From NCBI GenBank assembly GCA_008933615.1, contig WBUR01000020.1, forward strand, positions 1-64,000: 64,000 nucleotides of DNA, in the 5' to 3' direction. The stretch's first letter is position 1. Every line of letters begins with the position of its first letter. The notes beneath the pieces were generated by a model. That model saw only the letters and a program-made list of their open reading frames with translations, ran no database searches and was not told the DNA's origin. Source of the stretch: a bacterium. GTDB taxonomy: Bacteria; CLD3; SB21. This document shows, piece by piece, positions 1 through 64,000 of this stretch. A program made the translations under genes and the position numbers.

Positions 1-2
1 TG

Positions 3-602
3 TCATAACTCCGCTTGTTTTCGTGCCATTTTCTTTTCGCCCCATTCCGCCGCGGCAAATGCGCCGACCGCCATGACGACCACCGCGAATACCAGCACGC
101 CGTAAGGAATATTGAACCATTGCGGCAGCGTTATTTTCCCCATCGGCGTGGAATAATAAAATTCCTTTACGAAAGGAAATACGAATCCAAACATAAAAAT
201 ACCGCCGAAGATACCCAAAAAATATACCATCGCGTCGATGCGGCCGGTAGAGCATGCCACCGCAGACGTTCCAGGACAATAACCCCCAACCACAAAGCCT
301 ATCCCCAGTAAAAGCCCTCCGACAATTTGCGGCGCAAGATAAGTTGGCGTGAGATACACCAGACTCAAATCCATAAAACCGATCCAGGATAAATAGAACA
401 CGCCTAACATGGCGGTCACGATCGCGCTAAACATAACTTTGAGAACGCTCATGTCGGTAAAATAGAACTGAGCGGCTAATTTTCTGCCGCTTCCAAACCC
501 GGCGCGTTCCAGGAAAAACCCGAAACCGATGCCGATGATAAAAGCGACGATCAAACTAAATTCGTCGCCAAACATTTCGAATTTATAAAATGGTGCGTTC
601 AT
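3..602 (-). CDS. YeeE/YedE family sulfur-compound transporter, second half
   Basis: Polytopic inner-membrane protein of the YeeE/YedE (sulf_transp) family, whose characterised member TsuA takes up thiosulfate. About six hydrophobic segments are visible, and the family cysteine sits in GGYCPGTSAVA near the middle. At 199 aa it is roughly half the size of single-chain TsuA; the gene just upstream supplies the other half, so the two products probably pair. The frame stays open further upstream, but I start at the ATG that overlaps the upstream stop (ATGA) and lies 8 bases after GAGGAGG; an ATG two codons earlier is too close to that ribosome site. It is the last gene of a set with a molybdopterin oxidoreductase. 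The substrate (thiosulfate or another sulfur species) is inferred. Confidence 0.85.
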   Translation of the reverse strand: MNAPFYKFEMFGDEFSLIVAFIIGIGFGFFLERAGFGSGRKLAAQFYFTDMSVLKVMFSAIVTAMLGVFYLSWIGFMDLSLVYLTPTYLAPQIVGGLLLGIGFVVGGYCPGTSAVACSTGRIDAMVYFLGIFGGIFMFGFVFPFVKEFYYSTPMGKITLPQWFNIPYGVLVFAVVVMAVGAFAAAEWGEKKMARKQAEL

Positions 603-1162
603 GTCCATTGCCTCCTCACAAAGTAAGCCAACGCGTAAGCGCCGGCAAATACCATGATCATAAAAACCCAGCTTCCAACATTGAGAACGGCTCCGCCCGT
701 CAAAGCCTGCCCGCTCGTGCATCCGCGCGCCAGTTTTGCCCCGATGCCCATCAGCATCCCGCCCGCAAATGCAAAAATGAGCCTTGATTTCACGGAGATC
801 CTCGGTCCTTTTTCAACGGACATCTTGATTCTCCCGGCTAATGCTCCGGAGAGAAAACCGCCCACAATCACGCCGATCACTTCGAAAACAAGCCAGTCTT
901 TAAACGGGCTTCTTGTTCCGTCGCCTAAATATTCCGAATAAAACTCATTGGACTGCGCATACGCCGGAGCAACTGCATTAACTGCAACAGCGGCCGTCGT
1001 TGTCATGGCGCCGGATGCGCCCAAGCCGCGTCCCATGATCACATAGGACAATAATAACACCATGCCAAGCCCGATGCCCGACAAATAAGGGTTCCAGTAA
1101 GGCTGCGGCTTCATGTGCGTATGTTCCGCCTCATGGCTCATTTCGTTCAATGTTACAGACAT
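599..1162 (-). CDS. YeeE/YedE family sulfur-compound transporter, first half
   Basis: Inner-membrane protein of 187 aa, YeeE/YedE family. The N-terminal 17 residues are His-rich and hydrophilic. A hydrophobic segment follows (about residues 28-45), then an Ala/Thr-rich stretch and an extramembrane loop, then further membrane segments. The family motif ARGCTSGQALTGGA is present with its cysteine. It overlaps the next gene by 4 bases (ATGA), which implies translational coupling of the two halves. In TsuA-type proteins conserved cysteines relay the thiosulfate sulfur across the membrane; each half here keeps one such Cys motif, so the pair may form one pathway. The 240 bases upstream hold two palindromic repeats, so it may not share a transcript with the oxidoreductase genes although strand and theme match. 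Confidence 0.85.
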   Translation of the reverse strand: MSVTLNEMSHEAEHTHMKPQPYWNPYLSGIGLGMVLLLSYVIMGRGLGASGAMTTTAAVAVNAVAPAYAQSNEFYSEYLGDGTRSPFKDWLVFEVIGVIVGGFLSGALAGRIKMSVEKGPRISVKSRLIFAFAGGMLMGIGAKLARGCTSGQALTGGAVLNVGSWVFMIMVFAGAYALAYFVRRQWT

Positions 1163-1222
1163 AGTTTACTCCTTTACTTTCAAAACTCTATTTTATCGTT
1201 TCTCTCGAAAACCATAGATTTG

Positions 1223-1257
1223 AATTTTCTGCGATAATCTGCGAAATCCGCGGGACA
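1223..1257. repeat. dispersed repeat, copy 1 (CTGCGAAAT-type)
   Basis: A 35-base motif containing AATCTGCGAAATCCGCGGGA. The reverse complement of 20117-20149 is nearly the same sequence (differences only around the GATA/GGGA stretch and one C/T), so this is a dispersed intergenic repeat with at least two copies in the window. Confidence 0.75.
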
Positions 1258-1302
1258 TGAATTTATGTGCATATCCGGTTGACTCACAAATGGAAAAGAT
1301 AA

Positions 1303-1372
1303 GTTCAGCCTGAGCGCAGTCGAAGGCTGATTTTACTATACTTTGTCATGGTTCGACTCCGCTCACCATGAC
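1303..1372. repeat. double-hairpin intergenic repeat with complementary loops
   Basis: Two hairpins stand side by side. The first has stem TCAGCCT/AGGCTGA (1305-1330), the second GTCATGG/CCATGAC (1345-1372). The loop of the first (GAGCGCAGTCGA) is complementary to the loop of the second (TCGACTCCGCTC) with one mismatch. The unit can therefore form two small hairpins, one long hairpin, or a loop-loop contact. It lies between the NrfD-type gene and the transporter pair and may act as a partial terminator or mRNA stabiliser. Confidence 0.7.
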
Positions 1373-1403
1373 GTATGTGAGTAAAGCGGATAAGCACATA
1401 AAT

Positions 1404-2342
1404 TTATATTCTAGTCCAGTGACTGATCTGTCCGGCATACACGATCACAAATCTCAGCAAAAGCCCGCCGGTAATAACCATAATAGGCGCAATCGGCGTG
1501 TGATTGATCTTATGATTCACTGCCAGCAATTGAATGATCAGCGGAATAATGATTCCGGTGCCAATTACAAAAACCCAGAATACGGCCGCGTACGAACCGG
1601 TCAGAATTAAATGAATACCGTTCTGATGCGCTTCCGTCGATGATAACATGCCGACTATAAACAGAGCAAATATCAGCAATTCAAAAATCAGGAACGCGTT
1701 ATCCGCTTTTGCCGAAAGTACGCGTTCGATATGATCGGTAGTTACTAAATGAACAAATGCCGCAGCCGCCGATAAACCCGATGTGAGAAAAAGTATCCAC
1801 AACATCGAACTGCTCCATAATGGCCTGGCTCCCAAACCACTCAATAGCACGCCCGTATACATGCCCAATACCGCGCCTAATATCATATTCAAAATGCCGA
1901 TATTTTTTATCAAATACGGATGCCGGTTAATTTTTTCAGAAAATTTGTCGAACAAATGAATTCGGTTGCTGAACGCTTCAGGTATGCTGACCAGCGTATT
2001 CAGAAGCAAGGCCGGGTAAACCAATATCAATATCCATGCGCCCCAAGACATCGGTGATGTTATTTGAAATGTTGTATACAGGCGCCAAACGTACAGCTTA
2101 TGTTCCAGATCTAGAAATAATGCAAACATACCCAGACTGAGCATCGCCAGGCTGACATGAGGCAAATAAAACGAGGAAAAATAATCATGTTTATGATGGC
2201 CTTTTAAAGTGAAGTAACCTGAAATGATCATAAACCCGGCTACGAGTCCTCCCAAAAACAGATATACCGGAATTTCCCATCCCCAAATATGCAGGATCGG
2301 ATCGATCATTTCATTCAGACGTGTGGTCGTTAGTTCTTCCAT
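1404..2342 (-). CDS. NrfD/PsrC-type membrane subunit of molybdopterin oxidoreductase
   Basis: Polytopic protein of 312 aa, NrfD/PsrC family: about eight to nine membrane helices, with the typical opening IWGWEIPVYLFLGGLVAG. These subunits anchor a periplasmic Fe-S/molybdoenzyme pair and exchange electrons with the quinone pool. The frame is open 13 codons further up, but I start at 2342, where AGAGGAAAC precedes the ATG; the longer form would begin inside a palindromic repeat (2361-2446). It stands third after the catalytic and Fe-S subunit genes, the usual order of psrABC/phsABC-like operons. It contains no haem or Fe-S motif. Quinol oxidation versus quinone reduction cannot be told from sequence. 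Confidence 0.88.
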   Translation of the reverse strand: MEELTTTRLNEMIDPILHIWGWEIPVYLFLGGLVAGFMIISGYFTLKGHHKHDYFSSFYLPHVSLAMLSLGMFALFLDLEHKLYVWRLYTTFQITSPMSWGAWILILVYPALLLNTLVSIPEAFSNRIHLFDKFSEKINRHPYLIKNIGILNMILGAVLGMYTGVLLSGLGARPLWSSSMLWILFLTSGLSAAAAFVHLVTTDHIERVLSAKADNAFLIFELLIFALFIVGMLSSTEAHQNGIHLILTGSYAAVFWVFVIGTGIIIPLIIQLLAVNHKINHTPIAPIMVITGGLLLRFVIVYAGQISHWTRI

Positions 2343-2360
2343 GTTTCCTCTAAGATTTCT

Positions 2361-2446
2361 GCCACTAAGACTCAAAGACACTAAGTTTCAATACTTTTTT
2401 CGTGGTTTTATTTAAAATTTTCTTTGTGCCTTAGTGTCTTCGTGGC
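2361..2446. repeat. imperfect inverted repeat (GACACTAAG/CTTAGTGTC type)
   Basis: The left arm at 2361-2385 contains GACACTAAG; the right arm at 2430-2446 contains CTTAGTGTCTTCGTGGC, whose reverse complement matches the GCCAC...GACACTAAG of the left arm with small gaps. It fills the gap between the Fe-S subunit and NrfD-type genes, so a hairpin would form in the operon mRNA there. Similar elements recur in genomes of this kind (recollection, not searched). Confidence 0.65.
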
Positions 2447-2452
2447 AATAAT

Positions 2453-2992
2453 TTATACCAAATAATAAATATGCGGCTTCGTCCCTGCTTCCGGTATCAA
2501 CGTGCGATTCTTGCGTTCGTTCAATAACCGGCTCACTTTGCTGTTCGGATCGTCCAGATCGCCGAAATACATACAATGCGTCGGGCAAACCGAAACGCAT
2601 GCCGGATCCATTCCTTTTTCAACGCGATGAATACAGAAGGTACATTTATCTACATATCCTTCGGGATGAATAAACCGCGCATCGTACGGACAAGATGCAA
2701 TGCAAGCTTTACAGCCGATACACACATCATGATCCACCAATATGACTCCGCCGTAATTATGAATATGGCTCGCGCCCGTAGGACAGCAATACACGCACGG
2801 CGGGTTTTCACAATGATTACAGCGTTCGGATCGAATCTCAAGGTGCACATTGGGAAACTTTCCTTTCGCGGCCTCGGTAATCCAATCACGGTTAAATCCT
2901 TCGGGAACATTGTTCTCCGTTTTGCATGCCACGACGCAATCCATGCAACCTACGCATTTCTTGGTGTCGATCACCATAGCCAGTCGTGCCAT
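2453..2992 (-). CDS. four-cluster 4Fe-4S electron-transfer subunit (PsrB/PhsB/DmsB type)
   Basis: 179 aa with 16 ligand-type cysteines in the four-group pattern of PsrB/DmsB proteins: C13/16/19/23, C58/61/66/70, C91/94/97/101 and C117/120/132/136-140. It has no signal peptide of its own and should be carried out with the Tat-exported catalytic subunit. It passes electrons between the molybdenum subunit and the NrfD-type membrane subunit. The start lies 2 bases after the catalytic subunit's stop, which makes cotranscription nearly certain. The pattern is clear; the substrate of the whole enzyme is not. Confidence 0.93.
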   Translation of the reverse strand: MARLAMVIDTKKCVGCMDCVVACKTENNVPEGFNRDWITEAAKGKFPNVHLEIRSERCNHCENPPCVYCCPTGASHIHNYGGVILVDHDVCIGCKACIASCPYDARFIHPEGYVDKCTFCIHRVEKGMDPACVSVCPTHCMYFGDLDDPNSKVSRLLNERKNRTLIPEAGTKPHIYYLV

Positions 2993-2994
2993 CT

Positions 2995-5190
2995 TTACGC
3001 CTCCATTTCAAAAGTAACAAAATTGACGTTCATACCGGTGCCGCCCATCAGCGGATCTACTTGATATTTTGTAACAAGCCCCGCATCGCTTGCGCCGCGG
3101 CCAAATGCGCGTTTCAACATTTTCGAGTTGTGGCCGAAGCCGTGTACCATATAGACACAGTCCGTGCGGATCCTCTCCGTTGCTTTTACTTTTATTCGGT
3201 TGCTCACGACGCCGTCCTGATTTTTCAGTTTAATATAATCGCCGCTCTTCAATCCGTAACGCCGCGCAATATCATGATTCACCCAAACTTCATTCTCGTT
3301 CATCATATCCATCAAAACCGGATTTGAATGCGTGCGGCTGAAAGAATGAACCGGCGCGCGCCCGAACAGCAGCCGGAAATACCCGGCCGGCGGGCCCGGA
3401 GGAGGCGTGTATTTTGGAACCGGATCAAAACCCGCTTCCTGAAGCTGAAGCGAATAAAATTCGATCTTGCCGGACGGCGTGGGAAATTCTACAGGAACGC
3501 CTTCATCAAAGTAGATCGGTTTTTTCTCGCCGCGAATAATTCCATTTTCTTTAAGTTCGCCATAGCTGTACCCCGCGTTTGATAATCGCGTTTCAAGATA
3601 TTCTTCGATATGTTTCCACGGATAATACGCTCCCAGCCCTAATTTTTCTGCGAGTTTCTTCGCCATCCACCAATTTGGTTTCTGCTCGTGCGGCGATTCT
3701 ACGGCCGGCTGACGCAGAGCAATAAAAGGCTCGCGGAACCATTCCACATTTATATCGTCATGCCTCTCCAAATATACCGATTCCGGTAGCACAACATCAG
3801 CCCAACCTGCGATCTCGCTTGGAATCACGTCCACGACGACCATCAGATCTAAATTCTGTATCGCCTTAATAGTTTCTTCTTCGTTCGGCAGCGCATGAAG
3901 TAAGTTGGTTGCATAGATGAACCATCCCTTGATAGGATAGGGTTTGCCTGTGATCGTTGCTTCGCGGATTCCGGTCGTGATGGTTTCATGCGCAAACGGA
4001 TATTTGTGATCGGGATTATCAACTTTACCTTTATCTGATTTCGGATACGGAGGGTACGGATAACTTGGAACGTCCATGCTCACCGGAGTGTAAAATCCGC
4101 CCTTGCGGCCCCAGCTTCCTAACAGTGCGTTGAGCAATGCAATGCCGCGGCTGCGCTGAGCATCGTCGCCGTACCACGTGACGTGCCGCCCGGGATGAAC
4201 CAACGTTGCAGGTTTGTATCTTGCCATTTCGCGCGCCGTTTCACGGATCTGATCAGGCTCAATTCCCGTTTCCGGATACGCCCATTCGGGCGTATAACCC
4301 TGTATCTCGGCGGCAAACTGTTCAAAGCCGAAACCGTATTTTTCTACATATTCTTTATCGTATAAATTTTCTTTTACCAATACGTTCATCCACGCCAATA
4401 GTAAAGCGATATCCGTTCCGGGCTTGATCGGCAAATAAAATTTCGCTTTGCTTGCGGCCACGGAATGACGCGGATCGACAACGATAATCGATGCGTCGTT
4501 TTCGATCGCATCTGCAAATTCTTGCACCTGCGTATTGTGCATATTCTCGCCGAGATGCGATCCGATCAACACAATACATTTGGCATTTTTGATGTCGGTC
4601 CTTTCTGGAGAACTCACGTCCTCGCCGAAGGTCAAGCGGAATCCTACGTCACGCGGGCCGCGGCACTGCGCAAAAGAAGGCGCGGCTATGTTGGGAGAAC
4701 CGTAAGCTTTGATCGTATGTTTGAGAAAATTTCCGCCGATACCGTGACTGAAAAAGGCCAGCGACTCCGGCCCGTACGTCGTTTTGATTTTTTTCATTTT
4801 TTCGGCGATATAATCGAATGCTTCGTCCCAGGTAACTTCAACCCACTGCTCCTCGCCGCGCAAATTTTTTCTAATCAACGGCGATTTTAGCCGATCCGGA
4901 TCGTAATGCGCGCCGACGCCGCCTGTGCCGCGCGGGCAAAGCCTGCCGCGGCTTAACGGATCTTCCGGATTGCCTTCGACTTTCCAAAGCTTTCCGTCTT
5001 TCACATAAGCGATGGCGCCGCACTTCCAGAAACAAATGTCACAATAGGTCGGAATTTTCTGGATACCATTTTTGGCGGGGCTTTGATCCAGCGCGTGGAC
5101 GATCGAATTGATAATCGTTCCCGATGCCGCTGCGCCAAGCGCCGTTCCTCCGCCGATCTTCAAAAATTTTCTGCGTGATAAGGCGTTCAT
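2995..5190 (-). CDS. Tat-exported molybdopterin oxidoreductase, catalytic subunit (Psr/Phs type)
   Basis: 731 aa, DMSO-reductase superfamily. The N-terminus carries a twin-arginine signal (SRRKFLK, residues 5-11) with a hydrophobic stretch after it, so the enzyme acts outside the cytoplasmic membrane. A [4Fe-4S] site is formed by C50, C53, C57 and C85. C176 in SFAQCRGPRDVG is at the expected position of the molybdenum-ligating cysteine, as in polysulfide and thiosulfate reductases. The C-terminal molydopterin-binding domain is complete. Together with the Fe-S and NrfD-type subunits it forms a three-part respiratory enzyme. YeeE/YedE genes downstream favour an inorganic sulfur substrate (thiosulfate, polysulfide, tetrathionate); arsenate or another oxyanion is not excluded. 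Confidence 0.9.
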   Translation of the reverse strand: MNALSRRKFLKIGGGTALGAAASGTIINSIVHALDQSPAKNGIQKIPTYCDICFWKCGAIAYVKDGKLWKVEGNPEDPLSRGRLCPRGTGGVGAHYDPDRLKSPLIRKNLRGEEQWVEVTWDEAFDYIAEKMKKIKTTYGPESLAFFSHGIGGNFLKHTIKAYGSPNIAAPSFAQCRGPRDVGFRLTFGEDVSSPERTDIKNAKCIVLIGSHLGENMHNTQVQEFADAIENDASIIVVDPRHSVAASKAKFYLPIKPGTDIALLLAWMNVLVKENLYDKEYVEKYGFGFEQFAAEIQGYTPEWAYPETGIEPDQIRETAREMARYKPATLVHPGRHVTWYGDDAQRSRGIALLNALLGSWGRKGGFYTPVSMDVPSYPYPPYPKSDKGKVDNPDHKYPFAHETITTGIREATITGKPYPIKGWFIYATNLLHALPNEEETIKAIQNLDLMVVVDVIPSEIAGWADVVLPESVYLERHDDINVEWFREPFIALRQPAVESPHEQKPNWWMAKKLAEKLGLGAYYPWKHIEEYLETRLSNAGYSYGELKENGIIRGEKKPIYFDEGVPVEFPTPSGKIEFYSLQLQEAGFDPVPKYTPPPGPPAGYFRLLFGRAPVHSFSRTHSNPVLMDMMNENEVWVNHDIARRYGLKSGDYIKLKNQDGVVSNRIKVKATERIRTDCVYMVHGFGHNSKMLKRAFGRGASDAGLVTKYQVDPLMGGTGMNVNFVTFEMEA

Positions 5191-5205
5191 ATGCTTCCTG
5201 TCATT

Positions 5206-5326
5206 AAACCGTTACAAACCTGTAAGGTTTCCTTTTGAATTTAAGTTCAGACTGTTGGACATGTTCCTGGTTGCGTTTATTAGTTCTCTTTAGCTGTTAA
5301 ACCTTACAGATTTGTAACAACGGTTT
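5206..5326. repeat. inverted repeat between barrel and oxidoreductase genes
   Basis: The left arm at 5206-5230 (AAACCGTTACAAACCTGTAA then GGTTT) and the right arm at 5299-5326 are reverse complements with one inserted triplet and one change. They are separated by about 68 bases. On the minus-strand mRNA this hairpin lies just ahead of the molybdoenzyme gene, where it could attenuate or separate its expression from the upstream barrel gene. Confidence 0.7.
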
Positions 5327-5331
5327 TTATT

Positions 5332-6594
5332 TTAAAACGAATAACCTACTTCAAATTCCATCTGGCTCATTTTTAATTTGATCGTCTGTTGATTCGGCAT
5401 TTCCATTGGATTCGGGCCGCTGATCTCTTTGGCAAATCCGAACATGGCGGCAAAATTGACTTCATGTTTGTTGGCCAAAGCTTTGGAGAAACCGAAGGTC
5501 AAATGCTGCTCGATCACGCCTGGCGCGAGAATATTGAACATCATTTCTTCCTTCGGGATCGGCTGTTTACCGTAGGAATAGCCCGCTCTCCATGTCCAGC
5601 CTTCGCCCTTTTGCCATTGCGTACCGAGTTTAAAAACCGTCATATCTTCCCAGCCAAATCCGGCGCCGTTATCATCGCCGAGCAGTATGTTATTCTGGAA
5701 ATCGGCCGGCACGAAAGGATTACTGACCGATTTGACGCCGCTGTAGAAAATCTGTTTGACATCAAATGTAAAAGACAAGGCGTCATTTACATTGTAAGCA
5801 ACGCCCGCGGTCCAATTGGCCGGAATATCGAAATCGCCTTGTTCCGCAAAAAGGCCTGCGTACTGCTTAAATTCGCCCATGAATATCTTTGTCTGATATG
5901 CAGCGCCTACCGTTAACTGCGGCAGGATTTTGCCTGTGTACCCGACGCGGGCTCCCAAACCTAGAGAATTGCTATAGCCCATATCGGACAAATTATTATC
6001 ATCGCGGGAAAAACCTGAAAAACTCAGCACGCCTTTAGCCTGAAATCGCTGATACGCAACAATGGCCGATAAACCCACTGCGTGTTTCTCATTGATCCTG
6101 CGCGCATAGGTCAGCCCAACAAATAACTGGCTAAGATCGACGCCTGTGGATGAAACCGAAGCGTCATAATAGGTCTGCGTGTGGTAATCCGTGTTCATTC
6201 CGCCGTTGCCGTAAATGGTGATATTATAGGTATTGCTGCCGTATGTACGGTTCACTCCTAACGAAGGAATGAAAAAGTAATTCGATTTGCTCTTAATCGT
6301 TCCGGGTGTTAAACCGAAAGTACCCATTTGCATCGAAGGGTTTCCGACAATCGTATATTGACGACTAGGACTGAACAGCGCTAAACCAAAATCATAGCTA
6401 TTGCCAAGAAATGCCACACCGGCGGGGTTCGTAATGGACGACATACTGTTTAGTGGAAATGCGACACCCGTCCCACCCATGGCTTTGTGTTTCGTTCCAT
6501 ACCCATGTGAGAAATAACCGTCCGTGGCCATTGCCATACTGGTTATCATCAATAAAAACAATATTCCAGTTGCTGTTTGTTTACAGTTTTTCAT
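5332..6594 (-). CDS. FadL/TodX-family outer-membrane transport protein
   Basis: 420 aa with a Sec signal peptide (hydrophobic residues 8-23, cleavage likely after AMA). The mature part starts with the FadL-type N-terminal plug: GGTGVAFPLNS and SSITNPAGVA, where the NPA motif is typical. The rest is alternating beta-strand sequence ending in an aromatic C-terminal Phe (VGYSF), the usual barrel signal. FadL-family barrels let hydrophobic molecules through the outer membrane. Placed first in the sulfur operon, it could admit hydrophobic sulfur species, but that is inference; a general hydrophobic-compound porin fits too. Start ATG follows an AGGAAGTAG-like site. Confidence 0.88.
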   Translation of the reverse strand: MKNCKQTATGILFLLMITSMAMATDGYFSHGYGTKHKAMGGTGVAFPLNSMSSITNPAGVAFLGNSYDFGLALFSPSRQYTIVGNPSMQMGTFGLTPGTIKSKSNYFFIPSLGVNRTYGSNTYNITIYGNGGMNTDYHTQTYYDASVSSTGVDLSQLFVGLTYARRINEKHAVGLSAIVAYQRFQAKGVLSFSGFSRDDNNLSDMGYSNSLGLGARVGYTGKILPQLTVGAAYQTKIFMGEFKQYAGLFAEQGDFDIPANWTAGVAYNVNDALSFTFDVKQIFYSGVKSVSNPFVPADFQNNILLGDDNGAGFGWEDMTVFKLGTQWQKGEGWTWRAGYSYGKQPIPKEEMMFNILAPGVIEQHLTFGFSKALANKHEVNFAAMFGFAKEISGPNPMEMPNQQTIKLKMSQMEFEVGYSF

Positions 6595-6743
6595 AGAACT
6601 ACTTCCTACCTCCGTTATGTTTGATTGACCAGATGCCTTTATAATTACATCTGTTTAATAGCTAAGTGATTATTTAGTAATATATTAACCACACTTTGAT
6701 ACTTTTTTCACTATTAGTTTAGTAAAAAATTTCTCCCGAAACA

Positions 6744-6757
6744 ATGACGTAGGTCAT
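6744..6757. promoter_or_regulatory. ATGAC-N4-GTCAT palindrome, candidate Crp/Fnr-type operator
   Basis: A perfect 5-4-5 palindrome (ATGACGTAGGTCAT), flanked by ACA and GTT which extend the symmetry. It lies about 150 bases upstream of the barrel gene of the sulfur operon, in an AT-rich 245-base gap. The TGAC-N4-GTCA form resembles sites of Crp/Fnr-superfamily regulators that control anaerobic respiration. No regulator gene is in the window, so the assignment is inference. Confidence 0.4.
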
Positions 6758-6839
6758 GTTTTTACCTAAATATTATCAGGTTTTAATGCGACAAAAAAAG
6801 TGAGGATCCTAAATGTGGGAGTGTTGGGGTTTATTACGC

Positions 6840-8312
6840 TTACCCGACATCCATCCATTTATGGACCGGTGAGAGTTTTCTTGAATTAAATGTATTGTGG
6901 CAATATTCATTGGTGTGCGGATTATAGGTGTAATCTTTTCCCCAAGTCTCAAAATTAGTCACAACTTCCTGAAGCGATCGGATAATATAGTTTACTTCAT
7001 CATTCGTCATGATCGGATGAATCGACAAACGTATCCATCCCGGTTTTTCGGACATATCGCCGTGATCAATTTTCTCGGTAATTTTGTTCGATACATCCTG
7101 CGGAATATGAAGCAGATAGTGCCCATAAGTTCCTGCGCAAGAACAGCCTCCGCGGGTCTGAATGCCGAAATAATCGTTTAGTAATTTCACCCCGAGATTA
7201 TAGTGCAGGCCGTCAATATAAAACGACACGACCGCCAGGCGGTCTTTTGTTTGCGCAGCAAGAATATTTAACTTATCAATTTTTGGCAATTCTTTGAATA
7301 GGATATCGACTATTTCTTCTTCGCGACGTCTCATCGATTCAACACCCATTTTTTCCTTTAGCCTTACGCATAATGCGGCCTTGATCGTCTGCAGAAATGG
7401 AGGCGTGCCGCCGTCTTCACGCGCTTCGATATTATCCAAAAATTTATGCCCGCCCCACGGGTTAGTCCAATCAACCGTTCCGCCGCCCGGCTGATCCGGA
7501 ATTTTGTTAGTGTAGAGCTTCGAATCAAAGATCAGCACGCCGGGTGTGCCGGGACCGCCTAAAAATTTATGAGGAGAAAAATAAATTGCATCGAGTTTTT
7601 CCAACGGATCTTCGGGATGCATATCGATCTTGACATACGGAGCGGAACAAGCAAAATCGACAAAACATAAACCGCCTGCCTGATGCATGATTCGTGCAAT
7701 TTTATAATAAGGCGTTTGAATCCCGGTCACATTGGAACATGCTGTAACCGAAGCGATTTTGGCTTTTCTGTTCTGGTACTTTTTAAGAATCTCATGCAGG
7801 TAATTTAAATTCACCGCGCCGTGTTCATCCGGCGGAATACATTCCACATCCGCAATCGTTTCCAGCCAGGAGGTGTGATTGGAATGATGTTCCATGTGAG
7901 TCACAAATACCACCGGCTTCTCTTCGTCGGGAATTCGAACGTATTTCGACATTTGCTCCGGCACGCGCAGACCAAGCATACGCTGGAATTTAGCGATAAC
8001 ACCGGTCATGCCCGAACCTTGCGTAATGATGACGTCATTCGCGCCGGCGTTTACATGCTTCTTGATGATCTCATGCGCGGTATGATACGCTTCAGTCATA
8101 TACGTACCGGTCACCGTTGTTTCTGTATGCGTATTCCCCACAAAAGGGCCAAAGTCCTTCATCATCCGCTCTTCGATCGGCGCATACATCCTGCCGCTTG
8201 CTGTCCAGTCCGCATAAATCAACTTTTTTATACCCTGAGGCGTCTCAAAGGTCTGATCATAACCGATCACGTTGTTGCGATAGGACTCGAAATATTTTTC
8301 CAGCGAACTCAT
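6840..8312 (-). CDS. class-V aminotransferase, cysteine-desulfurase-like (PLP)
   Basis: 490 aa PLP-dependent enzyme of aminotransferase class V (fold type I). The PLP lysine is in AIYFSPHKFLGGPGTPG; SVTACSNVTG and the NTHTETTVTG segment are family hallmarks. A cysteine-rich loop TRGGCSCAGTYGH lies where SufS/IscS enzymes hold their catalytic Cys, but it is a different motif with two cysteines, so desulfurase activity is possible, not shown. Longer than IscS (about 400 aa), with a C-terminal extension. I start at MSSLEKYF (8312); twelve further codons upstream look non-coding. The neighbouring sulfur operon suggests, but does not prove, a role in sulfur handling. Confidence 0.85.
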   Translation of the reverse strand: MSSLEKYFESYRNNVIGYDQTFETPQGIKKLIYADWTASGRMYAPIEERMMKDFGPFVGNTHTETTVTGTYMTEAYHTAHEIIKKHVNAGANDVIITQGSGMTGVIAKFQRMLGLRVPEQMSKYVRIPDEEKPVVFVTHMEHHSNHTSWLETIADVECIPPDEHGAVNLNYLHEILKKYQNRKAKIASVTACSNVTGIQTPYYKIARIMHQAGGLCFVDFACSAPYVKIDMHPEDPLEKLDAIYFSPHKFLGGPGTPGVLIFDSKLYTNKIPDQPGGGTVDWTNPWGGHKFLDNIEAREDGGTPPFLQTIKAALCVRLKEKMGVESMRRREEEIVDILFKELPKIDKLNILAAQTKDRLAVVSFYIDGLHYNLGVKLLNDYFGIQTRGGCSCAGTYGHYLLHIPQDVSNKITEKIDHGDMSEKPGWIRLSIHPIMTNDEVNYIIRSLQEVVTNFETWGKDYTYNPHTNEYCHNTFNSRKLSPVHKWMDVG

Positions 8313-8483
8313 ACCACGAAGATAAGGAAAAAATCCGAATTGAAACAATGACTAATTTTGATAAGTGAACAAAACCTGCCGATTGTATTTCATGTCTGCA
8401 AAGGTAATGTATTCATCATATTTCCATTATTTGCTCATAACAATTCTTAACTATATTGACCGGAAGGAAGGAAGTAATTTACT

Positions 8484-9014
8484 ATGATTAAACAAATTTG
8501 GTTAGATAACATCACACGTTGGGACGTTCTCTTGTTTCGAATCATATTCAATCGTAACGGAAAAATGCTGCTTGATCGGTTTTTTTTAATGATATCAAAA
8601 AGCGCCGACGGTTATCTTTACGCCATCGCAGCCCTATTATTCTTCCTAATTGAACCGCGAACCGGAAATATGTTTTTCACATCGGCCATTTTTGCCTTTG
8701 GACTAAAAGTTGCACTCTACCTTGTGATCAAACGTTGGGTGCGGCGTAAACGTCCTTTTGATAATATTGCCGGTATCCGATTCCTGATAGCTCCGCCGGA
8801 TCAGTTCAGTTTCCCATCCGGCCATACTTCAGGCGCCTTTCTATTCGCCGTTCTATGCGGACACTTTTTCCCGATAATCTCTGTTCCCTTACTGCTATGG
8901 TCAACGCTCGTTGGCATCTCCCGCGTCTACGTGGGCGTCCATTATCCGACCGATGTGCTCGCAGGTTCCATACTCGGAATTCTTTGTGCAAAAGCAGGAC
9001 TTCTGACCCTCTAA
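8484..9014 (+). CDS. PAP2-family membrane phosphatase
   Basis: 176 aa integral membrane protein with all three PAP2 signature motifs in order: KRWVRRKRP (KX6RP), PSGHTSG (PSGH) and SRVYVGVHYPTD (SRX5HX3D). About four to five membrane helices. Such enzymes dephosphorylate lipid phosphates on the outer face of the inner membrane; undecaprenyl pyrophosphate (as for PgpB/BcrC) or phosphatidylglycerophosphate are the usual substrates. In a window full of peptidoglycan genes carrier-lipid recycling is attractive, but the gene stands alone here. GGAAGGAAGGAAG precedes the ATG, a strong ribosome site. Confidence 0.9.
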   Translation: MIKQIWLDNITRWDVLLFRIIFNRNGKMLLDRFFLMISKSADGYLYAIAALLFFLIEPRTGNMFFTSAIFAFGLKVALYLVIKRWVRRKRPFDNIAGIRFLIAPPDQFSFPSGHTSGAFLFAVLCGHFFPIISVPLLLWSTLVGISRVYVGVHYPTDVLAGSILGILCAKAGLLTL

Positions 9015-9123
9015 AAACTCCTACCCTGATTCCTTTCATAGAAATATTTTGCATTTACACGATGGTTACGATAAATTGGCGTTATACATTCGCGTGTCAA
9101 CATGTCGAGTAGAAAGTTCCCGC

Positions 9124-9822
9124 ATGAAAGTGATCTTTTTTCTTTATTTGTTCCAGAATCCATACCCGGTCGAACTTTGCAACCAATGGAATGCGCTATA
9201 CGAAAAGATACAGTACGGATCGGTTGATCGTAAAGAAAACGGAAAGGTGCTCCGTCACATTGTAAAAGAACTCCGCGAATTACTCTCCGTTCCACAAGAT
9301 TCCATTTTTTATTTTCCAATCGAAGGTTATAATGTTGCGTCCGTCGGAGGTAACGGGAGCGGATTTATCGAGCGAAAATACAATTTCCTGCATGGCAATG
9401 CGCATCGCGGCCATCCGGCGCATGATATTTTCATTCATGACGCCGATCAAAACGGGTTGGATGACAATACAGGAAAACCGGCTTACGTCCTTGCGATGAC
9501 CGATGGAATTGTTTTGGGCGCAAAAGCCGACTGGACGGAACAGGACACCTTGCGCGGCGGAAATTATCTCATGCTTTACAATCCGAACCTGGACCGCTAT
9601 TATTATTACGCACACAACAATCAAATATTAGTTCAAGTTGGCGATATTGTTCAGGCCGGAACGCGCATCGCCACGGTTGGGCGAACCGGGCGCAACGCAT
9701 CTCCAAAACGCTCGTCCACGCATCTTCACCTGATGGTACTGCAAATCACCGACGAAAAAGGAAAGCCGTATAATTATTACCAGGAACTCGTAACGGCAAA
9801 AAGAATGGAAACACAAAATTAG
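9124..9822 (+). CDS. M23-family metallopeptidase domain protein
   Basis: 232 aa with a LytM/M23 fold. The zinc ligand motif is GHPAHDIFI (HX3D class) at about residues 98-106, and the second histidine pair is STHLHLMVL near residue 200. The usual core between them, ending VGDIVQAGTRIATVGRTG, is intact. M23 enzymes cut peptide cross-links in peptidoglycan. The N-terminal part (about 90 residues) has no known domain that I recognise and only a weak secretion signal (MKVIFFLYLF), so export is uncertain. The frame is open to a TTG at 9049, but I chose the first ATG. It ends 2 bases before rarA, so the two may be cotranscribed. Confidence 0.82.
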   Translation: MKVIFFLYLFQNPYPVELCNQWNALYEKIQYGSVDRKENGKVLRHIVKELRELLSVPQDSIFYFPIEGYNVASVGGNGSGFIERKYNFLHGNAHRGHPAHDIFIHDADQNGLDDNTGKPAYVLAMTDGIVLGAKADWTEQDTLRGGNYLMLYNPNLDRYYYYAHNNQILVQVGDIVQAGTRIATVGRTGRNASPKRSSTHLHLMVLQITDEKGKPYNYYQELVTAKRMETQN

Positions 9823-9824
9823 TT

Positions 9825-11174
9825 ATGTCATTATTTCACGAAAACGAAGAATCCTATTCTCCTGCAGAAAAGAAACCACGTGCGCCTCTCGCGGAGAGAG
9901 TTCGTCCCCGGCGCTTGATGGAATTCGTCGGCCAGAAGCATCTCTTAAGCGAAGGCAAAGCGTTGCGCGCTCAAATCGTGTCAGGCCAAATGGTATCGAT
10001 GATATTCTGGGGTCCGCCCGGTTCCGGTAAAACAACGCTTGCGCGGATCATCGCAAAAGAAACCAAATCTAAGTTTGTTGCCATCAGCGCGGTGGATGCC
10101 GGCGTGGGAGAAGTTCGCAAGATCATTCAAAACGCCGAATCATTGAAAAAGCAGACCGGTGAACGCCTGATGTTATTCATCGACGAAATTCATCGTTTCA
10201 ATAAATCCCAGCAGGATGCGTTGCTCCATTCCGTGGAGGAAGGGACGATCACCCTGATCGGCGCGACTACGGAGAATCCGTCATTTGAAGTAATTAATGC
10301 CCTACAGTCACGATGTAAGATTTACCGGTTAGAAGCCTTAACCGCCGAAGATCTCAATCAGATATTGCAGCACGCCCTGACTGACGACGAGTGGCTGAAA
10401 TCAAAACAGGTCACGATTGAAGACAAGCAAACCCTTTTTTTCTACGCCGGCGGCGATGCAAGAAATTTGCTTAATACACTTGAATTGAGCGTTCAAATGA
10501 CCGAACCTTCGGCGGATGGATCTGTTCACTTAAAAACGGAAGTGATCGCGGAAGCGTATCAGCAAAGAAATATTCATTACGACCGAGCGGGTGAATACCA
10601 TTACGATATGATCAGCGCCTTTATCAAGAGCCTTCGCGGCAGCGATCCGGATGCGGCTTTGTACTGGATGGCAAGAATGCTGGAAGGCGGCGAAGATCCG
10701 AAGTTCATCGCGCGACGTTTGATCATTCTTGCGTCCGAAGATATCGGTAACGCCGATCCGTACGCGTTGACGCTGGCGGTTTCAACCTTCGCCGCCGTCG
10801 ACTATATCGGCATGCCTGAGTGCAGACTCAATCTCGCGCAGTGCGTTACTTATCTCGCCAGTTGCCCTAAAAGCAACGCCTCGTATCTCGCTATCAATCA
10901 GGCAGCAGAAGATGCCCGCAGTGAAAAGGCTTTTGATGTGCCGCTTCATTTACGTAACGCTGTAACAAAATTGATGAACAAAATGGATTATGGAAAGGGT
11001 TACAAATACTCCCATGATTTTAGTGATCGTGGGGAGACCCACTTTGCAGAACAGGATTTCCTTCCTCCCGAACTGAAAGAGCGTGTTTATTATAAGCCGA
11101 CAGATAACGGGATGGAAAAAAAGTTTAAGGAACGATTGGAAAAAATATGGAAGAAGAGACAAAATAACGGATAA
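9825..11174 (+). CDS. rarA: RarA/MgsA AAA ATPase, replication-associated recombination protein
   Basis: 449 aa AAA+ clamp-loader-like ATPase. Walker A is GPPGSGKTT at about residues 63-71, Walker [12 protein letters not shown] near 116. The sensor region [18 protein letters not shown] and the C-terminal MgsA domain, with [13 protein letters not shown] and [10 protein letters not shown], are those of RarA. It acts at stalled replication forks with SSB. The length is usual and no key motif is missing. The gene lies 2 bases after the M23 peptidase gene and is followed by dut after 67 bases containing a small hairpin (GTTCC/GGAAC). Confidence 0.95.
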
Positions 11175-11241
11175 TTAAGAACCTCAAGGATCACCCAATT
11201 AACGAGGTGTTCCGAAGGAACGGGGGATCAAATAAGGACTC

Positions 11242-11673
11242 ATGCAAAATCTCAAAATTCAACGTATTCATCCTGACGCAAAACTCCCGGAATATGCGCA
11301 TCCCGGCGATGCGGGACTGGACTTGTTTTCCGTTGACGAAGCGGTGATTCGGCCTGGTGAATCCAAACTTATCGGAACAGGCATCATTATCGAGCTACCG
11401 GAAAATACGGAAGCGCAAATTCGCCCCCGAAGCGGCCTGGCATTGAAGCACCAGATCACCGTTTTGAATTCTCCAGGTACGATCGATCACGGTTATCGCG
11501 GACAAGTTGGCGTCATACTGATCAATCACGGGATAAAACCATTTACGGTAGAATCCGGAATGAAAATTGCTCAAATGGTCATTGCACCGGTGATGTCGGT
11601 TAATGTTATAGACACAGGCACCCTGACCGAGACGAAGCGCGGCGAGGGCGGATTCGGATCAACGGGAACCTAA
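11242..11673 (+). CDS. dut: dUTP diphosphatase
   Basis: 143 aa, a full-length trimeric dUTPase. All five motifs are visible: [10 protein letters not shown] (I), [10 protein letters not shown] (II), [12 protein letters not shown] (III), [10 protein letters not shown] (IV) and the mobile C-terminal [10 protein letters not shown] (V). It hydrolyses dUTP to dUMP and pyrophosphate, protecting DNA from uracil and feeding thymidylate synthesis. AATAAGGACTC precedes the ATG. The stop codon is the first base of a perfect 18-bp hairpin that separates it from lipB. Confidence 0.96.
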
Positions 11674-11710
11674 TTCACAATTTAAAATTTTGAATTTTAA
11701 ATTGTGAATT
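11672..11710. repeat. perfect 18-bp stem palindrome between dut and lipB
   Basis: The left arm AATTCACAATTTAAAATT and its exact reverse complement (11693-11710) are separated by a 3-base loop. It overlaps the dut stop codon and ends 14 bases before the lipB ATG. No T-run follows on the plus strand, so it looks like a palindromic repeat element, possibly affecting lipB translation, rather than a classic terminator. Confidence 0.8.
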
Positions 11711-11724
11711 CAATACAAAATACT

Positions 11725-12432
11725 ATGAAGTTGAACATTTTAAAACTCGGTTTATCGAATTACGCATCCACATGGAACTTGCAGAAAAAACTTTTTGATC
11801 TGCGGCTTAACGGTCAGATCGAAGATACGCTGGTGCTGTGCGAACACCCGCACACCTACACCGTGGGCAAGAACGGCGTGGATAATGTCGGCAAACATTT
11901 GCTGATGAATAAAGACGAACTCGAGCAGAATAATATTTCGGTCTTTGAAATCGACCGCGGCGGCGACATTACGTATCACGGCCCGGGGCAGATCGTCGGG
12001 TATCCGATTCTGAATCTGAATAACTATTACCGCGATATGCACCGTTATCTCCGGGATATCGAAGAAGCGATAATACAAACTTTGGCTGTTTTCGGCATTA
12101 CAGGAAAACGGGTTGACACCGTCACGGGCGTTTGGGTTGACACGCCGCGCGGAGTAGAAAAAATATGTGCCATCGGGGTTAAGGTAACCCGCTGGATCAC
12201 TATGCACGGATTTGCGCTTAACGTAAATTCCAACCTGGATTTTTTCAACAATATCGTTCCATGCGGTATTACCGACAAAGGCGTTATCTCTATGGAGAAA
12301 ATAGCAGGAACTCAAGTAGAGTTATCAAGAGTTGAGGAAAATATTATAACGTCTTTTGAGAACGTATTTCATGTCAAATCAAAAATCGTTAATAAAAAAC
12401 ATTTAATTAAAGCGGAGTCTTTCCATGAATAA
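11725..12432 (+). CDS. lipB: octanoyl-[ACP]:protein N-octanoyltransferase
   Basis: 235 aa LipB. It transfers octanoate from acyl carrier protein to lipoyl domains, the first step of lipoate attachment. Seen are the substrate region EHPHTYTVGKNG, RGGDITYHGPGQ, the catalytic lysine segment AIGVKVTRWITMHG and the catalytic cysteine in NIVPCGI. The frame is open to a GTG at 11704, but that lies within the hairpin, so I take the ATG at 11725. Lipoate fits the presence of a 2-oxoacid dehydrogenase E1 at 15.6 kb. It overlaps the next gene by 8 bases. Confidence 0.94.
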   Translation: MKLNILKLGLSNYASTWNLQKKLFDLRLNGQIEDTLVLCEHPHTYTVGKNGVDNVGKHLLMNKDELEQNNISVFEIDRGGDITYHGPGQIVGYPILNLNNYYRDMHRYLRDIEEAIIQTLAVFGITGKRVDTVTGVWVDTPRGVEKICAIGVKVTRWITMHGFALNVNSNLDFFNNIVPCGITDKGVISMEKIAGTQVELSRVEENIITSFENVFHVKSKIVNKKHLIKAESFHE

Positions 12433-13345
12433 TAATTTCAAAATCAAAACTTTCAGTTTTACTGAATCTTCCTGTTGCGCTGTGGTATGTTTGTTTCTAT
12501 TTACGGTTGCCCTCGGCGCGCAGAACCCGGAAAAAGCAAAAAAACATTTTGACAGCGGGAGAAATGCCTATCTAAAATTCACCTTTGACGATTATAAAGA
12601 GGCTGTCGGACATTATGAAAAAGCGCTGGCTGAAGATTCCAACTTCGCTCCGGCCTATGCGGCTTTATCTGAAGCGCATGCACTTTTAGGATTTGAACTT
12701 GAAAACCTGGGACAACCGGCTGAGAATCATTACAGCAGGGCTCTGACGAATGCGCAAAAGAGCATGGACAAGGATTCTACGCTGGCTATGGCATACCGCG
12801 CAATGGCTCAAGCATGTTTAAATGTTAATCCAAAAAAATTCGGCCAGCTTATTTACGAGGAATTGACCCGTGCGCTGGAACTGGATTCCACCGATGCCGA
12901 GAGCCACTATCTTATGTGGCTTCACACGGATAATACCAATACAGAAAGCCCGTGGATCACCAAGTCGATCCGATTCAATGATCGCTTCTTTCAGTCTCAC
13001 TATAGTCTGGGATTATTATGTGCAAAGCAAAAAAATTTCGAACAAGCGGTTGTGCATTATAAGAAATGCGCCGAGATTAACCCGAAAAATTATCGAACCT
13101 ACTTTTCATTGGGCAATGCTTATTCTCAACAGAAGAAATACGATTTAGCAATTCCTGAATACGAAAACGCGCTCAAACTAAATAATAAAAACACGGAAGC
13201 GTACTTTTATCTTGGGTTGGCTTATTATTATAAGGACAACAACAAGAAGGCAAAAAAAAATCTGGAAAAATATCTGGAGCTGTCCCCTGTAACTACCTAT
13301 CGCAAGCAGGCGGAAGACATGTTGAACGACATAAAACAACAATAG
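12425..13345 (+). CDS. exported TPR-repeat protein
   Basis: 306 aa. A hydrophobic segment at residues 16-33 ending in ALGAQ reads as a Sec signal peptide, so the protein is probably periplasmic. The rest is tetratricopeptide-like: clear TPR units near residues 56-85 (VGHYEKALAEDSNFAPAYAA), then a degenerate middle, then two to three good units at about 190-300, such as AVVHYKKCAEINPKNYRTYF. TPR proteins act as binding scaffolds; no enzyme domain is seen and the partner is unknown. It overlaps the lipB stop by 8 bases, suggesting translational coupling but no obvious shared function. A hairpin at its stop codon ends the unit. Confidence 0.85.
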   Translation: MNNNFKIKTFSFTESSCCAVVCLFLFTVALGAQNPEKAKKHFDSGRNAYLKFTFDDYKEAVGHYEKALAEDSNFAPAYAALSEAHALLGFELENLGQPAENHYSRALTNAQKSMDKDSTLAMAYRAMAQACLNVNPKKFGQLIYEELTRALELDSTDAESHYLMWLHTDNTNTESPWITKSIRFNDRFFQSHYSLGLLCAKQKNFEQAVVHYKKCAEINPKNYRTYFSLGNAYSQQKKYDLAIPEYENALKLNNKNTEAYFYLGLAYYYKDNNKKAKKNLEKYLELSPVTTYRKQAEDMLNDIKQQ

Positions 13346-13369
13346 CCGATGGGTATAAGCCACCGGCTA
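13343..13369. terminator. hairpin at the stop codon of the TPR gene
   Basis: Arms TAGCCG...CGGCTA, extended inward by TGG/CCA, with loop TATAAG. It starts at the TAG stop. Only a weak T/A stretch follows (CTATTTAAAAA). It sits between convergent genes (TPR protein and antiporter) and could end both, with modest strength. Confidence 0.55.
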
Positions 13370-13391
13370 CTATTTAAAAACAACGTGCCGA

Positions 13392-14693
13392 TTATTTTTG
13401 CATAATCACCTGAGAATGTCCTTTCGCCGCATCGGTCGCTTTGTGAGGTGCATCCGGTTCCCAGCCCAATATCCAAAGCATCGCAAAAAAGCCGACCACA
13501 TAAGCTATAATAATATGCCACCCGTGCTTCAGCCACAAGCCAACCGATTTGGCTTCCGGGAAAATATTGGAAATGGCAACGCCTGCCGATGAACCGAACC
13601 AAACCATTGATCCGCCAAAACCAACGGCATATGCAAGAACAGCCCAATCGTAACCGCCTTGCTGCAGCGCTAATTTTGTCAAGGGGATATTATCAAAGAT
13701 CGACGAGATAAACCCAAGCGCAAATGCAGATTGCCATGAAGCGGAAGGCAGTTCCTCCACAGGCATCATGGAAGCGCATAAAACAAGTGCCAGAAGAAAT
13801 ACGGTTCCTTTTACCGCGTGATTCACTTCACGCCATTCGGTTTTACAGAAAAGCGCACCGATGAAGATGGCAATCCAAACACCCGCCGCTGGAAAATCGA
13901 GTAGTACGTTGGTCGAAATCGCGCCCGCCAGAATCATGGCAACAACCAGTATTTTGACCCAGTTGATCTTGATGTCACCGGTTTCGGAAGCAACGATCGG
14001 CTGATACCCGAATTGTTGCTTGGATGCAAAAATACCAAAGGACAACAGCGCAACCGCCGCAGGTAAAAACGCCGGCATAACTGCAAACGCTGAAACGCCG
14101 TCGATCCACATCATCGTGGTGGTCGTATCGCCTACGACGCTCCCGGCGCCGCCCGCGTTGCTTGCCGCTACCATAGCGGCAAGATACCCGATGTGAACCT
14201 TTTTCTTGAACACAACCAGCGCAATAGTTCCTCCGATCATAGCGGCCGCAATATTATCCAGAAATGCCGACATGATCCAAACAAGCCACAGAAGAACAAA
14301 GCCGCCGACCCATCCCGACGGAAGCCAACTCGGCAGCAAGTCCGGTATACGCGATTCCTCAAAATGTTTTGCCAGAATGGCAAAACCCAATAGGAGGCCT
14401 AGCAAATTGATTAAGATAGATGCTTCGTGCTGAACATGTACAACAATGTCAAATCCGATAACCGTCAATTTATAAATCGTGATAGCGGCAAGTCCAGTCA
14501 ACGCAACCTGTAAAGTACGATGGTGGTATAGTGCTACACCCAGTAAAGTCAGGCCGAACAGAATAAATTCGAAACGGATACCTAAAATAGCCGGCGCCGT
14601 CCCCTGCGCACCGTGAAATAACTGAGGTATCATGAGCAGTACCGCAGCGCCGCAAAGTAACACGAATAACCTATCAACGAGATTTAATTTCAT
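13392..14693 (-). CDS. ArsB/NhaD-superfamily sodium/proton antiporter-like permease
   Basis: 433 aa with about 11-12 membrane helices. Two half-repeats each carry the superfamily's acidic signature: SAFLDNIAAAMIGG in the first half and SSIFDNIPLTKLALQ in the second. A glycine-rich hairpin NAGGAGSVVGDTTTTMMW lies between them. These Asp-Asn motifs are typical of NhaD-type Na+/H+ antiporters in the ion-transporter (IT) superfamily; citrate or arsenite carriers are related alternatives. TAGGAGGCTTGT precedes the ATG, an excellent ribosome site. A 38-codon ORF for a membrane peptide ends 25 bases upstream and probably shares the transcript. Confidence 0.85.
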   Translation of the reverse strand: MKLNLVDRLFVLLCGAAVLLMIPQLFHGAQGTAPAILGIRFEFILFGLTLLGVALYHHRTLQVALTGLAAITIYKLTVIGFDIVVHVQHEASILINLLGLLLGFAILAKHFEESRIPDLLPSWLPSGWVGGFVLLWLVWIMSAFLDNIAAAMIGGTIALVVFKKKVHIGYLAAMVAASNAGGAGSVVGDTTTTMMWIDGVSAFAVMPAFLPAAVALLSFGIFASKQQFGYQPIVASETGDIKINWVKILVVAMILAGAISTNVLLDFPAAGVWIAIFIGALFCKTEWREVNHAVKGTVFLLALVLCASMMPVEELPSASWQSAFALGFISSIFDNIPLTKLALQQGGYDWAVLAYAVGFGGSMVWFGSSAGVAISNIFPEAKSVGLWLKHGWHIIIAYVVGFFAMLWILGWEPDAPHKATDAAKGHSQVIMQK

Positions 14694-14718
14694 ACAAGCC
14701 TCCTAATATACTGTTTGA

Positions 14719-14835
14719 TTAAATTAGACCGGACATGCGAAGCACGACCGCGATGAGACCGAATCCAATAATACCCATTAATATATAAAATTGCATTCTA
14801 GGAATCGGTTTTGCATTTGCTGTTTCGTTTTTCAT
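14719..14835 (-). CDS. 38-residue single-helix membrane peptide
   Basis: A small ORF that is easily missed. The peptide starts MKNETANAKPIPRMQFY and then has one hydrophobic helix (about residues 16-33, ILMGIIGFGLIAVVLRM) ending SGLI. AAAGGA stands 8 bases before the ATG, and the stop lies 25 bases before the antiporter start. Polar N-terminus, one helix and a short tail resemble small accessory subunits of transporters such as KdpF, but I recognise no family. Coding is supported by the ribosome site, composition and operon position only. Confidence 0.6.
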   Translation of the reverse strand: MKNETANAKPIPRMQFYILMGIIGFGLIAVVLRMSGLI

Positions 14836-15071
14836 TTGAATTTCCTTTCGTAGAACAAAAAATATTTCATCAACGTACAATGCTCTTGTGCGATTGATAA
14901 ATAGTTGGACAAGTAATGAATAAAGCCATTGTTACGAAAAGAAGTGACTTAATACCACTCTATTAAAGCCGGTAATTACCTAATTCAAACCTCCCTTAAA
15001 TTAAACAACCACAAAAGAATTTATGGATACACAATCACAATACATTCGGTTGCCGGGAAGTCGTCAATCCT

Positions 15072-15467
15072 CTAAGTGCAAATGACTTTAAACGTGTTTG
15101 AACATTGGGAAACAGGCGGGGCTCGGCTTTGCCGAGGACTGAAGATACTTTTTTCTAGAACAACTCTACCATGGGCATCCAGGCGCGCCCAAGATGTGTA
15201 AGATAAATAGATTTCAATTTTACGAAATGGTTGGAAAGTTATGTGATGTGAAGATTCCTTATCCGGCCGAAGATGATCCGCCGAGGTAACCTGTATAACC
15301 AAAGCAGAGGGATAGACCACATCGTTGACACTGAAGGATAACGTCGAATCAACCGAACAAACAGGCCTGTCTGCCTGTGTAATAGCCGAATAGCATATAA
15401 AGATATACGTAAGAATTACGGCTTTTGAAAACAATATTTTGATCGTATCTGGAAGTCTATAGTTCAT
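15072..15467 (-). CDS. hypothetical exported protein, possibly degraded at the C-terminus
   Basis: 131 aa that I do not recognise. Residues 11-32 are hydrophobic (ILFSKAVILTYIFICYSAIT) and could be a signal peptide. The middle (about 36-105) reads like a small beta-rich domain (SFSVNDVVYPSALVIQVTS). The last 25 residues (SPRQSRAPPVSQ...) look like noise and cover a small hairpin CTCGGC/GCCGAG at 15121-15135, so the original end may be lost. No good ribosome site precedes the ATG. It could be a real lineage-specific gene, a remnant, or chance. Confidence 0.35.
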   Translation of the reverse strand: MNYRLPDTIKILFSKAVILTYIFICYSAITQADRPVCSVDSTLSFSVNDVVYPSALVIQVTSADHLRPDKESSHHITFQPFRKIEIYLSYTSWARLDAHGRVVLEKSIFSPRQSRAPPVSQCSNTFKVICT

Positions 15468-15618
15468 AATACAATATACCCAAGCAGGGAACTTATGTCA
15501 ATAGCAAACGCCCCAATTTATAAATAATGTCCTTGTGATTATTCAATTTTTTCGATAAAATTGGCGAAAAATCAGATGAACACCGTCAGTACAGAATATA
15601 TTCATTGCAAGGAGATCC

Positions 15619-17691
15619 ATGTCCATTAAAACACAGACTGCAGAAGTGAAACCTGGAATCCCGCCGGAAAAATATAAGCTCAAGGATTTCCCTGAACTCA
15701 CGAAAGAGCGCCTGTTGCATGCATACAAATTGATGATCCTCTCCCGCCGTTTGGATGATAAAATGCTGCGTATGCTCAAACAAGGAAAAAGTTTTTTCCA
15801 TATCGGATGCGCCGGACATGAAGCGGCTCAGGTTGCGGCAGGCTTTGCGATGAAACCGGGCAAGGACTGGTTCTATCCGTACTACCGTGATCAGGCATTG
15901 ACGATGAGCGTGGGAATGACGGCGCAGGAAATCATGCTGTGTTTCCTAGCCAAAGCGGATGATCCCAATTCCGGCGGGCGCCAGATGCCTCAGCACTACG
16001 GACACAAACAGCATCGTATCGTATCTCAATCCAGTCCGACCGGAACCCAATTCCTTCAGGCCGTCGGCTGCGCCATGGGCGCCGTGAAGGAAAAAACGGA
16101 CGAGATCGTGTACGTTTCATCCGGCGAAGGCACCACCTCCCAGGGTGATTTTCATGAAGCGCTCAACTGGGCCAGCCGCGAAAAATTTCCCGTTATCTTT
16201 TTTATTGAAGACAATAAGTATGCGATCTCCGTTCCGATCTGGCAGCAAACAGCGGGCAATTCCATATTCAAGATAGGCGCCGGATACGAAAATCTCAATT
16301 GTTTTGAAATGGACGGAACCAATTTTCTGGAAACCTATGCGACGGTTAAAGAGGCGTCCCAAATGGCGCGCAGCGGTAACGGGCCTTGTTTGGTCGTAGC
16401 GGACGTGATACGCCTGCTCCCGCATTCGTCATCCGATGACCAGCGAAAATACCGCAAGGAAGAAGATCTCGCCAAAGACCGCGGACGCGATCCGATCGAG
16501 CAAATGTCGCTCTTCCTGATTAAAAATAATATGATGACGGCAGCCGAAGACAAAACGTTCCGCGAAATTTGCCACAAGGAAGTAGACGACGCTGCGGAGT
16601 GGGCAGAAGCACAAGCTTCTCCGGAAAAAATTACCGCAACAAAATTTGTTTTTTCGGAAGAGCCCGATGAACTGGAGTATGAAAAATCTAAACCGTCCGG
16701 AAATCCTATCGTTCTGGTCGACGCCATCAATCATGCGATGGCCGAAGAGATGGAACGCAATCCGAAAATGATCATGTTCGGCGAGGATATCCAGGATGAT
16801 AAAGGCGGCGTCTTCACCGCTACCAAAGGGTTATCAAAAAAATTCGGTAACGATCGCGTGTTTAATTCTCCCCTCGCGGAATCAAGTATTGTCGGAACCG
16901 CCATCGGCCTGGCCACGCGCGGATGGAAGCCGGTGGTGGAAATTCAGTTCGGCGATTACGTGTGGACCGCAATGATGCAGATCCGTAATGAACTTGCCAC
17001 CATGCGTTACCGCTCCAATAATAACTGGGCATGTCCCCTGGTTATACGTATTCCCATCGGCGGATATATTCACGGTGCGTTATGCCATTCGCAAAATATC
17101 GAATCGTTTTTTGCTCATATTCCCGGCCTGAAGATCGCATTGCCTTCGAATGCCGCCGATGCTAAAGGGTTGCTCAAAACCGCGATCCGCTGCGATGATC
17201 CCGTATTATTTCTCGAGCATAAAGGGCTGTACCGACAGGGATTTGCCCAGAGTCCCGAACCCAATGCGGAATATTTATTGCCTTACGGTAAAGCGGTTGT
17301 CAAACGCAAGGGCGCCGATGTCACGATCGTCACGTACGGAATGATGGTATCGAAATCAATCAACGCTGCAAAAGTTGCAGAAGAGAAACACGGCATCAAA
17401 ACGGAAGTGATCGATCTCCGGACCATCGTTCCACTCGATGTGGATACGATCATAACCTCGATCAAGAAAACAGGAAAGTGTATTGTAGTGCACGAGGACT
17501 GCGAATTCGGCGGATTCGGCGGCGAGATCGTCGCGCAGATCATACATCAGGGATTCGAATATCTCGACGGCCCCGTCCGGCGTGTTGCAGCAAAAGATTC
17601 TCCTATTCCATACAACTGGTTCCTCGAAGAAGTCATTCTGCCGCAAGATCAAAACATTGTTCATGCGATCGAGACATTGGCGAAGTATTAA
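15619..17691 (+). CDS. fused alpha-beta E1 component of a 2-oxoacid dehydrogenase
   Basis: 690 aa thiamine-diphosphate enzyme in which the E1 alpha (about 1-340) and E1 beta (about 350-690) subunits are one chain. The TPP motif in the alpha half runs from GEGTTSQGDFHEALNWASR near residue 169 to EDNKYAISVP. The beta half has MIMFGEDIQDDKGGVF and the C-terminal transketolase domain (VIDLRTIVPLDVDTI, VHEDCEFGGFGGEI). Fused E1 chains of this kind usually belong to branched-chain 2-oxoacid dehydrogenases, but pyruvate or acetoin enzymes are close. No E2 or E3 gene is adjacent. CAAGGAGATCC precedes the ATG, and the gene appears monocistronic. Confidence 0.92.
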   Translation: MSIKTQTAEVKPGIPPEKYKLKDFPELTKERLLHAYKLMILSRRLDDKMLRMLKQGKSFFHIGCAGHEAAQVAAGFAMKPGKDWFYPYYRDQALTMSVGMTAQEIMLCFLAKADDPNSGGRQMPQHYGHKQHRIVSQSSPTGTQFLQAVGCAMGAVKEKTDEIVYVSSGEGTTSQGDFHEALNWASREKFPVIFFIEDNKYAISVPIWQQTAGNSIFKIGAGYENLNCFEMDGTNFLETYATVKEASQMARSGNGPCLVVADVIRLLPHSSSDDQRKYRKEEDLAKDRGRDPIEQMSLFLIKNNMMTAAEDKTFREICHKEVDDAAEWAEAQASPEKITATKFVFSEEPDELEYEKSKPSGNPIVLVDAINHAMAEEMERNPKMIMFGEDIQDDKGGVFTATKGLSKKFGNDRVFNSPLAESSIVGTAIGLATRGWKPVVEIQFGDYVWTAMMQIRNELATMRYRSNNNWACPLVIRIPIGGYIHGALCHSQNIESFFAHIPGLKIALPSNAADAKGLLKTAIRCDDPVLFLEHKGLYRQGFAQSPEPNAEYLLPYGKAVVKRKGADVTIVTYGMMVSKSINAAKVAEEKHGIKTEVIDLRTIVPLDVDTIITSIKKTGKCIVVHEDCEFGGFGGEIVAQIIHQGFEYLDGPVRRVAAKDSPIPYNWFLEEVILPQDQNIVHAIETLAKY

Positions 17692-17868
17692 CCCCTTTTC
17701 CTTTTTCACTAATGTGATACCAGATTAACCGGTTATCTGATATTTCTATTTATGAGATATCATAAGCATTTAATTAAAGTAACTGCTCATCATCATATTC
17801 CACAATGCATCGGTTTTTAGTCGCCATTCGCCGAAATATGTATGTACGTTCTATTTAACTTTATTATC

Positions 17869-17897
17869 TTGATTCAGATTTTTTAAAAACTTTATAT
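17869..17897 (+). promoter_or_regulatory. sigma70-like promoter for the ABC exporter
   Basis: -35 TTGATT (17869-17874), 17-base spacer, -10 TTATAT (17892-17897). Transcription would start only about 8-10 bases before the ATG at 17913, leaving almost no leader; indeed no Shine-Dalgarno is visible there. Confidence 0.45.
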
Positions 17898-17912
17898 GTC
17901 AATAGCCAAATT

Positions 17913-18824
17913 ATGACTGATTATCCACTTTTGAACATCGACAACGTCGTCAAACGCTTCAACGGATTCACAGCGGTTGACCGGATCAGCTTAACTATTC
18001 CTCCTAAAACGATATTCGGCCTCCTCGGCCCGAATGGCGCCGGTAAAACAACGCTCATCCGCATGATCACTCAGATCACCATGCCGGACGAAGGGCGAAT
18101 TTCGTTTAAAGGCGAAAAATTGAATTCGATGCATTCGGAGGATATCGGTTATCTTCCCGAAGAGCGCGGATTATATAAACAGATGAAAGTCGGCGACCAT
18201 ATTATTTATCTAGCGCAATTACGCGGCCTGACTGCGGCCGATGCAAACAAAAAGGTCCGCGCCTGGTTTGAAAAATTTGAGATCAGCGATTGGTGGAACA
18301 AAAAAATCGAAGAGCTTTCCAAAGGTATGCAGCAGAAAGTTCAGTTCATAGCCACAGTAGCGCATGAACCGGAGCTTCTGATCTTCGACGAACCTTTCAC
18401 CGGCCTTGACCCGATTAATGCCGATCTGATTAAAGATGAAATTTATCAGCTCAAAGAAAAAGGCGCGACCATCATTTTTTCAACGCACCGCATGGAGCAG
18501 GTGGAAGAAATCTGCGACGCGATCGTATTGGTCAATAAAGGCAAAAAGATTCTCGATGGCGGCGTAAAGCTGATCAAACAGCAATTTAAGAAGAACATTT
18601 ATAAAGTGACATTTGAAGGCGCTTTACCGGCCATTCAACATCCGGATTTTACAGTCATTAAGAGTTCCGGTGAAGAATTACTCATCCAGACCAAGACGCA
18701 CAATACGCCAAACGAATTGCTGACTTTTTTGATGGATAAAATTGAAATACATTCATTTCAGGAACTCCTGCCAACGCTCAATGAAATATTCAAAGAACAA
18801 GTAACACAGGACGGCCATGAATAA
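17913..18824 (+). CDS. ABC transporter ATP-binding protein, NatA-like
   Basis: 303 aa ATPase. Walker A is GPNGAGKTT (about residues 37-45), the signature ELSKGMQQKVQF near 140, and Walker B LLIFDEPFTGLDP near 160. A C-terminal domain of about 80 residues after the nucleotide-binding core is typical of the DrrA/NatA exporter class. Its membrane partner begins 8 bases before this stop (overlap), so the two form one exporter. The family exports sodium (NatAB), drugs or lipids; the substrate is unknown here. The leader is nearly absent. Confidence 0.93.
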   Translation: MTDYPLLNIDNVVKRFNGFTAVDRISLTIPPKTIFGLLGPNGAGKTTLIRMITQITMPDEGRISFKGEKLNSMHSEDIGYLPEERGLYKQMKVGDHIIYLAQLRGLTAADANKKVRAWFEKFEISDWWNKKIEELSKGMQQKVQFIATVAHEPELLIFDEPFTGLDPINADLIKDEIYQLKEKGATIIFSTHRMEQVEEICDAIVLVNKGKKILDGGVKLIKQQFKKNIYKVTFEGALPAIQHPDFTVIKSSGEELLIQTKTHNTPNELLTFLMDKIEIHSFQELLPTLNEIFKEQVTQDGHE

Positions 18825-20109
18825 ATTACTGCTTATCATCCAGCGCGAGTACGTCAGCCGTGTCACCAAAAAATCGTTTATTCTAACGACCCTGCTCGTA
18901 CCCGTCGGGCTTGCCATATTACCGGCCATTATTTTTTTTATGGCCCGCTCAAATAACGTAGACCGCGTGGCTGTTGCAGATGAAACCGGATTATTTGCCG
19001 GTAAACTTAATAATTCACGGTTGATCGCTTTTGAATTTGAAAATCAGCCGATGGAGAGCCTCAAGCAAAATTACAAGAAAAAAAAATACGACGGCATCCT
19101 CCATATTCCGAAATTTGATCTGGAAAATCCGAAAGGCATACGGTATTATTCCAGCCGAAGTCTGGGTTTTAATGCAAGTTTTTATCTTCAGAGCGAACTC
19201 GCACGCGAGATCGAAAAATTAAGACTCAACAAAGCAGGCCTTGATGAAAAATTTATTGAAAACCTCAAATCAAAGATGTCGATTGAAACCATCATACTAA
19301 GCGAGGAGGGCGAAAAATCGGACAATAAAGTGGTCGCGCTCGTCACCGCTTTTATTATGGGAATTATTATCTATATCACGCTGATCATTTACGGCGTCAT
19401 GGTGATGAACGGCGTCGTTGAAGAAAAAGCGAACCGCATTATGGAAGTGATCGTTTCCTCGGTTCAGCCCTTTCAGATGCTGATGGGAAAAATCCTAGGT
19501 ATCGCGGCAGTCGGCTTAACGCAGTTGGCCGGCTGGACCATCATAAGCGTTGTTCTTGGGCAAGTTGCCTTTGCTGTATTCGGCGGGCAATTGAGTAATG
19601 TTCAAGCCGACACACTTACGCAAAGCGGTATCAATGCGCGCGACGCCGAAGCGATGGCCGTATTCATGAAAAATATCGACAGTATTAATTTCACCGAGTT
19701 ATTCGTTTTGTTTATTTTTTATTTCTTCGGCGGATATTTGTTCTACGCATCGCTTTACGCCGCAGCCGCTTCCGGCGCCAACGATCCCGGCGACGTGCAG
19801 TCGTTGTCTTTTCCTGTCACTATTCCTATTATCGTCGCTTTTTTTGTTTTGCAGATCGCGGTCAACGACCCAAACGGTGCAGTTGCTTTCTGGGGTTCGC
19901 TGATCCCTTTCACTTCGCCAATCGTCATGCTTGGACGAATTCCTTTCGGCGTACCGATTTGGCAAACGCTCTTATCCATGGCCTGTCTGATCTCCGGCTT
20001 TTTATTCACCACGTGGATTGCTGCAAAAATTTATCGTGTCGGCATACTTATGTACGGCAAAAAAGTGACGTTAAAAGAATTGGGGAAATGGATCTTTTAT
20101 AAGGGATAA
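18817..20109 (+). CDS. ABC-2 type permease, NatB-like
   Basis: 430 aa membrane partner of the preceding ATPase. One N-terminal helix (about 22-45) is followed by an extracytoplasmic domain of about 130 residues (to about 170). Five to six helices follow, with GVVEEKANRIMEVIVSSVQP between the first two. This layout, with the VEEKxxRxxEVI motif, is that of NatB/YhaP-like ABC-2 permeases. Transport direction should be outward. It ends the operon; a dispersed repeat follows. Confidence 0.92.
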   Translation: MNKLLLIIQREYVSRVTKKSFILTTLLVPVGLAILPAIIFFMARSNNVDRVAVADETGLFAGKLNNSRLIAFEFENQPMESLKQNYKKKKYDGILHIPKFDLENPKGIRYYSSRSLGFNASFYLQSELAREIEKLRLNKAGLDEKFIENLKSKMSIETIILSEEGEKSDNKVVALVTAFIMGIIIYITLIIYGVMVMNGVVEEKANRIMEVIVSSVQPFQMLMGKILGIAAVGLTQLAGWTIISVVLGQVAFAVFGGQLSNVQADTLTQSGINARDAEAMAVFMKNIDSINFTELFVLFIFYFFGGYLFYASLYAAAASGANDPGDVQSLSFPVTIPIIVAFFVLQIAVNDPNGAVAFWGSLIPFTSPIVMLGRIPFGVPIWQTLLSMACLISGFLFTTWIAAKIYRVGILMYGKKVTLKELGKWIFYKG

Positions 20110-20116
20110 TGCAACA

Positions 20117-20180
20117 TCCCGCAGATTTCGCAGATTCCCGCAGAAAATTTTTTATTGAGCAATTCGCGCTATCTGCGGGA
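20117..20180. repeat. dispersed repeat, copy 2, with hairpin
   Basis: 20117-20149 is the reverse complement of the repeat at 1223-1257 (near match). A second short arm at 20171-20180 (ATCTGCGGGA) is the exact reverse complement of TCCCGCAGAT at its left end, so this copy can fold into a hairpin of about 10 bp after the permease gene. It could serve as a transcript end. Confidence 0.75.
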
Positions 20181-20270
20181 ACATTTTCTTATATGTTTTA
20201 TACGTTTACTTTGTTATATTGCTTCTGATTAACCCACAAAAACATTTCCACTCATATAGGAGAAACCATC

Positions 20271-20735
20271 ATGAAAAAAATGTATCTCTCTCTTTTGGTA
20301 TTGCTTGCCGTTTTGTGGATCAGCGCGTGCGGCGGAAGCACGAAGGGCGTGATTAACGCCGAGAATAACAAAGTTGAAAAGAACGAAACGCTGAAAGCCG
20401 GCGAATTTTATCAATACGAGATTGTCATTGAGGACAAAATGAATGCGATCTCGGTTGAAGGCGAGTGGCGAGTGCTGGACGGCGGCGACCGCAAGGCTAA
20501 TGTATTTGTCATGGACGAGGAAAATTTCCTGAAATTTGACAAAGGCGAACAATTCAAAAATTATTATTCTTCCGGAGAAAAGATCACGGATAATTTCAAG
20601 ATCCGTCTGGTCGGCAAATACAAAACAGCCAAAACATTATACTATTTAATTTTTGACAATCCTTCCGAAGAAGACGACAAAAAGGTCGAATTCAAACTTC
20701 TCATGGATTACGAATGGGGCGAAGGAACCCGTTAA
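20271..20735 (+). CDS. hypothetical lipoprotein
   Basis: 154 aa. The N-terminus MKKMYLSLLVLLAVLWISAC is a textbook lipoprotein signal with lipobox ISAC, so Cys20 should be lipidated and the protein anchored to a membrane. The mature part is rich in charged residues and predicted beta strands (GEFYQYEIVIEDKMNAIS, EWRVLDGG, KIRLVGKYKTAKTLYYLIFD) and matches no family I know. It stands alone: a repeat lies upstream and a strong terminator downstream. ATAGGAGAAACC precedes the ATG. Function unknown. Confidence 0.85.
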   Translation: MKKMYLSLLVLLAVLWISACGGSTKGVINAENNKVEKNETLKAGEFYQYEIVIEDKMNAISVEGEWRVLDGGDRKANVFVMDEENFLKFDKGEQFKNYYSSGEKITDNFKIRLVGKYKTAKTLYYLIFDNPSEEDDKKVEFKLLMDYEWGEGTR

Positions 20736-20752
20736 CAAATCTGCTTATATAT

Positions 20753-20786
20753 AAAGCCTGACGGCATCTAGCGTCAGGCTTTTTTT
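20753..20786 (+). terminator. rho-independent terminator after the lipoprotein gene
   Basis: Stem AAAGCCTGACG / CGTCAGGCTTT with an 8-base loop, then a run of T. This is a strong intrinsic terminator on the plus strand, 18 bases after the lipoprotein stop. It isolates that gene from purH. Confidence 0.93.
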
Positions 20787-20869
20787 ATACCGTTGCTTTT
20801 TTCGGCCGCTTTCTCTACATTCCTGCGTTTTAATTAACGAATTATTTTACCTTTGGAATATATCTTATC

Positions 20870-22432
20870 ATGATCAAACGCGCGCTCATCAGCGTCTCAG
20901 ACAAAACCGGGATTGTTGAATTAGCCAAAGCCCTGCACGGCTTAGGTATTGGTATTATCTCCACCGGCGGAACCGCTACGGCTCTGCAAACGGCCGGAAT
21001 TCCGGTCATTAAAATTTCCGACGTCACTTCGTTTCCTGAAATGATGGACGGCCGTGTCAAGACGCTGCATCCCAAAATTCACGGCGGACTTTTGGCCCTG
21101 CGAAATAATTCCACCCACATGGCCGAAGCAAAAAAACACGGCATCGAGATGATCGATATGGTCGTCGTCAATCTCTATCCATTCGAAGCCACGATCTCCA
21201 AACCGGACGTGCATCTTGAAGAAGCCATCGAAAACATTGACATCGGCGGCCCTTCGATGATCCGTTCCGCCTCAAAAAATTATAAAGATGTCGTCGTGCT
21301 GGTTGATCCTTCGGATTATGCCAAAACGCTGGACGAACTCAAATCCGGCGGCAACGTCTCGCGGGAAACGCGTTATGATCTCATGGTTAAGGCGTTTGAG
21401 CATACCGCGCGTTACGATGGCATCATTTCAAGTTATTTCGGCGGGAAGCGCCCCGTTGCGACGAATGAATTTCCAGCCTCCATATCGGTCAACCTGAAGA
21501 AGATCCAGCATTTACGCTACGGCGAAAACCCGCACCAACTGGCGTCATTCTACTCGTCTGCCGCGCAGACGAAAAAATTTTACGAACAGCTTCACGGCAA
21601 GGAATTATCCTACAATAACATCATTGATCTTGACGCCTGTGTGCGTATCGTTTCCGACTTTGACAAACCGTGCTGCGTGATCGTGAAACACACCAATCCC
21701 TGTGGCATAGCTGTTAATAACGGTCTTCACACGGCCTATCAAAACGCTCGCGCAACCGATCCGGTATCGGCCTTCGGCGGCGTCATTGGTTTTAATGATA
21801 AAGTGACCGCGAAGATCGCGCAAGAGATCGGCGACGTCTTTGTCGAAGCTGTGATCGCGCCGGAATTTGATGGCGAAGCCTTGTCGATAATGGAAAAAAA
21901 GAAGAATATCCGCCTGATCAAATATAATTTTACTGAATCAAAAAAAGCGGCGGCACAACTTCCGGAAATCAAAAAAGCGTTTGACGGCTATCTCGTTCAG
22001 CATAGCGATAATCATCTCGTCAATTTTTCCGACAAGGCCCAATGGAAAGTGGTTACCAAACGCCAGCCAACCGTGGACGAAATGCATGCGCTGGAATTCG
22101 GTTGGCGCGTTGTCAAACATGTCAAATCCAACGCGATCGTCTATTCCTCGAAAGACCGTACTCTGGGCATCGGCGCCGGACAAATGTCGCGCGTGGATTC
22201 CGCCGAGATTGCCGTTTTGAAATCGAAAAACGCTAAACTCGATCTTAAAGGCTCCGCTATCGCCTCGGATGCCTTTTTCCCGTTTCGTGACGGTATTGAC
22301 GCTGCCGCCAAAGCCGGCGCAGTCGCGGTGATACAGCCCGGCGGCTCAGTTAAGGACCAGGAAGTTATCGATGCGGCCAACGAACATAATATGACCATGA
22401 TTTTTACGTCGATTCGACATTTCAAACATTAA
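20870..22432 (+). CDS. purH: bifunctional AICAR transformylase / IMP cyclohydrolase
   Basis: 520 aa PurH, the last two steps of IMP synthesis. The N-terminal MGS-like cyclohydrolase domain runs to about residue 150 ([29 protein letters not shown]). The transformylase domain covers the rest, with [20 protein letters not shown] and the C-terminal [12 protein letters not shown]. Full length, no missing key residues. No clear Shine-Dalgarno is seen before the ATG. It is followed after 24 bases by mreB, so the purine gene may lead the rod-shape operon. Confidence 0.97.
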
Positions 22433-22456
22433 TTTTCATCGGAGCTTGTTCTGCTT

Positions 22457-23482
22457 ATGGAAATCTTTAATATTTTCAATAACGAAATCGCTATCGACCT
22501 CGGAACTGCAAACACCTTGGTTTATGTCAGAAATAAAGGCGTCGTGATCAACGAACCGTCCATCGTCGCTATCAATAAGCGAAGCAACAAGCTCATAGCC
22601 ATCGGTCAGGAAGCCAAAGAAATGATGGGCCGTACGCATGATGAAATCGTAGTCGTGCGCCCGCTCAAGGACGGTGTCATCGCAGATTTTGAAATGACCG
22701 AGTTGATGCTCCAGGAATTTATCCGCAAAGTCAGTCCGGCGCGGTTCATGGGTAAACGCGTCGTGATCGGCGTTCCCGTCGGTATCACGATGGTGGAACA
22801 GCGCGCGGTGCGCGATTCTGCCGAACATGCCGGCGCTAAGGAAGTGTACCTCGTAGCCGAGCCTATGGCGGCTGCGATCGGAGTCGGAATTGATATAACC
22901 GAGTCGAAGGGCAGTATGATCATGGATATCGGCGGCGGCACGGCAGAAATTGCCGTCATTGCCCTCAGCGGCATTGTTTGCGATCGATCCATCCGCAACG
23001 CCGGCGACGAACTCACCAAAGCAATCGTTCAATATTTTCGTATTCAGCATAATCTTCTGCTCGGAGATCAAACTGCCGAAGAGATCAAGTGCACGATCGG
23101 TTCTGCCGTACCTCTTCCTAAAGAACTCACCATGGAAATTAAAGGACGCGATATCGTTTCCGGTATTCCCCGCACGCTCGCAACCGATTCCGCGGAAGTT
23201 CGTAAAGCGCTGAACGAACCTATTTCCAAGATCATTGAAGGAACGAAGAATACACTGGAGCGGACGCCTCCTGAACTGGCCTCGGATATTCTCGACCGCG
23301 GCATCGTTTTGACCGGCGGCGGCGCACTGATCAAGGGTTTGGACGAACGCATTAAGAAAGAGACCGGATTACCGGTTATTGTTGCCGAAGACCCTCTTAC
23401 GGCGGTTGTTCGCGGCGTCGGTATTGTGCTTGAAAATTTGTCCAAATATCAACAAGTGATCCTCAAAGCCAAAAAATATTAA
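22457..23482 (+). CDS. mreB: rod shape-determining actin homologue MreB
   Basis: 341 aa. The actin fold is clear: IAIDLGTANTLVY (phosphate 1), MIMDIGGGTAEIAVIAL (phosphate 2), LTGGGALIKGLDERI (adenosine). It forms membrane-bound filaments in the cytoplasm that steer the elongation machinery. ATCGGAGC lies upstream of the ATG. First of five elongasome genes in order mreB, mreC, mreD, mrdA, rodA, implying a rod-shaped or elongated cell. Confidence 0.97.
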   Translation: MEIFNIFNNEIAIDLGTANTLVYVRNKGVVINEPSIVAINKRSNKLIAIGQEAKEMMGRTHDEIVVVRPLKDGVIADFEMTELMLQEFIRKVSPARFMGKRVVIGVPVGITMVEQRAVRDSAEHAGAKEVYLVAEPMAAAIGVGIDITESKGSMIMDIGGGTAEIAVIALSGIVCDRSIRNAGDELTKAIVQYFRIQHNLLLGDQTAEEIKCTIGSAVPLPKELTMEIKGRDIVSGIPRTLATDSAEVRKALNEPISKIIEGTKNTLERTPPELASDILDRGIVLTGGGALIKGLDERIKKETGLPVIVAEDPLTAVVRGVGIVLENLSKYQQVILKAKKY

Positions 23483-23569
23483 CCGATGTCTTATCTGTCG
23501 ACAAACCTTTTCGGAAAAGATTTAAAGAATCCTATGGTCCTTCCTGATAAAAAGTAAGAAAGGGCCGGT

Positions 23570-24436
23570 ATGTTTTGGAAGTTAAAAAATTTTCTGGACG
23601 GTTTTTATCAGATCATCGATGTTTATAAAAATCATTTTGTTTTTCTTTTCCTCATTATTATTTCCGCGATCTTACTTCAGACAAATGCCAATCCACAAAT
23701 TACGTTTTTTAGACAACGCGCTATTTACTTGTCTGCGCTGATCGGCGAGCAGTTTAGCCGTCTTCCCCGCGTGTGGAAATACGAAGATCAAAACCGTACG
23801 TTAGAGCTGCAGAACGCGGAACTGGCCAAACGTAATATTGTATTGGAAGATGCGTATCTCGAAAACATCAAGCTCAGGCAGATGTTAAAATTCAAAGACC
23901 GTTTTCCGATGAACACGATCCCTGCGCACATTATCATGAAAGCGCCCGACCCGAATCTCAGTACGATCACGCTCGATAAAGGCCGCGATGACGGCGTGTC
24001 TGAGTATCAAAACGTTATTACCGACCGAGGTTTAGTCGGAATTATTACTCACGCGGAAGACCGGTACTCGGTTTGCCAAATCATGCTCGATAAAACCTTC
24101 CGCGCAGCCGCAAAAATCCAGCGTACCCGTCTCAGCGGTATCGTTCTATGGCAAGGATTGCCGAATGAAGTCGGGTTTTATGGCGTACTGAAAAACCTGG
24201 ATGTACGAGTGGGCGACGTCATCCTGACATCCGAATACAGCGAGTTTTTTCTCCCGAATTTCCGGGTCGGTATTGTCCACGAAATCAATAATGAGATCGA
24301 GGGCATTTTCAAAAATATTCACGTGAAAACAAGCGTCGACTTTGATATGATAGAGGACGTCTTTATCGTAACAGATACTTCAAAAGTTTCTTCTGCCAGA
24401 ATAGGTTTTGAAAATTATTTTTTCGGAAATGAATAG
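23570..24436 (+). CDS. mreC: rod shape-determining protein MreC
   Basis: 288 aa. One N-terminal membrane helix (about residues 22-40, FVFLFLIIISAILLQ), a coiled-coil stretch (about 65-105, ELQNAELAKRNIVLEDAYLE) and the beta-rich periplasmic MreC domain (about 120-275), with DKGRDDGVSEYQNVI and GVLKNLDVRVGDVI. It binds PBP2 and MreD and switches the elongasome on. An 87-base gap separates it from mreB, with no clear terminator. GAAAGGGCCGGT precedes the ATG. Confidence 0.94.
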   Translation: MFWKLKNFLDGFYQIIDVYKNHFVFLFLIIISAILLQTNANPQITFFRQRAIYLSALIGEQFSRLPRVWKYEDQNRTLELQNAELAKRNIVLEDAYLENIKLRQMLKFKDRFPMNTIPAHIIMKAPDPNLSTITLDKGRDDGVSEYQNVITDRGLVGIITHAEDRYSVCQIMLDKTFRAAAKIQRTRLSGIVLWQGLPNEVGFYGVLKNLDVRVGDVILTSEYSEFFLPNFRVGIVHEINNEIEGIFKNIHVKTSVDFDMIEDVFIVTDTSKVSSARIGFENYFFGNE

Positions 24437-24463
24437 TAATGTAACCGGGAGTTGCTTTAATTC

Positions 24464-24988
24464 ATGCGACGCAAAAGAAATCAATTGATCCTGAGCCTAG
24501 CGCTCACGGCTTTAGTTTTTTATTTTCTTCAAACGACCTTTATCAATCCTTTCCTGTCCGTCGGGCACAGTGTTCCTGACTTGCTTTTGATATTAACGTT
24601 ATTCGTGGGTGTCCGCTTGGGGCAACTCAGCGGTTCATTCCTTGGTTTCCTGGCCGGCTTGCTTCAAGACGTTTTGATTAATTTTTACGGATTGAATGCG
24701 CTATGCAAAACCGTTGTCGGATTTTCTGCAAAATATTTCAAGACGGAAAAAGTGTTACTGGTCGAAAAATATTATTTTCCGATCGTTGTCTTTTTTAGCT
24801 CCATCGTTCACAGCATTATCTTTTTCGGATTCCAGTCACTGGATGCCGATTTGAATTTTTATACACTTTTTATGAATTACGGCGTGCCAAATGCGTTGTA
24901 CAGCTCAGTTATGGCATTTATTTTATGGCTATTGACGCCCAACGCCTTTCTTGATTTTATCAACTACGACGCGAAGCACGAATATTAA
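24464..24988 (+). CDS. mreD: rod shape-determining membrane protein MreD
   Basis: 174 aa, almost wholly hydrophobic, about five membrane helices; MreD family by position, size and GFLAGLLQDVLINFYGLNALCKTVVGF, which contains the family's GLLQD motif. It stabilises the MreC-PBP2 complex in the inner membrane. 27 bases after mreC and 15 before mrdA. Confidence 0.92.
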   Translation: MRRKRNQLILSLALTALVFYFLQTTFINPFLSVGHSVPDLLLILTLFVGVRLGQLSGSFLGFLAGLLQDVLINFYGLNALCKTVVGFSAKYFKTEKVLLVEKYYFPIVVFFSSIVHSIIFFGFQSLDADLNFYTLFMNYGVPNALYSSVMAFILWLLTPNAFLDFINYDAKHEY

Positions 24989-25003
24989 TTAATCCGTTGG
25001 CCT

Positions 25004-26824
25004 ATGAACCCTCGCTCAATTATTTTTTCCATATTTCTAGGAACGGTCTGGCTGATACTTTTGAGCCGGCTGTTTTATCTGCAGGTGGTTAATTCAGATT
25101 ACTTCGCCGGGCGCGCAGAAAATAACGCAACCAAGATGATAGACCAGATCCCGGCCCGCGGATTGATTTTCGATCGATACGGGAAACTGATCGTTGAGAA
25201 CCAGCCTACGTTTTCAATCCAAATTACTCCAGCCGAGTTTGACACCAACAGTTCCTCCGAGTTTGAATACCTTGCGCAAAGGCTGAATATGTCGCCCGCT
25301 GAAGTTCGCCGTAAAATCCAAGGCGTCTGGCCTTATACACCCGTTACCATAAAGGAAAATGTCGATTTCACGCTGATTGCAAAGCTGGAAGAGGAAATGG
25401 TAAAACACCCCGGTGTGCATTTCAAAGTAGATATTCACCGTATCTATTCTCCGGATATCACGATGCCGCACGTCATAGGGTACCTTAATCAGATCACCGA
25501 GCAAACTATCGGTTATTTTAAGACGGGTGATTTTTCCGATACGGATTATAAAATCGGCGAGCTGACGGGAGCTGCGGGGATCGAAAAATTCTACGAGATT
25601 GAATTGCGCGGACAAAAAGGATATCACGAACTCCAAAGTGATTCCAAGGGCAAAGTAGTAAAGGACCTGGGTATTGTTAAACACCCAACCGACGGATATA
25701 ATCTTTACCTAACCATTGATCTTGAATTCCAGCGATTTGTTGAAACGGCAATGGGGCAAAATAAAGGTTCGATCATTGTCGTAGATGTACGAACGGGCGA
25801 AATTCTGGCTGCTACGAGTAAACCGGATTACAACATACGGTGGTTTGTCGAGGGCATTAGTCATGAGCAGTGGAAAGAATTGAATGAAAATCCGGATAAA
25901 CCGATGTTTAATCGCATTGTACAAAGCGGTTATGCGCCGGGCTCCACTTTCAAGATGATCACGGCAATTGCCGCTCTGGAGGAAGGCCTTGCAACTCCGG
26001 AAACGTACATCGAATGCAAAGGAGTATATCTGCTCGGAGGAAACCGTTTTCGCTGCTGGAATTGGACGGGACATGGCCATATTAATATGCAAAATGCGAT
26101 CACTCATTCCTGCGACGTATATTTCTATACCCTTGCCTGGGAATTGGGAATAAATAAGCTGGCAAAGTACGCGCGGATGTTCGGACTGGGTGAAATGACC
26201 GGCGTTGATTTGCCTAATGAAAAAAAAGGGAACGTTCCTACAACAGATTTTTTTGACAGCCGGTACGGAAGAAACAATTGGAAATCCGGCACCGTTGTTA
26301 ATCTGGGAATTGGACAAGGCGAAATTTTGGTTACACCTATTCAAATTGCGCAGTACGTTACGATTCTTGCCAATTCCGGAAAATACCAGCAGCCGCATTT
26401 TGTACGTTATGCCGAAGATCAGGAAGGTATTCGCAAAGTCTTGTATCCGATCAAAAGCGTACCTGTCAAACCGGATTACCTTGATCTCATGCGGCACGGG
26501 ATGTGGGCGGTTGTCAATACGTATGAAGGAACAGGCAAACGCGCCTGGATCAAATGGCAGGCTGCAGGTAAAACAGGAACGTCGGAAAATGTACATGGAA
26601 ACTATCACGGATGGTTCGCCGGATTCGCTCCGTATTATGACCCTGAAATTGCCGTCGTGGTAATTATGGAAAACGGCGGAGAAGGCTCCGATGTTGCGGC
26701 GCCCATGTCTGCGACCGTGATGAACTATTATTTCAATTATATTCGCGGCAGGAAAGCGTTCGATCCTTCAGACCTGAAAGAGAAACAGTTCCAGTCATTA
26801 CGAAATGCGCAGCTTATACCTTAA
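25004..26824 (+). CDS. mrdA: penicillin-binding protein 2 (elongation transpeptidase)
   Basis: 606 aa class B PBP. One N-terminal helix (about 8-25), the pedestal domain (FDRYGKLIVENQPTFSIQI), then the transpeptidase. The catalytic serine is in GSTFKMITA at about residue 313; SCD serves as the SxN-type motif in ITHSCDVYFY, which is the form usual in PBP2; KTG occurs in AAGKTGTSEN. It cross-links peptidoglycan during elongation with RodA, which follows 8 bases later. MreC/MreD upstream complete the complex. Confidence 0.95.
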   Translation: MNPRSIIFSIFLGTVWLILLSRLFYLQVVNSDYFAGRAENNATKMIDQIPARGLIFDRYGKLIVENQPTFSIQITPAEFDTNSSSEFEYLAQRLNMSPAEVRRKIQGVWPYTPVTIKENVDFTLIAKLEEEMVKHPGVHFKVDIHRIYSPDITMPHVIGYLNQITEQTIGYFKTGDFSDTDYKIGELTGAAGIEKFYEIELRGQKGYHELQSDSKGKVVKDLGIVKHPTDGYNLYLTIDLEFQRFVETAMGQNKGSIIVVDVRTGEILAATSKPDYNIRWFVEGISHEQWKELNENPDKPMFNRIVQSGYAPGSTFKMITAIAALEEGLATPETYIECKGVYLLGGNRFRCWNWTGHGHINMQNAITHSCDVYFYTLAWELGINKLAKYARMFGLGEMTGVDLPNEKKGNVPTTDFFDSRYGRNNWKSGTVVNLGIGQGEILVTPIQIAQYVTILANSGKYQQPHFVRYAEDQEGIRKVLYPIKSVPVKPDYLDLMRHGMWAVVNTYEGTGKRAWIKWQAAGKTGTSENVHGNYHGWFAGFAPYYDPEIAVVVIMENGGEGSDVAAPMSATVMNYYFNYIRGRKAFDPSDLKEKQFQSLRNAQLIP

Positions 26825-26831
26825 TTAATAT

Positions 26832-28085
26832 ATGGTAGTTGAAAAAATAAAAAATTTCCTGAGCGACCTGGATTATTTTTTACTCATTCCGACCCTGTTG
26901 CTATGCGGAATTGGACTTTTGTGCATTTACTCCGCAACCGTCAGCGGAAGTCCTGAGCTCCAGTTCAATTTCACAAAACAATTATTTCATTTTGCAATAG
27001 GCCTGCTTCTCATGTTCCTCGTCATACTCATACCGATTCGTTTGATTGACGGCGCGGCTATTTCGCTATACGCGATCACGGTTGTATTACTTATTCTAGT
27101 ACTTGCGACCGGTTCAGTTCGCTACGGCGCGCAGCGTTGGTTTGCACTCGGGCCATTCAGCCTCCAGCCTTCGGAAATCGCAAAAATAGCTACGATGATC
27201 TGTATTGCCCGCATGCTTGCTTTAAGCCGGGTTAATCCCGCGCATATAGCAAATATCATTATCACATTTGCACTTACATTAATCCCGATGTTTCTTGTCA
27301 TGAAGCAGCCGGATCTTGGAACGGCTCTGTGCATCGGTTGTATTGCCCTGCCGATACTATACTGGCACGGCATTTCGTTATTTTCTATTTTTGTCATGTT
27401 TTCCCCCATTGCTACGGTATTGGTTCATATCGGGTCAGGATATAGTTTCGAAGCTTTTATTCTGACCTTATTTGCCATTTTGATGATATTGTATTTTTCA
27501 AAACGAAAGACCGGTATCATTCTGGCCGTGTTTGCATTAAATATTATCGTCGGACTTTCATCTGAACCGCTTTGGGATTCACTCAAGGATTATCAAAAAG
27601 AACGTATTCTGAATTTTATTGAGCCGGAGCGAGATACGCAGGGCAGCGGGTATCAGGTTCGTCAGTCGAAGATCGCCATCGGCGCCGGAGGTTTTTCAGG
27701 AAAAGGATTGTTGGAGGGAACACAAACACAATTAAAATTTCTGCCGGAACAACATACCGATTTTATTTTTTCGGTTGTCGGAGAAGAGTTTGGTTTTATC
27801 GGCGCCGTTGTCTTGTTAACCTTGTTTGGAATCATGATCTTCAGGATAATTCTCATCGCCGATGTGGTAGATGACAAGTTCGCCAGCTTGACGCTGATAG
27901 GCATAGCAACGTTGTTTTCGTTCCAGGTTATGGTTAATATTGGAATGACGACGGGAATTATGCCGGTGACGGGAATACCTCTCCCGTTCCTAAGTTATGG
28001 CGGAACCGCCTTATGGACTAATCTGTGCCTGATGGGCATCGCGTTGAATATTTCCATGAGAAAAAAAGTGTACGACATACATTAA
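26832..28085 (+). CDS. rodA: RodA peptidoglycan glycosyltransferase (SEDS)
   Basis: 417 aa, about ten membrane helices, SEDS family. Typical segments are IPIRLIDG, WFALGPFSLQPSEIAKI, FVMKQPDLGTAL, QVRQSKIAIGAGGFSGKG, EQHTDFIFSVVGEEFGF and GIPLPFLSYGG. It polymerises lipid II into glycan strands with PBP2. Distinguished from FtsW (55.8 kb in this window) by its place in the mre operon. One extra hydrophobic stretch near residues 190-240 makes it slightly long for RodA (usually about 370-380 aa). Confidence 0.95.
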   Translation: MVVEKIKNFLSDLDYFLLIPTLLLCGIGLLCIYSATVSGSPELQFNFTKQLFHFAIGLLLMFLVILIPIRLIDGAAISLYAITVVLLILVLATGSVRYGAQRWFALGPFSLQPSEIAKIATMICIARMLALSRVNPAHIANIIITFALTLIPMFLVMKQPDLGTALCIGCIALPILYWHGISLFSIFVMFSPIATVLVHIGSGYSFEAFILTLFAILMILYFSKRKTGIILAVFALNIIVGLSSEPLWDSLKDYQKERILNFIEPERDTQGSGYQVRQSKIAIGAGGFSGKGLLEGTQTQLKFLPEQHTDFIFSVVGEEFGFIGAVVLLTLFGIMIFRIILIADVVDDKFASLTLIGIATLFSFQVMVNIGMTTGIMPVTGIPLPFLSYGGTALWTNLCLMGIALNISMRKKVYDIH

Positions 28086-28107
28086 TAGCCATTTTACATC
28101 AGGAATT

Positions 28108-28794
28108 ATGATCAAAGCCGTTATTTTTGATCTTGACAATACGCTCGTCAATTTTATTGCCATGAAAAAACGCGCAATTACAGCTGCGGTAGAAGCTATG
28201 ATTGATGCAGGCCTGGATCTTCCGCAGGAAGAGATAGACCAGAAAATATGGAAGATCTATGACGAGCGCGGTTTTGAACACCAAAAGGTTTTTGACGACC
28301 TGCTGGAAAATATGTTCGGCAAGATTGATCACAAGATACTCGCAAGCGGTATAGTGGCTTACCGGCAAGCGCGCGAGGCATCCCTTGTCACTTATCCGCA
28401 CGTTTCCTCGACTTTGATCGAATTGACCAAAAGAGGATTCAAGCTTGCTGTCGTAAGCGATGCGCCTACACGGGAAGCGTGGCTGCGCTTGTGTTATCTT
28501 AAACTTCATCACGTCTTTGACGCTGTGGTGACTTACGAAGATACGTTTGAACGGAAACCTCATCCGGCGCCTTTTAAAAAAGCGTTGTCATTACTTAAGG
28601 TGGAGGCTCAAGAAACGCTGATGATAGGCGATTGGGCGGAGCGCGACATGATCGGCGCAAAACAACTCGGTATGAAAACCGTCTTTGCGCGGTACGGCGA
28701 TATATTTGACACTAAGGAACCGGGCGCCGATTATGAAATCAACGACATTACCGAACTTCTGGATATCCTTGAAAAAGAAAATGGGAAAGAATGA
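28108..28794 (+). CDS. HAD-superfamily phosphatase, subfamily IA
   Basis: 228 aa. The four HAD motifs are complete: DLDNTLV with the two aspartates at residues 8 and 10 (I), VVSDAP (II), the lysine in ERKPHP (III) and IGDWAERDMIGAK (IV). An alpha-helical cap lies between motifs I and II (about 15-90). It is a phosphohydrolase; the substrate cannot be read from sequence. It follows rodA after 22 bases and overlaps the next gene by 4 (ATGA). Confidence 0.9.
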   Translation: MIKAVIFDLDNTLVNFIAMKKRAITAAVEAMIDAGLDLPQEEIDQKIWKIYDERGFEHQKVFDDLLENMFGKIDHKILASGIVAYRQAREASLVTYPHVSSTLIELTKRGFKLAVVSDAPTREAWLRLCYLKLHHVFDAVVTYEDTFERKPHPAPFKKALSLLKVEAQETLMIGDWAERDMIGAKQLGMKTVFARYGDIFDTKEPGADYEINDITELLDILEKENGKE

Positions 28795-29537
28795 AAATTA
28801 ATTTTTTAACCGCTCTATCCATCGCACTTTTCCAATTCCTTTTCATTTCTTGCGCGCGCATATCTTATCTGGATAATCACCTGCCATCCGATCTCATTTT
28901 CCAAAAAAAAGTGTACGGCGGTGTTACAACGCTGGTTGGAACGGAGCTGAGCGCACCGAGTTTTAGTTTATATGCGGACGGAACGGTTATTTATTATCGA
29001 TACATGGACGGCAAGCGCAAATTCGTTTCCTCTCGTCTGCCAAAACGCGATTTCTTTATAATCTATAATTGGATTGAGAATAACCTGTCGCTTGTAACGG
29101 GACAAACTTCAAAGCTGGACGGAGCGGTCGTATCGGAGTTTTACTTTAATTCAAGAACCGTAACCATAGAAGGATTAGGTTTTATTCAGGGACCATCACA
29201 ACTCGACTCGCTTCATGAATTCAGTAAACAAATAGACCAACTCAATTTCAAGAAGTCAAAAAGATATTATGCTGGACAAATTGTTCTGTATGTAAAGCGA
29301 CTCTCCGGCGGCGAAATCGAATCATGGCCAAAATGGAAAATACCTGAGGTTGGATTGGACTCTATTTATCAGAAAGATATTAGTTTTTATGAACCCAATG
29401 TAAAGGAGAATAGTATAGTCTTGGAAGGAAAAATAGCGGTTAAAGTTCAGAAAGTGGTCGAACAAACGAGCATTTATCAGAAATTTTCACATAAAGGATG
29501 GATCTATGCCGTGGGTTACAAGCCGGTAGTGCCCTAG
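28791..29537 (+). CDS. hypothetical lipoprotein
   Basis: 248 aa. N-terminal signal with a hydrophobic core to residue 20 and a cysteine in FLFISCARIS, a fair lipobox (F-I-S-C), so a lipoprotein is likely. The mature part, with SFSLYADGTVIYYRYMDG and SEFYFNSRTVTIEGLGF, resembles beta-rich proteins with no named family known to me. It overlaps the HAD gene by ATGA and ends the mre operon before a bidirectional terminator. Function unknown. Confidence 0.8.
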   Translation: MKINFLTALSIALFQFLFISCARISYLDNHLPSDLIFQKKVYGGVTTLVGTELSAPSFSLYADGTVIYYRYMDGKRKFVSSRLPKRDFFIIYNWIENNLSLVTGQTSKLDGAVVSEFYFNSRTVTIEGLGFIQGPSQLDSLHEFSKQIDQLNFKKSKRYYAGQIVLYVKRLSGGEIESWPKWKIPEVGLDSIYQKDISFYEPNVKENSIVLEGKIAVKVQKVVEQTSIYQKFSHKGWIYAVGYKPVVP

Positions 29538-29568
29538 GCATCATTCGATGGTTGTTTTTGCGCAAATA

Positions 29569-29604
29569 AAAAACCCTGACCGGCTTTCGCTGATCAGGGT
29601 TTTT
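29569..29604. terminator. bidirectional terminator between lipoprotein gene and groEL
   Basis: Arms AAAAACCCTGA and TCAGGGTTTTT, so a T-run follows the stem on both strands. It ends the mre operon on the plus strand and groESL on the minus strand. A second perfect hairpin, CAAGGGAC/GTCCCTTG with a 3-base loop (29645-29663), lies between it and the groEL stop. Confidence 0.88.
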
Positions 29605-29667
29605 ATATGGTAAATATGTCCCGACCTTTTGATGATCAGGAACACAAGGGACTCAGTCCCTTGGGCA

Positions 29668-31329
<1,662 letters not shown>

Positions 31330-31386
31330 TTATCTCCTGTTATTATTTAATTATTTCTACTTTGTCTCTTTCGTCAACTTAAAAAA

Positions 31387-31659
31387 TTAACCTTGAATGG
31401 CAAGAATATCCACCTGGTGCATAATTAGATATTTTTTGTTGTCGATAGTAACTTCGGTACCGGAATATTTTCCGTAAAGAACCGAATCGCCGACTTTCAC
31501 TTCCATCGGTTCGTCTTTTTTACCGGGTCCTACGGCCAAAACTTTGCCTGCCTGGGGTTTTTCTTTGGCGGTATCAGGAATGAAAATGCCGCTTGCCGTT
31601 TTTTCTTCGGCTTCTAAACTTTCAACAATCACTCTGTCGCCTAATGGTTTGAGTTTCAT
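31387..31659 (-). CDS. groS: co-chaperonin GroES
   Basis: 90 aa. [21 protein letters not shown] and [20 protein letters not shown] contain the mobile loop that docks on Gro[21 protein letters not shown] is the conserved end. It caps the GroEL cage. Seven bases before the ATG is GGAGGA. First gene of the operon, with a 5' leader of about 135 bases. Confidence 0.97.
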
Positions 31660-31800
31660 CGTCGTCCTCCGTTGAATTGAATTAAATGAATTGGTTAGTT
31701 ACTTAAATAATTTGATTGCAGAAAAAAAATTTGTTATAGTTACAGGTGAGATCCCTATATCCAATTACTGTGCCATTTTATTATTAAATTTTTGAGGCTG

Positions 31801-31829
31801 ATTATAAACAATTTAAAGATAGAAATCAA
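31801..31829 (-). promoter_or_regulatory. sigma70-type promoter of groES-groEL
   Basis: Minus strand: -35 TTGATT (31829-31824), 17-base spacer, -10 TATAAT (31806-31801). The match is near perfect. Transcription should start near 31794, giving a leader of about 135 bases. Confidence 0.75.
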
Positions 31830-31836
31830 GCTAAAT

Positions 31837-31863
31837 TTAGCAGTCTTTTCAATAGAGTGCTAC
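31837..31863. promoter_or_regulatory. CIRCE operator (HrcA binding site)
   Basis: TTAGCAGTC-N9-GAGTGCTAC matches the CIRCE consensus TTAGCACTC-N9-GAGTGCTAA with one change in each arm. It lies 8 bases upstream of the groES -35 box. HrcA, the repressor that binds CIRCE, is not encoded in the window. A further CACTC at 31869-31873 forms another GAGTG-N9-CACTC pair with the right arm. Confidence 0.8.
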
Positions 31864-31977
31864 AATGACACTCTGCAACATGACGTAATGTCGTAGTTTG
31901 CTGACAGGAATGCACAAAAAATTAATTTTCAAAATTGTATTTATTTATATATAAAATCATGATTTAAGGCGGTAAGT

Positions 31978-32928
31978 ATGTCGATGAGTCACTATTTCCG
32001 TGGAGTATCGCTGATTTGTCTAGCTGCATTATGTTGGAGCAGCGCGGGGTTACTCATTAAGATCATTAATTTACCGCCGATACAGATTGCTTTATATCGA
32101 TCTTTCGTTGCCGGAGTTTTTCTTACCGTATATGTTTTATACAGAAAGAAAAGACTCCAAATTCCGTTCCGGTTCACCATCACGCGATGGTCGATTATCA
32201 CGGCGCTCTGCTATGTGTTTACTGTATCGCTTTTTGTAATTGCCAACAAACTCACGACTTCTGCGAATGCCGTTTTTCTCCAATACACAGCTCCTGTATA
32301 TGTGATCCTTGTCACTTATTTTATATTTAAGGAAAAAGTGTACGCCGTTGAGATCGCTACCGTTTTTATTTGTCTCGGCGGCATGATCCTTTTGTTTATG
32401 GAGGAAGAAAAGTCCACAGCCCTGGCAGGAAATATTTTCGGTATCTTGTCAGGAATCGCATTTGCATTTCTGCAAATATCGGTCAAGAAGTCCGAACAAA
32501 ACGCTTCCCTTCCCATGACAGCTCAAAGCGATATCAGCGGTATATTTAATTTGGCATTTGGAAACGCGGCGACGGTGATCGTTTTGGGGATTGCCATATC
32601 GGCCGTATACGCATCTTCCTCCGGTTCGGCCGCTTCCCCGCTATATAGCATCTTTGGAGAAGGATTTTCGATAACCTCAAACGATATTGTCGGTTTGCTC
32701 CTTCTCGGCGTTTTTCAGCTCGGCATGGGTTATTTATTTTTTGCGAAAGGGGCAAAATATATTTCGAATGTGGAGATCGCGATCTATACATTACTCGAAC
32801 CGATACTCAATCCGATCTGGACTTTTCTTGGAACGGGTGAATTTCCTGGATTCTGGGCGATCATCGGCGGCTGTCTGGTTCTCTCCGCAATTATGGTCAA
32901 TACGGTATTTAGAAAAAATGAAGTGTGA
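31978..32928 (+). CDS. EamA/DMT-family transporter
   Basis: 316 aa with about ten membrane helices in two EamA repeats. AALCWSSAGLLIKII and SANAVFLQYTAPVYVILVTY occur in the first; LLLGVFQLGMGYLFFAKGAKYI and YTLLEPILNPIWTFLGTGE in the second. Drug/metabolite transporters of this family export or import small metabolites; the substrate is unknown. Start at MSMSHYFRG; an ATG two codons in is an alternative. It faces away from groES, so the 318-base gap carries promoters for both; an AAGGCGG site precedes the ATG. The insertion patch begins 64 bases after its stop. Confidence 0.88.
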   Translation: MSMSHYFRGVSLICLAALCWSSAGLLIKIINLPPIQIALYRSFVAGVFLTVYVLYRKKRLQIPFRFTITRWSIITALCYVFTVSLFVIANKLTTSANAVFLQYTAPVYVILVTYFIFKEKVYAVEIATVFICLGGMILLFMEEEKSTALAGNIFGILSGIAFAFLQISVKKSEQNASLPMTAQSDISGIFNLAFGNAATVIVLGIAISAVYASSSGSAASPLYSIFGEGFSITSNDIVGLLLLGVFQLGMGYLFFAKGAKYISNVEIAIYTLLEPILNPIWTFLGTGEFPGFWAIIGGCLVLSAIMVNTVFRKNEV

Positions 32929-32991
32929 GCCTGATATAAACCTAAAATGGTTTGCACGTCATATAAATCAATATTAATTTGCACGTAATCT

Positions 32992-33008
32992 TTCCCACTT
33001 GAAAAGGG
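32992..33008. repeat. left arm (outer part) of DUF559-flanking inverted repeat, split by IS
   Basis: TTCCCACTTGAAAAGGG. Joined to 34305-34318 after removal of the IS and one target copy, it makes a 31-base arm that matches the reverse complement of 34703-34733 at 28 positions. Confidence 0.8.
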
Positions 33009-34299
33009 TGTACAGACTGGGGACATAGGTAATGGTTGTTCGGAGACATAGGTAACAGTTAAATTGGTATGATTGTTTATTAAAGGAGAAATAATCATGC
33101 CATGGAAAGAAGTTAACCTTATGTCTCTGCGTAATGAATTTATTCAATTAGCCTCCCAAGAGGACGTTTGTATGAACTTACTCTGTCATCGTTTCGGTAT
33201 TAGTACCAAAACAGGCTATAAATGGCTTCATCGTTATCAAAGCGAAGGAATAGAAGCCTTAAAAGATCTTTCTCGTCGTCCCCATCGTAGTCCGAACCAA
33301 ACCCCACCTAAGATCGAAGAAGCCATAGTTCGATTACGAAAAGCCCATCCGGCCTGGGGTGCTCGTAAACTTCGCAGACGCTTGGAAACAATGCATGGCG
33401 GTTATTGGCCCAGTGTAAGCACCATTACCACAATTTTACATCGCCACGGGTTTATCCACCCTTCTGAATCTGCCAAACACAAAGCCTGGCAACGTTTTGA
33501 AGCTGCCTCTTCCAATGACTTATGGCAGATGGATTTTAAAGGTCATTTTCCCATTGGCAGTGAGCCGTGTCATCCTTTAACCATCTTGGATGATCATTCC
33601 CGTTTTAATCTCGGTTTGTATGCCTGTGTGAATCAAACCCGCGACACCGTGCAGCAATACCTAACTGCTGTTTTTCATTGCTATGGCTTGCCCGCCTGTA
33701 TCATCACGGACAACGGTATGCCTTGGGGCGCTCCAGACTGTGAAAGCTATACCGGATTGAATGTCTGGCTGATGCGTCTTGGTGTGATTGTCAGTCATTC
33801 TCGCCCTAAACACCCACAAACCATGGGCAAAGACGAAAGATTTCACCGCACCTTAAAAGCCGAAGCCATCACCGGGTACTATTTTAACACGCTCATAGAT
33901 TGCCAACAGCATTTTGACACATGGCGTATGATCTACAATCTTGAACGGCCCCATGATGCGCTCGGTGGCAACGTTCCAGCTAGTCGGTATCAAATAAGTC
34001 AAAGAACATTTCCGGAATCACTTCCGGTTATCGAATATGAGCCTGATATTTTGATTCGAAAAGTACACGATAAGGGCGAAATCTATTTTCGAAGTCGAAT
34101 GATCCGAGTCGGAAAAGCTTTTCGAGGCTTACCGGTAGCACTCAAACCATCAAATACCGATGGCGTATTCAACGTCTTCTTTAGTCACTTCAAAATCTCA
34201 GAATTTAACTTGAATGATAAATCCAATTAACCCATGTTTAAACAAACAACCGTTACCTATGTCCCCGAACACTTGTTACCTATCTCTCCGGTCTGTACA
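33009..34299. mobile_element. IS481-family insertion sequence, 1291 bp, intact
   Basis: The ends are inverted repeats starting TGTACAGAC and continuing imperfectly for about 50 bases. Both ends contain two spaced copies of an ACATAGGTAAC-like motif (transposase sites). A 5-base target duplication AAGGG flanks it (33004-33008 and 34300-34304). It carries one complete DDE transposase gene. The insertion lies inside the left arm of another inverted repeat, so it is the younger event. Ends, duplication and gene are all intact, which suggests recent movement. Confidence 0.92.
33097..34230 (+). CDS. IS481-family DDE transposase
   Basis: 377 aa. N-terminal helix-turn-helix (about 15-60, NLLCHRFGISTKTGYKWLHR) and a second helical DNA-binding unit, then the rve integrase core. 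Catalytic residues are D in LWQMDFKGHFP, D in CIITDNGMPWG and E in GKDERFHRTLKAE. AAAGGAGAAATAATC precedes the ATG at 33097; the eight codons upstream in frame are not needed. The frame is complete, so the element may be active. Its left end lies 80 bases after the EamA gene and its right end 44 bases before the DUF559-kinase fusion. Confidence 0.94.
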   Translation: MPWKEVNLMSLRNEFIQLASQEDVCMNLLCHRFGISTKTGYKWLHRYQSEGIEALKDLSRRPHRSPNQTPPKIEEAIVRLRKAHPAWGARKLRRRLETMHGGYWPSVSTITTILHRHGFIHPSESAKHKAWQRFEAASSNDLWQMDFKGHFPIGSEPCHPLTILDDHSRFNLGLYACVNQTRDTVQQYLTAVFHCYGLPACIITDNGMPWGAPDCESYTGLNVWLMRLGVIVSHSRPKHPQTMGKDERFHRTLKAEAITGYYFNTLIDCQQHFDTWRMIYNLERPHDALGGNVPASRYQISQRTFPESLPVIEYEPDILIRKVHDKGEIYFRSRMIRVGKAFRGLPVALKPSNTDGVFNVFFSHFKISEFNLNDKSN

Positions 34300-34304
34300 A
34301 AGGG

Positions 34305-34318
34305 GGTTAGGGGGATTT
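34305..34318. repeat. left arm (inner part) of DUF559-flanking inverted repeat
   Basis: GGTTAGGGGGATTT, the continuation of the arm interrupted by the IS at 33009-34299. It ends 25 bases before the start of the DUF559-kinase gene. Confidence 0.8.
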
Positions 34319-34343
34319 TAAGAATAATCAACTTGACCCTGCA

Positions 34344-35249
34344 ATGCCTCATATACCCTACAAAAAGAACCTAAATAAATTTGCGCGTCAACTGAGAAAA
34401 AACTCGACGCGTGGCGAAGTCATGTTATGGAAACACTTGAGCGGACGAAAATGTTGTGGTTTGCAATTTAATCGTCAAAAGCCATTAGGAAAATACATTG
34501 TCGATTTCTACTGCAAAGTAAAATGCCTCGTGATCGAAATCGATGGTCATAGTCATGGATTTGAAGAAGTATATCAAAAAGACATTTTAAAGCAAGCGGA
34601 TTTGGAATCGATGGGATTGACTGTTCTGCGTTTTTCTGAAGGCGAAGTTCGGAATAATATTGACAGTGTTCTACAGACCATCGAAGCTTTCATAAAAAAA
34701 GATAATCCCCCTAACCCCCTTTCCAAGGGGGAACAGAATCTGCCACACCATATCTATCTGTGCGGATTCATGGGCAGCGGTAAAACCACCGTGGGAACCC
34801 TGCTCGCCGAGAAACTAGGTTATTCATTTATTGATACCGATCATCTGATCGAGCAAAATGAGAAAAAATCTATTAGTGAAATTTTTACGTATTCGGGCGA
34901 GGCGCAATTCCGTGAAATAGAAATCAGAGTCATAGAACAGGTTATCAAATCAAATCAGAATACGGTTATTGCATTGGGCGGCGGAAGCCTCCTGCGTGAA
35001 GAAAACCTGAATCTGATAGAAGCTGACGGATATCTTGTTTATTTACACGCCGATCTAAACATCATAGCCAAAAGGCTACAGTCAGATTCTGCGCGACCGA
35101 TGTTGCAGCGAGCTCCCGTAAAGGCGTTGTTCAAGCAACGCAGACCGGGTTATGAAGCCGCCGATCTGATCATCAAAACGCAAAACAAGAGTCCTGCCGA
35201 AGTTACGGAAGCTTTATTCCATAAGCTTTGCCGCCTCGTTAAGAAATAA
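34344..35249 (+). CDS. aroK: DUF559 nuclease-like domain fused to shikimate kinase
   Basis: 301 aa in one frame. Residues 1-118 are a DUF559 domain of the PD-(D/E)xK nuclease fold, with D54 in KYIVDFYC and E65/D67 in VIEIDG. Residues 120-131 (NPPNPLSKGE) are encoded by the right arm of an inverted repeat. Residues 136-301 are a complete shikimate kinase: P-loop GFMGSGKTT (141-149), D164/D166 in IDTDH, R190, GGGS (212-215) and lid RRPGYEAAD. Between the linker and the P-loop no ATG, GTG or TTG occurs in frame, so the kinase needs the DUF559 start. Kinase phosphorylates shikimate in the chorismate pathway; the nuclease domain's role is unknown. Confidence 0.9.
   Translation: MPHIPYKKNLNKFARQLRKNSTRGEVMLWKHLSGRKCCGLQFNRQKPLGKYIVDFYCKVKCLVIEIDGHSHGFEEVYQKDILKQADLESMGLTVLRFSEGEVRNNIDSVLQTIEAFIKKDNPPNPLSKGEQNLPHHIYLCGFMGSGKTTVGTLLAEKLGYSFIDTDHLIEQNEKKSISEIFTYSGEAQFREIEIRVIEQVIKSNQNTVIALGGGSLLREENLNLIEADGYLVYLHADLNIIAKRLQSDSARPMLQRAPVKALFKQRRPGYEAADLIIKTQNKSPAEVTEALFHKLCRLVKK
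34703..34733. repeat. right arm of DUF559-flanking inverted repeat, inside a coding frame
   Basis: Contains CCCCCTAACCCCCTTTCC. Its reverse complement matches the reassembled left arm at 28 of 31 positions. It is translated as the linker of the fusion protein. Confidence 0.85.
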
Positions 35250-35271
35250 ACCGATTCCTGACGAATTTGTC

Positions 35272-35300
35272 TTGACAAATCACCCTTAATTTATTATCAT
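35272..35300 (+). promoter_or_regulatory. consensus sigma70-type promoter
   Basis: -35 TTGACA (35272-35277), 17-base spacer, -10 TATCAT (35295-35300). Transcription would start near 35307, giving the following small gene a leader of about 105 bases. The best promoter match in the window besides groES. Confidence 0.75.
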
Positions 35301-35412
35301 TGCACGAAATTTAAAACGAGAAAATCTTTTTAAATATCGATGCGCCTGAGAATGCAAGGGCGGTAAACAGTTATAAAATAATGCGATGGACTAGATCTAA
35401 AAAGGAGAGATT

Positions 35413-35655
35413 ATGGCAAGGTTAACCGCAGCGGAGTGGGTGGCGCGCGAGAATAATTGTCAGGAACCCGAAGCCGAAAATATGCTCGAAGACGATCCTG
35501 ATCTGGAATACGAATATTATTTACGATATTGCCTGCAGGAACTCAATCTTTCGCCGGACGAGATCATTCGCGGATTCGGTTCCGATACATCGGAAGCGCA
35601 GGAGCGATTCATCGAAGACTTCAAAGGCGAAGACGAAATGGAGCTGGAGCAGTAG
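35413..35655 (+). CDS. small acidic protein of unknown function
   Basis: 80 aa with about 27 acidic residues, especially toward the end (EDFKGEDEMELEQ). No membrane segment, no signal, two cysteines. The middle (YYLRYCLQELNLSPDEIIRGF) is probably helical. AAAAGGAGAGATT precedes the ATG, a very strong ribosome site. A consensus promoter upstream and a strong terminator downstream make it a well-expressed single-gene unit. I recognise no family and propose no function. Confidence 0.8.
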   Translation: MARLTAAEWVARENNCQEPEAENMLEDDPDLEYEYYLRYCLQELNLSPDEIIRGFGSDTSEAQERFIEDFKGEDEMELEQ

Positions 35656-35677
35656 ATTTTTTTTATAATTTTTCAAT

Positions 35678-35718
35678 AAAAAAAGAGTTAAGGACGGTCT
35701 GTCTTTAACTCTTTTTTT
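35678..35718. terminator. strong bidirectional terminator
   Basis: Arms AAAAAAAGAGTTAA and TTAACTCTTTTTTT with a 13-base spacer that can pair further. It lies between the acidic-protein gene (plus) and the end of the DUF1566 gene (minus) and serves both. Confidence 0.93.
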
Positions 35719-35827
35719 ATTTAGAGCTTTTTAAACAAGACATCCCCAATTTTATAGATTTGGTATGTCTATTCTATAGAATATAACGAAGGCAGTAGAT
35801 TCGTTTTTGCACGCCAATACTAAATGG

Positions 35828-37273
35828 TTAAAAAGCCCGAATCGCACGCACGTAATACGATTCGTATTTAAAGCTGGAGTACTGGCCACCATCGCCGAAG
35901 TACTGGTACTCCGCGATGTAAACATTATCCTCAGAAGAACTCCAATAGTTAGAATCACCGAAGCCGCCAACCACTGCTTTGTTCACGTAAAGTTTGTTTA
36001 ATTCATCTTTGCTTGGTAAATACCAGTCGTTATAACTATCCAATACTAAATCATAGCACAATTTGGCTGCATAGCTTCCTGCTCCTTGGGCTGCAACAAT
36101 GGCATTTGTATTTGTATTTCCTGTGCCAATTGCAATTCCTGCTGCTCCTGTTACTATATTACTGCCATTATACCATTGTATACTCGTTCCTTGGTCGGTT
36201 GGCGCGGCTATTAATCCGTGTGATTGGCCCGCTACGTACCCGGAATCACCGGGCTGCAAAATATAAAATATTTTGCCACCTTGATAACTATCGCCAATTG
36301 TGAGAGTAGTGAAACTTTCTTCACTGCCGTAACTCGTTCCCACGCTATTCGTAACGTATGCTTTTACATAATAGGTCGTATTCGGTGTCAAACTTGTAAT
36401 GGAGCTTATGAACAAACCAGTTCCCGTTCCATTGGATGTGTGTGCATCAGCTATTGTTGGATTCTGTGATGTGCTCCAGCAAACACCTCTTGCTGTTACC
36501 GCTGCACCGCCATCTGCGGTTACATTGCCACCGCTGGAGGCTGTTGCTGTGGTGATATTCGTCATGGAGGCTGTAGTAACTGTAGGTAGTACAACGACGC
36601 CTGTAGCAAAACTAACTTCATTTCCATAATTAGTTCCTGCGCTATTGGTTACATACGCTCTGACGTAGTATGTAGTATTAGGAAGAAGATTTCCCATTGA
36701 GCTTACATATGCGCCTGTGCCGGTACCGTTGCTTGTGATACTGTCGGTGATCGTAGGATTAGCCGATGTATTCCAGCAAACCCCTCTCGCGGTCACCGGT
36801 GCGCCGCCGTCTGCCGTGACATTGCCTCCCGTGCTTGCTGACGTAGAAGTGATATTTGTTATAGTAGTGGTTGTAACGGTCGGAACTAGTATTGGATTTG
36901 TAGTGAAGGTGACTTGATTTCCATAAGATGTTCCAACGTCATTGGTTGCATACGCTTTGACGTAATACATCGTGTTGGGCGATAAGCCGGTAATGGAACT
37001 CGCGAATGGACCGATCTCAGAGCCTTCCGTAGTGTGACTATCTTCGATGGTAGGGTTCTGCGATGTACTCCAGCACAAACCGCGGGCCGTAATGTCAGCA
37101 CCGCCGTCTGCTGTTACGTCGCCGCCGCCGCTTGCGGTTGTTACCGTTATGCTTGTAATGGATGCTGTAGTTACTGTTGGCGCCTCTTTTTTATCTGACT
37201 TCTCATCACATACAATTGAAGTGATGCATACCAACAAACATAGGAAAAACAAAATGCTTTTTGAATATTGCAT
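35828..37273 (-). CDS. exported protein with three FN3-like repeats and a C-terminal DUF1566 domain
   Basis: 481 aa. Signal peptide at residues 5-22 with a Cys in SIVCDE (a poor lipobox, so lipidation is uncertain). Three tandem FN3-like repeats of about 95 residues follow (to about 320), each with TADGGA.VTARG.CW and TYYVKAY.TN. The rest is DUF1566, a C-type-lectin-like fold: GGKIFYIL, DWYLPSKDELNKLY, YWSSSE and a final YYVRAIRAF. Likely a cell-surface binding protein. The last 24 codons before YVRAIRAF are unusual: half end in C and most code Y, S, G, D or F, like a diversified region (see findings). AAAGGAGTAATATGT precedes the ATG. Confidence 0.88.
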   Translation of the reverse strand: MQYSKSILFFLCLLVCITSIVCDEKSDKKEAPTVTTASITSITVTTASGGGDVTADGGADITARGLCWSTSQNPTIEDSHTTEGSEIGPFASSITGLSPNTMYYVKAYATNDVGTSYGNQVTFTTNPILVPTVTTTTITNITSTSASTGGNVTADGGAPVTARGVCWNTSANPTITDSITSNGTGTGAYVSSMGNLLPNTTYYVRAYVTNSAGTNYGNEVSFATGVVVLPTVTTASMTNITTATASSGGNVTADGGAAVTARGVCWSTSQNPTIADAHTSNGTGTGLFISSITSLTPNTTYYVKAYVTNSVGTSYGSEESFTTLTIGDSYQGGKIFYILQPGDSGYVAGQSHGLIAAPTDQGTSIQWYNGSNIVTGAAGIAIGTGNTNTNAIVAAQGAGSYAAKLCYDLVLDSYNDWYLPSKDELNKLYVNKAVVGGFGDSNYWSSSEDNVYIAEYQYFGDGGQYSSFKYESYYVRAIRAF

Positions 37274-37382
37274 ACATATTACTCCTTTTAATGGAATCCT
37301 AATGACAGATTGGCTTTATTATTTAACCGCTAATAACGATAGAAATGAAACTACTATTAAACAAGCACTATAACTTGTGAAA

Positions 37383-37411
37383 AAGATATTATAAAAGAAT
37401 ATAACTGTCAA
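37383..37411 (-). promoter_or_regulatory. promoter candidate for the DUF1566 gene
   Basis: Minus strand -35 TTGACA (37411-37406), 17-base spacer, -10 TATCTT (37388-37383). Start would be about 100 bases before the ATG. The surrounding gap (37274-37555) is AT-rich and holds nothing else but a promoter candidate in the other direction. Confidence 0.45.
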
Positions 37412-37479
37412 GCATCGAAAATAAATTTTACTTTATTTATTGAACAGCTCAGTTTTTAGATTAAACACTACATTTCACC

Positions 37480-37508
37480 TTGATTTGAAAATCATAAACC
37501 CTTAGATT
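37480..37508 (+). promoter_or_regulatory. promoter candidate for the first polyprenyl synthase
   Basis: -35 TTGATT (37480-37485), 17-base spacer, -10 TAGATT (37503-37508). Two mismatches in total; placed about 40 bases before the ATG at 37556. Confidence 0.35.
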
Positions 37509-37555
37509 GCAAACAGCATCGGACAAACGACCATCATAATTTCCGGAAAACCTGA

Positions 37556-38530
37556 ATGACGCTGAAAGACATATTTGACCCGATTGACGGAGAACTCGAG
37601 GTATTCAAGAAAAAATTCAAAGAACAGCTGACGTCGAAGATCAAGATCGTAGATACGATCGCGCAGTATGTGGTCAAGTCCCGCGGCAAGAACCTCCGGC
37701 CGATGCTGGTGCTTTTGTGCAGCAAGCTGTGCGACGGCACAGTAACCGAACGCAGTTACCGCGCGGCGATCACGATCGAGTTGGTGCACAGCGCAACGCT
37801 GGTTCATGACGACGTAGTGGACGGAGCCGATATGCGGCGCGGCATGCCGTCGATCAATGCGATCTGGAAAAATAAGATGGCCGTTCTGATGGGCGACTAT
37901 CTTCTGGCCAATGCGTTGATCAGTATCGTCGACATCAAAAGTTTTGACGCGATGATGCTTTTGTCCAATGCCACAAAACGAGCAAGCCAGGGCGAACTCC
38001 TGCAGATCGACAAAAGCCGCAAACTGGATATTGACGAAGAAACGTATATTCAGATCGTTTCGGACAAAACGGGCGCGCTGATCGCGGCGGCGTGTGAACT
38101 CGGCGCGATCACGACCACCGAAAACATGGAAGACCGAAAAGCGTTAAAGGAATTCGGAGAGAATATCGGCATTGCATTTCAGATCAAAGATGATCTCTTT
38201 GATTTCGAAGGCGTACAAACCATTATCGGAAAAACCAAGGGCCGCGATCTGAAAGAACAAAAGATCACGCTGCCTTTGATCCACGCTTTCAGCAAGGCGC
38301 CACGGGCGGAATCGAAACGCGTTCTAAAAATGATCAAAAACGATGTGAGCCGTTCCGATGTGAAACACATCATCGCCTTCACCGAGACTCACGGCGGACT
38401 TGAATATGCGAAAAAGCGGCTTAAGGATTATTCTGACAGAGCCATTGCTAATTTATCTCACTTTAAAGATTCAAAGGCTAAAGAAGGACTGAAAAATTTT
38501 GTGCAGTTTAATATGGAGAGAAACAAGTAA
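37556..38530 (+). CDS. polyprenyl diphosphate synthase (long chain)
   Basis: 324 aa trans-isoprenyl diphosphate synthase. First Asp-rich motif LVHDDVVDGADMRRG, second IAFQIKDDLFDFEG; GKNLRP holds the pyrophosphate-binding Lys/Arg. It elongates farnesyl diphosphate with IPP. The residues before the first Asp-rich motif are small (SATLVHDD), which in this family allows long products, so it probably makes the side chain of a respiratory quinone (octaprenyl-type). A second, different synthase lies at 46.3 kb. Not in an operon; a palindromic repeat follows it. Confidence 0.92.
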   Translation: MTLKDIFDPIDGELEVFKKKFKEQLTSKIKIVDTIAQYVVKSRGKNLRPMLVLLCSKLCDGTVTERSYRAAITIELVHSATLVHDDVVDGADMRRGMPSINAIWKNKMAVLMGDYLLANALISIVDIKSFDAMMLLSNATKRASQGELLQIDKSRKLDIDEETYIQIVSDKTGALIAAACELGAITTTENMEDRKALKEFGENIGIAFQIKDDLFDFEGVQTIIGKTKGRDLKEQKITLPLIHAFSKAPRAESKRVLKMIKNDVSRSDVKHIIAFTETHGGLEYAKKRLKDYSDRAIANLSHFKDSKAKEGLKNFVQFNMERNK

Positions 38531-38620
38531 AATCAAAGCACCAAATGACAAATAACAAAATTCAAACGAGTTTGGTATTTGAAAATTATTTGTGATTTGT
38601 TTTTTGGAATTTGGAAATTA
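38531..38620. repeat. imperfect inverted repeat upstream of eno
   Basis: Left arm CAAATGACAAATAACAAAAT (from 38542) and right arm TATTTGAAAATTATTTGTGA (38576-38595, then TTTG) are reverse complements with small gaps. It fills the gap before the enolase gene. Confidence 0.6.
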
Positions 38621-38621
38621 A

Positions 38622-39914
<1,293 letters not shown>

Positions 39915-39924
39915 GGAGAAACGT

Positions 39925-40284
39925 ATGAGTATATTGCCGCGAGAAAACGTGACGAAAAACCTTTTAGACGATACCGCCAGTATCGAAAAAAAGAAAAAGA
40001 GGAAAAAAGTTCTCTTTTGGTCGGTGATAAGCGTGATCGCGATGACGATTATATTCGGTAATTACGGCGCGTATCAAATGGTCGTTATCAAACGGCAAAA
40101 AATGAATCTGGAAAACGAAATCGCGCAGCTTAAAAAAGATCAGGCTCATCTGCTAAAAAACCGCGAACGCATCAAGAATGATTTGACCTATATAGAAAAA
40201 GTTGCGCGCGAAAAATACAGCATGGTCAAGCCGGGCGAGCATGTGTATCAGGTGATTCCAAAGAACAAAGAAACAAAAAAATAA
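39925..40284 (+). CDS. ftsB: FtsB/DivIC-type septum formation initiator
   Basis: 119 aa. Cytoplasmic N-terminus (about 35 residues, Lys-rich), one membrane helix (about 31-50, VLFWSVISVIAMTIIFG), then a coiled coil (about 55-90, KRQKMNLENEIAQLKKDQAHL) and the conserved IEKVAREKYSMVKPGE. This is the FtsB/DivIC layout; it links FtsL and FtsQ in the divisome. I start at the ATG after AAGGAGAA, ten bases behind eno. Its usual partner genes ftsL and ftsQ are in the dcw cluster of this window. Confidence 0.92.
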   Translation: MSILPRENVTKNLLDDTASIEKKKKRKKVLFWSVISVIAMTIIFGNYGAYQMVVIKRQKMNLENEIAQLKKDQAHLLKNRERIKNDLTYIEKVAREKYSMVKPGEHVYQVIPKNKETKK

Positions 40285-40350
40285 ATGTAATTACTCATCG
40301 GCATTGACATTGCGGCATTCGCAATAATGTAACGCGAGATATACCCCGCT

Positions 40351-40418
40351 GTCATTCTGTAAGAATCTTTTTGAATTGAATGTCTGACTAAAATCAAAAA
40401 AGATTCTTTCAGAATGAC
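40351..40418. repeat. inverted repeat (GTCATTCTG type)
   Basis: Left arm 40351-40374 starts GTCATTCTGTAAGAATCTTT; right arm 40394-40418 ends GATTCTTTCAGAATGAC. They are reverse complements except for one base and one insertion, with a 19-base spacer. It stands between ftsB and the cupin gene. Confidence 0.85.
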
Positions 40419-40497
40419 GTGACCGGGATTCGGATTTTGATTGTAAATCGGACTAAGTCGTTACCAACAAGAAATCGGTTAAATTTACGGAGTTTAA

Positions 40498-40971
40498 ATG
40501 TTGAAAGAAGGAGCTATTGAAGGAGTCATCATTAAAGAACTGAAAAAAATTTCTGATCGACGCGGCTGGCTGATGGAGTTGTTTCGTCATGACGAGTTGG
40601 ATGAGAACGACTATCCCGCGATGGCTTATATTTCAATGACCGAGCCCGGCGTCGCCCGCGGTCCGCACGAGCACGAAGATCAATCCGACCTTTTTTGTTT
40701 TCTCGGCCCTTCGGATTTTAAATTATACCTGTGGGATAATCGTAAGAGCTCGCCAACTTATATGTCTAAAACAACTTTGGTTCTGGGTGAAAGCAAACCT
40801 GCGTCGGTTATTATTCCTCCCGGCGTTGCGCATGGGTATAAGAATGTCGGCGGCAAGGAAGGTATGGTCTTCAATTGCGCCAACCGGCTCTATGCCGGAA
40901 AAAATAAAAAAGAACGCGTTGACGAAATTCGCCACGAAGAAGATCCGAATACGCCTTTTAAACTGGACTAG
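40498..40971 (+). CDS. dTDP-4-dehydrorhamnose 3,5-epimerase-like cupin
   Basis: 157 aa RmlC-like cupin. Opening EGVIIKELKKISDRRGWLMELFR is typical of nucleotide-sugar 3,5-epimerases; the barrel has GVARGPHEHEDQSDLFCFLG and IIPPGVAHGYKNVG. The family's usual GLHYQ-type active-site motif is replaced by GPHEHEDQ, so it belongs to a divergent branch and its reaction is uncertain. Such enzymes make deoxysugars for surface polysaccharides. No other sugar-nucleotide gene is nearby. A GGAG site lies before the ATG. Confidence 0.82.
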   Translation: MLKEGAIEGVIIKELKKISDRRGWLMELFRHDELDENDYPAMAYISMTEPGVARGPHEHEDQSDLFCFLGPSDFKLYLWDNRKSSPTYMSKTTLVLGESKPASVIIPPGVAHGYKNVGGKEGMVFNCANRLYAGKNKKERVDEIRHEEDPNTPFKLD

Positions 40972-41002
40972 TATCCGTCGTCTTATCAGAGAAAAATTAT
41001 TG

Positions 41003-42433
41003 ATGAAATATATATTTGCCATTCTTCTGGCGATCCCCCTTTCTGTTTCTTCGCAAGATTTTTATTCAAAACAAAAATTGGATTCCATTACTTCCGCTAT
41101 TGACGCTGTTTTCGCCGAACGCCTTTTTAAGGATTCAAAAGTCGGGTTCATTGCAAAATCGCTGCGCAGCGGCCAAATTCTGTATGAAAAAAATTCCGAA
41201 ACTCTCCTGAGTTCCGCCTCCTGTATGAAATTAGTTACGACCGCAGCCGCACTCGATCGCTGGGGAAGCAACTATCAATTTCGAACCGGATTTTACACGG
41301 ACGGTAATTTCTCAAAGGGCATCGTCGACAGCAATTTATACGTCAAAGGTTACGGCGATCCTTATTTCACTTCTGAAATACTTTTGCGAACGGTTTATCA
41401 CCTGAAAGCCATGGGCCTCAGCGAGATTAAAGGCAATATTATTGCAGATGAGTCGTATCTTCAGGACACGCCTAACGCAGAAACAAATGACCGCGCCTAT
41501 TCAGCATTCGGCAGCGCGCTGGGATTTAATTTTAATTCCGTTGCCATTTATGTTCAGCCCGGTCAAAAAATAGGAGATTCTGCGCTCGTTTTCACAGAAC
41601 CGATTTCATCGCTTTTTCGCATCATCAATTACGCCAAAACAACGGATTCGTCCGAAAGTGTTGGTATAAGCAATTACTCCGTCTCGGCTAAGTACGACCA
41701 TGAGAAAATAACTCTTTCCGTCTACGGATCCATCGGAATGGGACAACCGGAAACCGTGATATACAAACGTATCAATAACCCAGCAATGTATGTTGGAACG
41801 ATCATCAAAGAAGCGTTTGAATTATACGGCATTCATGTTCGCGGCCGGGTGATCGCAGGGATCACACCGGAAAATGTCAAAACGATTGCCGACCCCCCTT
41901 CGTACGACCTGTCGTATATTATCGCGGGAATCAACAAATGGAGTAATAATTATGCCGCGACACAACTGCTGATGATCATGGGCGCGCAGGAGTTTGGCCC
42001 GCCCGGAACCGACGAAAAGGGCATTCGGGCGATGAAGCCGTTCTTAGAAAAAGTCGGCATTCGCCGGCAAGAAATTGCAATAGTTGATGGGTCCGGTTTG
42101 GACGTTGGAAATAAAATAACGCCGGCCGCACTGGTGCGTCTATTGGAATACATGCACCGTGATTTTAGTTCACCCGAATACCTATCCTCTTTCAGTATCG
42201 CAGGGGTGGACGGAACGGAAAGGAAACGATTCAATAAAAACGGCGGGCCTTCCAAGCGAAGCCGTTTAAAGATCGGATATCTGCATGGCTACAGCGGACT
42301 TGCGGGGTATATCGAGAACAAACAAGGCGACCGCATTGCATTTTGCCTTCTTACCAACGGATTTCCGAAGGGATATTATGAATCTGTAAAGTATCTCGAA
42401 GACAAGATCTGCACTATTTTATCCAACTACTAA
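41003..42433 (+). CDS. dacB: D-alanyl-D-alanine carboxypeptidase/endopeptidase (PBP4, S13)
   Basis: 476 aa. Signal peptide at residues 1-17 (ending SVSSQ). S13 catalytic motifs: S73-C-M-K76 (SxxK), SNN in NKWSNNYAATQ (SxN), DGSGLDVG, and the third motif as K423-I-G, where the family has KTG. The large insertion domain between the first two motifs is present. The enzyme trims or cuts peptide cross-links in the periplasm; the Ile in place of Thr may change activity. The frame extends upstream through the cupin gene, but the signal peptide marks the true start. It overlaps yraN by one base (TAATG). Confidence 0.88.
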   Translation: MKYIFAILLAIPLSVSSQDFYSKQKLDSITSAIDAVFAERLFKDSKVGFIAKSLRSGQILYEKNSETLLSSASCMKLVTTAAALDRWGSNYQFRTGFYTDGNFSKGIVDSNLYVKGYGDPYFTSEILLRTVYHLKAMGLSEIKGNIIADESYLQDTPNAETNDRAYSAFGSALGFNFNSVAIYVQPGQKIGDSALVFTEPISSLFRIINYAKTTDSSESVGISNYSVSAKYDHEKITLSVYGSIGMGQPETVIYKRINNPAMYVGTIIKEAFELYGIHVRGRVIAGITPENVKTIADPPSYDLSYIIAGINKWSNNYAATQLLMIMGAQEFGPPGTDEKGIRAMKPFLEKVGIRRQEIAIVDGSGLDVGNKITPAALVRLLEYMHRDFSSPEYLSSFSIAGVDGTERKRFNKNGGPSKRSRLKIGYLHGYSGLAGYIENKQGDRIAFCLLTNGFPKGYYESVKYLEDKICTILSNY

Positions 42434-42810
42434 TGCCGTCCAAAAGTAAAACCGTCGGGAATCGCGGGGAATCTCTCGCTGAGGAATTTCTCCGAAAAAA
42501 GAATTACGAGATTTTAGCAAAGCAGTACCGTTTTCGTAACGGGGAAATTGATATCGTGGCTAAGACGGGCACGATACTGGTATTTGTTGAAGTGAAAACG
42601 GCAGACCTCACGTACGTGTCTGAATCTCCATTCGGAGAGCCGGAAACGTGGCTGACTGTAACGAAACAAAAATTCCTACGTAAATCAGCTGAACATTATT
42701 TATGGAAAAATAAGATTGGCGAGATGGATTGCAGATTTGATCTCATTGCCGTCCGAATCTATTCAGATCACGAAGAAATCAACCACATTGAAAACGCTTT
42801 TTGGATGTGA
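42433..42810 (+). CDS. yraN: YraN-family (UPF0102) nuclease-like protein
   Basis: 125 aa, complete. The Holliday-junction-resolvase-like fold is shown by GNRGESLAEEFLRKKNYEILAKQYR, then GEIDIVA and FVEVKT, with the PD-(D/E)xK residues D and E-x-K in place. Role in DNA processing is presumed, unproved in the family. Its start overlaps the stop of dacB (TAATG), so it is translated in coupling with it. Confidence 0.92.
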   Translation: MPSKSKTVGNRGESLAEEFLRKKNYEILAKQYRFRNGEIDIVAKTGTILVFVEVKTADLTYVSESPFGEPETWLTVTKQKFLRKSAEHYLWKNKIGEMDCRFDLIAVRIYSDHEEINHIENAFWM

Positions 42811-42842
42811 CGGTTAGAGGAAAGTGATTCCGCCTTACTTCG

Positions 42843-44105
42843 TTATGAAAATTTTTCCTGAAAATAAGTATCCAGTTGCGACAGCGCTATCGTCGTTTGC
42901 TCTCCGTTATCCATATTCTTGACCACGCACTCGTTTTTTGCGATCTCATGATCACCTAATATAACGGTGAATTTTGCTTTCTGCCGATTGGCGTCGCGCA
43001 TCTGCGCCTTCATACTCCGTTTCAGATAATCCATTTCACAGACGATATTGTGTTGACGCATCGTCTGCACATACGGCATCGCTGCGGCCGATGCGGCTTC
43101 GCCCAATACGACTACATATACGTCAATGTCCGGCGAGGCGCCGAAACTTAGATTTTCAGCTTCCATAACAATAATCAGCCGCTCGATACCTGCCGCAAAG
43201 CCCACGGACGGCGTGGGTTTACCGCCAAGGCTCTCCGTCAGCAGATCATACCGTCCGCCGCCGCCCAGCGCATTTTGAGAACCCAAATTCTCGCTTTGAA
43301 TTTCATACGCCGTCTTGGTGTAATAATCCAGCCCGCGCACCAGCTTCCCGTCCACTTCATATTTCACATTCAGGCCATTCAACAGAATTTTCACTTTGTC
43401 AAAATGTGTCGAACATTCCTCGCATAAATGATCTTTCATTAGCGGTGCGTTCTTTGTCAACTCATTATCTTTTTCGCTTTTCGAATCGAGTATTCGCATG
43501 GGATTGGTTTCAAGCCTTTTCTGGCTTTCAGCCGACAATTGATCTTTGACGGCCGATAGAAAAGCAACTAATTTTTTCCTGTAATCCGGACGGCACACCG
43601 GGCATCCTACGCTATTTATCTTAAAACTTAAATTTTTTAAACCGAGTTCTTCATAAATGGTCAGTGCCACGAGCATGGTCTCCACATCGATCTCCGAGGA
43701 TCTGCTGCCGATGGCCTCCACGCCAAATTGATGAAATTGCCGCAACCGTCCTTTTTGCGGGCGCTCCTGACGAAACATCGGTCCAAGATAAAATAATTTA
43801 TTCAGTGGCTGTTGTTCCGTTAGATTACTCTCAATGAGTGCGCGAATCACCGAAGCCGTCATTTCAGGCCGGAGCGTCAGGCTTTCCTCGCCTTTGTCCA
43901 AAAAAGTGTACATCTCTTTTCCAACTACATCGGTAGCTTCACCGATCCCGCGTTTAAACAGATCGGTATGTTCGAAAATTGGCGTGCGAATTTCCGTGTA
44001 ATTAAACCGGCGCATAACGTCGATGATTTTCTTCTCCACAAATTGCCATTTAAAGATCTCCGTCGGCAATATATCCTTAGTGCCAGTCGGAACACGGTAA
44101 TTCAA
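42843..44105 (-). CDS. hisS: histidyl-tRNA synthetase
   Basis: 420 aa class II synthetase. Motif 2 FRQERPQKGRLRQFHQFG, the histidine-specific GLDYYTKTAYE and motif 3 SVGFAAGIERL are complete, and the C-terminal anticodon-binding domain (about 330-420) is present. It charges tRNA-His. AAAGGAGTTTACGC stands before the ATG. It stands alone on the minus strand, convergent with yraN and 133 bases downstream of ptsI. Confidence 0.97.
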   Translation of the reverse strand: MNYRVPTGTKDILPTEIFKWQFVEKKIIDVMRRFNYTEIRTPIFEHTDLFKRGIGEATDVVGKEMYTFLDKGEESLTLRPEMTASVIRALIESNLTEQQPLNKLFYLGPMFRQERPQKGRLRQFHQFGVEAIGSRSSEIDVETMLVALTIYEELGLKNLSFKINSVGCPVCRPDYRKKLVAFLSAVKDQLSAESQKRLETNPMRILDSKSEKDNELTKNAPLMKDHLCEECSTHFDKVKILLNGLNVKYEVDGKLVRGLDYYTKTAYEIQSENLGSQNALGGGGRYDLLTESLGGKPTPSVGFAAGIERLIIVMEAENLSFGASPDIDVYVVVLGEAASAAAMPYVQTMRQHNIVCEMDYLKRSMKAQMRDANRQKAKFTVILGDHEIAKNECVVKNMDNGEQTTIALSQLDTYFQEKFS

Positions 44106-44238
44106 GCGTAAACTCCTTTACTTAATATCGTCAAATCACATAGTAAAAATATATCAAAGGGGTTTTCTATAATCAATAAGAATGATTCGAAGAAAAATGG
44201 CGGCAGAAAGAATCAGAAGGAATGAAGTCCATACGGCG

Positions 44239-46020
44239 TTATACGGCGAGTTTTTTTCTGGTAACTTCGGTTACTAACTTTTCGATTTCTTTTATGTCGG
44301 ACATATTGAGAATTTTCTTCGCTAAGGCTTCGGCTTCTTTACTGTCTGTTTCTCTTATCATTTTTTTAATTTTTGGAAGAACCGGGGGCAGTACGCTAAA
44401 TTCGTGTAATCCCAATCCTAATAAAAAGATCGTTGCATACGGATTACCCGCCATTTCCCCGCACATGGAGGCGTGAATACGGTGATGTCGCGCGGCCGAA
44501 ATTGTTTTGTTAATCAGTTGTAAGACTGCCGGGTGAAAGCAATTGTATAACGCGGCTACTTTAGGATTTCCACGATCCGCGGCGAGCGTATACTGCACGA
44601 GATCGTTAGTACCAATACTAAAAAAATCCACTTCCTTCGCAAGCACATCCGCCATCAGCGCCGCTCCGGGCGTTTCGATCATAATGCCGACTTTTATTTT
44701 TTCGTTATAAGGAATTTTTTCTTTTTTGAGTTCATTTTTACACTTATCAATCAAAGCTTTTGCCTCAAGGACTTCCTTTACAGAAATAACCATCGGGATC
44801 ATGATCTCAACCTGATATTCTGCAGACAGCCTGAGCATGGCGCGGATCTGAGGCACAAAAAATTCCGGGCACTCCAAAGCGATACGAATCGCCCTCCATC
44901 CTAACATCGGGTTATCCTCGTGTACATACCCCTGTGTGGTAAGAATCTCAAGCGGAATTTTGTCGCCGCCAACATCAAACGTGCGCATAGTTAATTTATG
45001 CGGATGGATTTTACGGGCAATTTTTAAATACTCCTGATATTGTGTTTCTTCGTCAGGCAGTTCGCGTTCGGAAAAAAGCATATATTCCGTACGGTAAAGC
45101 CCTATACCTTTGGCGCCCAGCTTCAAGGCATTGGCAACTTCTTCCGCTAATTCCACATTAGCCGACAGTTGTATTTCCCGGCCGTCTTTGGTAGTACATG
45201 GCAGTTGTGCAACAGGCTCCAGTTCTGCCGCCTGCCGCAGGATCTCCTTGCTTTTTTTTGAATAGCGTTCAATCGTTTCCGGAGTAGGATTAATAATGAC
45301 CTCGCCTTTATGCCCGTCCACAAGCAAGGTATCATGATCGGACACAAATCCGGTAAAATTAGCTATGCCGACTACGGCAGGAATATTCAACGAGCGTGCG
45401 ACTATCGCAAAATGCGACAACGTACTGCCCGATTCGCAAACAAAACCAAGAATCTTGGATCGTTCGATACCCGCAATGTCGGAGGGTTTTATCGTATCGG
45501 CAATAATGACGGAGGGTTCATCAACGGTAAAAGTTTTATGCTGTCCAAGTAAATTGGCCAAAATACGGCGTTTGACGTCGTCGATATCAGTTGCACGTTC
45601 ACGAAGATATTCGTTGTTCGACTTCAGAAAATTATTCCTGAATTTATCCATGACCGTCGTCAATGCGCTTTCGGCATTTACATGGTTGTTCTTGACCAGC
45701 TTGAGCGTTCCTCGAATCATTTCTTCATCTTCAAGTATCAAGAAATGGGACTCAAGAATGGAGCTGTATTCCTTGCCGTATTTGGCTTTGGCTTCCTGTA
45801 TGAGATGGTATAATTGTTCGCGCGTGATTTGCAGAGCCTGATGAAAACGCTCGATTTCATCCTCAACCGCATGGTCGTCCTCCAGCTTGTATTCAATCAC
45901 CTTCAAATTTGATGAATGCAGCACATAGGGTTTCCCTACAATGATTCCTGATGAAACACCCAATCCTTTGACGACAACTTCGTCCGCTTTCAACTTGGAT
46001 TTATCGGATTTGGCAGGCAT
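44239..46020 (-). CDS. ptsI: PTS enzyme I (phosphoenolpyruvate-protein phosphotransferase)
   Basis: 593 aa. N-terminal HPr-binding domain, then the active-site histidine in GSTLSHFAIVARSLNIPAVVG, and the PEP-binding barrel with MRTFDVGGDKIP, NPMLGWRAIR, GIMIETPGA, SIGTNDLVQY and the cysteine in CGEMAG. It moves phosphate from PEP to HPr. The frame reaches a TTG at 46047, but I choose the ATG at 46020, one base after the ptsH stop. No sugar-specific EII is in the window, so the pair may serve mainly regulation, as in many FCB bacteria. Confidence 0.94.
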   Translation of the reverse strand: MPAKSDKSKLKADEVVVKGLGVSSGIIVGKPYVLHSSNLKVIEYKLEDDHAVEDEIERFHQALQITREQLYHLIQEAKAKYGKEYSSILESHFLILEDEEMIRGTLKLVKNNHVNAESALTTVMDKFRNNFLKSNNEYLRERATDIDDVKRRILANLLGQHKTFTVDEPSVIIADTIKPSDIAGIERSKILGFVCESGSTLSHFAIVARSLNIPAVVGIANFTGFVSDHDTLLVDGHKGEVIINPTPETIERYSKKSKEILRQAAELEPVAQLPCTTKDGREIQLSANVELAEEVANALKLGAKGIGLYRTEYMLFSERELPDEETQYQEYLKIARKIHPHKLTMRTFDVGGDKIPLEILTTQGYVHEDNPMLGWRAIRIALECPEFFVPQIRAMLRLSAEYQVEIMIPMVISVKEVLEAKALIDKCKNELKKEKIPYNEKIKVGIMIETPGAALMADVLAKEVDFFSIGTNDLVQYTLAADRGNPKVAALYNCFHPAVLQLINKTISAARHHRIHASMCGEMAGNPYATIFLLGLGLHEFSVLPPVLPKIKKMIRETDSKEAEALAKKILNMSDIKEIEKLVTEVTRKKLAV

Positions 46021-46021
46021 G

Positions 46022-46288
46022 TTATTCTTCGCTGAATTTAGTTTCAAAGAGCGCGATGATTGCCAGCATAGCTTTGTCCTCGTCCGAACCTTCGGTGCGT
46101 ATTCGCACTACACTTCCCATCGCCGCCGCCAGCATCATGACGCTCATGATACTTTTTGCATTGACTTCCGTGCCTTCGCAGGTTAAAAAAACTTCCGAGT
46201 CGAACTGGCTCGCTGTTTTTACGATCAGGGCAGACGGACGCGCGTGCACGCCCGCTTTATTGGATACTACGATATCTTGTTCAAGCAT
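46022..46288 (-). CDS. ptsH: phosphocarrier HPr
   Basis: 88 aa. The phosphorylated histidine is in GVHARPSA (His15), and the regulatory serine in NAKSIMSVMML (Ser46 equivalent) is retained, so an HPr kinase is expected elsewhere in the genome. Enzyme I follows with a one-base gap; the polyprenyl synthase lies 19 bases upstream in the same direction, so these three form an operon. Confidence 0.96.
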   Translation of the reverse strand: MLEQDIVVSNKAGVHARPSALIVKTASQFDSEVFLTCEGTEVNAKSIMSVMMLAAAMGSVVRIRTEGSDEDKAMLAIIALFETKFSEE

Positions 46289-46307
46289 AGGATCGGCATT
46301 CCGTCAT

Positions 46308-47288
46308 TCAATTCTCTCGTTTCCACATCTGATGGGCAAGCTGAATCAAGGTCTGTTTGGTTTTGGTATTCTTAAAACCTTGCAGGCGGTTAAGTGCGGA
46401 TTGAAAGTACTTATCGATTATTTTTTGAGTCCTCGCCTGCACGCCGCTGGTTATCAGATAACGCCTGAATTCGTCCAGTGTTTTTCTCCGGATATCTTCA
46501 TCCGTCAGCGACTGAAATATATTGACCATACCTCGTCCCTGATCCTTCTCCGAAGCCAAAATAGAAATGTATGTTTTTTTCCCGGCGGCAAGATCGCTGC
46601 CGATATTTTTTCCCAGAATTTTTTCATCCGAGATAATGTCCAGAAGATCATCTTGAATCTGAAAAGCCATGCCGAGATAATAACCAAATTCTTTTAACGC
46701 TTTTTCCTGTCTGGTTTTTGCGCCTCCAAGAATGGCGCCCATTTGTGCTGACAGACTGAATAATAATGCCGTTTTCTGAGATATCATTTTTAAATAATCC
46801 GCCTCACGAACATCCGAACGCGATTCGAATTCTTTATCCAGCGCTTGCCCTTCGCATAACCCGATAAATCCTTCGGAAAAAATCTCCATCAATTTTTGAA
46901 TATGTTTTTCCGGAGATTGGTTCAGAGCCTTAAACGCGATCGCAGCAAGGACATCGCCCGACAAAATCGCGATATTGGTGTTCCATTTTTTATGAATCGT
47001 TGCGCGTCCCCGGCGCAAATCGTCTTGATCCATAATGTCGTCATGAACCAGTGAAAAATTGTGCAGAATTTCCACGGCCGCCGCGGCATGAATCGATTTC
47101 TTGTAGTTCCGTGAAATGAGTTGGCTCGAAAGCAAGAGCAGAACAGCGCGCAGCCTTTTACCGCCGCTGTCAAAAAGGTATTGAACAGGCCCATACAGTG
47201 TAATCGGTTTTCTTTTGGCGATATAACGCTGGATAATTTTATCCATCTCCCGGATGAGAGATTTTACTTCATGATCCGTTTTTTTCAA
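46308..47288 (-). CDS. polyprenyl diphosphate synthase (short-chain type)
   Basis: 326 aa trans-isoprenyl diphosphate synthase. Asp-rich motifs LVHDDIMDQDDLRRGRAT and AFQIQDDLLDIISDEKILGK, plus the KRLRA pyrophosphate site. The NFSLVHDDIMD segment with a bulky aromatic (NF) five residues before the first Asp-rich motif limits chain length in this family, so farnesyl or geranylgeranyl diphosphate is the likely product, in contrast to the synthase at 37.6 kb. First gene of a ptsH-ptsI operon and divergent from mraZ. Confidence 0.9.
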   Translation of the reverse strand: MKKTDHEVKSLIREMDKIIQRYIAKRKPITLYGPVQYLFDSGGKRLRAVLLLLSSQLISRNYKKSIHAAAAVEILHNFSLVHDDIMDQDDLRRGRATIHKKWNTNIAILSGDVLAAIAFKALNQSPEKHIQKLMEIFSEGFIGLCEGQALDKEFESRSDVREADYLKMISQKTALLFSLSAQMGAILGGAKTRQEKALKEFGYYLGMAFQIQDDLLDIISDEKILGKNIGSDLAAGKKTYISILASEKDQGRGMVNIFQSLTDEDIRRKTLDEFRRYLITSGVQARTQKIIDKYFQSALNRLQGFKNTKTKQTLIQLAHQMWKREN

Positions 47289-47563
47289 AGCGAAAATCCG
47301 GTTATTTGAAAATATTGAGCCAAGAATATAAAAAAGTAACTAATAATGATTTGAGAATCAAGCGATTTATTCCGCCCTGTTTTTTCATTTGTCCATTTTT
47401 TTCCGATAATTTCATCGTCTTTTTGTACCTGAAATTCAATTTTGGTGGTAGGATGTGGGTTATTCTCTTTCTCCATTTCAAGCCCATTAAGCCATTAAAT
47501 ACAACAAATTATTGAATTTTTCGCTTGACATTGAGCCTTAAATGGCTGAACTTAACAAGAAAG

Positions 47564-47578
47564 TGGGTAAAAGTGGGT
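47564..47578 (+). promoter_or_regulatory. MraZ-binding repeats upstream of mraZ
   Basis: Two TGGGT boxes (47564-47568, 47574-47578) with a 5-base spacer, the 10-base period typical of MraZ operators. They stand 28 bases before the mraZ ATG. A TTGACA (47525-47530) could be the -35 box, but no convincing -10 follows at 16-18 bases. Together these suggest autorepression of the dcw operon by MraZ. The rest of the 317-base gap (47289-47605) shows nothing else I can name. Confidence 0.6.
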
Positions 47579-47605
47579 TAATTTAACTTAATCGGATTTG
47601 TTTTT

Positions 47606-48043
47606 ATGGCTTCTTTTAAAGGAACATATGTATACACTTTAGATCCGAAAAACAGGTTCAATATCCCTGCAAAAATGCGTAATGCTTTTATACCGGAGGA
47701 TCATGACGGCGTTGTTTTGACGCGCGGTTTCGACCAGTGTATTTACGTGTACTCCATGACCGAATGGAAAAAACTGGAAGAAAAATTTAGAACGCTTTCA
47801 ATCATGGACGGCAATACGCGTAAACTCATTCGCTTAATATCCGGGAATGCGCACGAATATGACCTTGACAAACAGGGACGTGTCGTGATTCCGCACACTC
47901 TTCTGGGATTTGCACAAATCGAAAAAGAGATTTTAATCATAGGTATGCTCAACTGGATCGAAGTGTGGAATCCAAAAATATACGAAGAAGTGCATCGAAA
48001 TTTTGATCTCGAGAAAACGGCCGAAAAAATGGTCAGCTTTTAA
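47606..48043 (+). CDS. mraZ: transcriptional regulator MraZ
   Basis: 145 aa with two SpoVT/AbrB-type repeats: DPKNRFNIPAKMR near the N-terminus and DKQGRVVIPHTLL at about residue 90. MraZ forms a ring and binds TGGGN repeats before its own gene; two such boxes lie just upstream here. First gene of the division and cell-wall cluster, all on the plus strand to the end of the window. Confidence 0.96.
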   Translation: MASFKGTYVYTLDPKNRFNIPAKMRNAFIPEDHDGVVLTRGFDQCIYVYSMTEWKKLEEKFRTLSIMDGNTRKLIRLISGNAHEYDLDKQGRVVIPHTLLGFAQIEKEILIIGMLNWIEVWNPKIYEEVHRNFDLEKTAEKMVSF

Positions 48044-48054
48044 TTCGGCGCTAT

Positions 48055-48981
48055 ATGACTTTGACCTATCATAATCCTGTTCTTTTACATGAGTGTATCT
48101 CGCATTTGAATATCCGGCCAAACGGAATTTATGTTGACGGAACGCTCGGCGGCGGCGGACATACGGAAGCTATCTTACAGCAGAATAATTCCTGCAAAGT
48201 CCTTGCTTTCGACGTTGATGAGGACGCGATCAAATCGGCCCAGGAAAGGCTTCGGCCGTTTGCTTCACGGATCATTATCGAACAAGCCAATTTCCGCCAA
48301 CTGCGCCAAATTTTGGATGTACATAAGATTTCGGCAATCAACGGCTTGCTTCTGGACTTAGGCGTTTCGTCGTTTCAACTGGACCATTCTCAGAAAGGGT
48401 TCAGCTACCGTTTCGACGCACCGCTGAAAATGCAGATGAATGACCGGGAATCCTTCAGCGCCCGTGAAGTGGTCAACGAGTACGACGAAAAACAACTGGC
48501 TGATATTTTTTTTCAGCTAGGCGAAGAAAAACATTCCCGGCGAATCGCACGCGCCATAACGAAAGCGCGAACACAGCAGCCGATTGAAACAACCACACAG
48601 CTTGCACAGGTTATTATGAATATCATTCCTGAAAGGTTTGCAAAAAAAACATTGTCGCGGATTTTTCAGGCGATACGAATCCAGGTGAATGATGAATTAA
48701 ATAATCTCAGACAAGCGCTTAAGGATGCGCTGGATGTAATCGATCATGGCGGAAGATTGGCCGTCATATCGTACCATTCGCTTGAGGACCGGATCGTAAA
48801 AGACTTTTACAGAAATGAGGCGTCGGATAAGATATTTGATCCGAATTATCCCGAACTGTCACAAAGCAAACAGCCCCGCCTGCAGATCGTGACAAGAAAA
48901 CCGATTGTATCGGCGGAAAACGAAGTTTTTAAAAATCCAAGGGCACGCAGCGCCAAACTTAGAGTAGCGGTGAGAATATGA
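48055..48981 (+). CDS. rsmH: 16S rRNA m4C1402 methyltransferase
   Basis: 308 aa. SAM motif GTLGGGGHTEAIL, then FDVDEDAI, NGLLLDLGVSSFQLD, and the C-terminal ISYHSLEDRIVKDFYR with NPRARSAKLRVA. It methylates the ribosomal decoding centre. The start is 11 bases after mraZ; the stop overlaps ftsL by 4 (ATGA). Confidence 0.97.
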   Translation: MTLTYHNPVLLHECISHLNIRPNGIYVDGTLGGGGHTEAILQQNNSCKVLAFDVDEDAIKSAQERLRPFASRIIIEQANFRQLRQILDVHKISAINGLLLDLGVSSFQLDHSQKGFSYRFDAPLKMQMNDRESFSAREVVNEYDEKQLADIFFQLGEEKHSRRIARAITKARTQQPIETTTQLAQVIMNIIPERFAKKTLSRIFQAIRIQVNDELNNLRQALKDALDVIDHGGRLAVISYHSLEDRIVKDFYRNEASDKIFDPNYPELSQSKQPRLQIVTRKPIVSAENEVFKNPRARSAKLRVAVRI

Positions 48982-49508
48982 GTCATCCATACGGCACGAT
49001 TACCGGCCTGGATTATTCCGGTAAAAAGAAAAAGATCATGGTTTCGGAAAATGCCATTTCAACCGATAAGTTCCAACCGCGTACAAAATATGAAAAATAT
49101 TTGGAACAACCGGCAACAACAGCAAAACCCGGCGAATCTCAGAAAGCCAAAGAAAAAACAAAGGAATTGAGCGCTGCGAAAAAAGAATTTCCGGTTACGC
49201 CGATTAAACTGTTTACTGTTTTTTTCGTGCTCGCCTGCCTGATGATCGTCTGGATTTGGGAAACCAATTATGTTCGTGAAGGTCTTGTAGAAATTGAAAA
49301 ATTAAAAGATGTAAAAATGGAACTTGAAAAGGCCAATGAATCCATTCAGGTCGACATCACCAGTTTATCCGATTATCAGCGAATCGAAAAAATTGCAGCC
49401 GACAAGCTCAAGATGATCCCCTCCAAAGAAAAACCGGGCGTCATTTTTCTCGATGCAGAAAAAGCAAAGTCATTGAATGAAACGCAAAAAGCGACTATAG
49501 AACCTTAA
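48978..49508 (+). CDS. ftsL: FtsL-like division protein with a long cytoplasmic N-terminus
   Basis: 176 aa, bitopic. A cytoplasmic N-terminal arm of about 75 residues, rich in Lys, Glu and Pro, precedes one helix (about 76-94, IKLFTVFFVLACLMIVWIW). Then comes a coiled coil (about 97-125) and a short conserved end (DYQRIEKIAADKLKMIPSKEKPGVI). The position between rsmH and ftsI and this order are those of FtsL, though FtsL is usually about 100-120 aa with a short N-terminus. Sequence identity in this family is poor, so the name rests on layout and context. Confidence 0.82.
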   Translation: MSHPYGTITGLDYSGKKKKIMVSENAISTDKFQPRTKYEKYLEQPATTAKPGESQKAKEKTKELSAAKKEFPVTPIKLFTVFFVLACLMIVWIWETNYVREGLVEIEKLKDVKMELEKANESIQVDITSLSDYQRIEKIAADKLKMIPSKEKPGVIFLDAEKAKSLNETQKATIEP

Positions 49509-49513
49509 AAGTC

Positions 49514-51679
49514 ATGACGGAAGAAATAAAGAAAACCCCCGAAGATCTTTTTGTCAAGAAACGCGTAACGCGTTTGCGCACGATCGCCGTCTTTTTTGTT
49601 CTGCTGGCCATCGGAGTCGTGATCCGTCTATTCATGATTCAAATGGTTAATACCAGTACGTATCAACTTCTTGCCAAAAGGCAGTACGAACGCCGCGTTA
49701 CCCTTGATGCAGAACGCGGTGTTATTTATGACCGCAATATGAATAAGATCGCCGTGAACCTCATCAATTATTCTTTTGCCGCCGATCCGAGTTTTATGAA
49801 AGAAACCGACAAAGACAAAGTGGCCGAGAACTTTGCACTCGTTTTCAAAAAGCCGAAATCCGAGTATCGCAAGTTATTATCCAAATCAACAGCTTTTGTC
49901 TGGCTTGAACGCCGTGTTTCTGAAATGACCGCGAGGCAAATAAACGATTCTATCCGAGGCCTAATAAAATTGCAGTCTCTCCGCAGGCATTATCCGTACG
50001 GCAAAGCGGCCGCATCCATTTTAGGATTCACGAATATCGACAATCAGGGTTCATCCGGAATCGAGTTGGATCAAGAGAGCGAGTTAGGCGGACTAGACGG
50101 ATGGGCCATCTTACAGGCCGATGCCTTGGGACGTCTGCGGCCTAATCCAGATTACCCGCATCAGGAAACCAAAAATGGCAGAAACATTCGGTTGACGATC
50201 GACATGAATTACCAGACTATTGCATATCAGGAACTGGAGAAAACCGTTAATGATTATGACGCCGATGACGGGATGGTCATCATCATGGCTCCCGGTACCG
50301 GCGAGATTCTTGCCATGGTCAATTACCCCGGATTTGATCCAAATACGCCAGAAAAATATAATTCATCGAACTTATTTCGCAACCGCGCCGTCACCGATTT
50401 ATACGAACCGGGCTCCACCTTCAAGGCCTTCTCTGCTGTTGCTGCGTTGGAAGAAAGAGTTCGTAAACCTGAAGATCGTATTAACTGCGAGAACGGCCAG
50501 ATCAAATTATATAACCAGGTCATTCACGATTCAAAAAAACACGGTACGTTAACCTTTACGGAAGTGGTTCAAAAATCGAGCAATATCGGTATTATTAAAA
50601 CAACCCAGCTTTTGGGCGAAGAAAAATTGTATCAATATGTTCGAGCGTTCGGGTTTGGAAATGAAACCGGCATTGATCTTGAAGGCGAAATTCGAGGAGA
50701 ACTGAAACATCCTACAAAGTGGTCCGGCCTGACTCTACCGATGATATCCATTGGTCAGGAAGTCGGCGTCACGGCGCTTCAGATGGCGAATGCGTATTCT
50801 GCCATCGCCAATGGCGGAAGTCTGTATAAACCGTTTGTCATTCAATCTATCATTGATCTTTCGAACGACGATAAAACCGTAATGTTCGAACCGCAGTTTA
50901 TCCGCAGCATCGCCTCAAAAGAAACCATGACTTCAGTCGCAGGCATGCTGCGTGAAGCGGTGGTAGGAGGAACCGGCCAACGCGCTCAAATTAAGGGCGT
51001 TGAAGTTGCCGGAAAAACAGGAACAGCGCAAAAAATCGAGCAGGGATCAAGGACATATTCCAAAGACAAGTTTACCGCATCGTTCGCCGGTTTTTTTCCG
51101 GTTAAAAATCCTCAGTTGGTTTTCCTTGTCATCGTCAATAATCCTCGTAAAAGCATATGGGGAGAGGCTTCGGCGGCAACTACCGCGCGTGCAATCGTCG
51201 AGAAGATCATTAATTCATCCGACGCATTCGCCAAGTCAATCAATCGCGTCATGGCTGAACTTGAGCAGGATTCAACGCTTGAACAAAACGGACTTACGCC
51301 GGACGTAAAATATCTGACTACAGAAACCGCAAAAAACATATTGGATAAACTTGAACTTCCGTATCGGTTCATCGGCTCGGGCGACATGGTAGCCGATCAA
51401 GCCTGGGACTTTGACGGCGGGAAAAAAGTTTTACTTTTAAAAACCGGATCGCAGCTAACCGTCAGCGAAGCGCAGTTATCCGACGAGTCCAGCAGCCCGG
51501 TCAAAAGAGTTCCGGATGTCCGAGGCATGAGCGTGCGCATGGCGATGAATAGACTGTACGAAGCGGGCATAGACGTAAAAATCAAGGGCAGCGGATTTGT
51601 CATCGCACAATATCCCCGCGCAGGTAAAGGCATTAAGAGCGGCGAGCGTTGCGTAATACAATGCCGCCCCAGTTTATAA
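49514..51679 (+). CDS. ftsI: FtsI/PBP3 division transpeptidase with C-terminal PASTA domains
   Basis: 721 aa class B PBP. One helix (about 25-43), the pedestal (DAERGVIYDRNMNKIAVN), then transpeptidase with the catalytic serine in YEPGSTFKAFSA (about residue 301), SSN in VVQKSSNIGI, and KTG in VAGKTGTAQK. After it come a degenerate PASTA (about 596-650, beginning TPDVKYLTTE) and a clear one (VPDVRGMSVRMAMNRLYEAG to the end). PASTA on FtsI is common in SpoVD-type enzymes and in some FCB bacteria. It builds septal peptidoglycan with FtsW. Normally murE would follow; here a 70-codon ORF does. Confidence 0.95.
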   Translation: MTEEIKKTPEDLFVKKRVTRLRTIAVFFVLLAIGVVIRLFMIQMVNTSTYQLLAKRQYERRVTLDAERGVIYDRNMNKIAVNLINYSFAADPSFMKETDKDKVAENFALVFKKPKSEYRKLLSKSTAFVWLERRVSEMTARQINDSIRGLIKLQSLRRHYPYGKAAASILGFTNIDNQGSSGIELDQESELGGLDGWAILQADALGRLRPNPDYPHQETKNGRNIRLTIDMNYQTIAYQELEKTVNDYDADDGMVIIMAPGTGEILAMVNYPGFDPNTPEKYNSSNLFRNRAVTDLYEPGSTFKAFSAVAALEERVRKPEDRINCENGQIKLYNQVIHDSKKHGTLTFTEVVQKSSNIGIIKTTQLLGEEKLYQYVRAFGFGNETGIDLEGEIRGELKHPTKWSGLTLPMISIGQEVGVTALQMANAYSAIANGGSLYKPFVIQSIIDLSNDDKTVMFEPQFIRSIASKETMTSVAGMLREAVVGGTGQRAQIKGVEVAGKTGTAQKIEQGSRTYSKDKFTASFAGFFPVKNPQLVFLVIVNNPRKSIWGEASAATTARAIVEKIINSSDAFAKSINRVMAELEQDSTLEQNGLTPDVKYLTTETAKNILDKLELPYRFIGSGDMVADQAWDFDGGKKVLLLKTGSQLTVSEAQLSDESSSPVKRVPDVRGMSVRMAMNRLYEAGIDVKIKGSGFVIAQYPRAGKGIKSGERCVIQCRPSL

Positions 51680-51703
51680 TTTACTAACCCGAAAGGGAAA
51701 ATC

Positions 51704-51916
51704 ATGGTTAAACGAAATGGACTGATGCCGATGGGATTCGTGCATTTTGATCCTGAAAACAGCCTGTCAATGTCCGCGAAGAACGATCATATGACGGTGA
51801 CAGGGGTTTCAGACCTAACGCAGGAATTGGTGCTTCTGAAAAAGAAACAAATGAAAACAAACCGTAATAATCTTTCGGTCACGATGTGGAGTCAGGATGT
51901 CGCGTTTTTCTTATAA
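51704..51916 (+). CDS. 70-residue ORF in the usual murE position
   Basis: 70 aa, unrecognised. GAAAGGGAAAATC precedes the ATG, and its end overlaps murF by 20 bases. Residues 28-40 (NDHMTVTGVSDLT) faintly recall the ITGIS-DSR start region of MurE, but there is no nucleotide-binding or ligase motif. It might be a new small division protein, a scar of a deleted murE, or a spurious ORF. Composition is ordinary and hydrophilic; no membrane helix. Confidence 0.5.
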   Translation: MVKRNGLMPMGFVHFDPENSLSMSAKNDHMTVTGVSDLTQELVLLKKKQMKTNRNNLSVTMWSQDVAFFL

Positions 51917-53267
51917 AGATTGCGGGAAGATCGGCCGCACACAAAATATGACGCAGGCATGGACGGCGAATGGCGTTTCCACGGATAGCCGCAGTTTGGA
52001 AGCGGGCAATTTATTTTTTGCATTATCGGGCGAGCGGTTTGACGGCCACGGTTATGTGAGAGACGTTTTCCAAAAAGGCGCCGCTGCATGCGTCGTTTCT
52101 GAAAACTGGTTTATGCAAAATGGGTCAAACTTCTCAGGAGAGAAATTTGTTGTAGCGGGCGATCCTCTACTTGCACTGCAAAACCTGGCCAGGCTTCATC
52201 GACAGCGAAGCGAAGCATCCGTGATCGCAATTACAGGAACCAACGGAAAAACAACGTGCAAAGAAATGACTCACGCGGTGTTATCAAAAAATTTCAGAAC
52301 CGTTGCAACTCAGGGAAACCTGAATAATGAGATCGGCGTTCCGTTAACCCTGCTCAAGATCGAGCAAGACACCCAAGCGGCGGTTATTGAAATGGGCGCC
52401 GACAAAAAGGGCGACATTGCTTTTTTATGCGATATGGCGCAACCGGACAGCGGCGTTATTACTAATATCGGAACAGCCCACATCAAGTCATTCGGCAGCA
52501 TCGAGGCCATCTCGGAAACCAAAGGCGAATTATTCGACTATCTCACGGCGGACGGCGTCCGGTTTGTAAATATCGGCGATGCGCGCCTGCGTGCCCATTC
52601 AAAACAAACCAAAGGATTGGTAACTTTTGCAATCAATAATGAAGCGGATTATCGCGCAGAAATTATTTCATTGAACGAACTCGCATGCGCCAGGATTAGA
52701 ATTCATGCGCCTGAGGGACACTCTTTCGATTTTCAACTGGAGATCTCGGGCCTTCATCATGCCAATAATGCGCTCATTGCCGCATCCATAGGTTTCTCAC
52801 TCGGTATTGATGAGGCGGACATCGTTTCAGCGCTGGAGAATTACCGTTCCCCATCAAATCGGATGGGCATTCGCCGCTACAACGACATCACCGTTTTGGA
52901 CGATACGTATAATGCAAACCCGGAATCCATGCGCGCTGCGCTGGATACGCTGATGACGATTAAGCGCAGAGGTAGAGCGGTTGCGGCATTATCGGACATG
53001 CTGGAGCTCGGCTCAATCAGTACGGAGGAACACGCTAAAATCGGCGATTATATCTTAAAAAAAAAACCGGACGCTTTGTTCACAACCGGCACAGCATCAA
53101 AAATTATTCATGAGCGCGCGGAAACGATATCCGGTAATTTTTATTATGAAAAAAAAAAAGAAATGGCGGCCGAACTTAAGAAATTTATTAAACCCGGCGA
53201 TGTTGTTCTCATCAAAGGCTCGCGCGGTATGGAGATGGAAGAGGTTGTCAACGAACTGATTTCATAA
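51897..53267 (+). CDS. murF: UDP-MurNAc-tripeptide-D-Ala-D-Ala ligase MurF
   Basis: 456 aa Mur ligase. VSTDSRSLEAGNLFFALSGERFDGH (N-terminal UDP-binding domain), the P-loop ITGTNGKTTCKEM, EMGADKKGDI and the MurF-specific DDTYNANPESM confirm MurF rather than MurE. It adds D-Ala-D-Ala to the UDP-MurNAc-tripeptide. Start after a GGAG site inside the preceding small ORF. Followed by mraY after 14 bases. Confidence 0.96.
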   Translation: MSRFSYKDCGKIGRTQNMTQAWTANGVSTDSRSLEAGNLFFALSGERFDGHGYVRDVFQKGAAACVVSENWFMQNGSNFSGEKFVVAGDPLLALQNLARLHRQRSEASVIAITGTNGKTTCKEMTHAVLSKNFRTVATQGNLNNEIGVPLTLLKIEQDTQAAVIEMGADKKGDIAFLCDMAQPDSGVITNIGTAHIKSFGSIEAISETKGELFDYLTADGVRFVNIGDARLRAHSKQTKGLVTFAINNEADYRAEIISLNELACARIRIHAPEGHSFDFQLEISGLHHANNALIAASIGFSLGIDEADIVSALENYRSPSNRMGIRRYNDITVLDDTYNANPESMRAALDTLMTIKRRGRAVAALSDMLELGSISTEEHAKIGDYILKKKPDALFTTGTASKIIHERAETISGNFYYEKKKEMAAELKKFIKPGDVVLIKGSRGMEMEEVVNELIS

Positions 53268-53281
53268 ATTAAGAGGTTCAC

Positions 53282-54388
53282 GTGTTTTATTACCTGTATC
53301 AAATATTTGGGGATTACCACATCAGCGGCGCTAACCTGTTCAGGTATATCACTTTTCGATCCGCGATGGCGGCTGTTACGGCTCTGGCGATCAGTTTATT
53401 TGTCGGCCCGTACATCATCCGTAAACTTAAAGAAGCGCAGATCGGCGAAGAAATTCGCGACGATGGGCCGCAATCGCATCTGTCAAAATCAGGAACTCCA
53501 ACCATGGGCGGACTTATCATTCTGGCATCGGTGATCATTCCGACTCTCTTGTGGGCGGACCTTTCTAATACGTACGTTTTGCTTATACTCGCGTCTACTT
53601 TGTGGATGGGTATGGTCGGTTTCATTGACGACTACCTCAAAGTCATTAAAAAAATGAAAAAAGGATTGATAGCCCGTTATAAAACCATGGGGCAGATCAT
53701 GCTGGGGGTGATGATCGGTTCGGTTATGTATTTCTCTCCGGAATTTGAAAAGATAGCGACCGTAACTACGATTCCTTTTGTCAAAAATCTGAATCTCGAT
53801 TTCGGATATCTTTATATACCCTTTGTGGTCTTCGTTATTACAGCAATGTCAAACGCCGTTAACCTAACCGATGGCCTGGACGGTTTAGCCATCGGAGTAG
53901 TTTCGATCGCGGTCACTGCTTTTGCCGTGATGTGTTACGTAACCGGCAATGTGCTATTCAGCGATTATCTTAATATTATTTATATTCAGCAAAGCAGCGA
54001 ACTGACCATCTTTTGCACAGCCATGGTCGGCGCCGGCCTGGGGTTTTTGTGGTATAACTCATATCCCGCACAGGTATTCATGGGCGACACGGGCGCATTG
54101 GCTCTGGGCGCCTCTTTGGGAACGCTTGCCATACTAATCAAAAAAGAATTGCTGCTGCCGATCATCGGCGCCGTGTTTGTCGCTGAAAACCTCTCCGTCA
54201 TTTTGCAGGTCGCATATTTTAAATACACAAAGAAGAAAACCGGCGAAGGCAAACGCATTTTTCTGATGGCGCCGCTTCATCATCATTATGAGCTTAAAGG
54301 CTGGCATGAGACAAAAGTCGTAACCCGATTCTGGATCATGGCGATTCTGTGCGCACTTTTGACATTGACAACCTTTAAGGTAAGATAA
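53282..54388 (+). CDS. mraY: phospho-MurNAc-pentapeptide translocase MraY
   Basis: 368 aa with ten membrane helices. GTPTMGGLIIL, the catalytic Asp-rich loops IDDYLK and MSNAVNLTDGLDGLAIG, and HHHYELKGW are all in place. It makes lipid I on the carrier lipid. Start is GTG (codon for Met1) after AAGAGGTTCAC; no ATG is near. Confidence 0.97.
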   Translation: MFYYLYQIFGDYHISGANLFRYITFRSAMAAVTALAISLFVGPYIIRKLKEAQIGEEIRDDGPQSHLSKSGTPTMGGLIILASVIIPTLLWADLSNTYVLLILASTLWMGMVGFIDDYLKVIKKMKKGLIARYKTMGQIMLGVMIGSVMYFSPEFEKIATVTTIPFVKNLNLDFGYLYIPFVVFVITAMSNAVNLTDGLDGLAIGVVSIAVTAFAVMCYVTGNVLFSDYLNIIYIQQSSELTIFCTAMVGAGLGFLWYNSYPAQVFMGDTGALALGASLGTLAILIKKELLLPIIGAVFVAENLSVILQVAYFKYTKKKTGEGKRIFLMAPLHHHYELKGWHETKVVTRFWIMAILCALLTLTTFKVR

Positions 54389-54399
54389 CGGATTCGGCC

Positions 54400-55746
54400 T
54401 TGGATGTTCTTAATAAAAATATTTCTGTAATCGGCGCCGCATTGAGCGGCATTGCAGCCGCCAGGCTTCTGAAGCGAAACGGGGCGCGTGTTTTTCTGAG
54501 TGAGTTTGCGCCGCAAGAACAGAAATCCAAAGAATATGTTCTTTTACAAAATGAAAAACTGGAATGCGAATTCGGCGGACATTCGGATAGGGCGTTACAA
54601 GCGGATTGGGTGGTAGTCAGTCCCGGCGTTCCGAGCGACATACCGATCTTAAGAAAATTAGCTGTACTTAAGATACCTGTTTACAGCGAGATCGAGATCG
54701 CGTCACGGTTCCTGAGATCACCGGTCATCGCTGTTACAGGAAGCAACGGCAAAACAACAACAACGACGCTGATCGGTGAAATTTGCAAAAAGTCAGGCCT
54801 GAACACGATCGTTGCAGGAAACATTGGAACGCCGCTGTCGGACGTTGCAGAATCCAATTCTGAAAACGGAATTGCCGTTTTGGAAATCAGCAGTTTTCAG
54901 GCTGAACGGCTTACCACTTTCAAACCGAAAGTCGGCATACTGCTGAATTTATCGCCGGATCATATGGATCGTTATTCTTCGGTGGATGAATATTACAGAG
55001 CTAAGCGAAAGACCTTCGAGATGCAAGACGCCGCCGATTACCTTATATACAATGACGATGACGGCAATGTGAAAAATATAATTGCAGGGCTGGGCGGCAC
55101 AAAAGTCCCGTTTAGCCTGAGCCGAAAACTTTCTAACGGCTGTTATTTGGATGGCGGCCGCATTATGTGTCAACTGGAAAAGGAAGAAGAAGTGATTACA
55201 ACGGATCGGATTGGTATAATCGGAAAACACAATATCTACAATGCAATGGCGGCGATTCTTGCCGCGCGGCTGATACATATACCCGTTCCGACAATTCAGC
55301 GAACATTACATGAATTTAGAGGAGTTGATCATCGCCTGGAATTTGTAAAAGAAATTCGCGGCGTCCGATTCTATAATGATTCAAAAGCAACCAACGTGGA
55401 TTCCACTTATGTTGCGTTAGAAAGTTTCACAGCAGAAAAGATTATCCTGATTGCCGGCGGAAAACATAAAGGATCTCCTTATACGCCGTTACGGGAATTG
55501 ACCAAACAAAAAGTGAAGTGTCTGGTCTTAATAGGCGAAGCGGCGCCCTTGATCGAAAAAGATATGGACGGCATTGTTCCGGCGGTTCGTGCAAAATCAA
55601 TGCATGAAGCGGTTCGGAAATCATTTGAAAGGGCGACCAACGGCGATGTGATCCTGTTGTCCCCCGCTTGTTCGAGTTACGATATGTTCAAAAATTACGA
55701 AGATCGAGGCAATCAATTTAAACAAGAAATATTTCAACTGAATTAA
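54400..55746 (+). CDS. murD: UDP-MurNAc-L-Ala:D-Glu ligase MurD
   Basis: 448 aa. N-terminal Rossmann ISVIGAALSGIAAARLL, P-loop VTGSNGKTTTTTL, EISSFQAERL, and NDSKATNVDSTYVAL typical of MurD. It adds D-glutamate. The frame allows only a TTG start at 54400 close to the Rossmann fold, with a weak ribosome site; the mraY stop lies 11 bases earlier. Confidence 0.95.
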   Translation: MDVLNKNISVIGAALSGIAAARLLKRNGARVFLSEFAPQEQKSKEYVLLQNEKLECEFGGHSDRALQADWVVVSPGVPSDIPILRKLAVLKIPVYSEIEIASRFLRSPVIAVTGSNGKTTTTTLIGEICKKSGLNTIVAGNIGTPLSDVAESNSENGIAVLEISSFQAERLTTFKPKVGILLNLSPDHMDRYSSVDEYYRAKRKTFEMQDAADYLIYNDDDGNVKNIIAGLGGTKVPFSLSRKLSNGCYLDGGRIMCQLEKEEEVITTDRIGIIGKHNIYNAMAAILAARLIHIPVPTIQRTLHEFRGVDHRLEFVKEIRGVRFYNDSKATNVDSTYVALESFTAEKIILIAGGKHKGSPYTPLRELTKQKVKCLVLIGEAAPLIEKDMDGIVPAVRAKSMHEAVRKSFERATNGDVILLSPACSSYDMFKNYEDRGNQFKQEIFQLN

Positions 55747-55753
55747 AAAGATT

Positions 55754-57037
55754 ATGATCGACACATCGGTTAAAAAACACACGATCGATAAACCGCTTCT
55801 GCTTGTGGTTCTGACTCTGCTTACGATGGGGGTCGTCATGGTCTATAGCGCAAGTAACGTCATCGCGCTGGACAAGTTCGGCAGCAGTTCGCATTTTCTC
55901 AAACAGCAGTTTATTCGTGTGATCCTTGGGTTTATTATTTTGGTGTTTGCCACCAAATACGATTACCACAAATATCGAAGCAAAACGATGTTACTGGTTT
56001 TGATATCCTTTATAATGCTGGTTATTGTGCTTGGCCTCGGACAGATCAAGGGTGCCGCCCGCTGGCTGCAGTTGGGTGGATTCGGCATTCAGCCGTCGGA
56101 GATTGCAAAATTGGCCATTATTTTTTATCTCGCCGCCTATCTCGACAAGAAGGGCGAGCGTATACGCGATTTTCAAAACGGACTTCTTCCGCCTCTGATC
56201 ATGGCGGGAGCTTTTTGCTTTATGATCTTGATTCAACCTAATTTCAGTACCGCGGCAGTTTTGATGCTGATTGTGCTGGCCATACTTTTTATTGGCGGCA
56301 TGCGTATCCGGCATTTAGGCGTGATGGCGCTGGTAACCATTCCAACCGCAATAGCCGTGGTCATCTTAAGTCCTTATCGACGGGCGCGTATTACGACATT
56401 TCTGGATCCGACGATCGACGCGCAGGGCAGCGGGTATCAGATCAAACAATCATTGATCAGTTTTGCTAACGGAGGGCTTACCGGAACCGGCGTCGGCCAG
56501 GGAAAACAAAAATTTCTGTTTCTGCCTGAACCTTTTACCGACTTTATTTATTCAATCATCGGTGAAGAACTGGGATTTATCGGGGCAGTATTCGTTTTGA
56601 TCTTATTCGTAATATTTCTATTTCGTGCAATGAAAATTGCGAGGACGGCGCCCGATCTATACGGGTTTTACGTTGGCGCGGGCATTACCGTCAGCATCGT
56701 TGTTTATGCGCTTATTAATGCCGGTGTGGCTACCGGAATATTTCCGACTACCGGGTTACCGATGCCCTTTATCAGTTACGGCGGTTCATCCCTGCTGTTC
56801 ACCTGTTTTACGGTGGGCGTATTACTGAATATTTCAACGCAGACCGTTTCCAAAGAAGAAGCTTTAAAACGTACAACAAAAGAAAAAATGTCGAATAGTT
56901 TTACGATGAATTTTAATGTAGACGATACGACGCAGCAGACCATAATACCTGCAGAAAAGAAAATGAATTTTGAACCAGTCCAAACAAAACGGACCGGATC
57001 GCGTTCGAGTATAGTTGGGATAGACTTGTCGGAGTAA
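55754..57037 (+). CDS. ftsW: FtsW septal peptidoglycan polymerase (SEDS)
   Basis: 427 aa, about ten helices. GVVMVYSASNVIAL, GAARWLQLGGFGIQPSEIAKL, YQIKQSLISFANGGLTGTG, EPFTDFIYSIIGEELGF and GLPMPFISYGGSS are SEDS hallmarks. Its position between murD and murG identifies FtsW. A hydrophilic C-terminal tail of about 55 residues follows the last helix, longer than usual. Partner of FtsI. Confidence 0.96.
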   Translation: MIDTSVKKHTIDKPLLLVVLTLLTMGVVMVYSASNVIALDKFGSSSHFLKQQFIRVILGFIILVFATKYDYHKYRSKTMLLVLISFIMLVIVLGLGQIKGAARWLQLGGFGIQPSEIAKLAIIFYLAAYLDKKGERIRDFQNGLLPPLIMAGAFCFMILIQPNFSTAAVLMLIVLAILFIGGMRIRHLGVMALVTIPTAIAVVILSPYRRARITTFLDPTIDAQGSGYQIKQSLISFANGGLTGTGVGQGKQKFLFLPEPFTDFIYSIIGEELGFIGAVFVLILFVIFLFRAMKIARTAPDLYGFYVGAGITVSIVVYALINAGVATGIFPTTGLPMPFISYGGSSLLFTCFTVGVLLNISTQTVSKEEALKRTTKEKMSNSFTMNFNVDDTTQQTIIPAEKKMNFEPVQTKRTGSRSSIVGIDLSE

Positions 57038-57038
57038 G

Positions 57039-58145
57039 ATGGAAAATGTACGCGTCATTATTGCGGCAGGCGGAACCGGCGGCCACGTATTCCCGGCGCT
57101 TGCTTTAGGTGAAGAAATACGGAATCAGTTGCCCGACGCAGACATATTATTTATCGGCACCAATCGCGGCTTAGAGGACCGGGTGATTCCGCAAGCCGGG
57201 TTTCGACTGAAGACGATCACTATGAGCGGGTTAGTTCGAAGTTTTTCTCCGATAGATGTTATTCGAAATATCCTGATGCCTTTCAAATTGTTCTTTGGCA
57301 TGATGCAATCGCTCCTGATTCTTCGGCGTTTCAAGCCGGCTATTGTGATCGGCTGTGGAGGATACGTGACAGCGCCGGTCGTATGGTTGGCGGCAAAAAT
57401 GGGAATAAAAATTTTGCTTCAGGAACAAAATAGCCGTCCCGGACGCACGACTTTGTTTCTTTCAAAATATGCCGACGAAGTGCACTTGAACTACGAGGAC
57501 GCTGCTCATTTTTTTGGAAAGACAGATAAACTGAAGGTCAGCGGCAATCCGATTCGGAAAGGGCTTCAGAAGATAGACCGCCAGGAAGCGGCCCGTTTTT
57601 TTGAAATACATCCCAACAATAAGACGTTGTTGGTTGTCGGCGGAAGCCTTGGCGCCCATTCGATCAATCTGGCGCTTTTGGATATAGTAGAGGAGTTGAT
57701 TCAACACAATGATATCAATGTTCTTTGGCAATCCGGAAAAAACGATTATGACGGCATCGTACGTAAAGTCCGTCACGATCACGTGAAGGTTTTGAAATTT
57801 ATTGACAATATGTCCGCAGCGTATTCATGCGCGGATCTGGTGTTGTGCCGCGCAGGCGCTATGACATTGTCCGAGATCACGATGATTGGAATTCCTGCCG
57901 TGCTGGTCCCCTATCCGCATGCGGCTGAAAATCATCAGGCATACAATGCCAATTCACTGGCTGATCGCAACGCAGCCGTGTTGATTCTAAACTCGGAATT
58001 GAAACAAGAATTGAAGCCGGTGTTATTCGAATTATTGAAAAGCCCTGATAAACTCAAAAGAATGCGGCAAAACAGTTTCGCGATGCGTCAGCCGGACGCT
58101 GCAAAAAAAATTATAGACAGCATGAAATTACTTTTAGGAATTTGA
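57039..58145 (+). CDS. murG: MurG N-acetylglucosaminyltransferase
   Basis: 368 aa. AAGGTGGHVFPALALGEEI (acceptor lobe), QEQNSRPGRTTLFLSKYADEV, VVGGSLGAHSIN (hinge) and the UDP-GlcNAc site RAGAMTLSEI ... PYPHAAENHQ. It turns lipid I into lipid II on the inner face of the membrane. One base after ftsW; overlaps murC by 4 (TTGATG region). Confidence 0.97.
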   Translation: MENVRVIIAAGGTGGHVFPALALGEEIRNQLPDADILFIGTNRGLEDRVIPQAGFRLKTITMSGLVRSFSPIDVIRNILMPFKLFFGMMQSLLILRRFKPAIVIGCGGYVTAPVVWLAAKMGIKILLQEQNSRPGRTTLFLSKYADEVHLNYEDAAHFFGKTDKLKVSGNPIRKGLQKIDRQEAARFFEIHPNNKTLLVVGGSLGAHSINLALLDIVEELIQHNDINVLWQSGKNDYDGIVRKVRHDHVKVLKFIDNMSAAYSCADLVLCRAGAMTLSEITMIGIPAVLVPYPHAAENHQAYNANSLADRNAAVLILNSELKQELKPVLFELLKSPDKLKRMRQNSFAMRQPDAAKKIIDSMKLLLGI

Positions 58146-59509
58146 TGATCGATATTAAAAAAATTCATTTTGTCGGAATCGGAGGAATCGGAATGAGCGG
58201 GCTTGCAGAAATCCTGCATGGGCAGGGATATACTGTTACCGGCTCGGATCGCTCACCCGGCGGCATCATTGAACGACTGAAGTCGCTCGGTATCGTTTGT
58301 CATATCGGGCACGATGCTAAACATGTCGACTGCGATTTACTGGTCTATACGGCGGCGGCCAATTCAGAGAATCCTGAACTGATCGAAGCAAATCGGCGAA
58401 ACATTCCGGTTATTAAGCGCGCAGCATTATTAGGCGAATTCGTCAGGATGAAGAAAGGTATCGCCATCAGCGGCACGCATGGAAAAACGACGACGACGGC
58501 TATGATAGGAATGATGTTGGAACATGCGGAGTTACATCCGACAATTTTTGCCGGCGGAATAATGAAGGAATTAAAAACCAACGCAAAATTGGGTGACGGT
58601 GACTACGTGGTTGTAGAAGCCGATGAGTATGACCGCTCGTTTCTTGAACTGCATCCATGGATATCGGTGATCAACAATATCGAATCGGACCACCTGGACT
58701 GTTACCATGATCTTGATGATATAAAACAAACATTTGCGCAGTTTGCCAATCAAACTTCGATTTTCGGCAGTGTATGGGTTAACATAGATGACGCGAATGC
58801 CTCGGAAATTATTTCTAAAATATCAAGGCGGATTAAAACCTTTGGGCTATCAACAAAAGCAGATATAAGTGCGGCTAATGTAATACAAATATCTAATAAG
58901 CAGACATTTGATGTATTGAATAATCATAAACTTTTAGGGACGGCCACATTGAATCTCAGCGGCAGTCATAATGTAAAAAACGCGCTGGCATGTTTTGCCA
59001 TAGGCCATGATTTAAATATTCCTTTCAGTACTATTGCAAAAAGTCTTGAGCAATTTGAAGGAACTGCAAGACGGTTTGAAATACTCGGAACGATAAACGG
59101 CGTAACATGGATCGACGATTATGCGCATCATCCGACCGAGATACAGGCAACACTCAAAGGAGCAAGACAGGGATGGCCGAAAAAACGAATTGTTGCAGTG
59201 TTTCAACCGCATCTGTTTACGCGCACGCGCGATTACCTTAACGATTTTGCACGGTCTTTTACAGATGCCGATGACGTTGTGCTCACCGATATTTACGCGG
59301 CGCGAGAGGAACCGATAAAAGGTATTAGCGGGCAAAGCCTTTTTGAAGAAACAAAGAAGCAGCATAAACGGGTACTGTATGTACAGGATAAAAATAAATT
59401 GGCTAAAAAAATTCTAAGTATATCGCGGGAAGGCGATCTGGTCATTACCATGGGAGCAGGCGATATAACTGATGTGGGCCGATCGGTAGTGTCCAAACAA
59501 ACGGCATAA
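58142..59509 (+). CDS. murC: UDP-MurNAc:L-alanine ligase MurC
   Basis: 455 aa. FVGIGGIGMSGLAEILHGQG (Rossmann), P-loop ISGTHGKTTTTAM, EADEYDRSFLELHP, and WIDDYAHHPTEIQATL. It adds the first peptide residue, L-alanine, to UDP-MurNAc. It overlaps murG by 4 bases. The order murG-murC-murB is standard. Confidence 0.97.
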   Translation: MMIDIKKIHFVGIGGIGMSGLAEILHGQGYTVTGSDRSPGGIIERLKSLGIVCHIGHDAKHVDCDLLVYTAAANSENPELIEANRRNIPVIKRAALLGEFVRMKKGIAISGTHGKTTTTAMIGMMLEHAELHPTIFAGGIMKELKTNAKLGDGDYVVVEADEYDRSFLELHPWISVINNIESDHLDCYHDLDDIKQTFAQFANQTSIFGSVWVNIDDANASEIISKISRRIKTFGLSTKADISAANVIQISNKQTFDVLNNHKLLGTATLNLSGSHNVKNALACFAIGHDLNIPFSTIAKSLEQFEGTARRFEILGTINGVTWIDDYAHHPTEIQATLKGARQGWPKKRIVAVFQPHLFTRTRDYLNDFARSFTDADDVVLTDIYAAREEPIKGISGQSLFEETKKQHKRVLYVQDKNKLAKKILSISREGDLVITMGAGDITDVGRSVVSKQTA

Positions 59510-59515
59510 TAGATC

Positions 59516-60442
59516 GTGCAAAATACAGATGACATAAAACAAATTTTTAAAGGCGATGTTTTTGAAAACGAACCTTTATCGCGACATACCTGGTATCAAA
59601 TCGGCGGGCCCTGTGATTTTTATTGTATACCGGAGGATATTGACAACTTAAAAGGACTTATTGGCTACTGTGAAAAAAACCGGTACGACTACTTCATTCA
59701 TGGCAAAGGTAGTAATCTTCTGATCGGCGATAACGGCATAAGAGGTTTTGTTATTGATGTATCAAAAGCATGTTCTTTCACAAAAATAGAGAAATCGATC
59801 GTCACGGCCGGCGCTGGCGTTTACATGCCTAAACTCGTTTTAGAATGTGAAAAACTCGGCCTCGGCGGAATGGAGATGTTCGCAGGAATTCCAGGATCGG
59901 TTGGCGGAGCAATCAAAATGAACGCCGGTTGTCATGGCAAAGAGATGTTCGACGTTTTAACCGCTGTCACTGTGATGAAACACGGCTCAACTGCAACGCT
60001 GCAAAAGGGCCAAATCGAATTCGGATATCGTCATGTGAAAACATTTGACGACCCGTCCATAGTGATTCTGTCAGGAAACATGCAGTTGGAATACACGGAT
60101 GAGGAAAAATTATCCGAACGACGCAAGGAATTTATGAAGAAAAGACAACTGACACAGCCTATTAATTTACCGAGTTCCGGCAGTGTGTTCAAAAATCCAA
60201 TAAACGATCATGCGGCGCGCCTGATCGACCAATGCGGGTTGAAAGGCTTAAGAATAGGGCAGGCCTCTGTTTCAACGAAGCACGCAAATTTTATTGTTAA
60301 CGAGGGCGGCGCCCGAGCGATGGATGTGTTACAAATCATAAAAAAAATCAAAGAAACTGTATTCAAACGTTTCGGCGTTGCGTTGGAATTAGAAGTTAAA
60401 TTAGTTGGGTTTTCTCAGGATGAACTTAAAAATCTGATATAA
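59516..60442 (+). CDS. murB: UDP-N-acetylenolpyruvoylglucosamine reductase MurB
   Basis: 308 aa FAD enzyme, type II. TWYQIGGPCDFYCIP and GKGSNLLIGDNGIRG bind FAD; AGIPGSVGGAIKMNAGCHG and the catalytic serine in LPSSGSVFKNP follow. It reduces enolpyruvyl-UDP-GlcNAc to UDP-MurNAc. GTG start, 6 bases after murC. The ddl gene that often follows is absent. Confidence 0.95.
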   Translation: MQNTDDIKQIFKGDVFENEPLSRHTWYQIGGPCDFYCIPEDIDNLKGLIGYCEKNRYDYFIHGKGSNLLIGDNGIRGFVIDVSKACSFTKIEKSIVTAGAGVYMPKLVLECEKLGLGGMEMFAGIPGSVGGAIKMNAGCHGKEMFDVLTAVTVMKHGSTATLQKGQIEFGYRHVKTFDDPSIVILSGNMQLEYTDEEKLSERRKEFMKKRQLTQPINLPSSGSVFKNPINDHAARLIDQCGLKGLRIGQASVSTKHANFIVNEGGARAMDVLQIIKKIKETVFKRFGVALELEVKLVGFSQDELKNLI

Positions 60443-60444
60443 TC

Positions 60445-61614
60445 ATGATTCGAAAAAAACGAATTACAACACAGGTTGATCTGTTCGTGCAGGAGGAGGT
60501 TCTGACTCCCGCTCCTCATATGTCGGAGCAAACCGAGCCGCCGCTCCCGTTCGGCACCATCACCGTGACGAGGGGATTTCAGAACCCTATACTGATGAGC
60601 TCATTGGATGACGTTATCACTGCTCAACAAGATACGACAGGCAGCAGGGTAAACGAATTTCACGTTCCCGAGTTGAAAAACGAAATGGATGAACGGGAGG
60701 AAATCGCGCTTCATACCCAGGAGCCCATAGAAGAAGAACGGAGCCCCGCTGAAGCACGAACAGAGGATCGGGAAAACCAGATCATCAACCGTGATTTCTC
60801 CGATGGATTTTATTTGAATGAATCCCAAAAGAAAACCTATGAAGAAAAAATATTCGAAGAAGAAGCCGAACTCCGGAGAAATGAGCACCATAAGCGTATT
60901 CTGAAAATTGCAACGGTGGTCATGTTATCGTTTTCTGTTCTTTTGTTGTGGAATTGGCAGGATTGGGTTATCAATTCCTCTTTATTTACTCTCAAGAATG
61001 TTTTTGTTCAAGGTAGCATGATGAGTAATAAGAACGACATTCTAAAATTGGCTGATCTCGACATGGGCGTACGTCTGGCGGAAGTCGATGTGGCGAAGAC
61101 CGCAGAACGCATTAAAACAAACCCAATTTTTAAAACCGTGGTGGTCAGCCGCAATTATCCATCCAGTATTGTTATCAATGTGACGGAACGCCAGCCGTTT
61201 GCTTTTGTTCTATTGGATGAGCTCTATGCTGTGGATAATAACGGTATTGTTTTGCCCAGGCTCAAGGCAAAAATGATCTACAATCTACCGATCATTTCCG
61301 GTATCAATGCTCTCGCGACACCCGGAAAAAAACTTAACTCCAATCAGTTGCAACTCGCTTTGCGGTTCCTGGAAAAAGCAAAACTACTTGACGAGTCGGT
61401 GTATTATGAGATTTCCGAGATTAACATCAAAAAAGACGATATGCTGGTTTATCTCAATACGATCCATGCGACCGTTAAAATTGACGATGAAAATCTGGAC
61501 CGTTCCGTGATTTATCTTGGAACGGCTATTCCGTATTTCAAACAAAATGAAAATACCGATAAGATCAAAGTAATGGATCTGCGTTATGAAGGACAAATTC
61601 TAATTAAAAATTAA
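60445..61614 (+). CDS. ftsQ: FtsQ-like division protein with a 150-residue cytoplasmic arm
   Basis: 389 aa. An acidic, disordered-looking cytoplasmic arm fills residues 1-150. One helix follows (about 152-170, ILKIATVVMLSFSVLLLWN), then the POTRA domain (SLFTLKNVFVQGSMMSNKNDILKLADLDMG...PSSIVINVTERQPFAFV) and the FtsQ domain. E. coli FtsQ has about 25 residues before its helix, so the arm is unusually long. It holds FtsB and FtsL at the septum. Two bases after murB. Confidence 0.88.
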   Translation: MIRKKRITTQVDLFVQEEVLTPAPHMSEQTEPPLPFGTITVTRGFQNPILMSSLDDVITAQQDTTGSRVNEFHVPELKNEMDEREEIALHTQEPIEEERSPAEARTEDRENQIINRDFSDGFYLNESQKKTYEEKIFEEEAELRRNEHHKRILKIATVVMLSFSVLLLWNWQDWVINSSLFTLKNVFVQGSMMSNKNDILKLADLDMGVRLAEVDVAKTAERIKTNPIFKTVVVSRNYPSSIVINVTERQPFAFVLLDELYAVDNNGIVLPRLKAKMIYNLPIISGINALATPGKKLNSNQLQLALRFLEKAKLLDESVYYEISEINIKKDDMLVYLNTIHATVKIDDENLDRSVIYLGTAIPYFKQNENTDKIKVMDLRYEGQILIKN

Positions 61615-61639
61615 TTCAAACTTCAGGTAAAGGTGCCTC

Positions 61640-62959
61640 ATGGAAAATAATATTGTGGTTGGTTTGGATATTGGAACCACAAAAATTGCCGCTCTTATTG
61701 CCGTACTGAACGGCAAAGAAATTAATCTGATCGGAGTCGGAAATTATCCGTCGGTCGGATTAAAACGCGGCATGGTTGTCAACATTGAACATACGGTCGA
61801 ATCGATCAGAAAAGCGATCAACCAGGCTGAACTGATGGCCGGAGTCACCGTGGATTCCGTGTACGTCGGTATCGCCGGCGATCATGTTCGCGGTATTAAC
61901 AGTCATGCCGTTGTCGCGGTCGGACGCGACGATCATGAGATAACGGAAGACGATGTCCGCCGCGCGATCGATGCAGCCAAAGCGATCACGATGCCGATGG
62001 ACCGCGAGATCATTCACGTCATACCTCAGGAATTTATCGTTGATACACAGGAGGGAATTCGTAATCCAATCGGATTGACCGGTACAAGATTGGAAGTGGA
62101 AGCGCATGTGGTAACGGGCGCCGTCGCTTCGGCACAAAATATTTTTCGCTGCGTTACCCGTGCGGGCTATAAAGTGAAAGATCTTGTACTGGAGCCCCTT
62201 GCATCAAGCTACGCGGTGCTTGACCGCGAGGAACAGGAACTGGGGGTCACGTTGATCGACATCGGCGGCGGCACTACGGATATCGCAATGTTTTTTGACG
62301 GCAGTATTCGTGCGACCGATATGCTCGGGCTGGCAGGACAGCAGGTGAGCAATGATATTTCCATTTGCTTAAAAACACCTTACGACAAAGCCGAAGAACT
62401 TAAGAAGACGTACGGTTGCGCGATGGGGTCTTTGGTAGATGAATCCGAAATGATCGAAATTCCGGTTGTCGGCGGGCGGGCGCCGAGACAAATTCAGAAA
62501 AAATATCTCGCAAAAATCGTGGAAGCGCGCATGGATGAAATCTTTAATCTGGTGCTCTACAGCATGCAAAACAATAAAATGTACAACCTGATGAATGCAG
62601 GCGTTGTGTTAACCGGCGGGGGTTCATTACTGGAGGGCTCCGTTGAACTTGCTATGGAAATATTCAAGATGCCGGTACGAATTGGTTACCCGCGGGGCTT
62701 TGGCGGCCTCATGGACGCGGCAAGCAACCCGATCTATGCGACCGGTATCGGTCTTATTCATTATGGAATTCAAAAAAATAAATTACAGGTTCATGAAGAT
62801 TTTGAAAACGTAGATGAACCGTCCGACGAGGATACAGGCGAACAACGCGCTTCTCATACCGATGCGCTTAACGAACAATCGTTAACCGGAGAATACCAGG
62901 GCAAATTATACGGGAAGATCACCGATCGTATGAAAAAATGGCTGGATGAATTCTTTTAA
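61640..62959 (+). CDS. ftsA: FtsA, actin-like membrane anchor of FtsZ
   Basis: 439 aa. Actin-type ATP site motifs VGLDIGTTKIAALIAVL, GVTLIDIGGGTTDIAMFFDG and VVLTGGGSLLEG; the 1C domain lies between residues 80 and 165. The C-terminal end (RMKKWLDEFF) is an amphipathic membrane-binding helix after an acidic linker, as in FtsA. It links FtsZ filaments to the membrane. A GGTAAAGGTGC site lies before the ATG. Confidence 0.97.
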   Translation: MENNIVVGLDIGTTKIAALIAVLNGKEINLIGVGNYPSVGLKRGMVVNIEHTVESIRKAINQAELMAGVTVDSVYVGIAGDHVRGINSHAVVAVGRDDHEITEDDVRRAIDAAKAITMPMDREIIHVIPQEFIVDTQEGIRNPIGLTGTRLEVEAHVVTGAVASAQNIFRCVTRAGYKVKDLVLEPLASSYAVLDREEQELGVTLIDIGGGTTDIAMFFDGSIRATDMLGLAGQQVSNDISICLKTPYDKAEELKKTYGCAMGSLVDESEMIEIPVVGGRAPRQIQKKYLAKIVEARMDEIFNLVLYSMQNNKMYNLMNAGVVLTGGGSLLEGSVELAMEIFKMPVRIGYPRGFGGLMDAASNPIYATGIGLIHYGIQKNKLQVHEDFENVDEPSDEDTGEQRASHTDALNEQSLTGEYQGKLYGKITDRMKKWLDEFF

Positions 62960-63012
62960 TCAATAACAAATCATGAAAATTAAACGGCTAATTAATAAAA
63001 CTCGGAGGAGTT

Positions 63013-64000
63013 ATGATCACATACGATGAAGCTAGAGAATACGGTGCCAAGATGCGCATCGTAGGTATTGGCGGCGGTGGCTGCAACGCGGTGAATACTA
63101 TGATCAGTTCCAGCCTGAATGGCGTGGAATTTATCGCCATCAATACGGATATGCAGGCGCTGGAATCAAATAAAGCGCAGCATAAAATTCAAATCGGGAG
63201 AACTTTGACGCGCGGACTTGGTGCGGGCGCAAATCCTGATATTGGTAAACGCGCAGCAGAAGAGGATATCGATCAGGTAAAAAGCGTGTTGGAGGGCTCC
63301 GATCTGGTATTCATCACGTGCGGCATGGGCGGCGGCACGGGAACAGGCGCCGCGCCGATCATTGCGGAAGTTGCGAAAAGCATGGGCGCTCTGACCATTG
63401 GTATTGTGACAAAGCCGTTTAATTTCGAAAAAGGCAAACGGATGAAACAGGCCATGATCGGTGTGGAGGAATTGCGCGAGATGGTTGATACGTTAATTGT
63501 TATTCCCAATGAGAAACTTCTTATGGTCATGCCAAAAAATACTCCATTTATACAGGCTTTTAAAGCGGCCGATGATGTATTATACCGTGCGACCAAAGGT
63601 ATTGCCGACCTGATATCCAACGCCGGTTACGTGAATGTGGATTTTGCCGACGTGAAAAAAATAATGAGCGGCGCCGGCGATGCCATCATGGGTATGGGCA
63701 TTGGAACTGGCGAAAGGCGAGGCGAAGAAGCCGTCAAACAAGCGATTAATAGCCCTCTGTTGGAAGAGACCAGCATCGAAGGCGCCACCGGTATTCTGTT
63801 AAATCTGACCTGCCCGATGGATTTTACAACAGAAGAAGTTGATCAGATTTCCAATCTCATAACGGGTGTTGCCGGTGAAGATGCCGATGTTATCTGGGGT
63901 TACGGCGTGGATGAAAACTTAAAGAATGAAGTACACGTAACCGTGATCGCGGCCGGCCTAAACCGTCATCGATATCCAAAAAATGCTGTGTCCGCAAACG
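63013..64000 (+). CDS. ftsZ: FtsZ, tubulin-like division ring protein (3' end outside the window)
   Basis: First 329 codons are seen; the gene runs off the window end. The GTP-binding start [18 protein letters not shown], the tubulin signature [12 protein letters not shown] (about residues 97-108), and the T7 loop [15 protein letters not shown] are all in place. It polymerises into the Z ring. GGAGGAG stands 4-5 bases before the ATG. The C-terminal peptide that binds FtsA is not visible. Confidence 0.97.

Follow-up and report, generated by a model that had tools for sequence, protein, structure and literature searches.

A DUF559 nuclease module between palindromic arms joined in frame to the 5′ end of the shikimate kinase gene aroK

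Described systems and the aroK unit

Palindromic selfish DNA that lies in frame within protein-coding genes, including metabolic genes, and that is not removed by splicing is known from Rickettsia (Rickettsia palindromic elements, RPEs; Ogata et al. 2000, 2002, via PMC10969869). An RPE is about 150 bp long and encodes a short peptide only, with no nuclease. The unit described here resembles RPEs in being palindromic and in frame in a metabolic gene. However, it measures ~450 bp without its insertion sequence (IS), carries DUF559 between its palindromic arms and can supply the start codon of its host gene; it falls outside the definition of an RPE.

A second comparison is the ShiLan element, a nuclease-bearing, non-splicing insertion in phage methylases (PMC11855218). 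The likeness consists of a nuclease-encoding insertion (there in a DNA methylase gene) that has no intein or intron features and brings no stops into the host frame. The ShiLan nuclease, however, is of the HNH type and lies out of the host frame, its hosts are phage genes, and no inverted-repeat arms are mentioned (PMC11855218). At aroK, DUF559 is in the host frame and the arms belong to the unit.

A DUF559-type nuclease inside a host protein is likewise a feature of inteins whose homing endonuclease is of the EDxHD/DUF559 type (PMC9403480 connects DUF559 with EDxHD). In contrast to these, no splicing domain was found in the aroK fusion or in the arm-bordered insertions, and the module apparently stays in the protein. 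No intein or Hint match was found in the aroK fusion with Pfam, which places it outside the inteins. The Vsr-like (EDxHD) homing endonuclease I-Bth0305I (PDB 3r3p) was weakly similar in sequence to the DUF559 module (E 0.074), but it is encoded in a mobile intron, with no palindromic arms and no fusion.

REP and MITE sequences are similar to the arms in that they are short, hairpin-forming repeats that also occur as solitary copies, and the core repeat was found in solitary copies at other places of the genome studied here. They differ in that the arms border a nuclease gene, and no transposase with matching ends was found. Between the arms there was DUF559 alone, save for a later IS481-family element in the left arm, so the unit is not a DDE/IS transposon. 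No description of arm-bordered DUF559 cassettes was found in the literature, among open-licence papers.

The fused gene, its arms and its relatives

The window, i.e. the whole stretch of 64,000 nucleotides that was analysed, contains a single frame of 301 codons (34344–35249, + strand) made up of DUF559, an arm-coded linker and a complete shikimate kinase (Table 1). In the Pfam search of the fusion, DUF559 matched residues 9–117 (E 5.4e-31; 107.1 bits against a cut-off of 20.6) and SKI matched residues 143–294 (E 4.8e-47; 160.5 bits, above the cut-off), with an intact P-loop. The genome of the window (G000) was compared with those of two other species of its genus (G001 and G002) and with three genomes from two sister genera (G004, G005 and G006). 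An earlier note on this DNA had described an in-frame DUF559–shikimate kinase fusion with a repeat arm as its linker codons. The open reading frame and the Pfam matches confirmed the former, as did its gap-free presence in three species, and the right arm indeed encodes the linker (NPPNPLSKGE in the window) and is in frame in all three of them. Elsewhere in the window, positions 35828–37273 (− strand) encode a protein that is predicted to be exported and in which a domain of ~90 residues (TVTTASGGDVTADGGA... type) occurs three times.

Table 1. Features at the aroK locus, in window coordinates
Feature	Position	Strand	Basis
EamA-type transporter gene, upstream of aroK in the sister genera examined	31978..32928	+	ORF; sister-genus junctions
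Native start of aroK, possibly stranded: AATGAAG close to the 3′ end of EamA	32916..32921	+	Weak; similarity of a few bases, G000/G001/G002 vs G004/G005/G006
Left arm, outer half (TTTCCCACTTGAAAAGGG), cut off by IS	32991..33008 (about)	+	Junction comparison
IS481-family element, ends TGTACAGAC...GTCTGTACA	33009..34299	+	Pfam rve, LZ_Tnp_IS481; ends and target duplication
Left arm, inner half (AAGGGGGTTAGGGGGATT)	34300..34317	+	Repeat search; IS junction
DUF559 nuclease module (PD-(D/E)XK, Vsr-like)	34344..34703	+	Pfam PF04480; PDB 3hrl; conservation over 81 DUF559 sequences
Right arm, linker NPPNPLSKGE in frame	34704..34732	+	Hairpin CCCCCTT-TCC-AAGGGGG; in frame in all three species
CTG codon L133, exact position of the ancestral aroK ATG	34740..34742	+	Alignment with sister genera; AAGGGGGA SD-like ~8 nt upstream; predicted RNA fold
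Shikimate kinase domain (aroK)	34752..35249	+	Pfam PF01202; P-loop GFMGSGKT from 34764; sole SKI match in genome

The DUF559 module matched PDB 3hrl with an E value of 1.1e-16. Conservation was judged against the reference set of DUF559 sequences, and the positions conserved in at least 97% of them were kept in the fusion with the exception of one R-to-K change. E25, D54, E65, D67, H71, D80 and R96 were kept in all three species; the E, D, E-x-D and H among them are the presumed catalytic residues. With nearly all conserved positions in place, among them the acids presumed to be catalytic, the nuclease probably is intact. Elsewhere, a DUF559 gene has been assigned to the EDxHD homing endonuclease family (PMC9403480), and a Caulobacter DUF559 protein has been described as Vsr-like and linked to a DNA damage response (PMC12907096).

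The core arms of the inverted repeat (34299–34317 and 34704–34722) are 19 nt each, 100% complementary and 386 nt apart, and the right arm runs on to about 34732 as a hairpin (CCCCCTTTCCAAGGGGG). The repeat is not due to chance, because its inverted-repeat score was 19.0, compared with a 99th percentile of 12.3 over 149 shifted control positions. The IS481-family element is 1291 bp long, with a 5-bp target duplication (AAGGG at 33004–33008 and 34300–34304), and is missing at the matching place in G001 and G002. Its insertion into the left arm is a younger event, outside the fusion itself. The repeat arms that the earlier note had placed on either side of DUF559 were thus both present, but the splitting of the left arm by the IS had been missed. 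The EamA gene and the fusion now lie on either side of the element, which may influence transcription of the fusion. On the 5′ side of the fusion in G001 (L019), the outer-left-arm region was present in two copies, one of them degenerate. No clear target-site duplication of the DUF559 cassette itself was found at the aroK locus. A recent origin of the cassette by copying from a further DUF559 of this genome was rejected: at the DNA level none of the others matched it, and they are flanked by different repeats.

The codons from the linker to the P-loop (34704–34769) include no ATG, GTG or TTG, and the first in-frame ATG past the linker, at 34770, already lies within the P-loop. The proposal that the kinase depends on the start of DUF559 therefore holds for canonical start codons. 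The same stretch contains two CTG codons; one of them, at the position of the old start (L133), had been overlooked in the earlier note.

G001 and G002 had the identical fusion architecture, with 301 residues and no gap relative to G000. The start codon was ATG in G000 and G001 and TTG in G002. No frameshift between the domains was found in any of the three species, and a search of the same three for an aroK lacking the module found none. Each genome of the genus gave one SKI-family match, i.e. the fusion is the only shikimate kinase, and the SKI-family search found no second one elsewhere in these genomes. A scan of named genomes for the fusion returned only the MAG contig JAEUSJ010000083.1, which was identical to G001.

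Across the three species, dN/dS was 0.10–0.20 in the DUF559 half and 0.20–0.23 in the kinase half; these values indicate purifying selection on both halves, with the nuclease half constrained at least as strongly as the kinase half. The comparison of G000 (window 34344–35250) with G001 (L019) revealed stretches of 100% identity (about 34480–34600) amid patches of 70–90% identity. This patchwork points to probable recombination between species, and for this reason G000 and G001 are not fully independent witnesses; G002 is more independent.

In the sister genera (G004, G005 and G006), aroK was plain and began at an ATG of its own that overlaps the stop codon of EamA (ATGA). The CTG133 codon of the fusion aligns exactly with this ATG (M-K-E-K-IYLCGF in the plain gene, L-P-H-H-IYLCGF in the fusion). 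The uninserted gene bears out an insertion at the 5′ end of aroK. A native aroK start downstream of the module, which the earlier note had named as evidence against its reading, was found in relatives only in the sense that the plain gene of the sister genera starts at the CTG position of the fusion; no plain aroK was found within the genus. The simplest history is an insertion at the EamA–aroK overlap in the genus ancestor, with the exact point deduced from the sister genera.

DUF559 loci in other genomes

We compared the 350-nt flanks of 83 DUF559 loci from many unrelated genomes for inverted repeats, with 149 positions shifted by 900 nt within the same loci as controls. The median of the best inverted-repeat score was 16 at the DUF559 loci and 9 in the shifted controls. 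The control 95th percentile was exceeded by 61 of the 83 loci, in line with the statement of the earlier note that DUF559 reading frames commonly have flanking repeats. A score of at least 18 was reached by 35 of the 83 loci and by none of the 149 shifted controls. Flanks from different loci, when mispaired, reached this score in 8 of 400 cases, because many elements have G-rich arms in common. At 22 of the 83 loci no repeat above the threshold was found, meaning that DUF559 is not always part of such a cassette.

The arm sequences varied between elements. The common plan was a short hairpin with a further, G-rich copy of the stem strand adjoining it, often TTAGGG(T/A)GAGGG or TTAGGGGGATT. Agreement between tail and stem was higher within than between elements, although the effect was small (p 0.0015, pairs not independent). 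A cassette origin of the aroK-fused DUF559 is well supported, both by the comparison of relatives and by this survey.

DUF559 genes were also searched in 386 diverse genomes, and strong matches in frames of more than 500 codons were inspected. Those inspected were insertions in DUF1156 methylases, HsdR, MmeI-like and Eco57I-like proteins, mostly with both arms translated; in the remaining ones (L052, L059 and L061), DUF559 lay inside an intein-like insertion. In this diverse sample, in-frame DUF559 insertions were found almost only in restriction-modification enzymes (L049, L050, L051, L053, L055, L057, L058 and L149); mobility of these host genes, their tolerance of insertions or a protective effect of methylation may be the reason. 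In L052, L059 and L061, DUF559 is the nuclease of the intein-like insertion, and the hosts are DNA methylase genes or fragments; L052 and L059 had an Intein_splicing match below the Pfam cut-off.

In family f259, a family of small-genome bacteria in the phylum of G330, DUF559 was found inside PriA, PrmA, an AddA/UvrD-like helicase, a radical-SAM protein, an M14 peptidase and IspE. The IspE insertions of several genomes share one variable loop (GISAKEAYTKF to NDLEWA), and IspE is plain in most of the family. The earlier note had proposed to look for further DUF559 fusions with the repeat as linker; in-frame DUF559 cassettes with translated arms exist in restriction-modification genes, priA, prmA, addA-like genes and ispE. 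Same-phylum searches around G123 and G037, with only three genomes each, yielded no new fusions. The in-frame landings in other core genes suggest a little-described class of selfish element.

In three genomes (loci L137, L139 and L140), DUF559 and an arm were fused to the N-terminus of IspE, and in L137 and L139 there was no ATG, GTG or TTG between DUF559 and IspE. Close relatives of these genomes have a plain IspE with its own ATG. In G486 (L177:1063–2262), a nuclease of an unrelated family, GIY-YIG, bordered by a different inverted repeat (GCGGGCTTGACCCGC type), was joined in frame to the same end of IspE. This recurrence in ispE is the strongest support for the idea of start capture put forward in the earlier note. 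The IspE of G772 (L200) is extended at its N-terminus by arm-like sequence but has no nuclease there, as would be expected after nuclease loss. An arm-like IspE insertion without a nuclease was also seen in the shared loop in G459 (L199); L199 and L200 are possible scars of such losses.

Explanations for the fusion and their meaning

The explanation we hold to be probable is start capture, in which a palindromic element that is protein-coding and bears a nuclease took over the start of aroK and the kinase is made as a DUF559–linker–AroK fusion. A small cassette (arm, DUF559, arm) would have inserted in the genus ancestor at the aroK start, which then overlapped the EamA gene. The frame used is free of stops throughout the right arm, so that translation from the DUF559 start would pass through this arm into the kinase. 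The sole shikimate kinase would now be made as DUF559–linker–AroK, with the fusion protein as the working enzyme. The unit may spread by nuclease-stimulated copying at palindromic repeats, in a homing-like manner, and the capture of the start would make it costly to lose. Its retention in three species, with a dN/dS of about 0.1–0.2 in DUF559, agrees with the suggestion in the earlier note that the cassette became hard to lose, but falls short of proof.

In the main rival explanation, the kinase is made alone from CTG133, with AAGGGGGA of the right arm as ribosome-binding site, and DUF559 merely lies upstream in the same frame. In all three species the CTG does stand exactly where the ancestral gene started, with the SD-like AAGGGGGA ~8 nt before it; however, an unchanged CTG in three species is not significant at a dS of 0.4–0.8. 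CTG is very rare as a bacterial start codon, and both the SD-like run and the CTG are paired in a stable predicted RNA fold (−23.1 kcal/mol, z −3.3). Moreover, the frame was kept over the junction in three species, which would be unneeded if the kinase were translated independently, and the parallel ispE cases L137 and L139 lack even a CTG between DUF559 and the kinase. We regard a separately started kinase as unlikely.

Even less probable is a functional domain fusion, in which the nuclease would have come to act together with the kinase, or in its regulation, and selection for a host function would keep both. Purifying selection on DUF559 and its intact catalytic positions would fit such a role, but the nuclease and the kinase share no pathway. 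Arms of the same kind also accompany the module in several unrelated kinds of protein, one of which has it at different positions. The genes that it hit are plain in neighbouring species, and in ispE a GIY-YIG nuclease is found at the site that DUF559 uses. An artefact of assembly or annotation, or a recent frameshift joining two genes, has a negligible probability: the window comes from a draft genome of 97 contigs, but the same gap-free fusion in the two other, separately assembled species (G001 and G002) rules this out.

The probable capture of the aroK start by a palindromic nuclease element is a concrete and testable case in which a selfish element would tie itself to an essential gene through the start codon that it provides, and by the survey it is not a one-off. 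A wider claim, to which we give about even chances, is that there is a widespread selfish class in which a DUF559 or GIY-YIG nuclease sits between in-frame hairpin arms and spreads into genes without splicing, some copies persisting because they have become the only translation start of a gene that is essential and single-copy (in one genus aroK; elsewhere, repeatedly, ispE). If true, this would place a nuclease-bearing class beside the Rickettsia palindromic elements and the ShiLan-type insertions. DUF559, whose function is officially unknown, might then be what drives a mobile unit bordered by repeats. Many DUF559 fusions and 'NPPNPLSKG'-type linkers that have been puzzling in proteins of bacteria would be accounted for as well.
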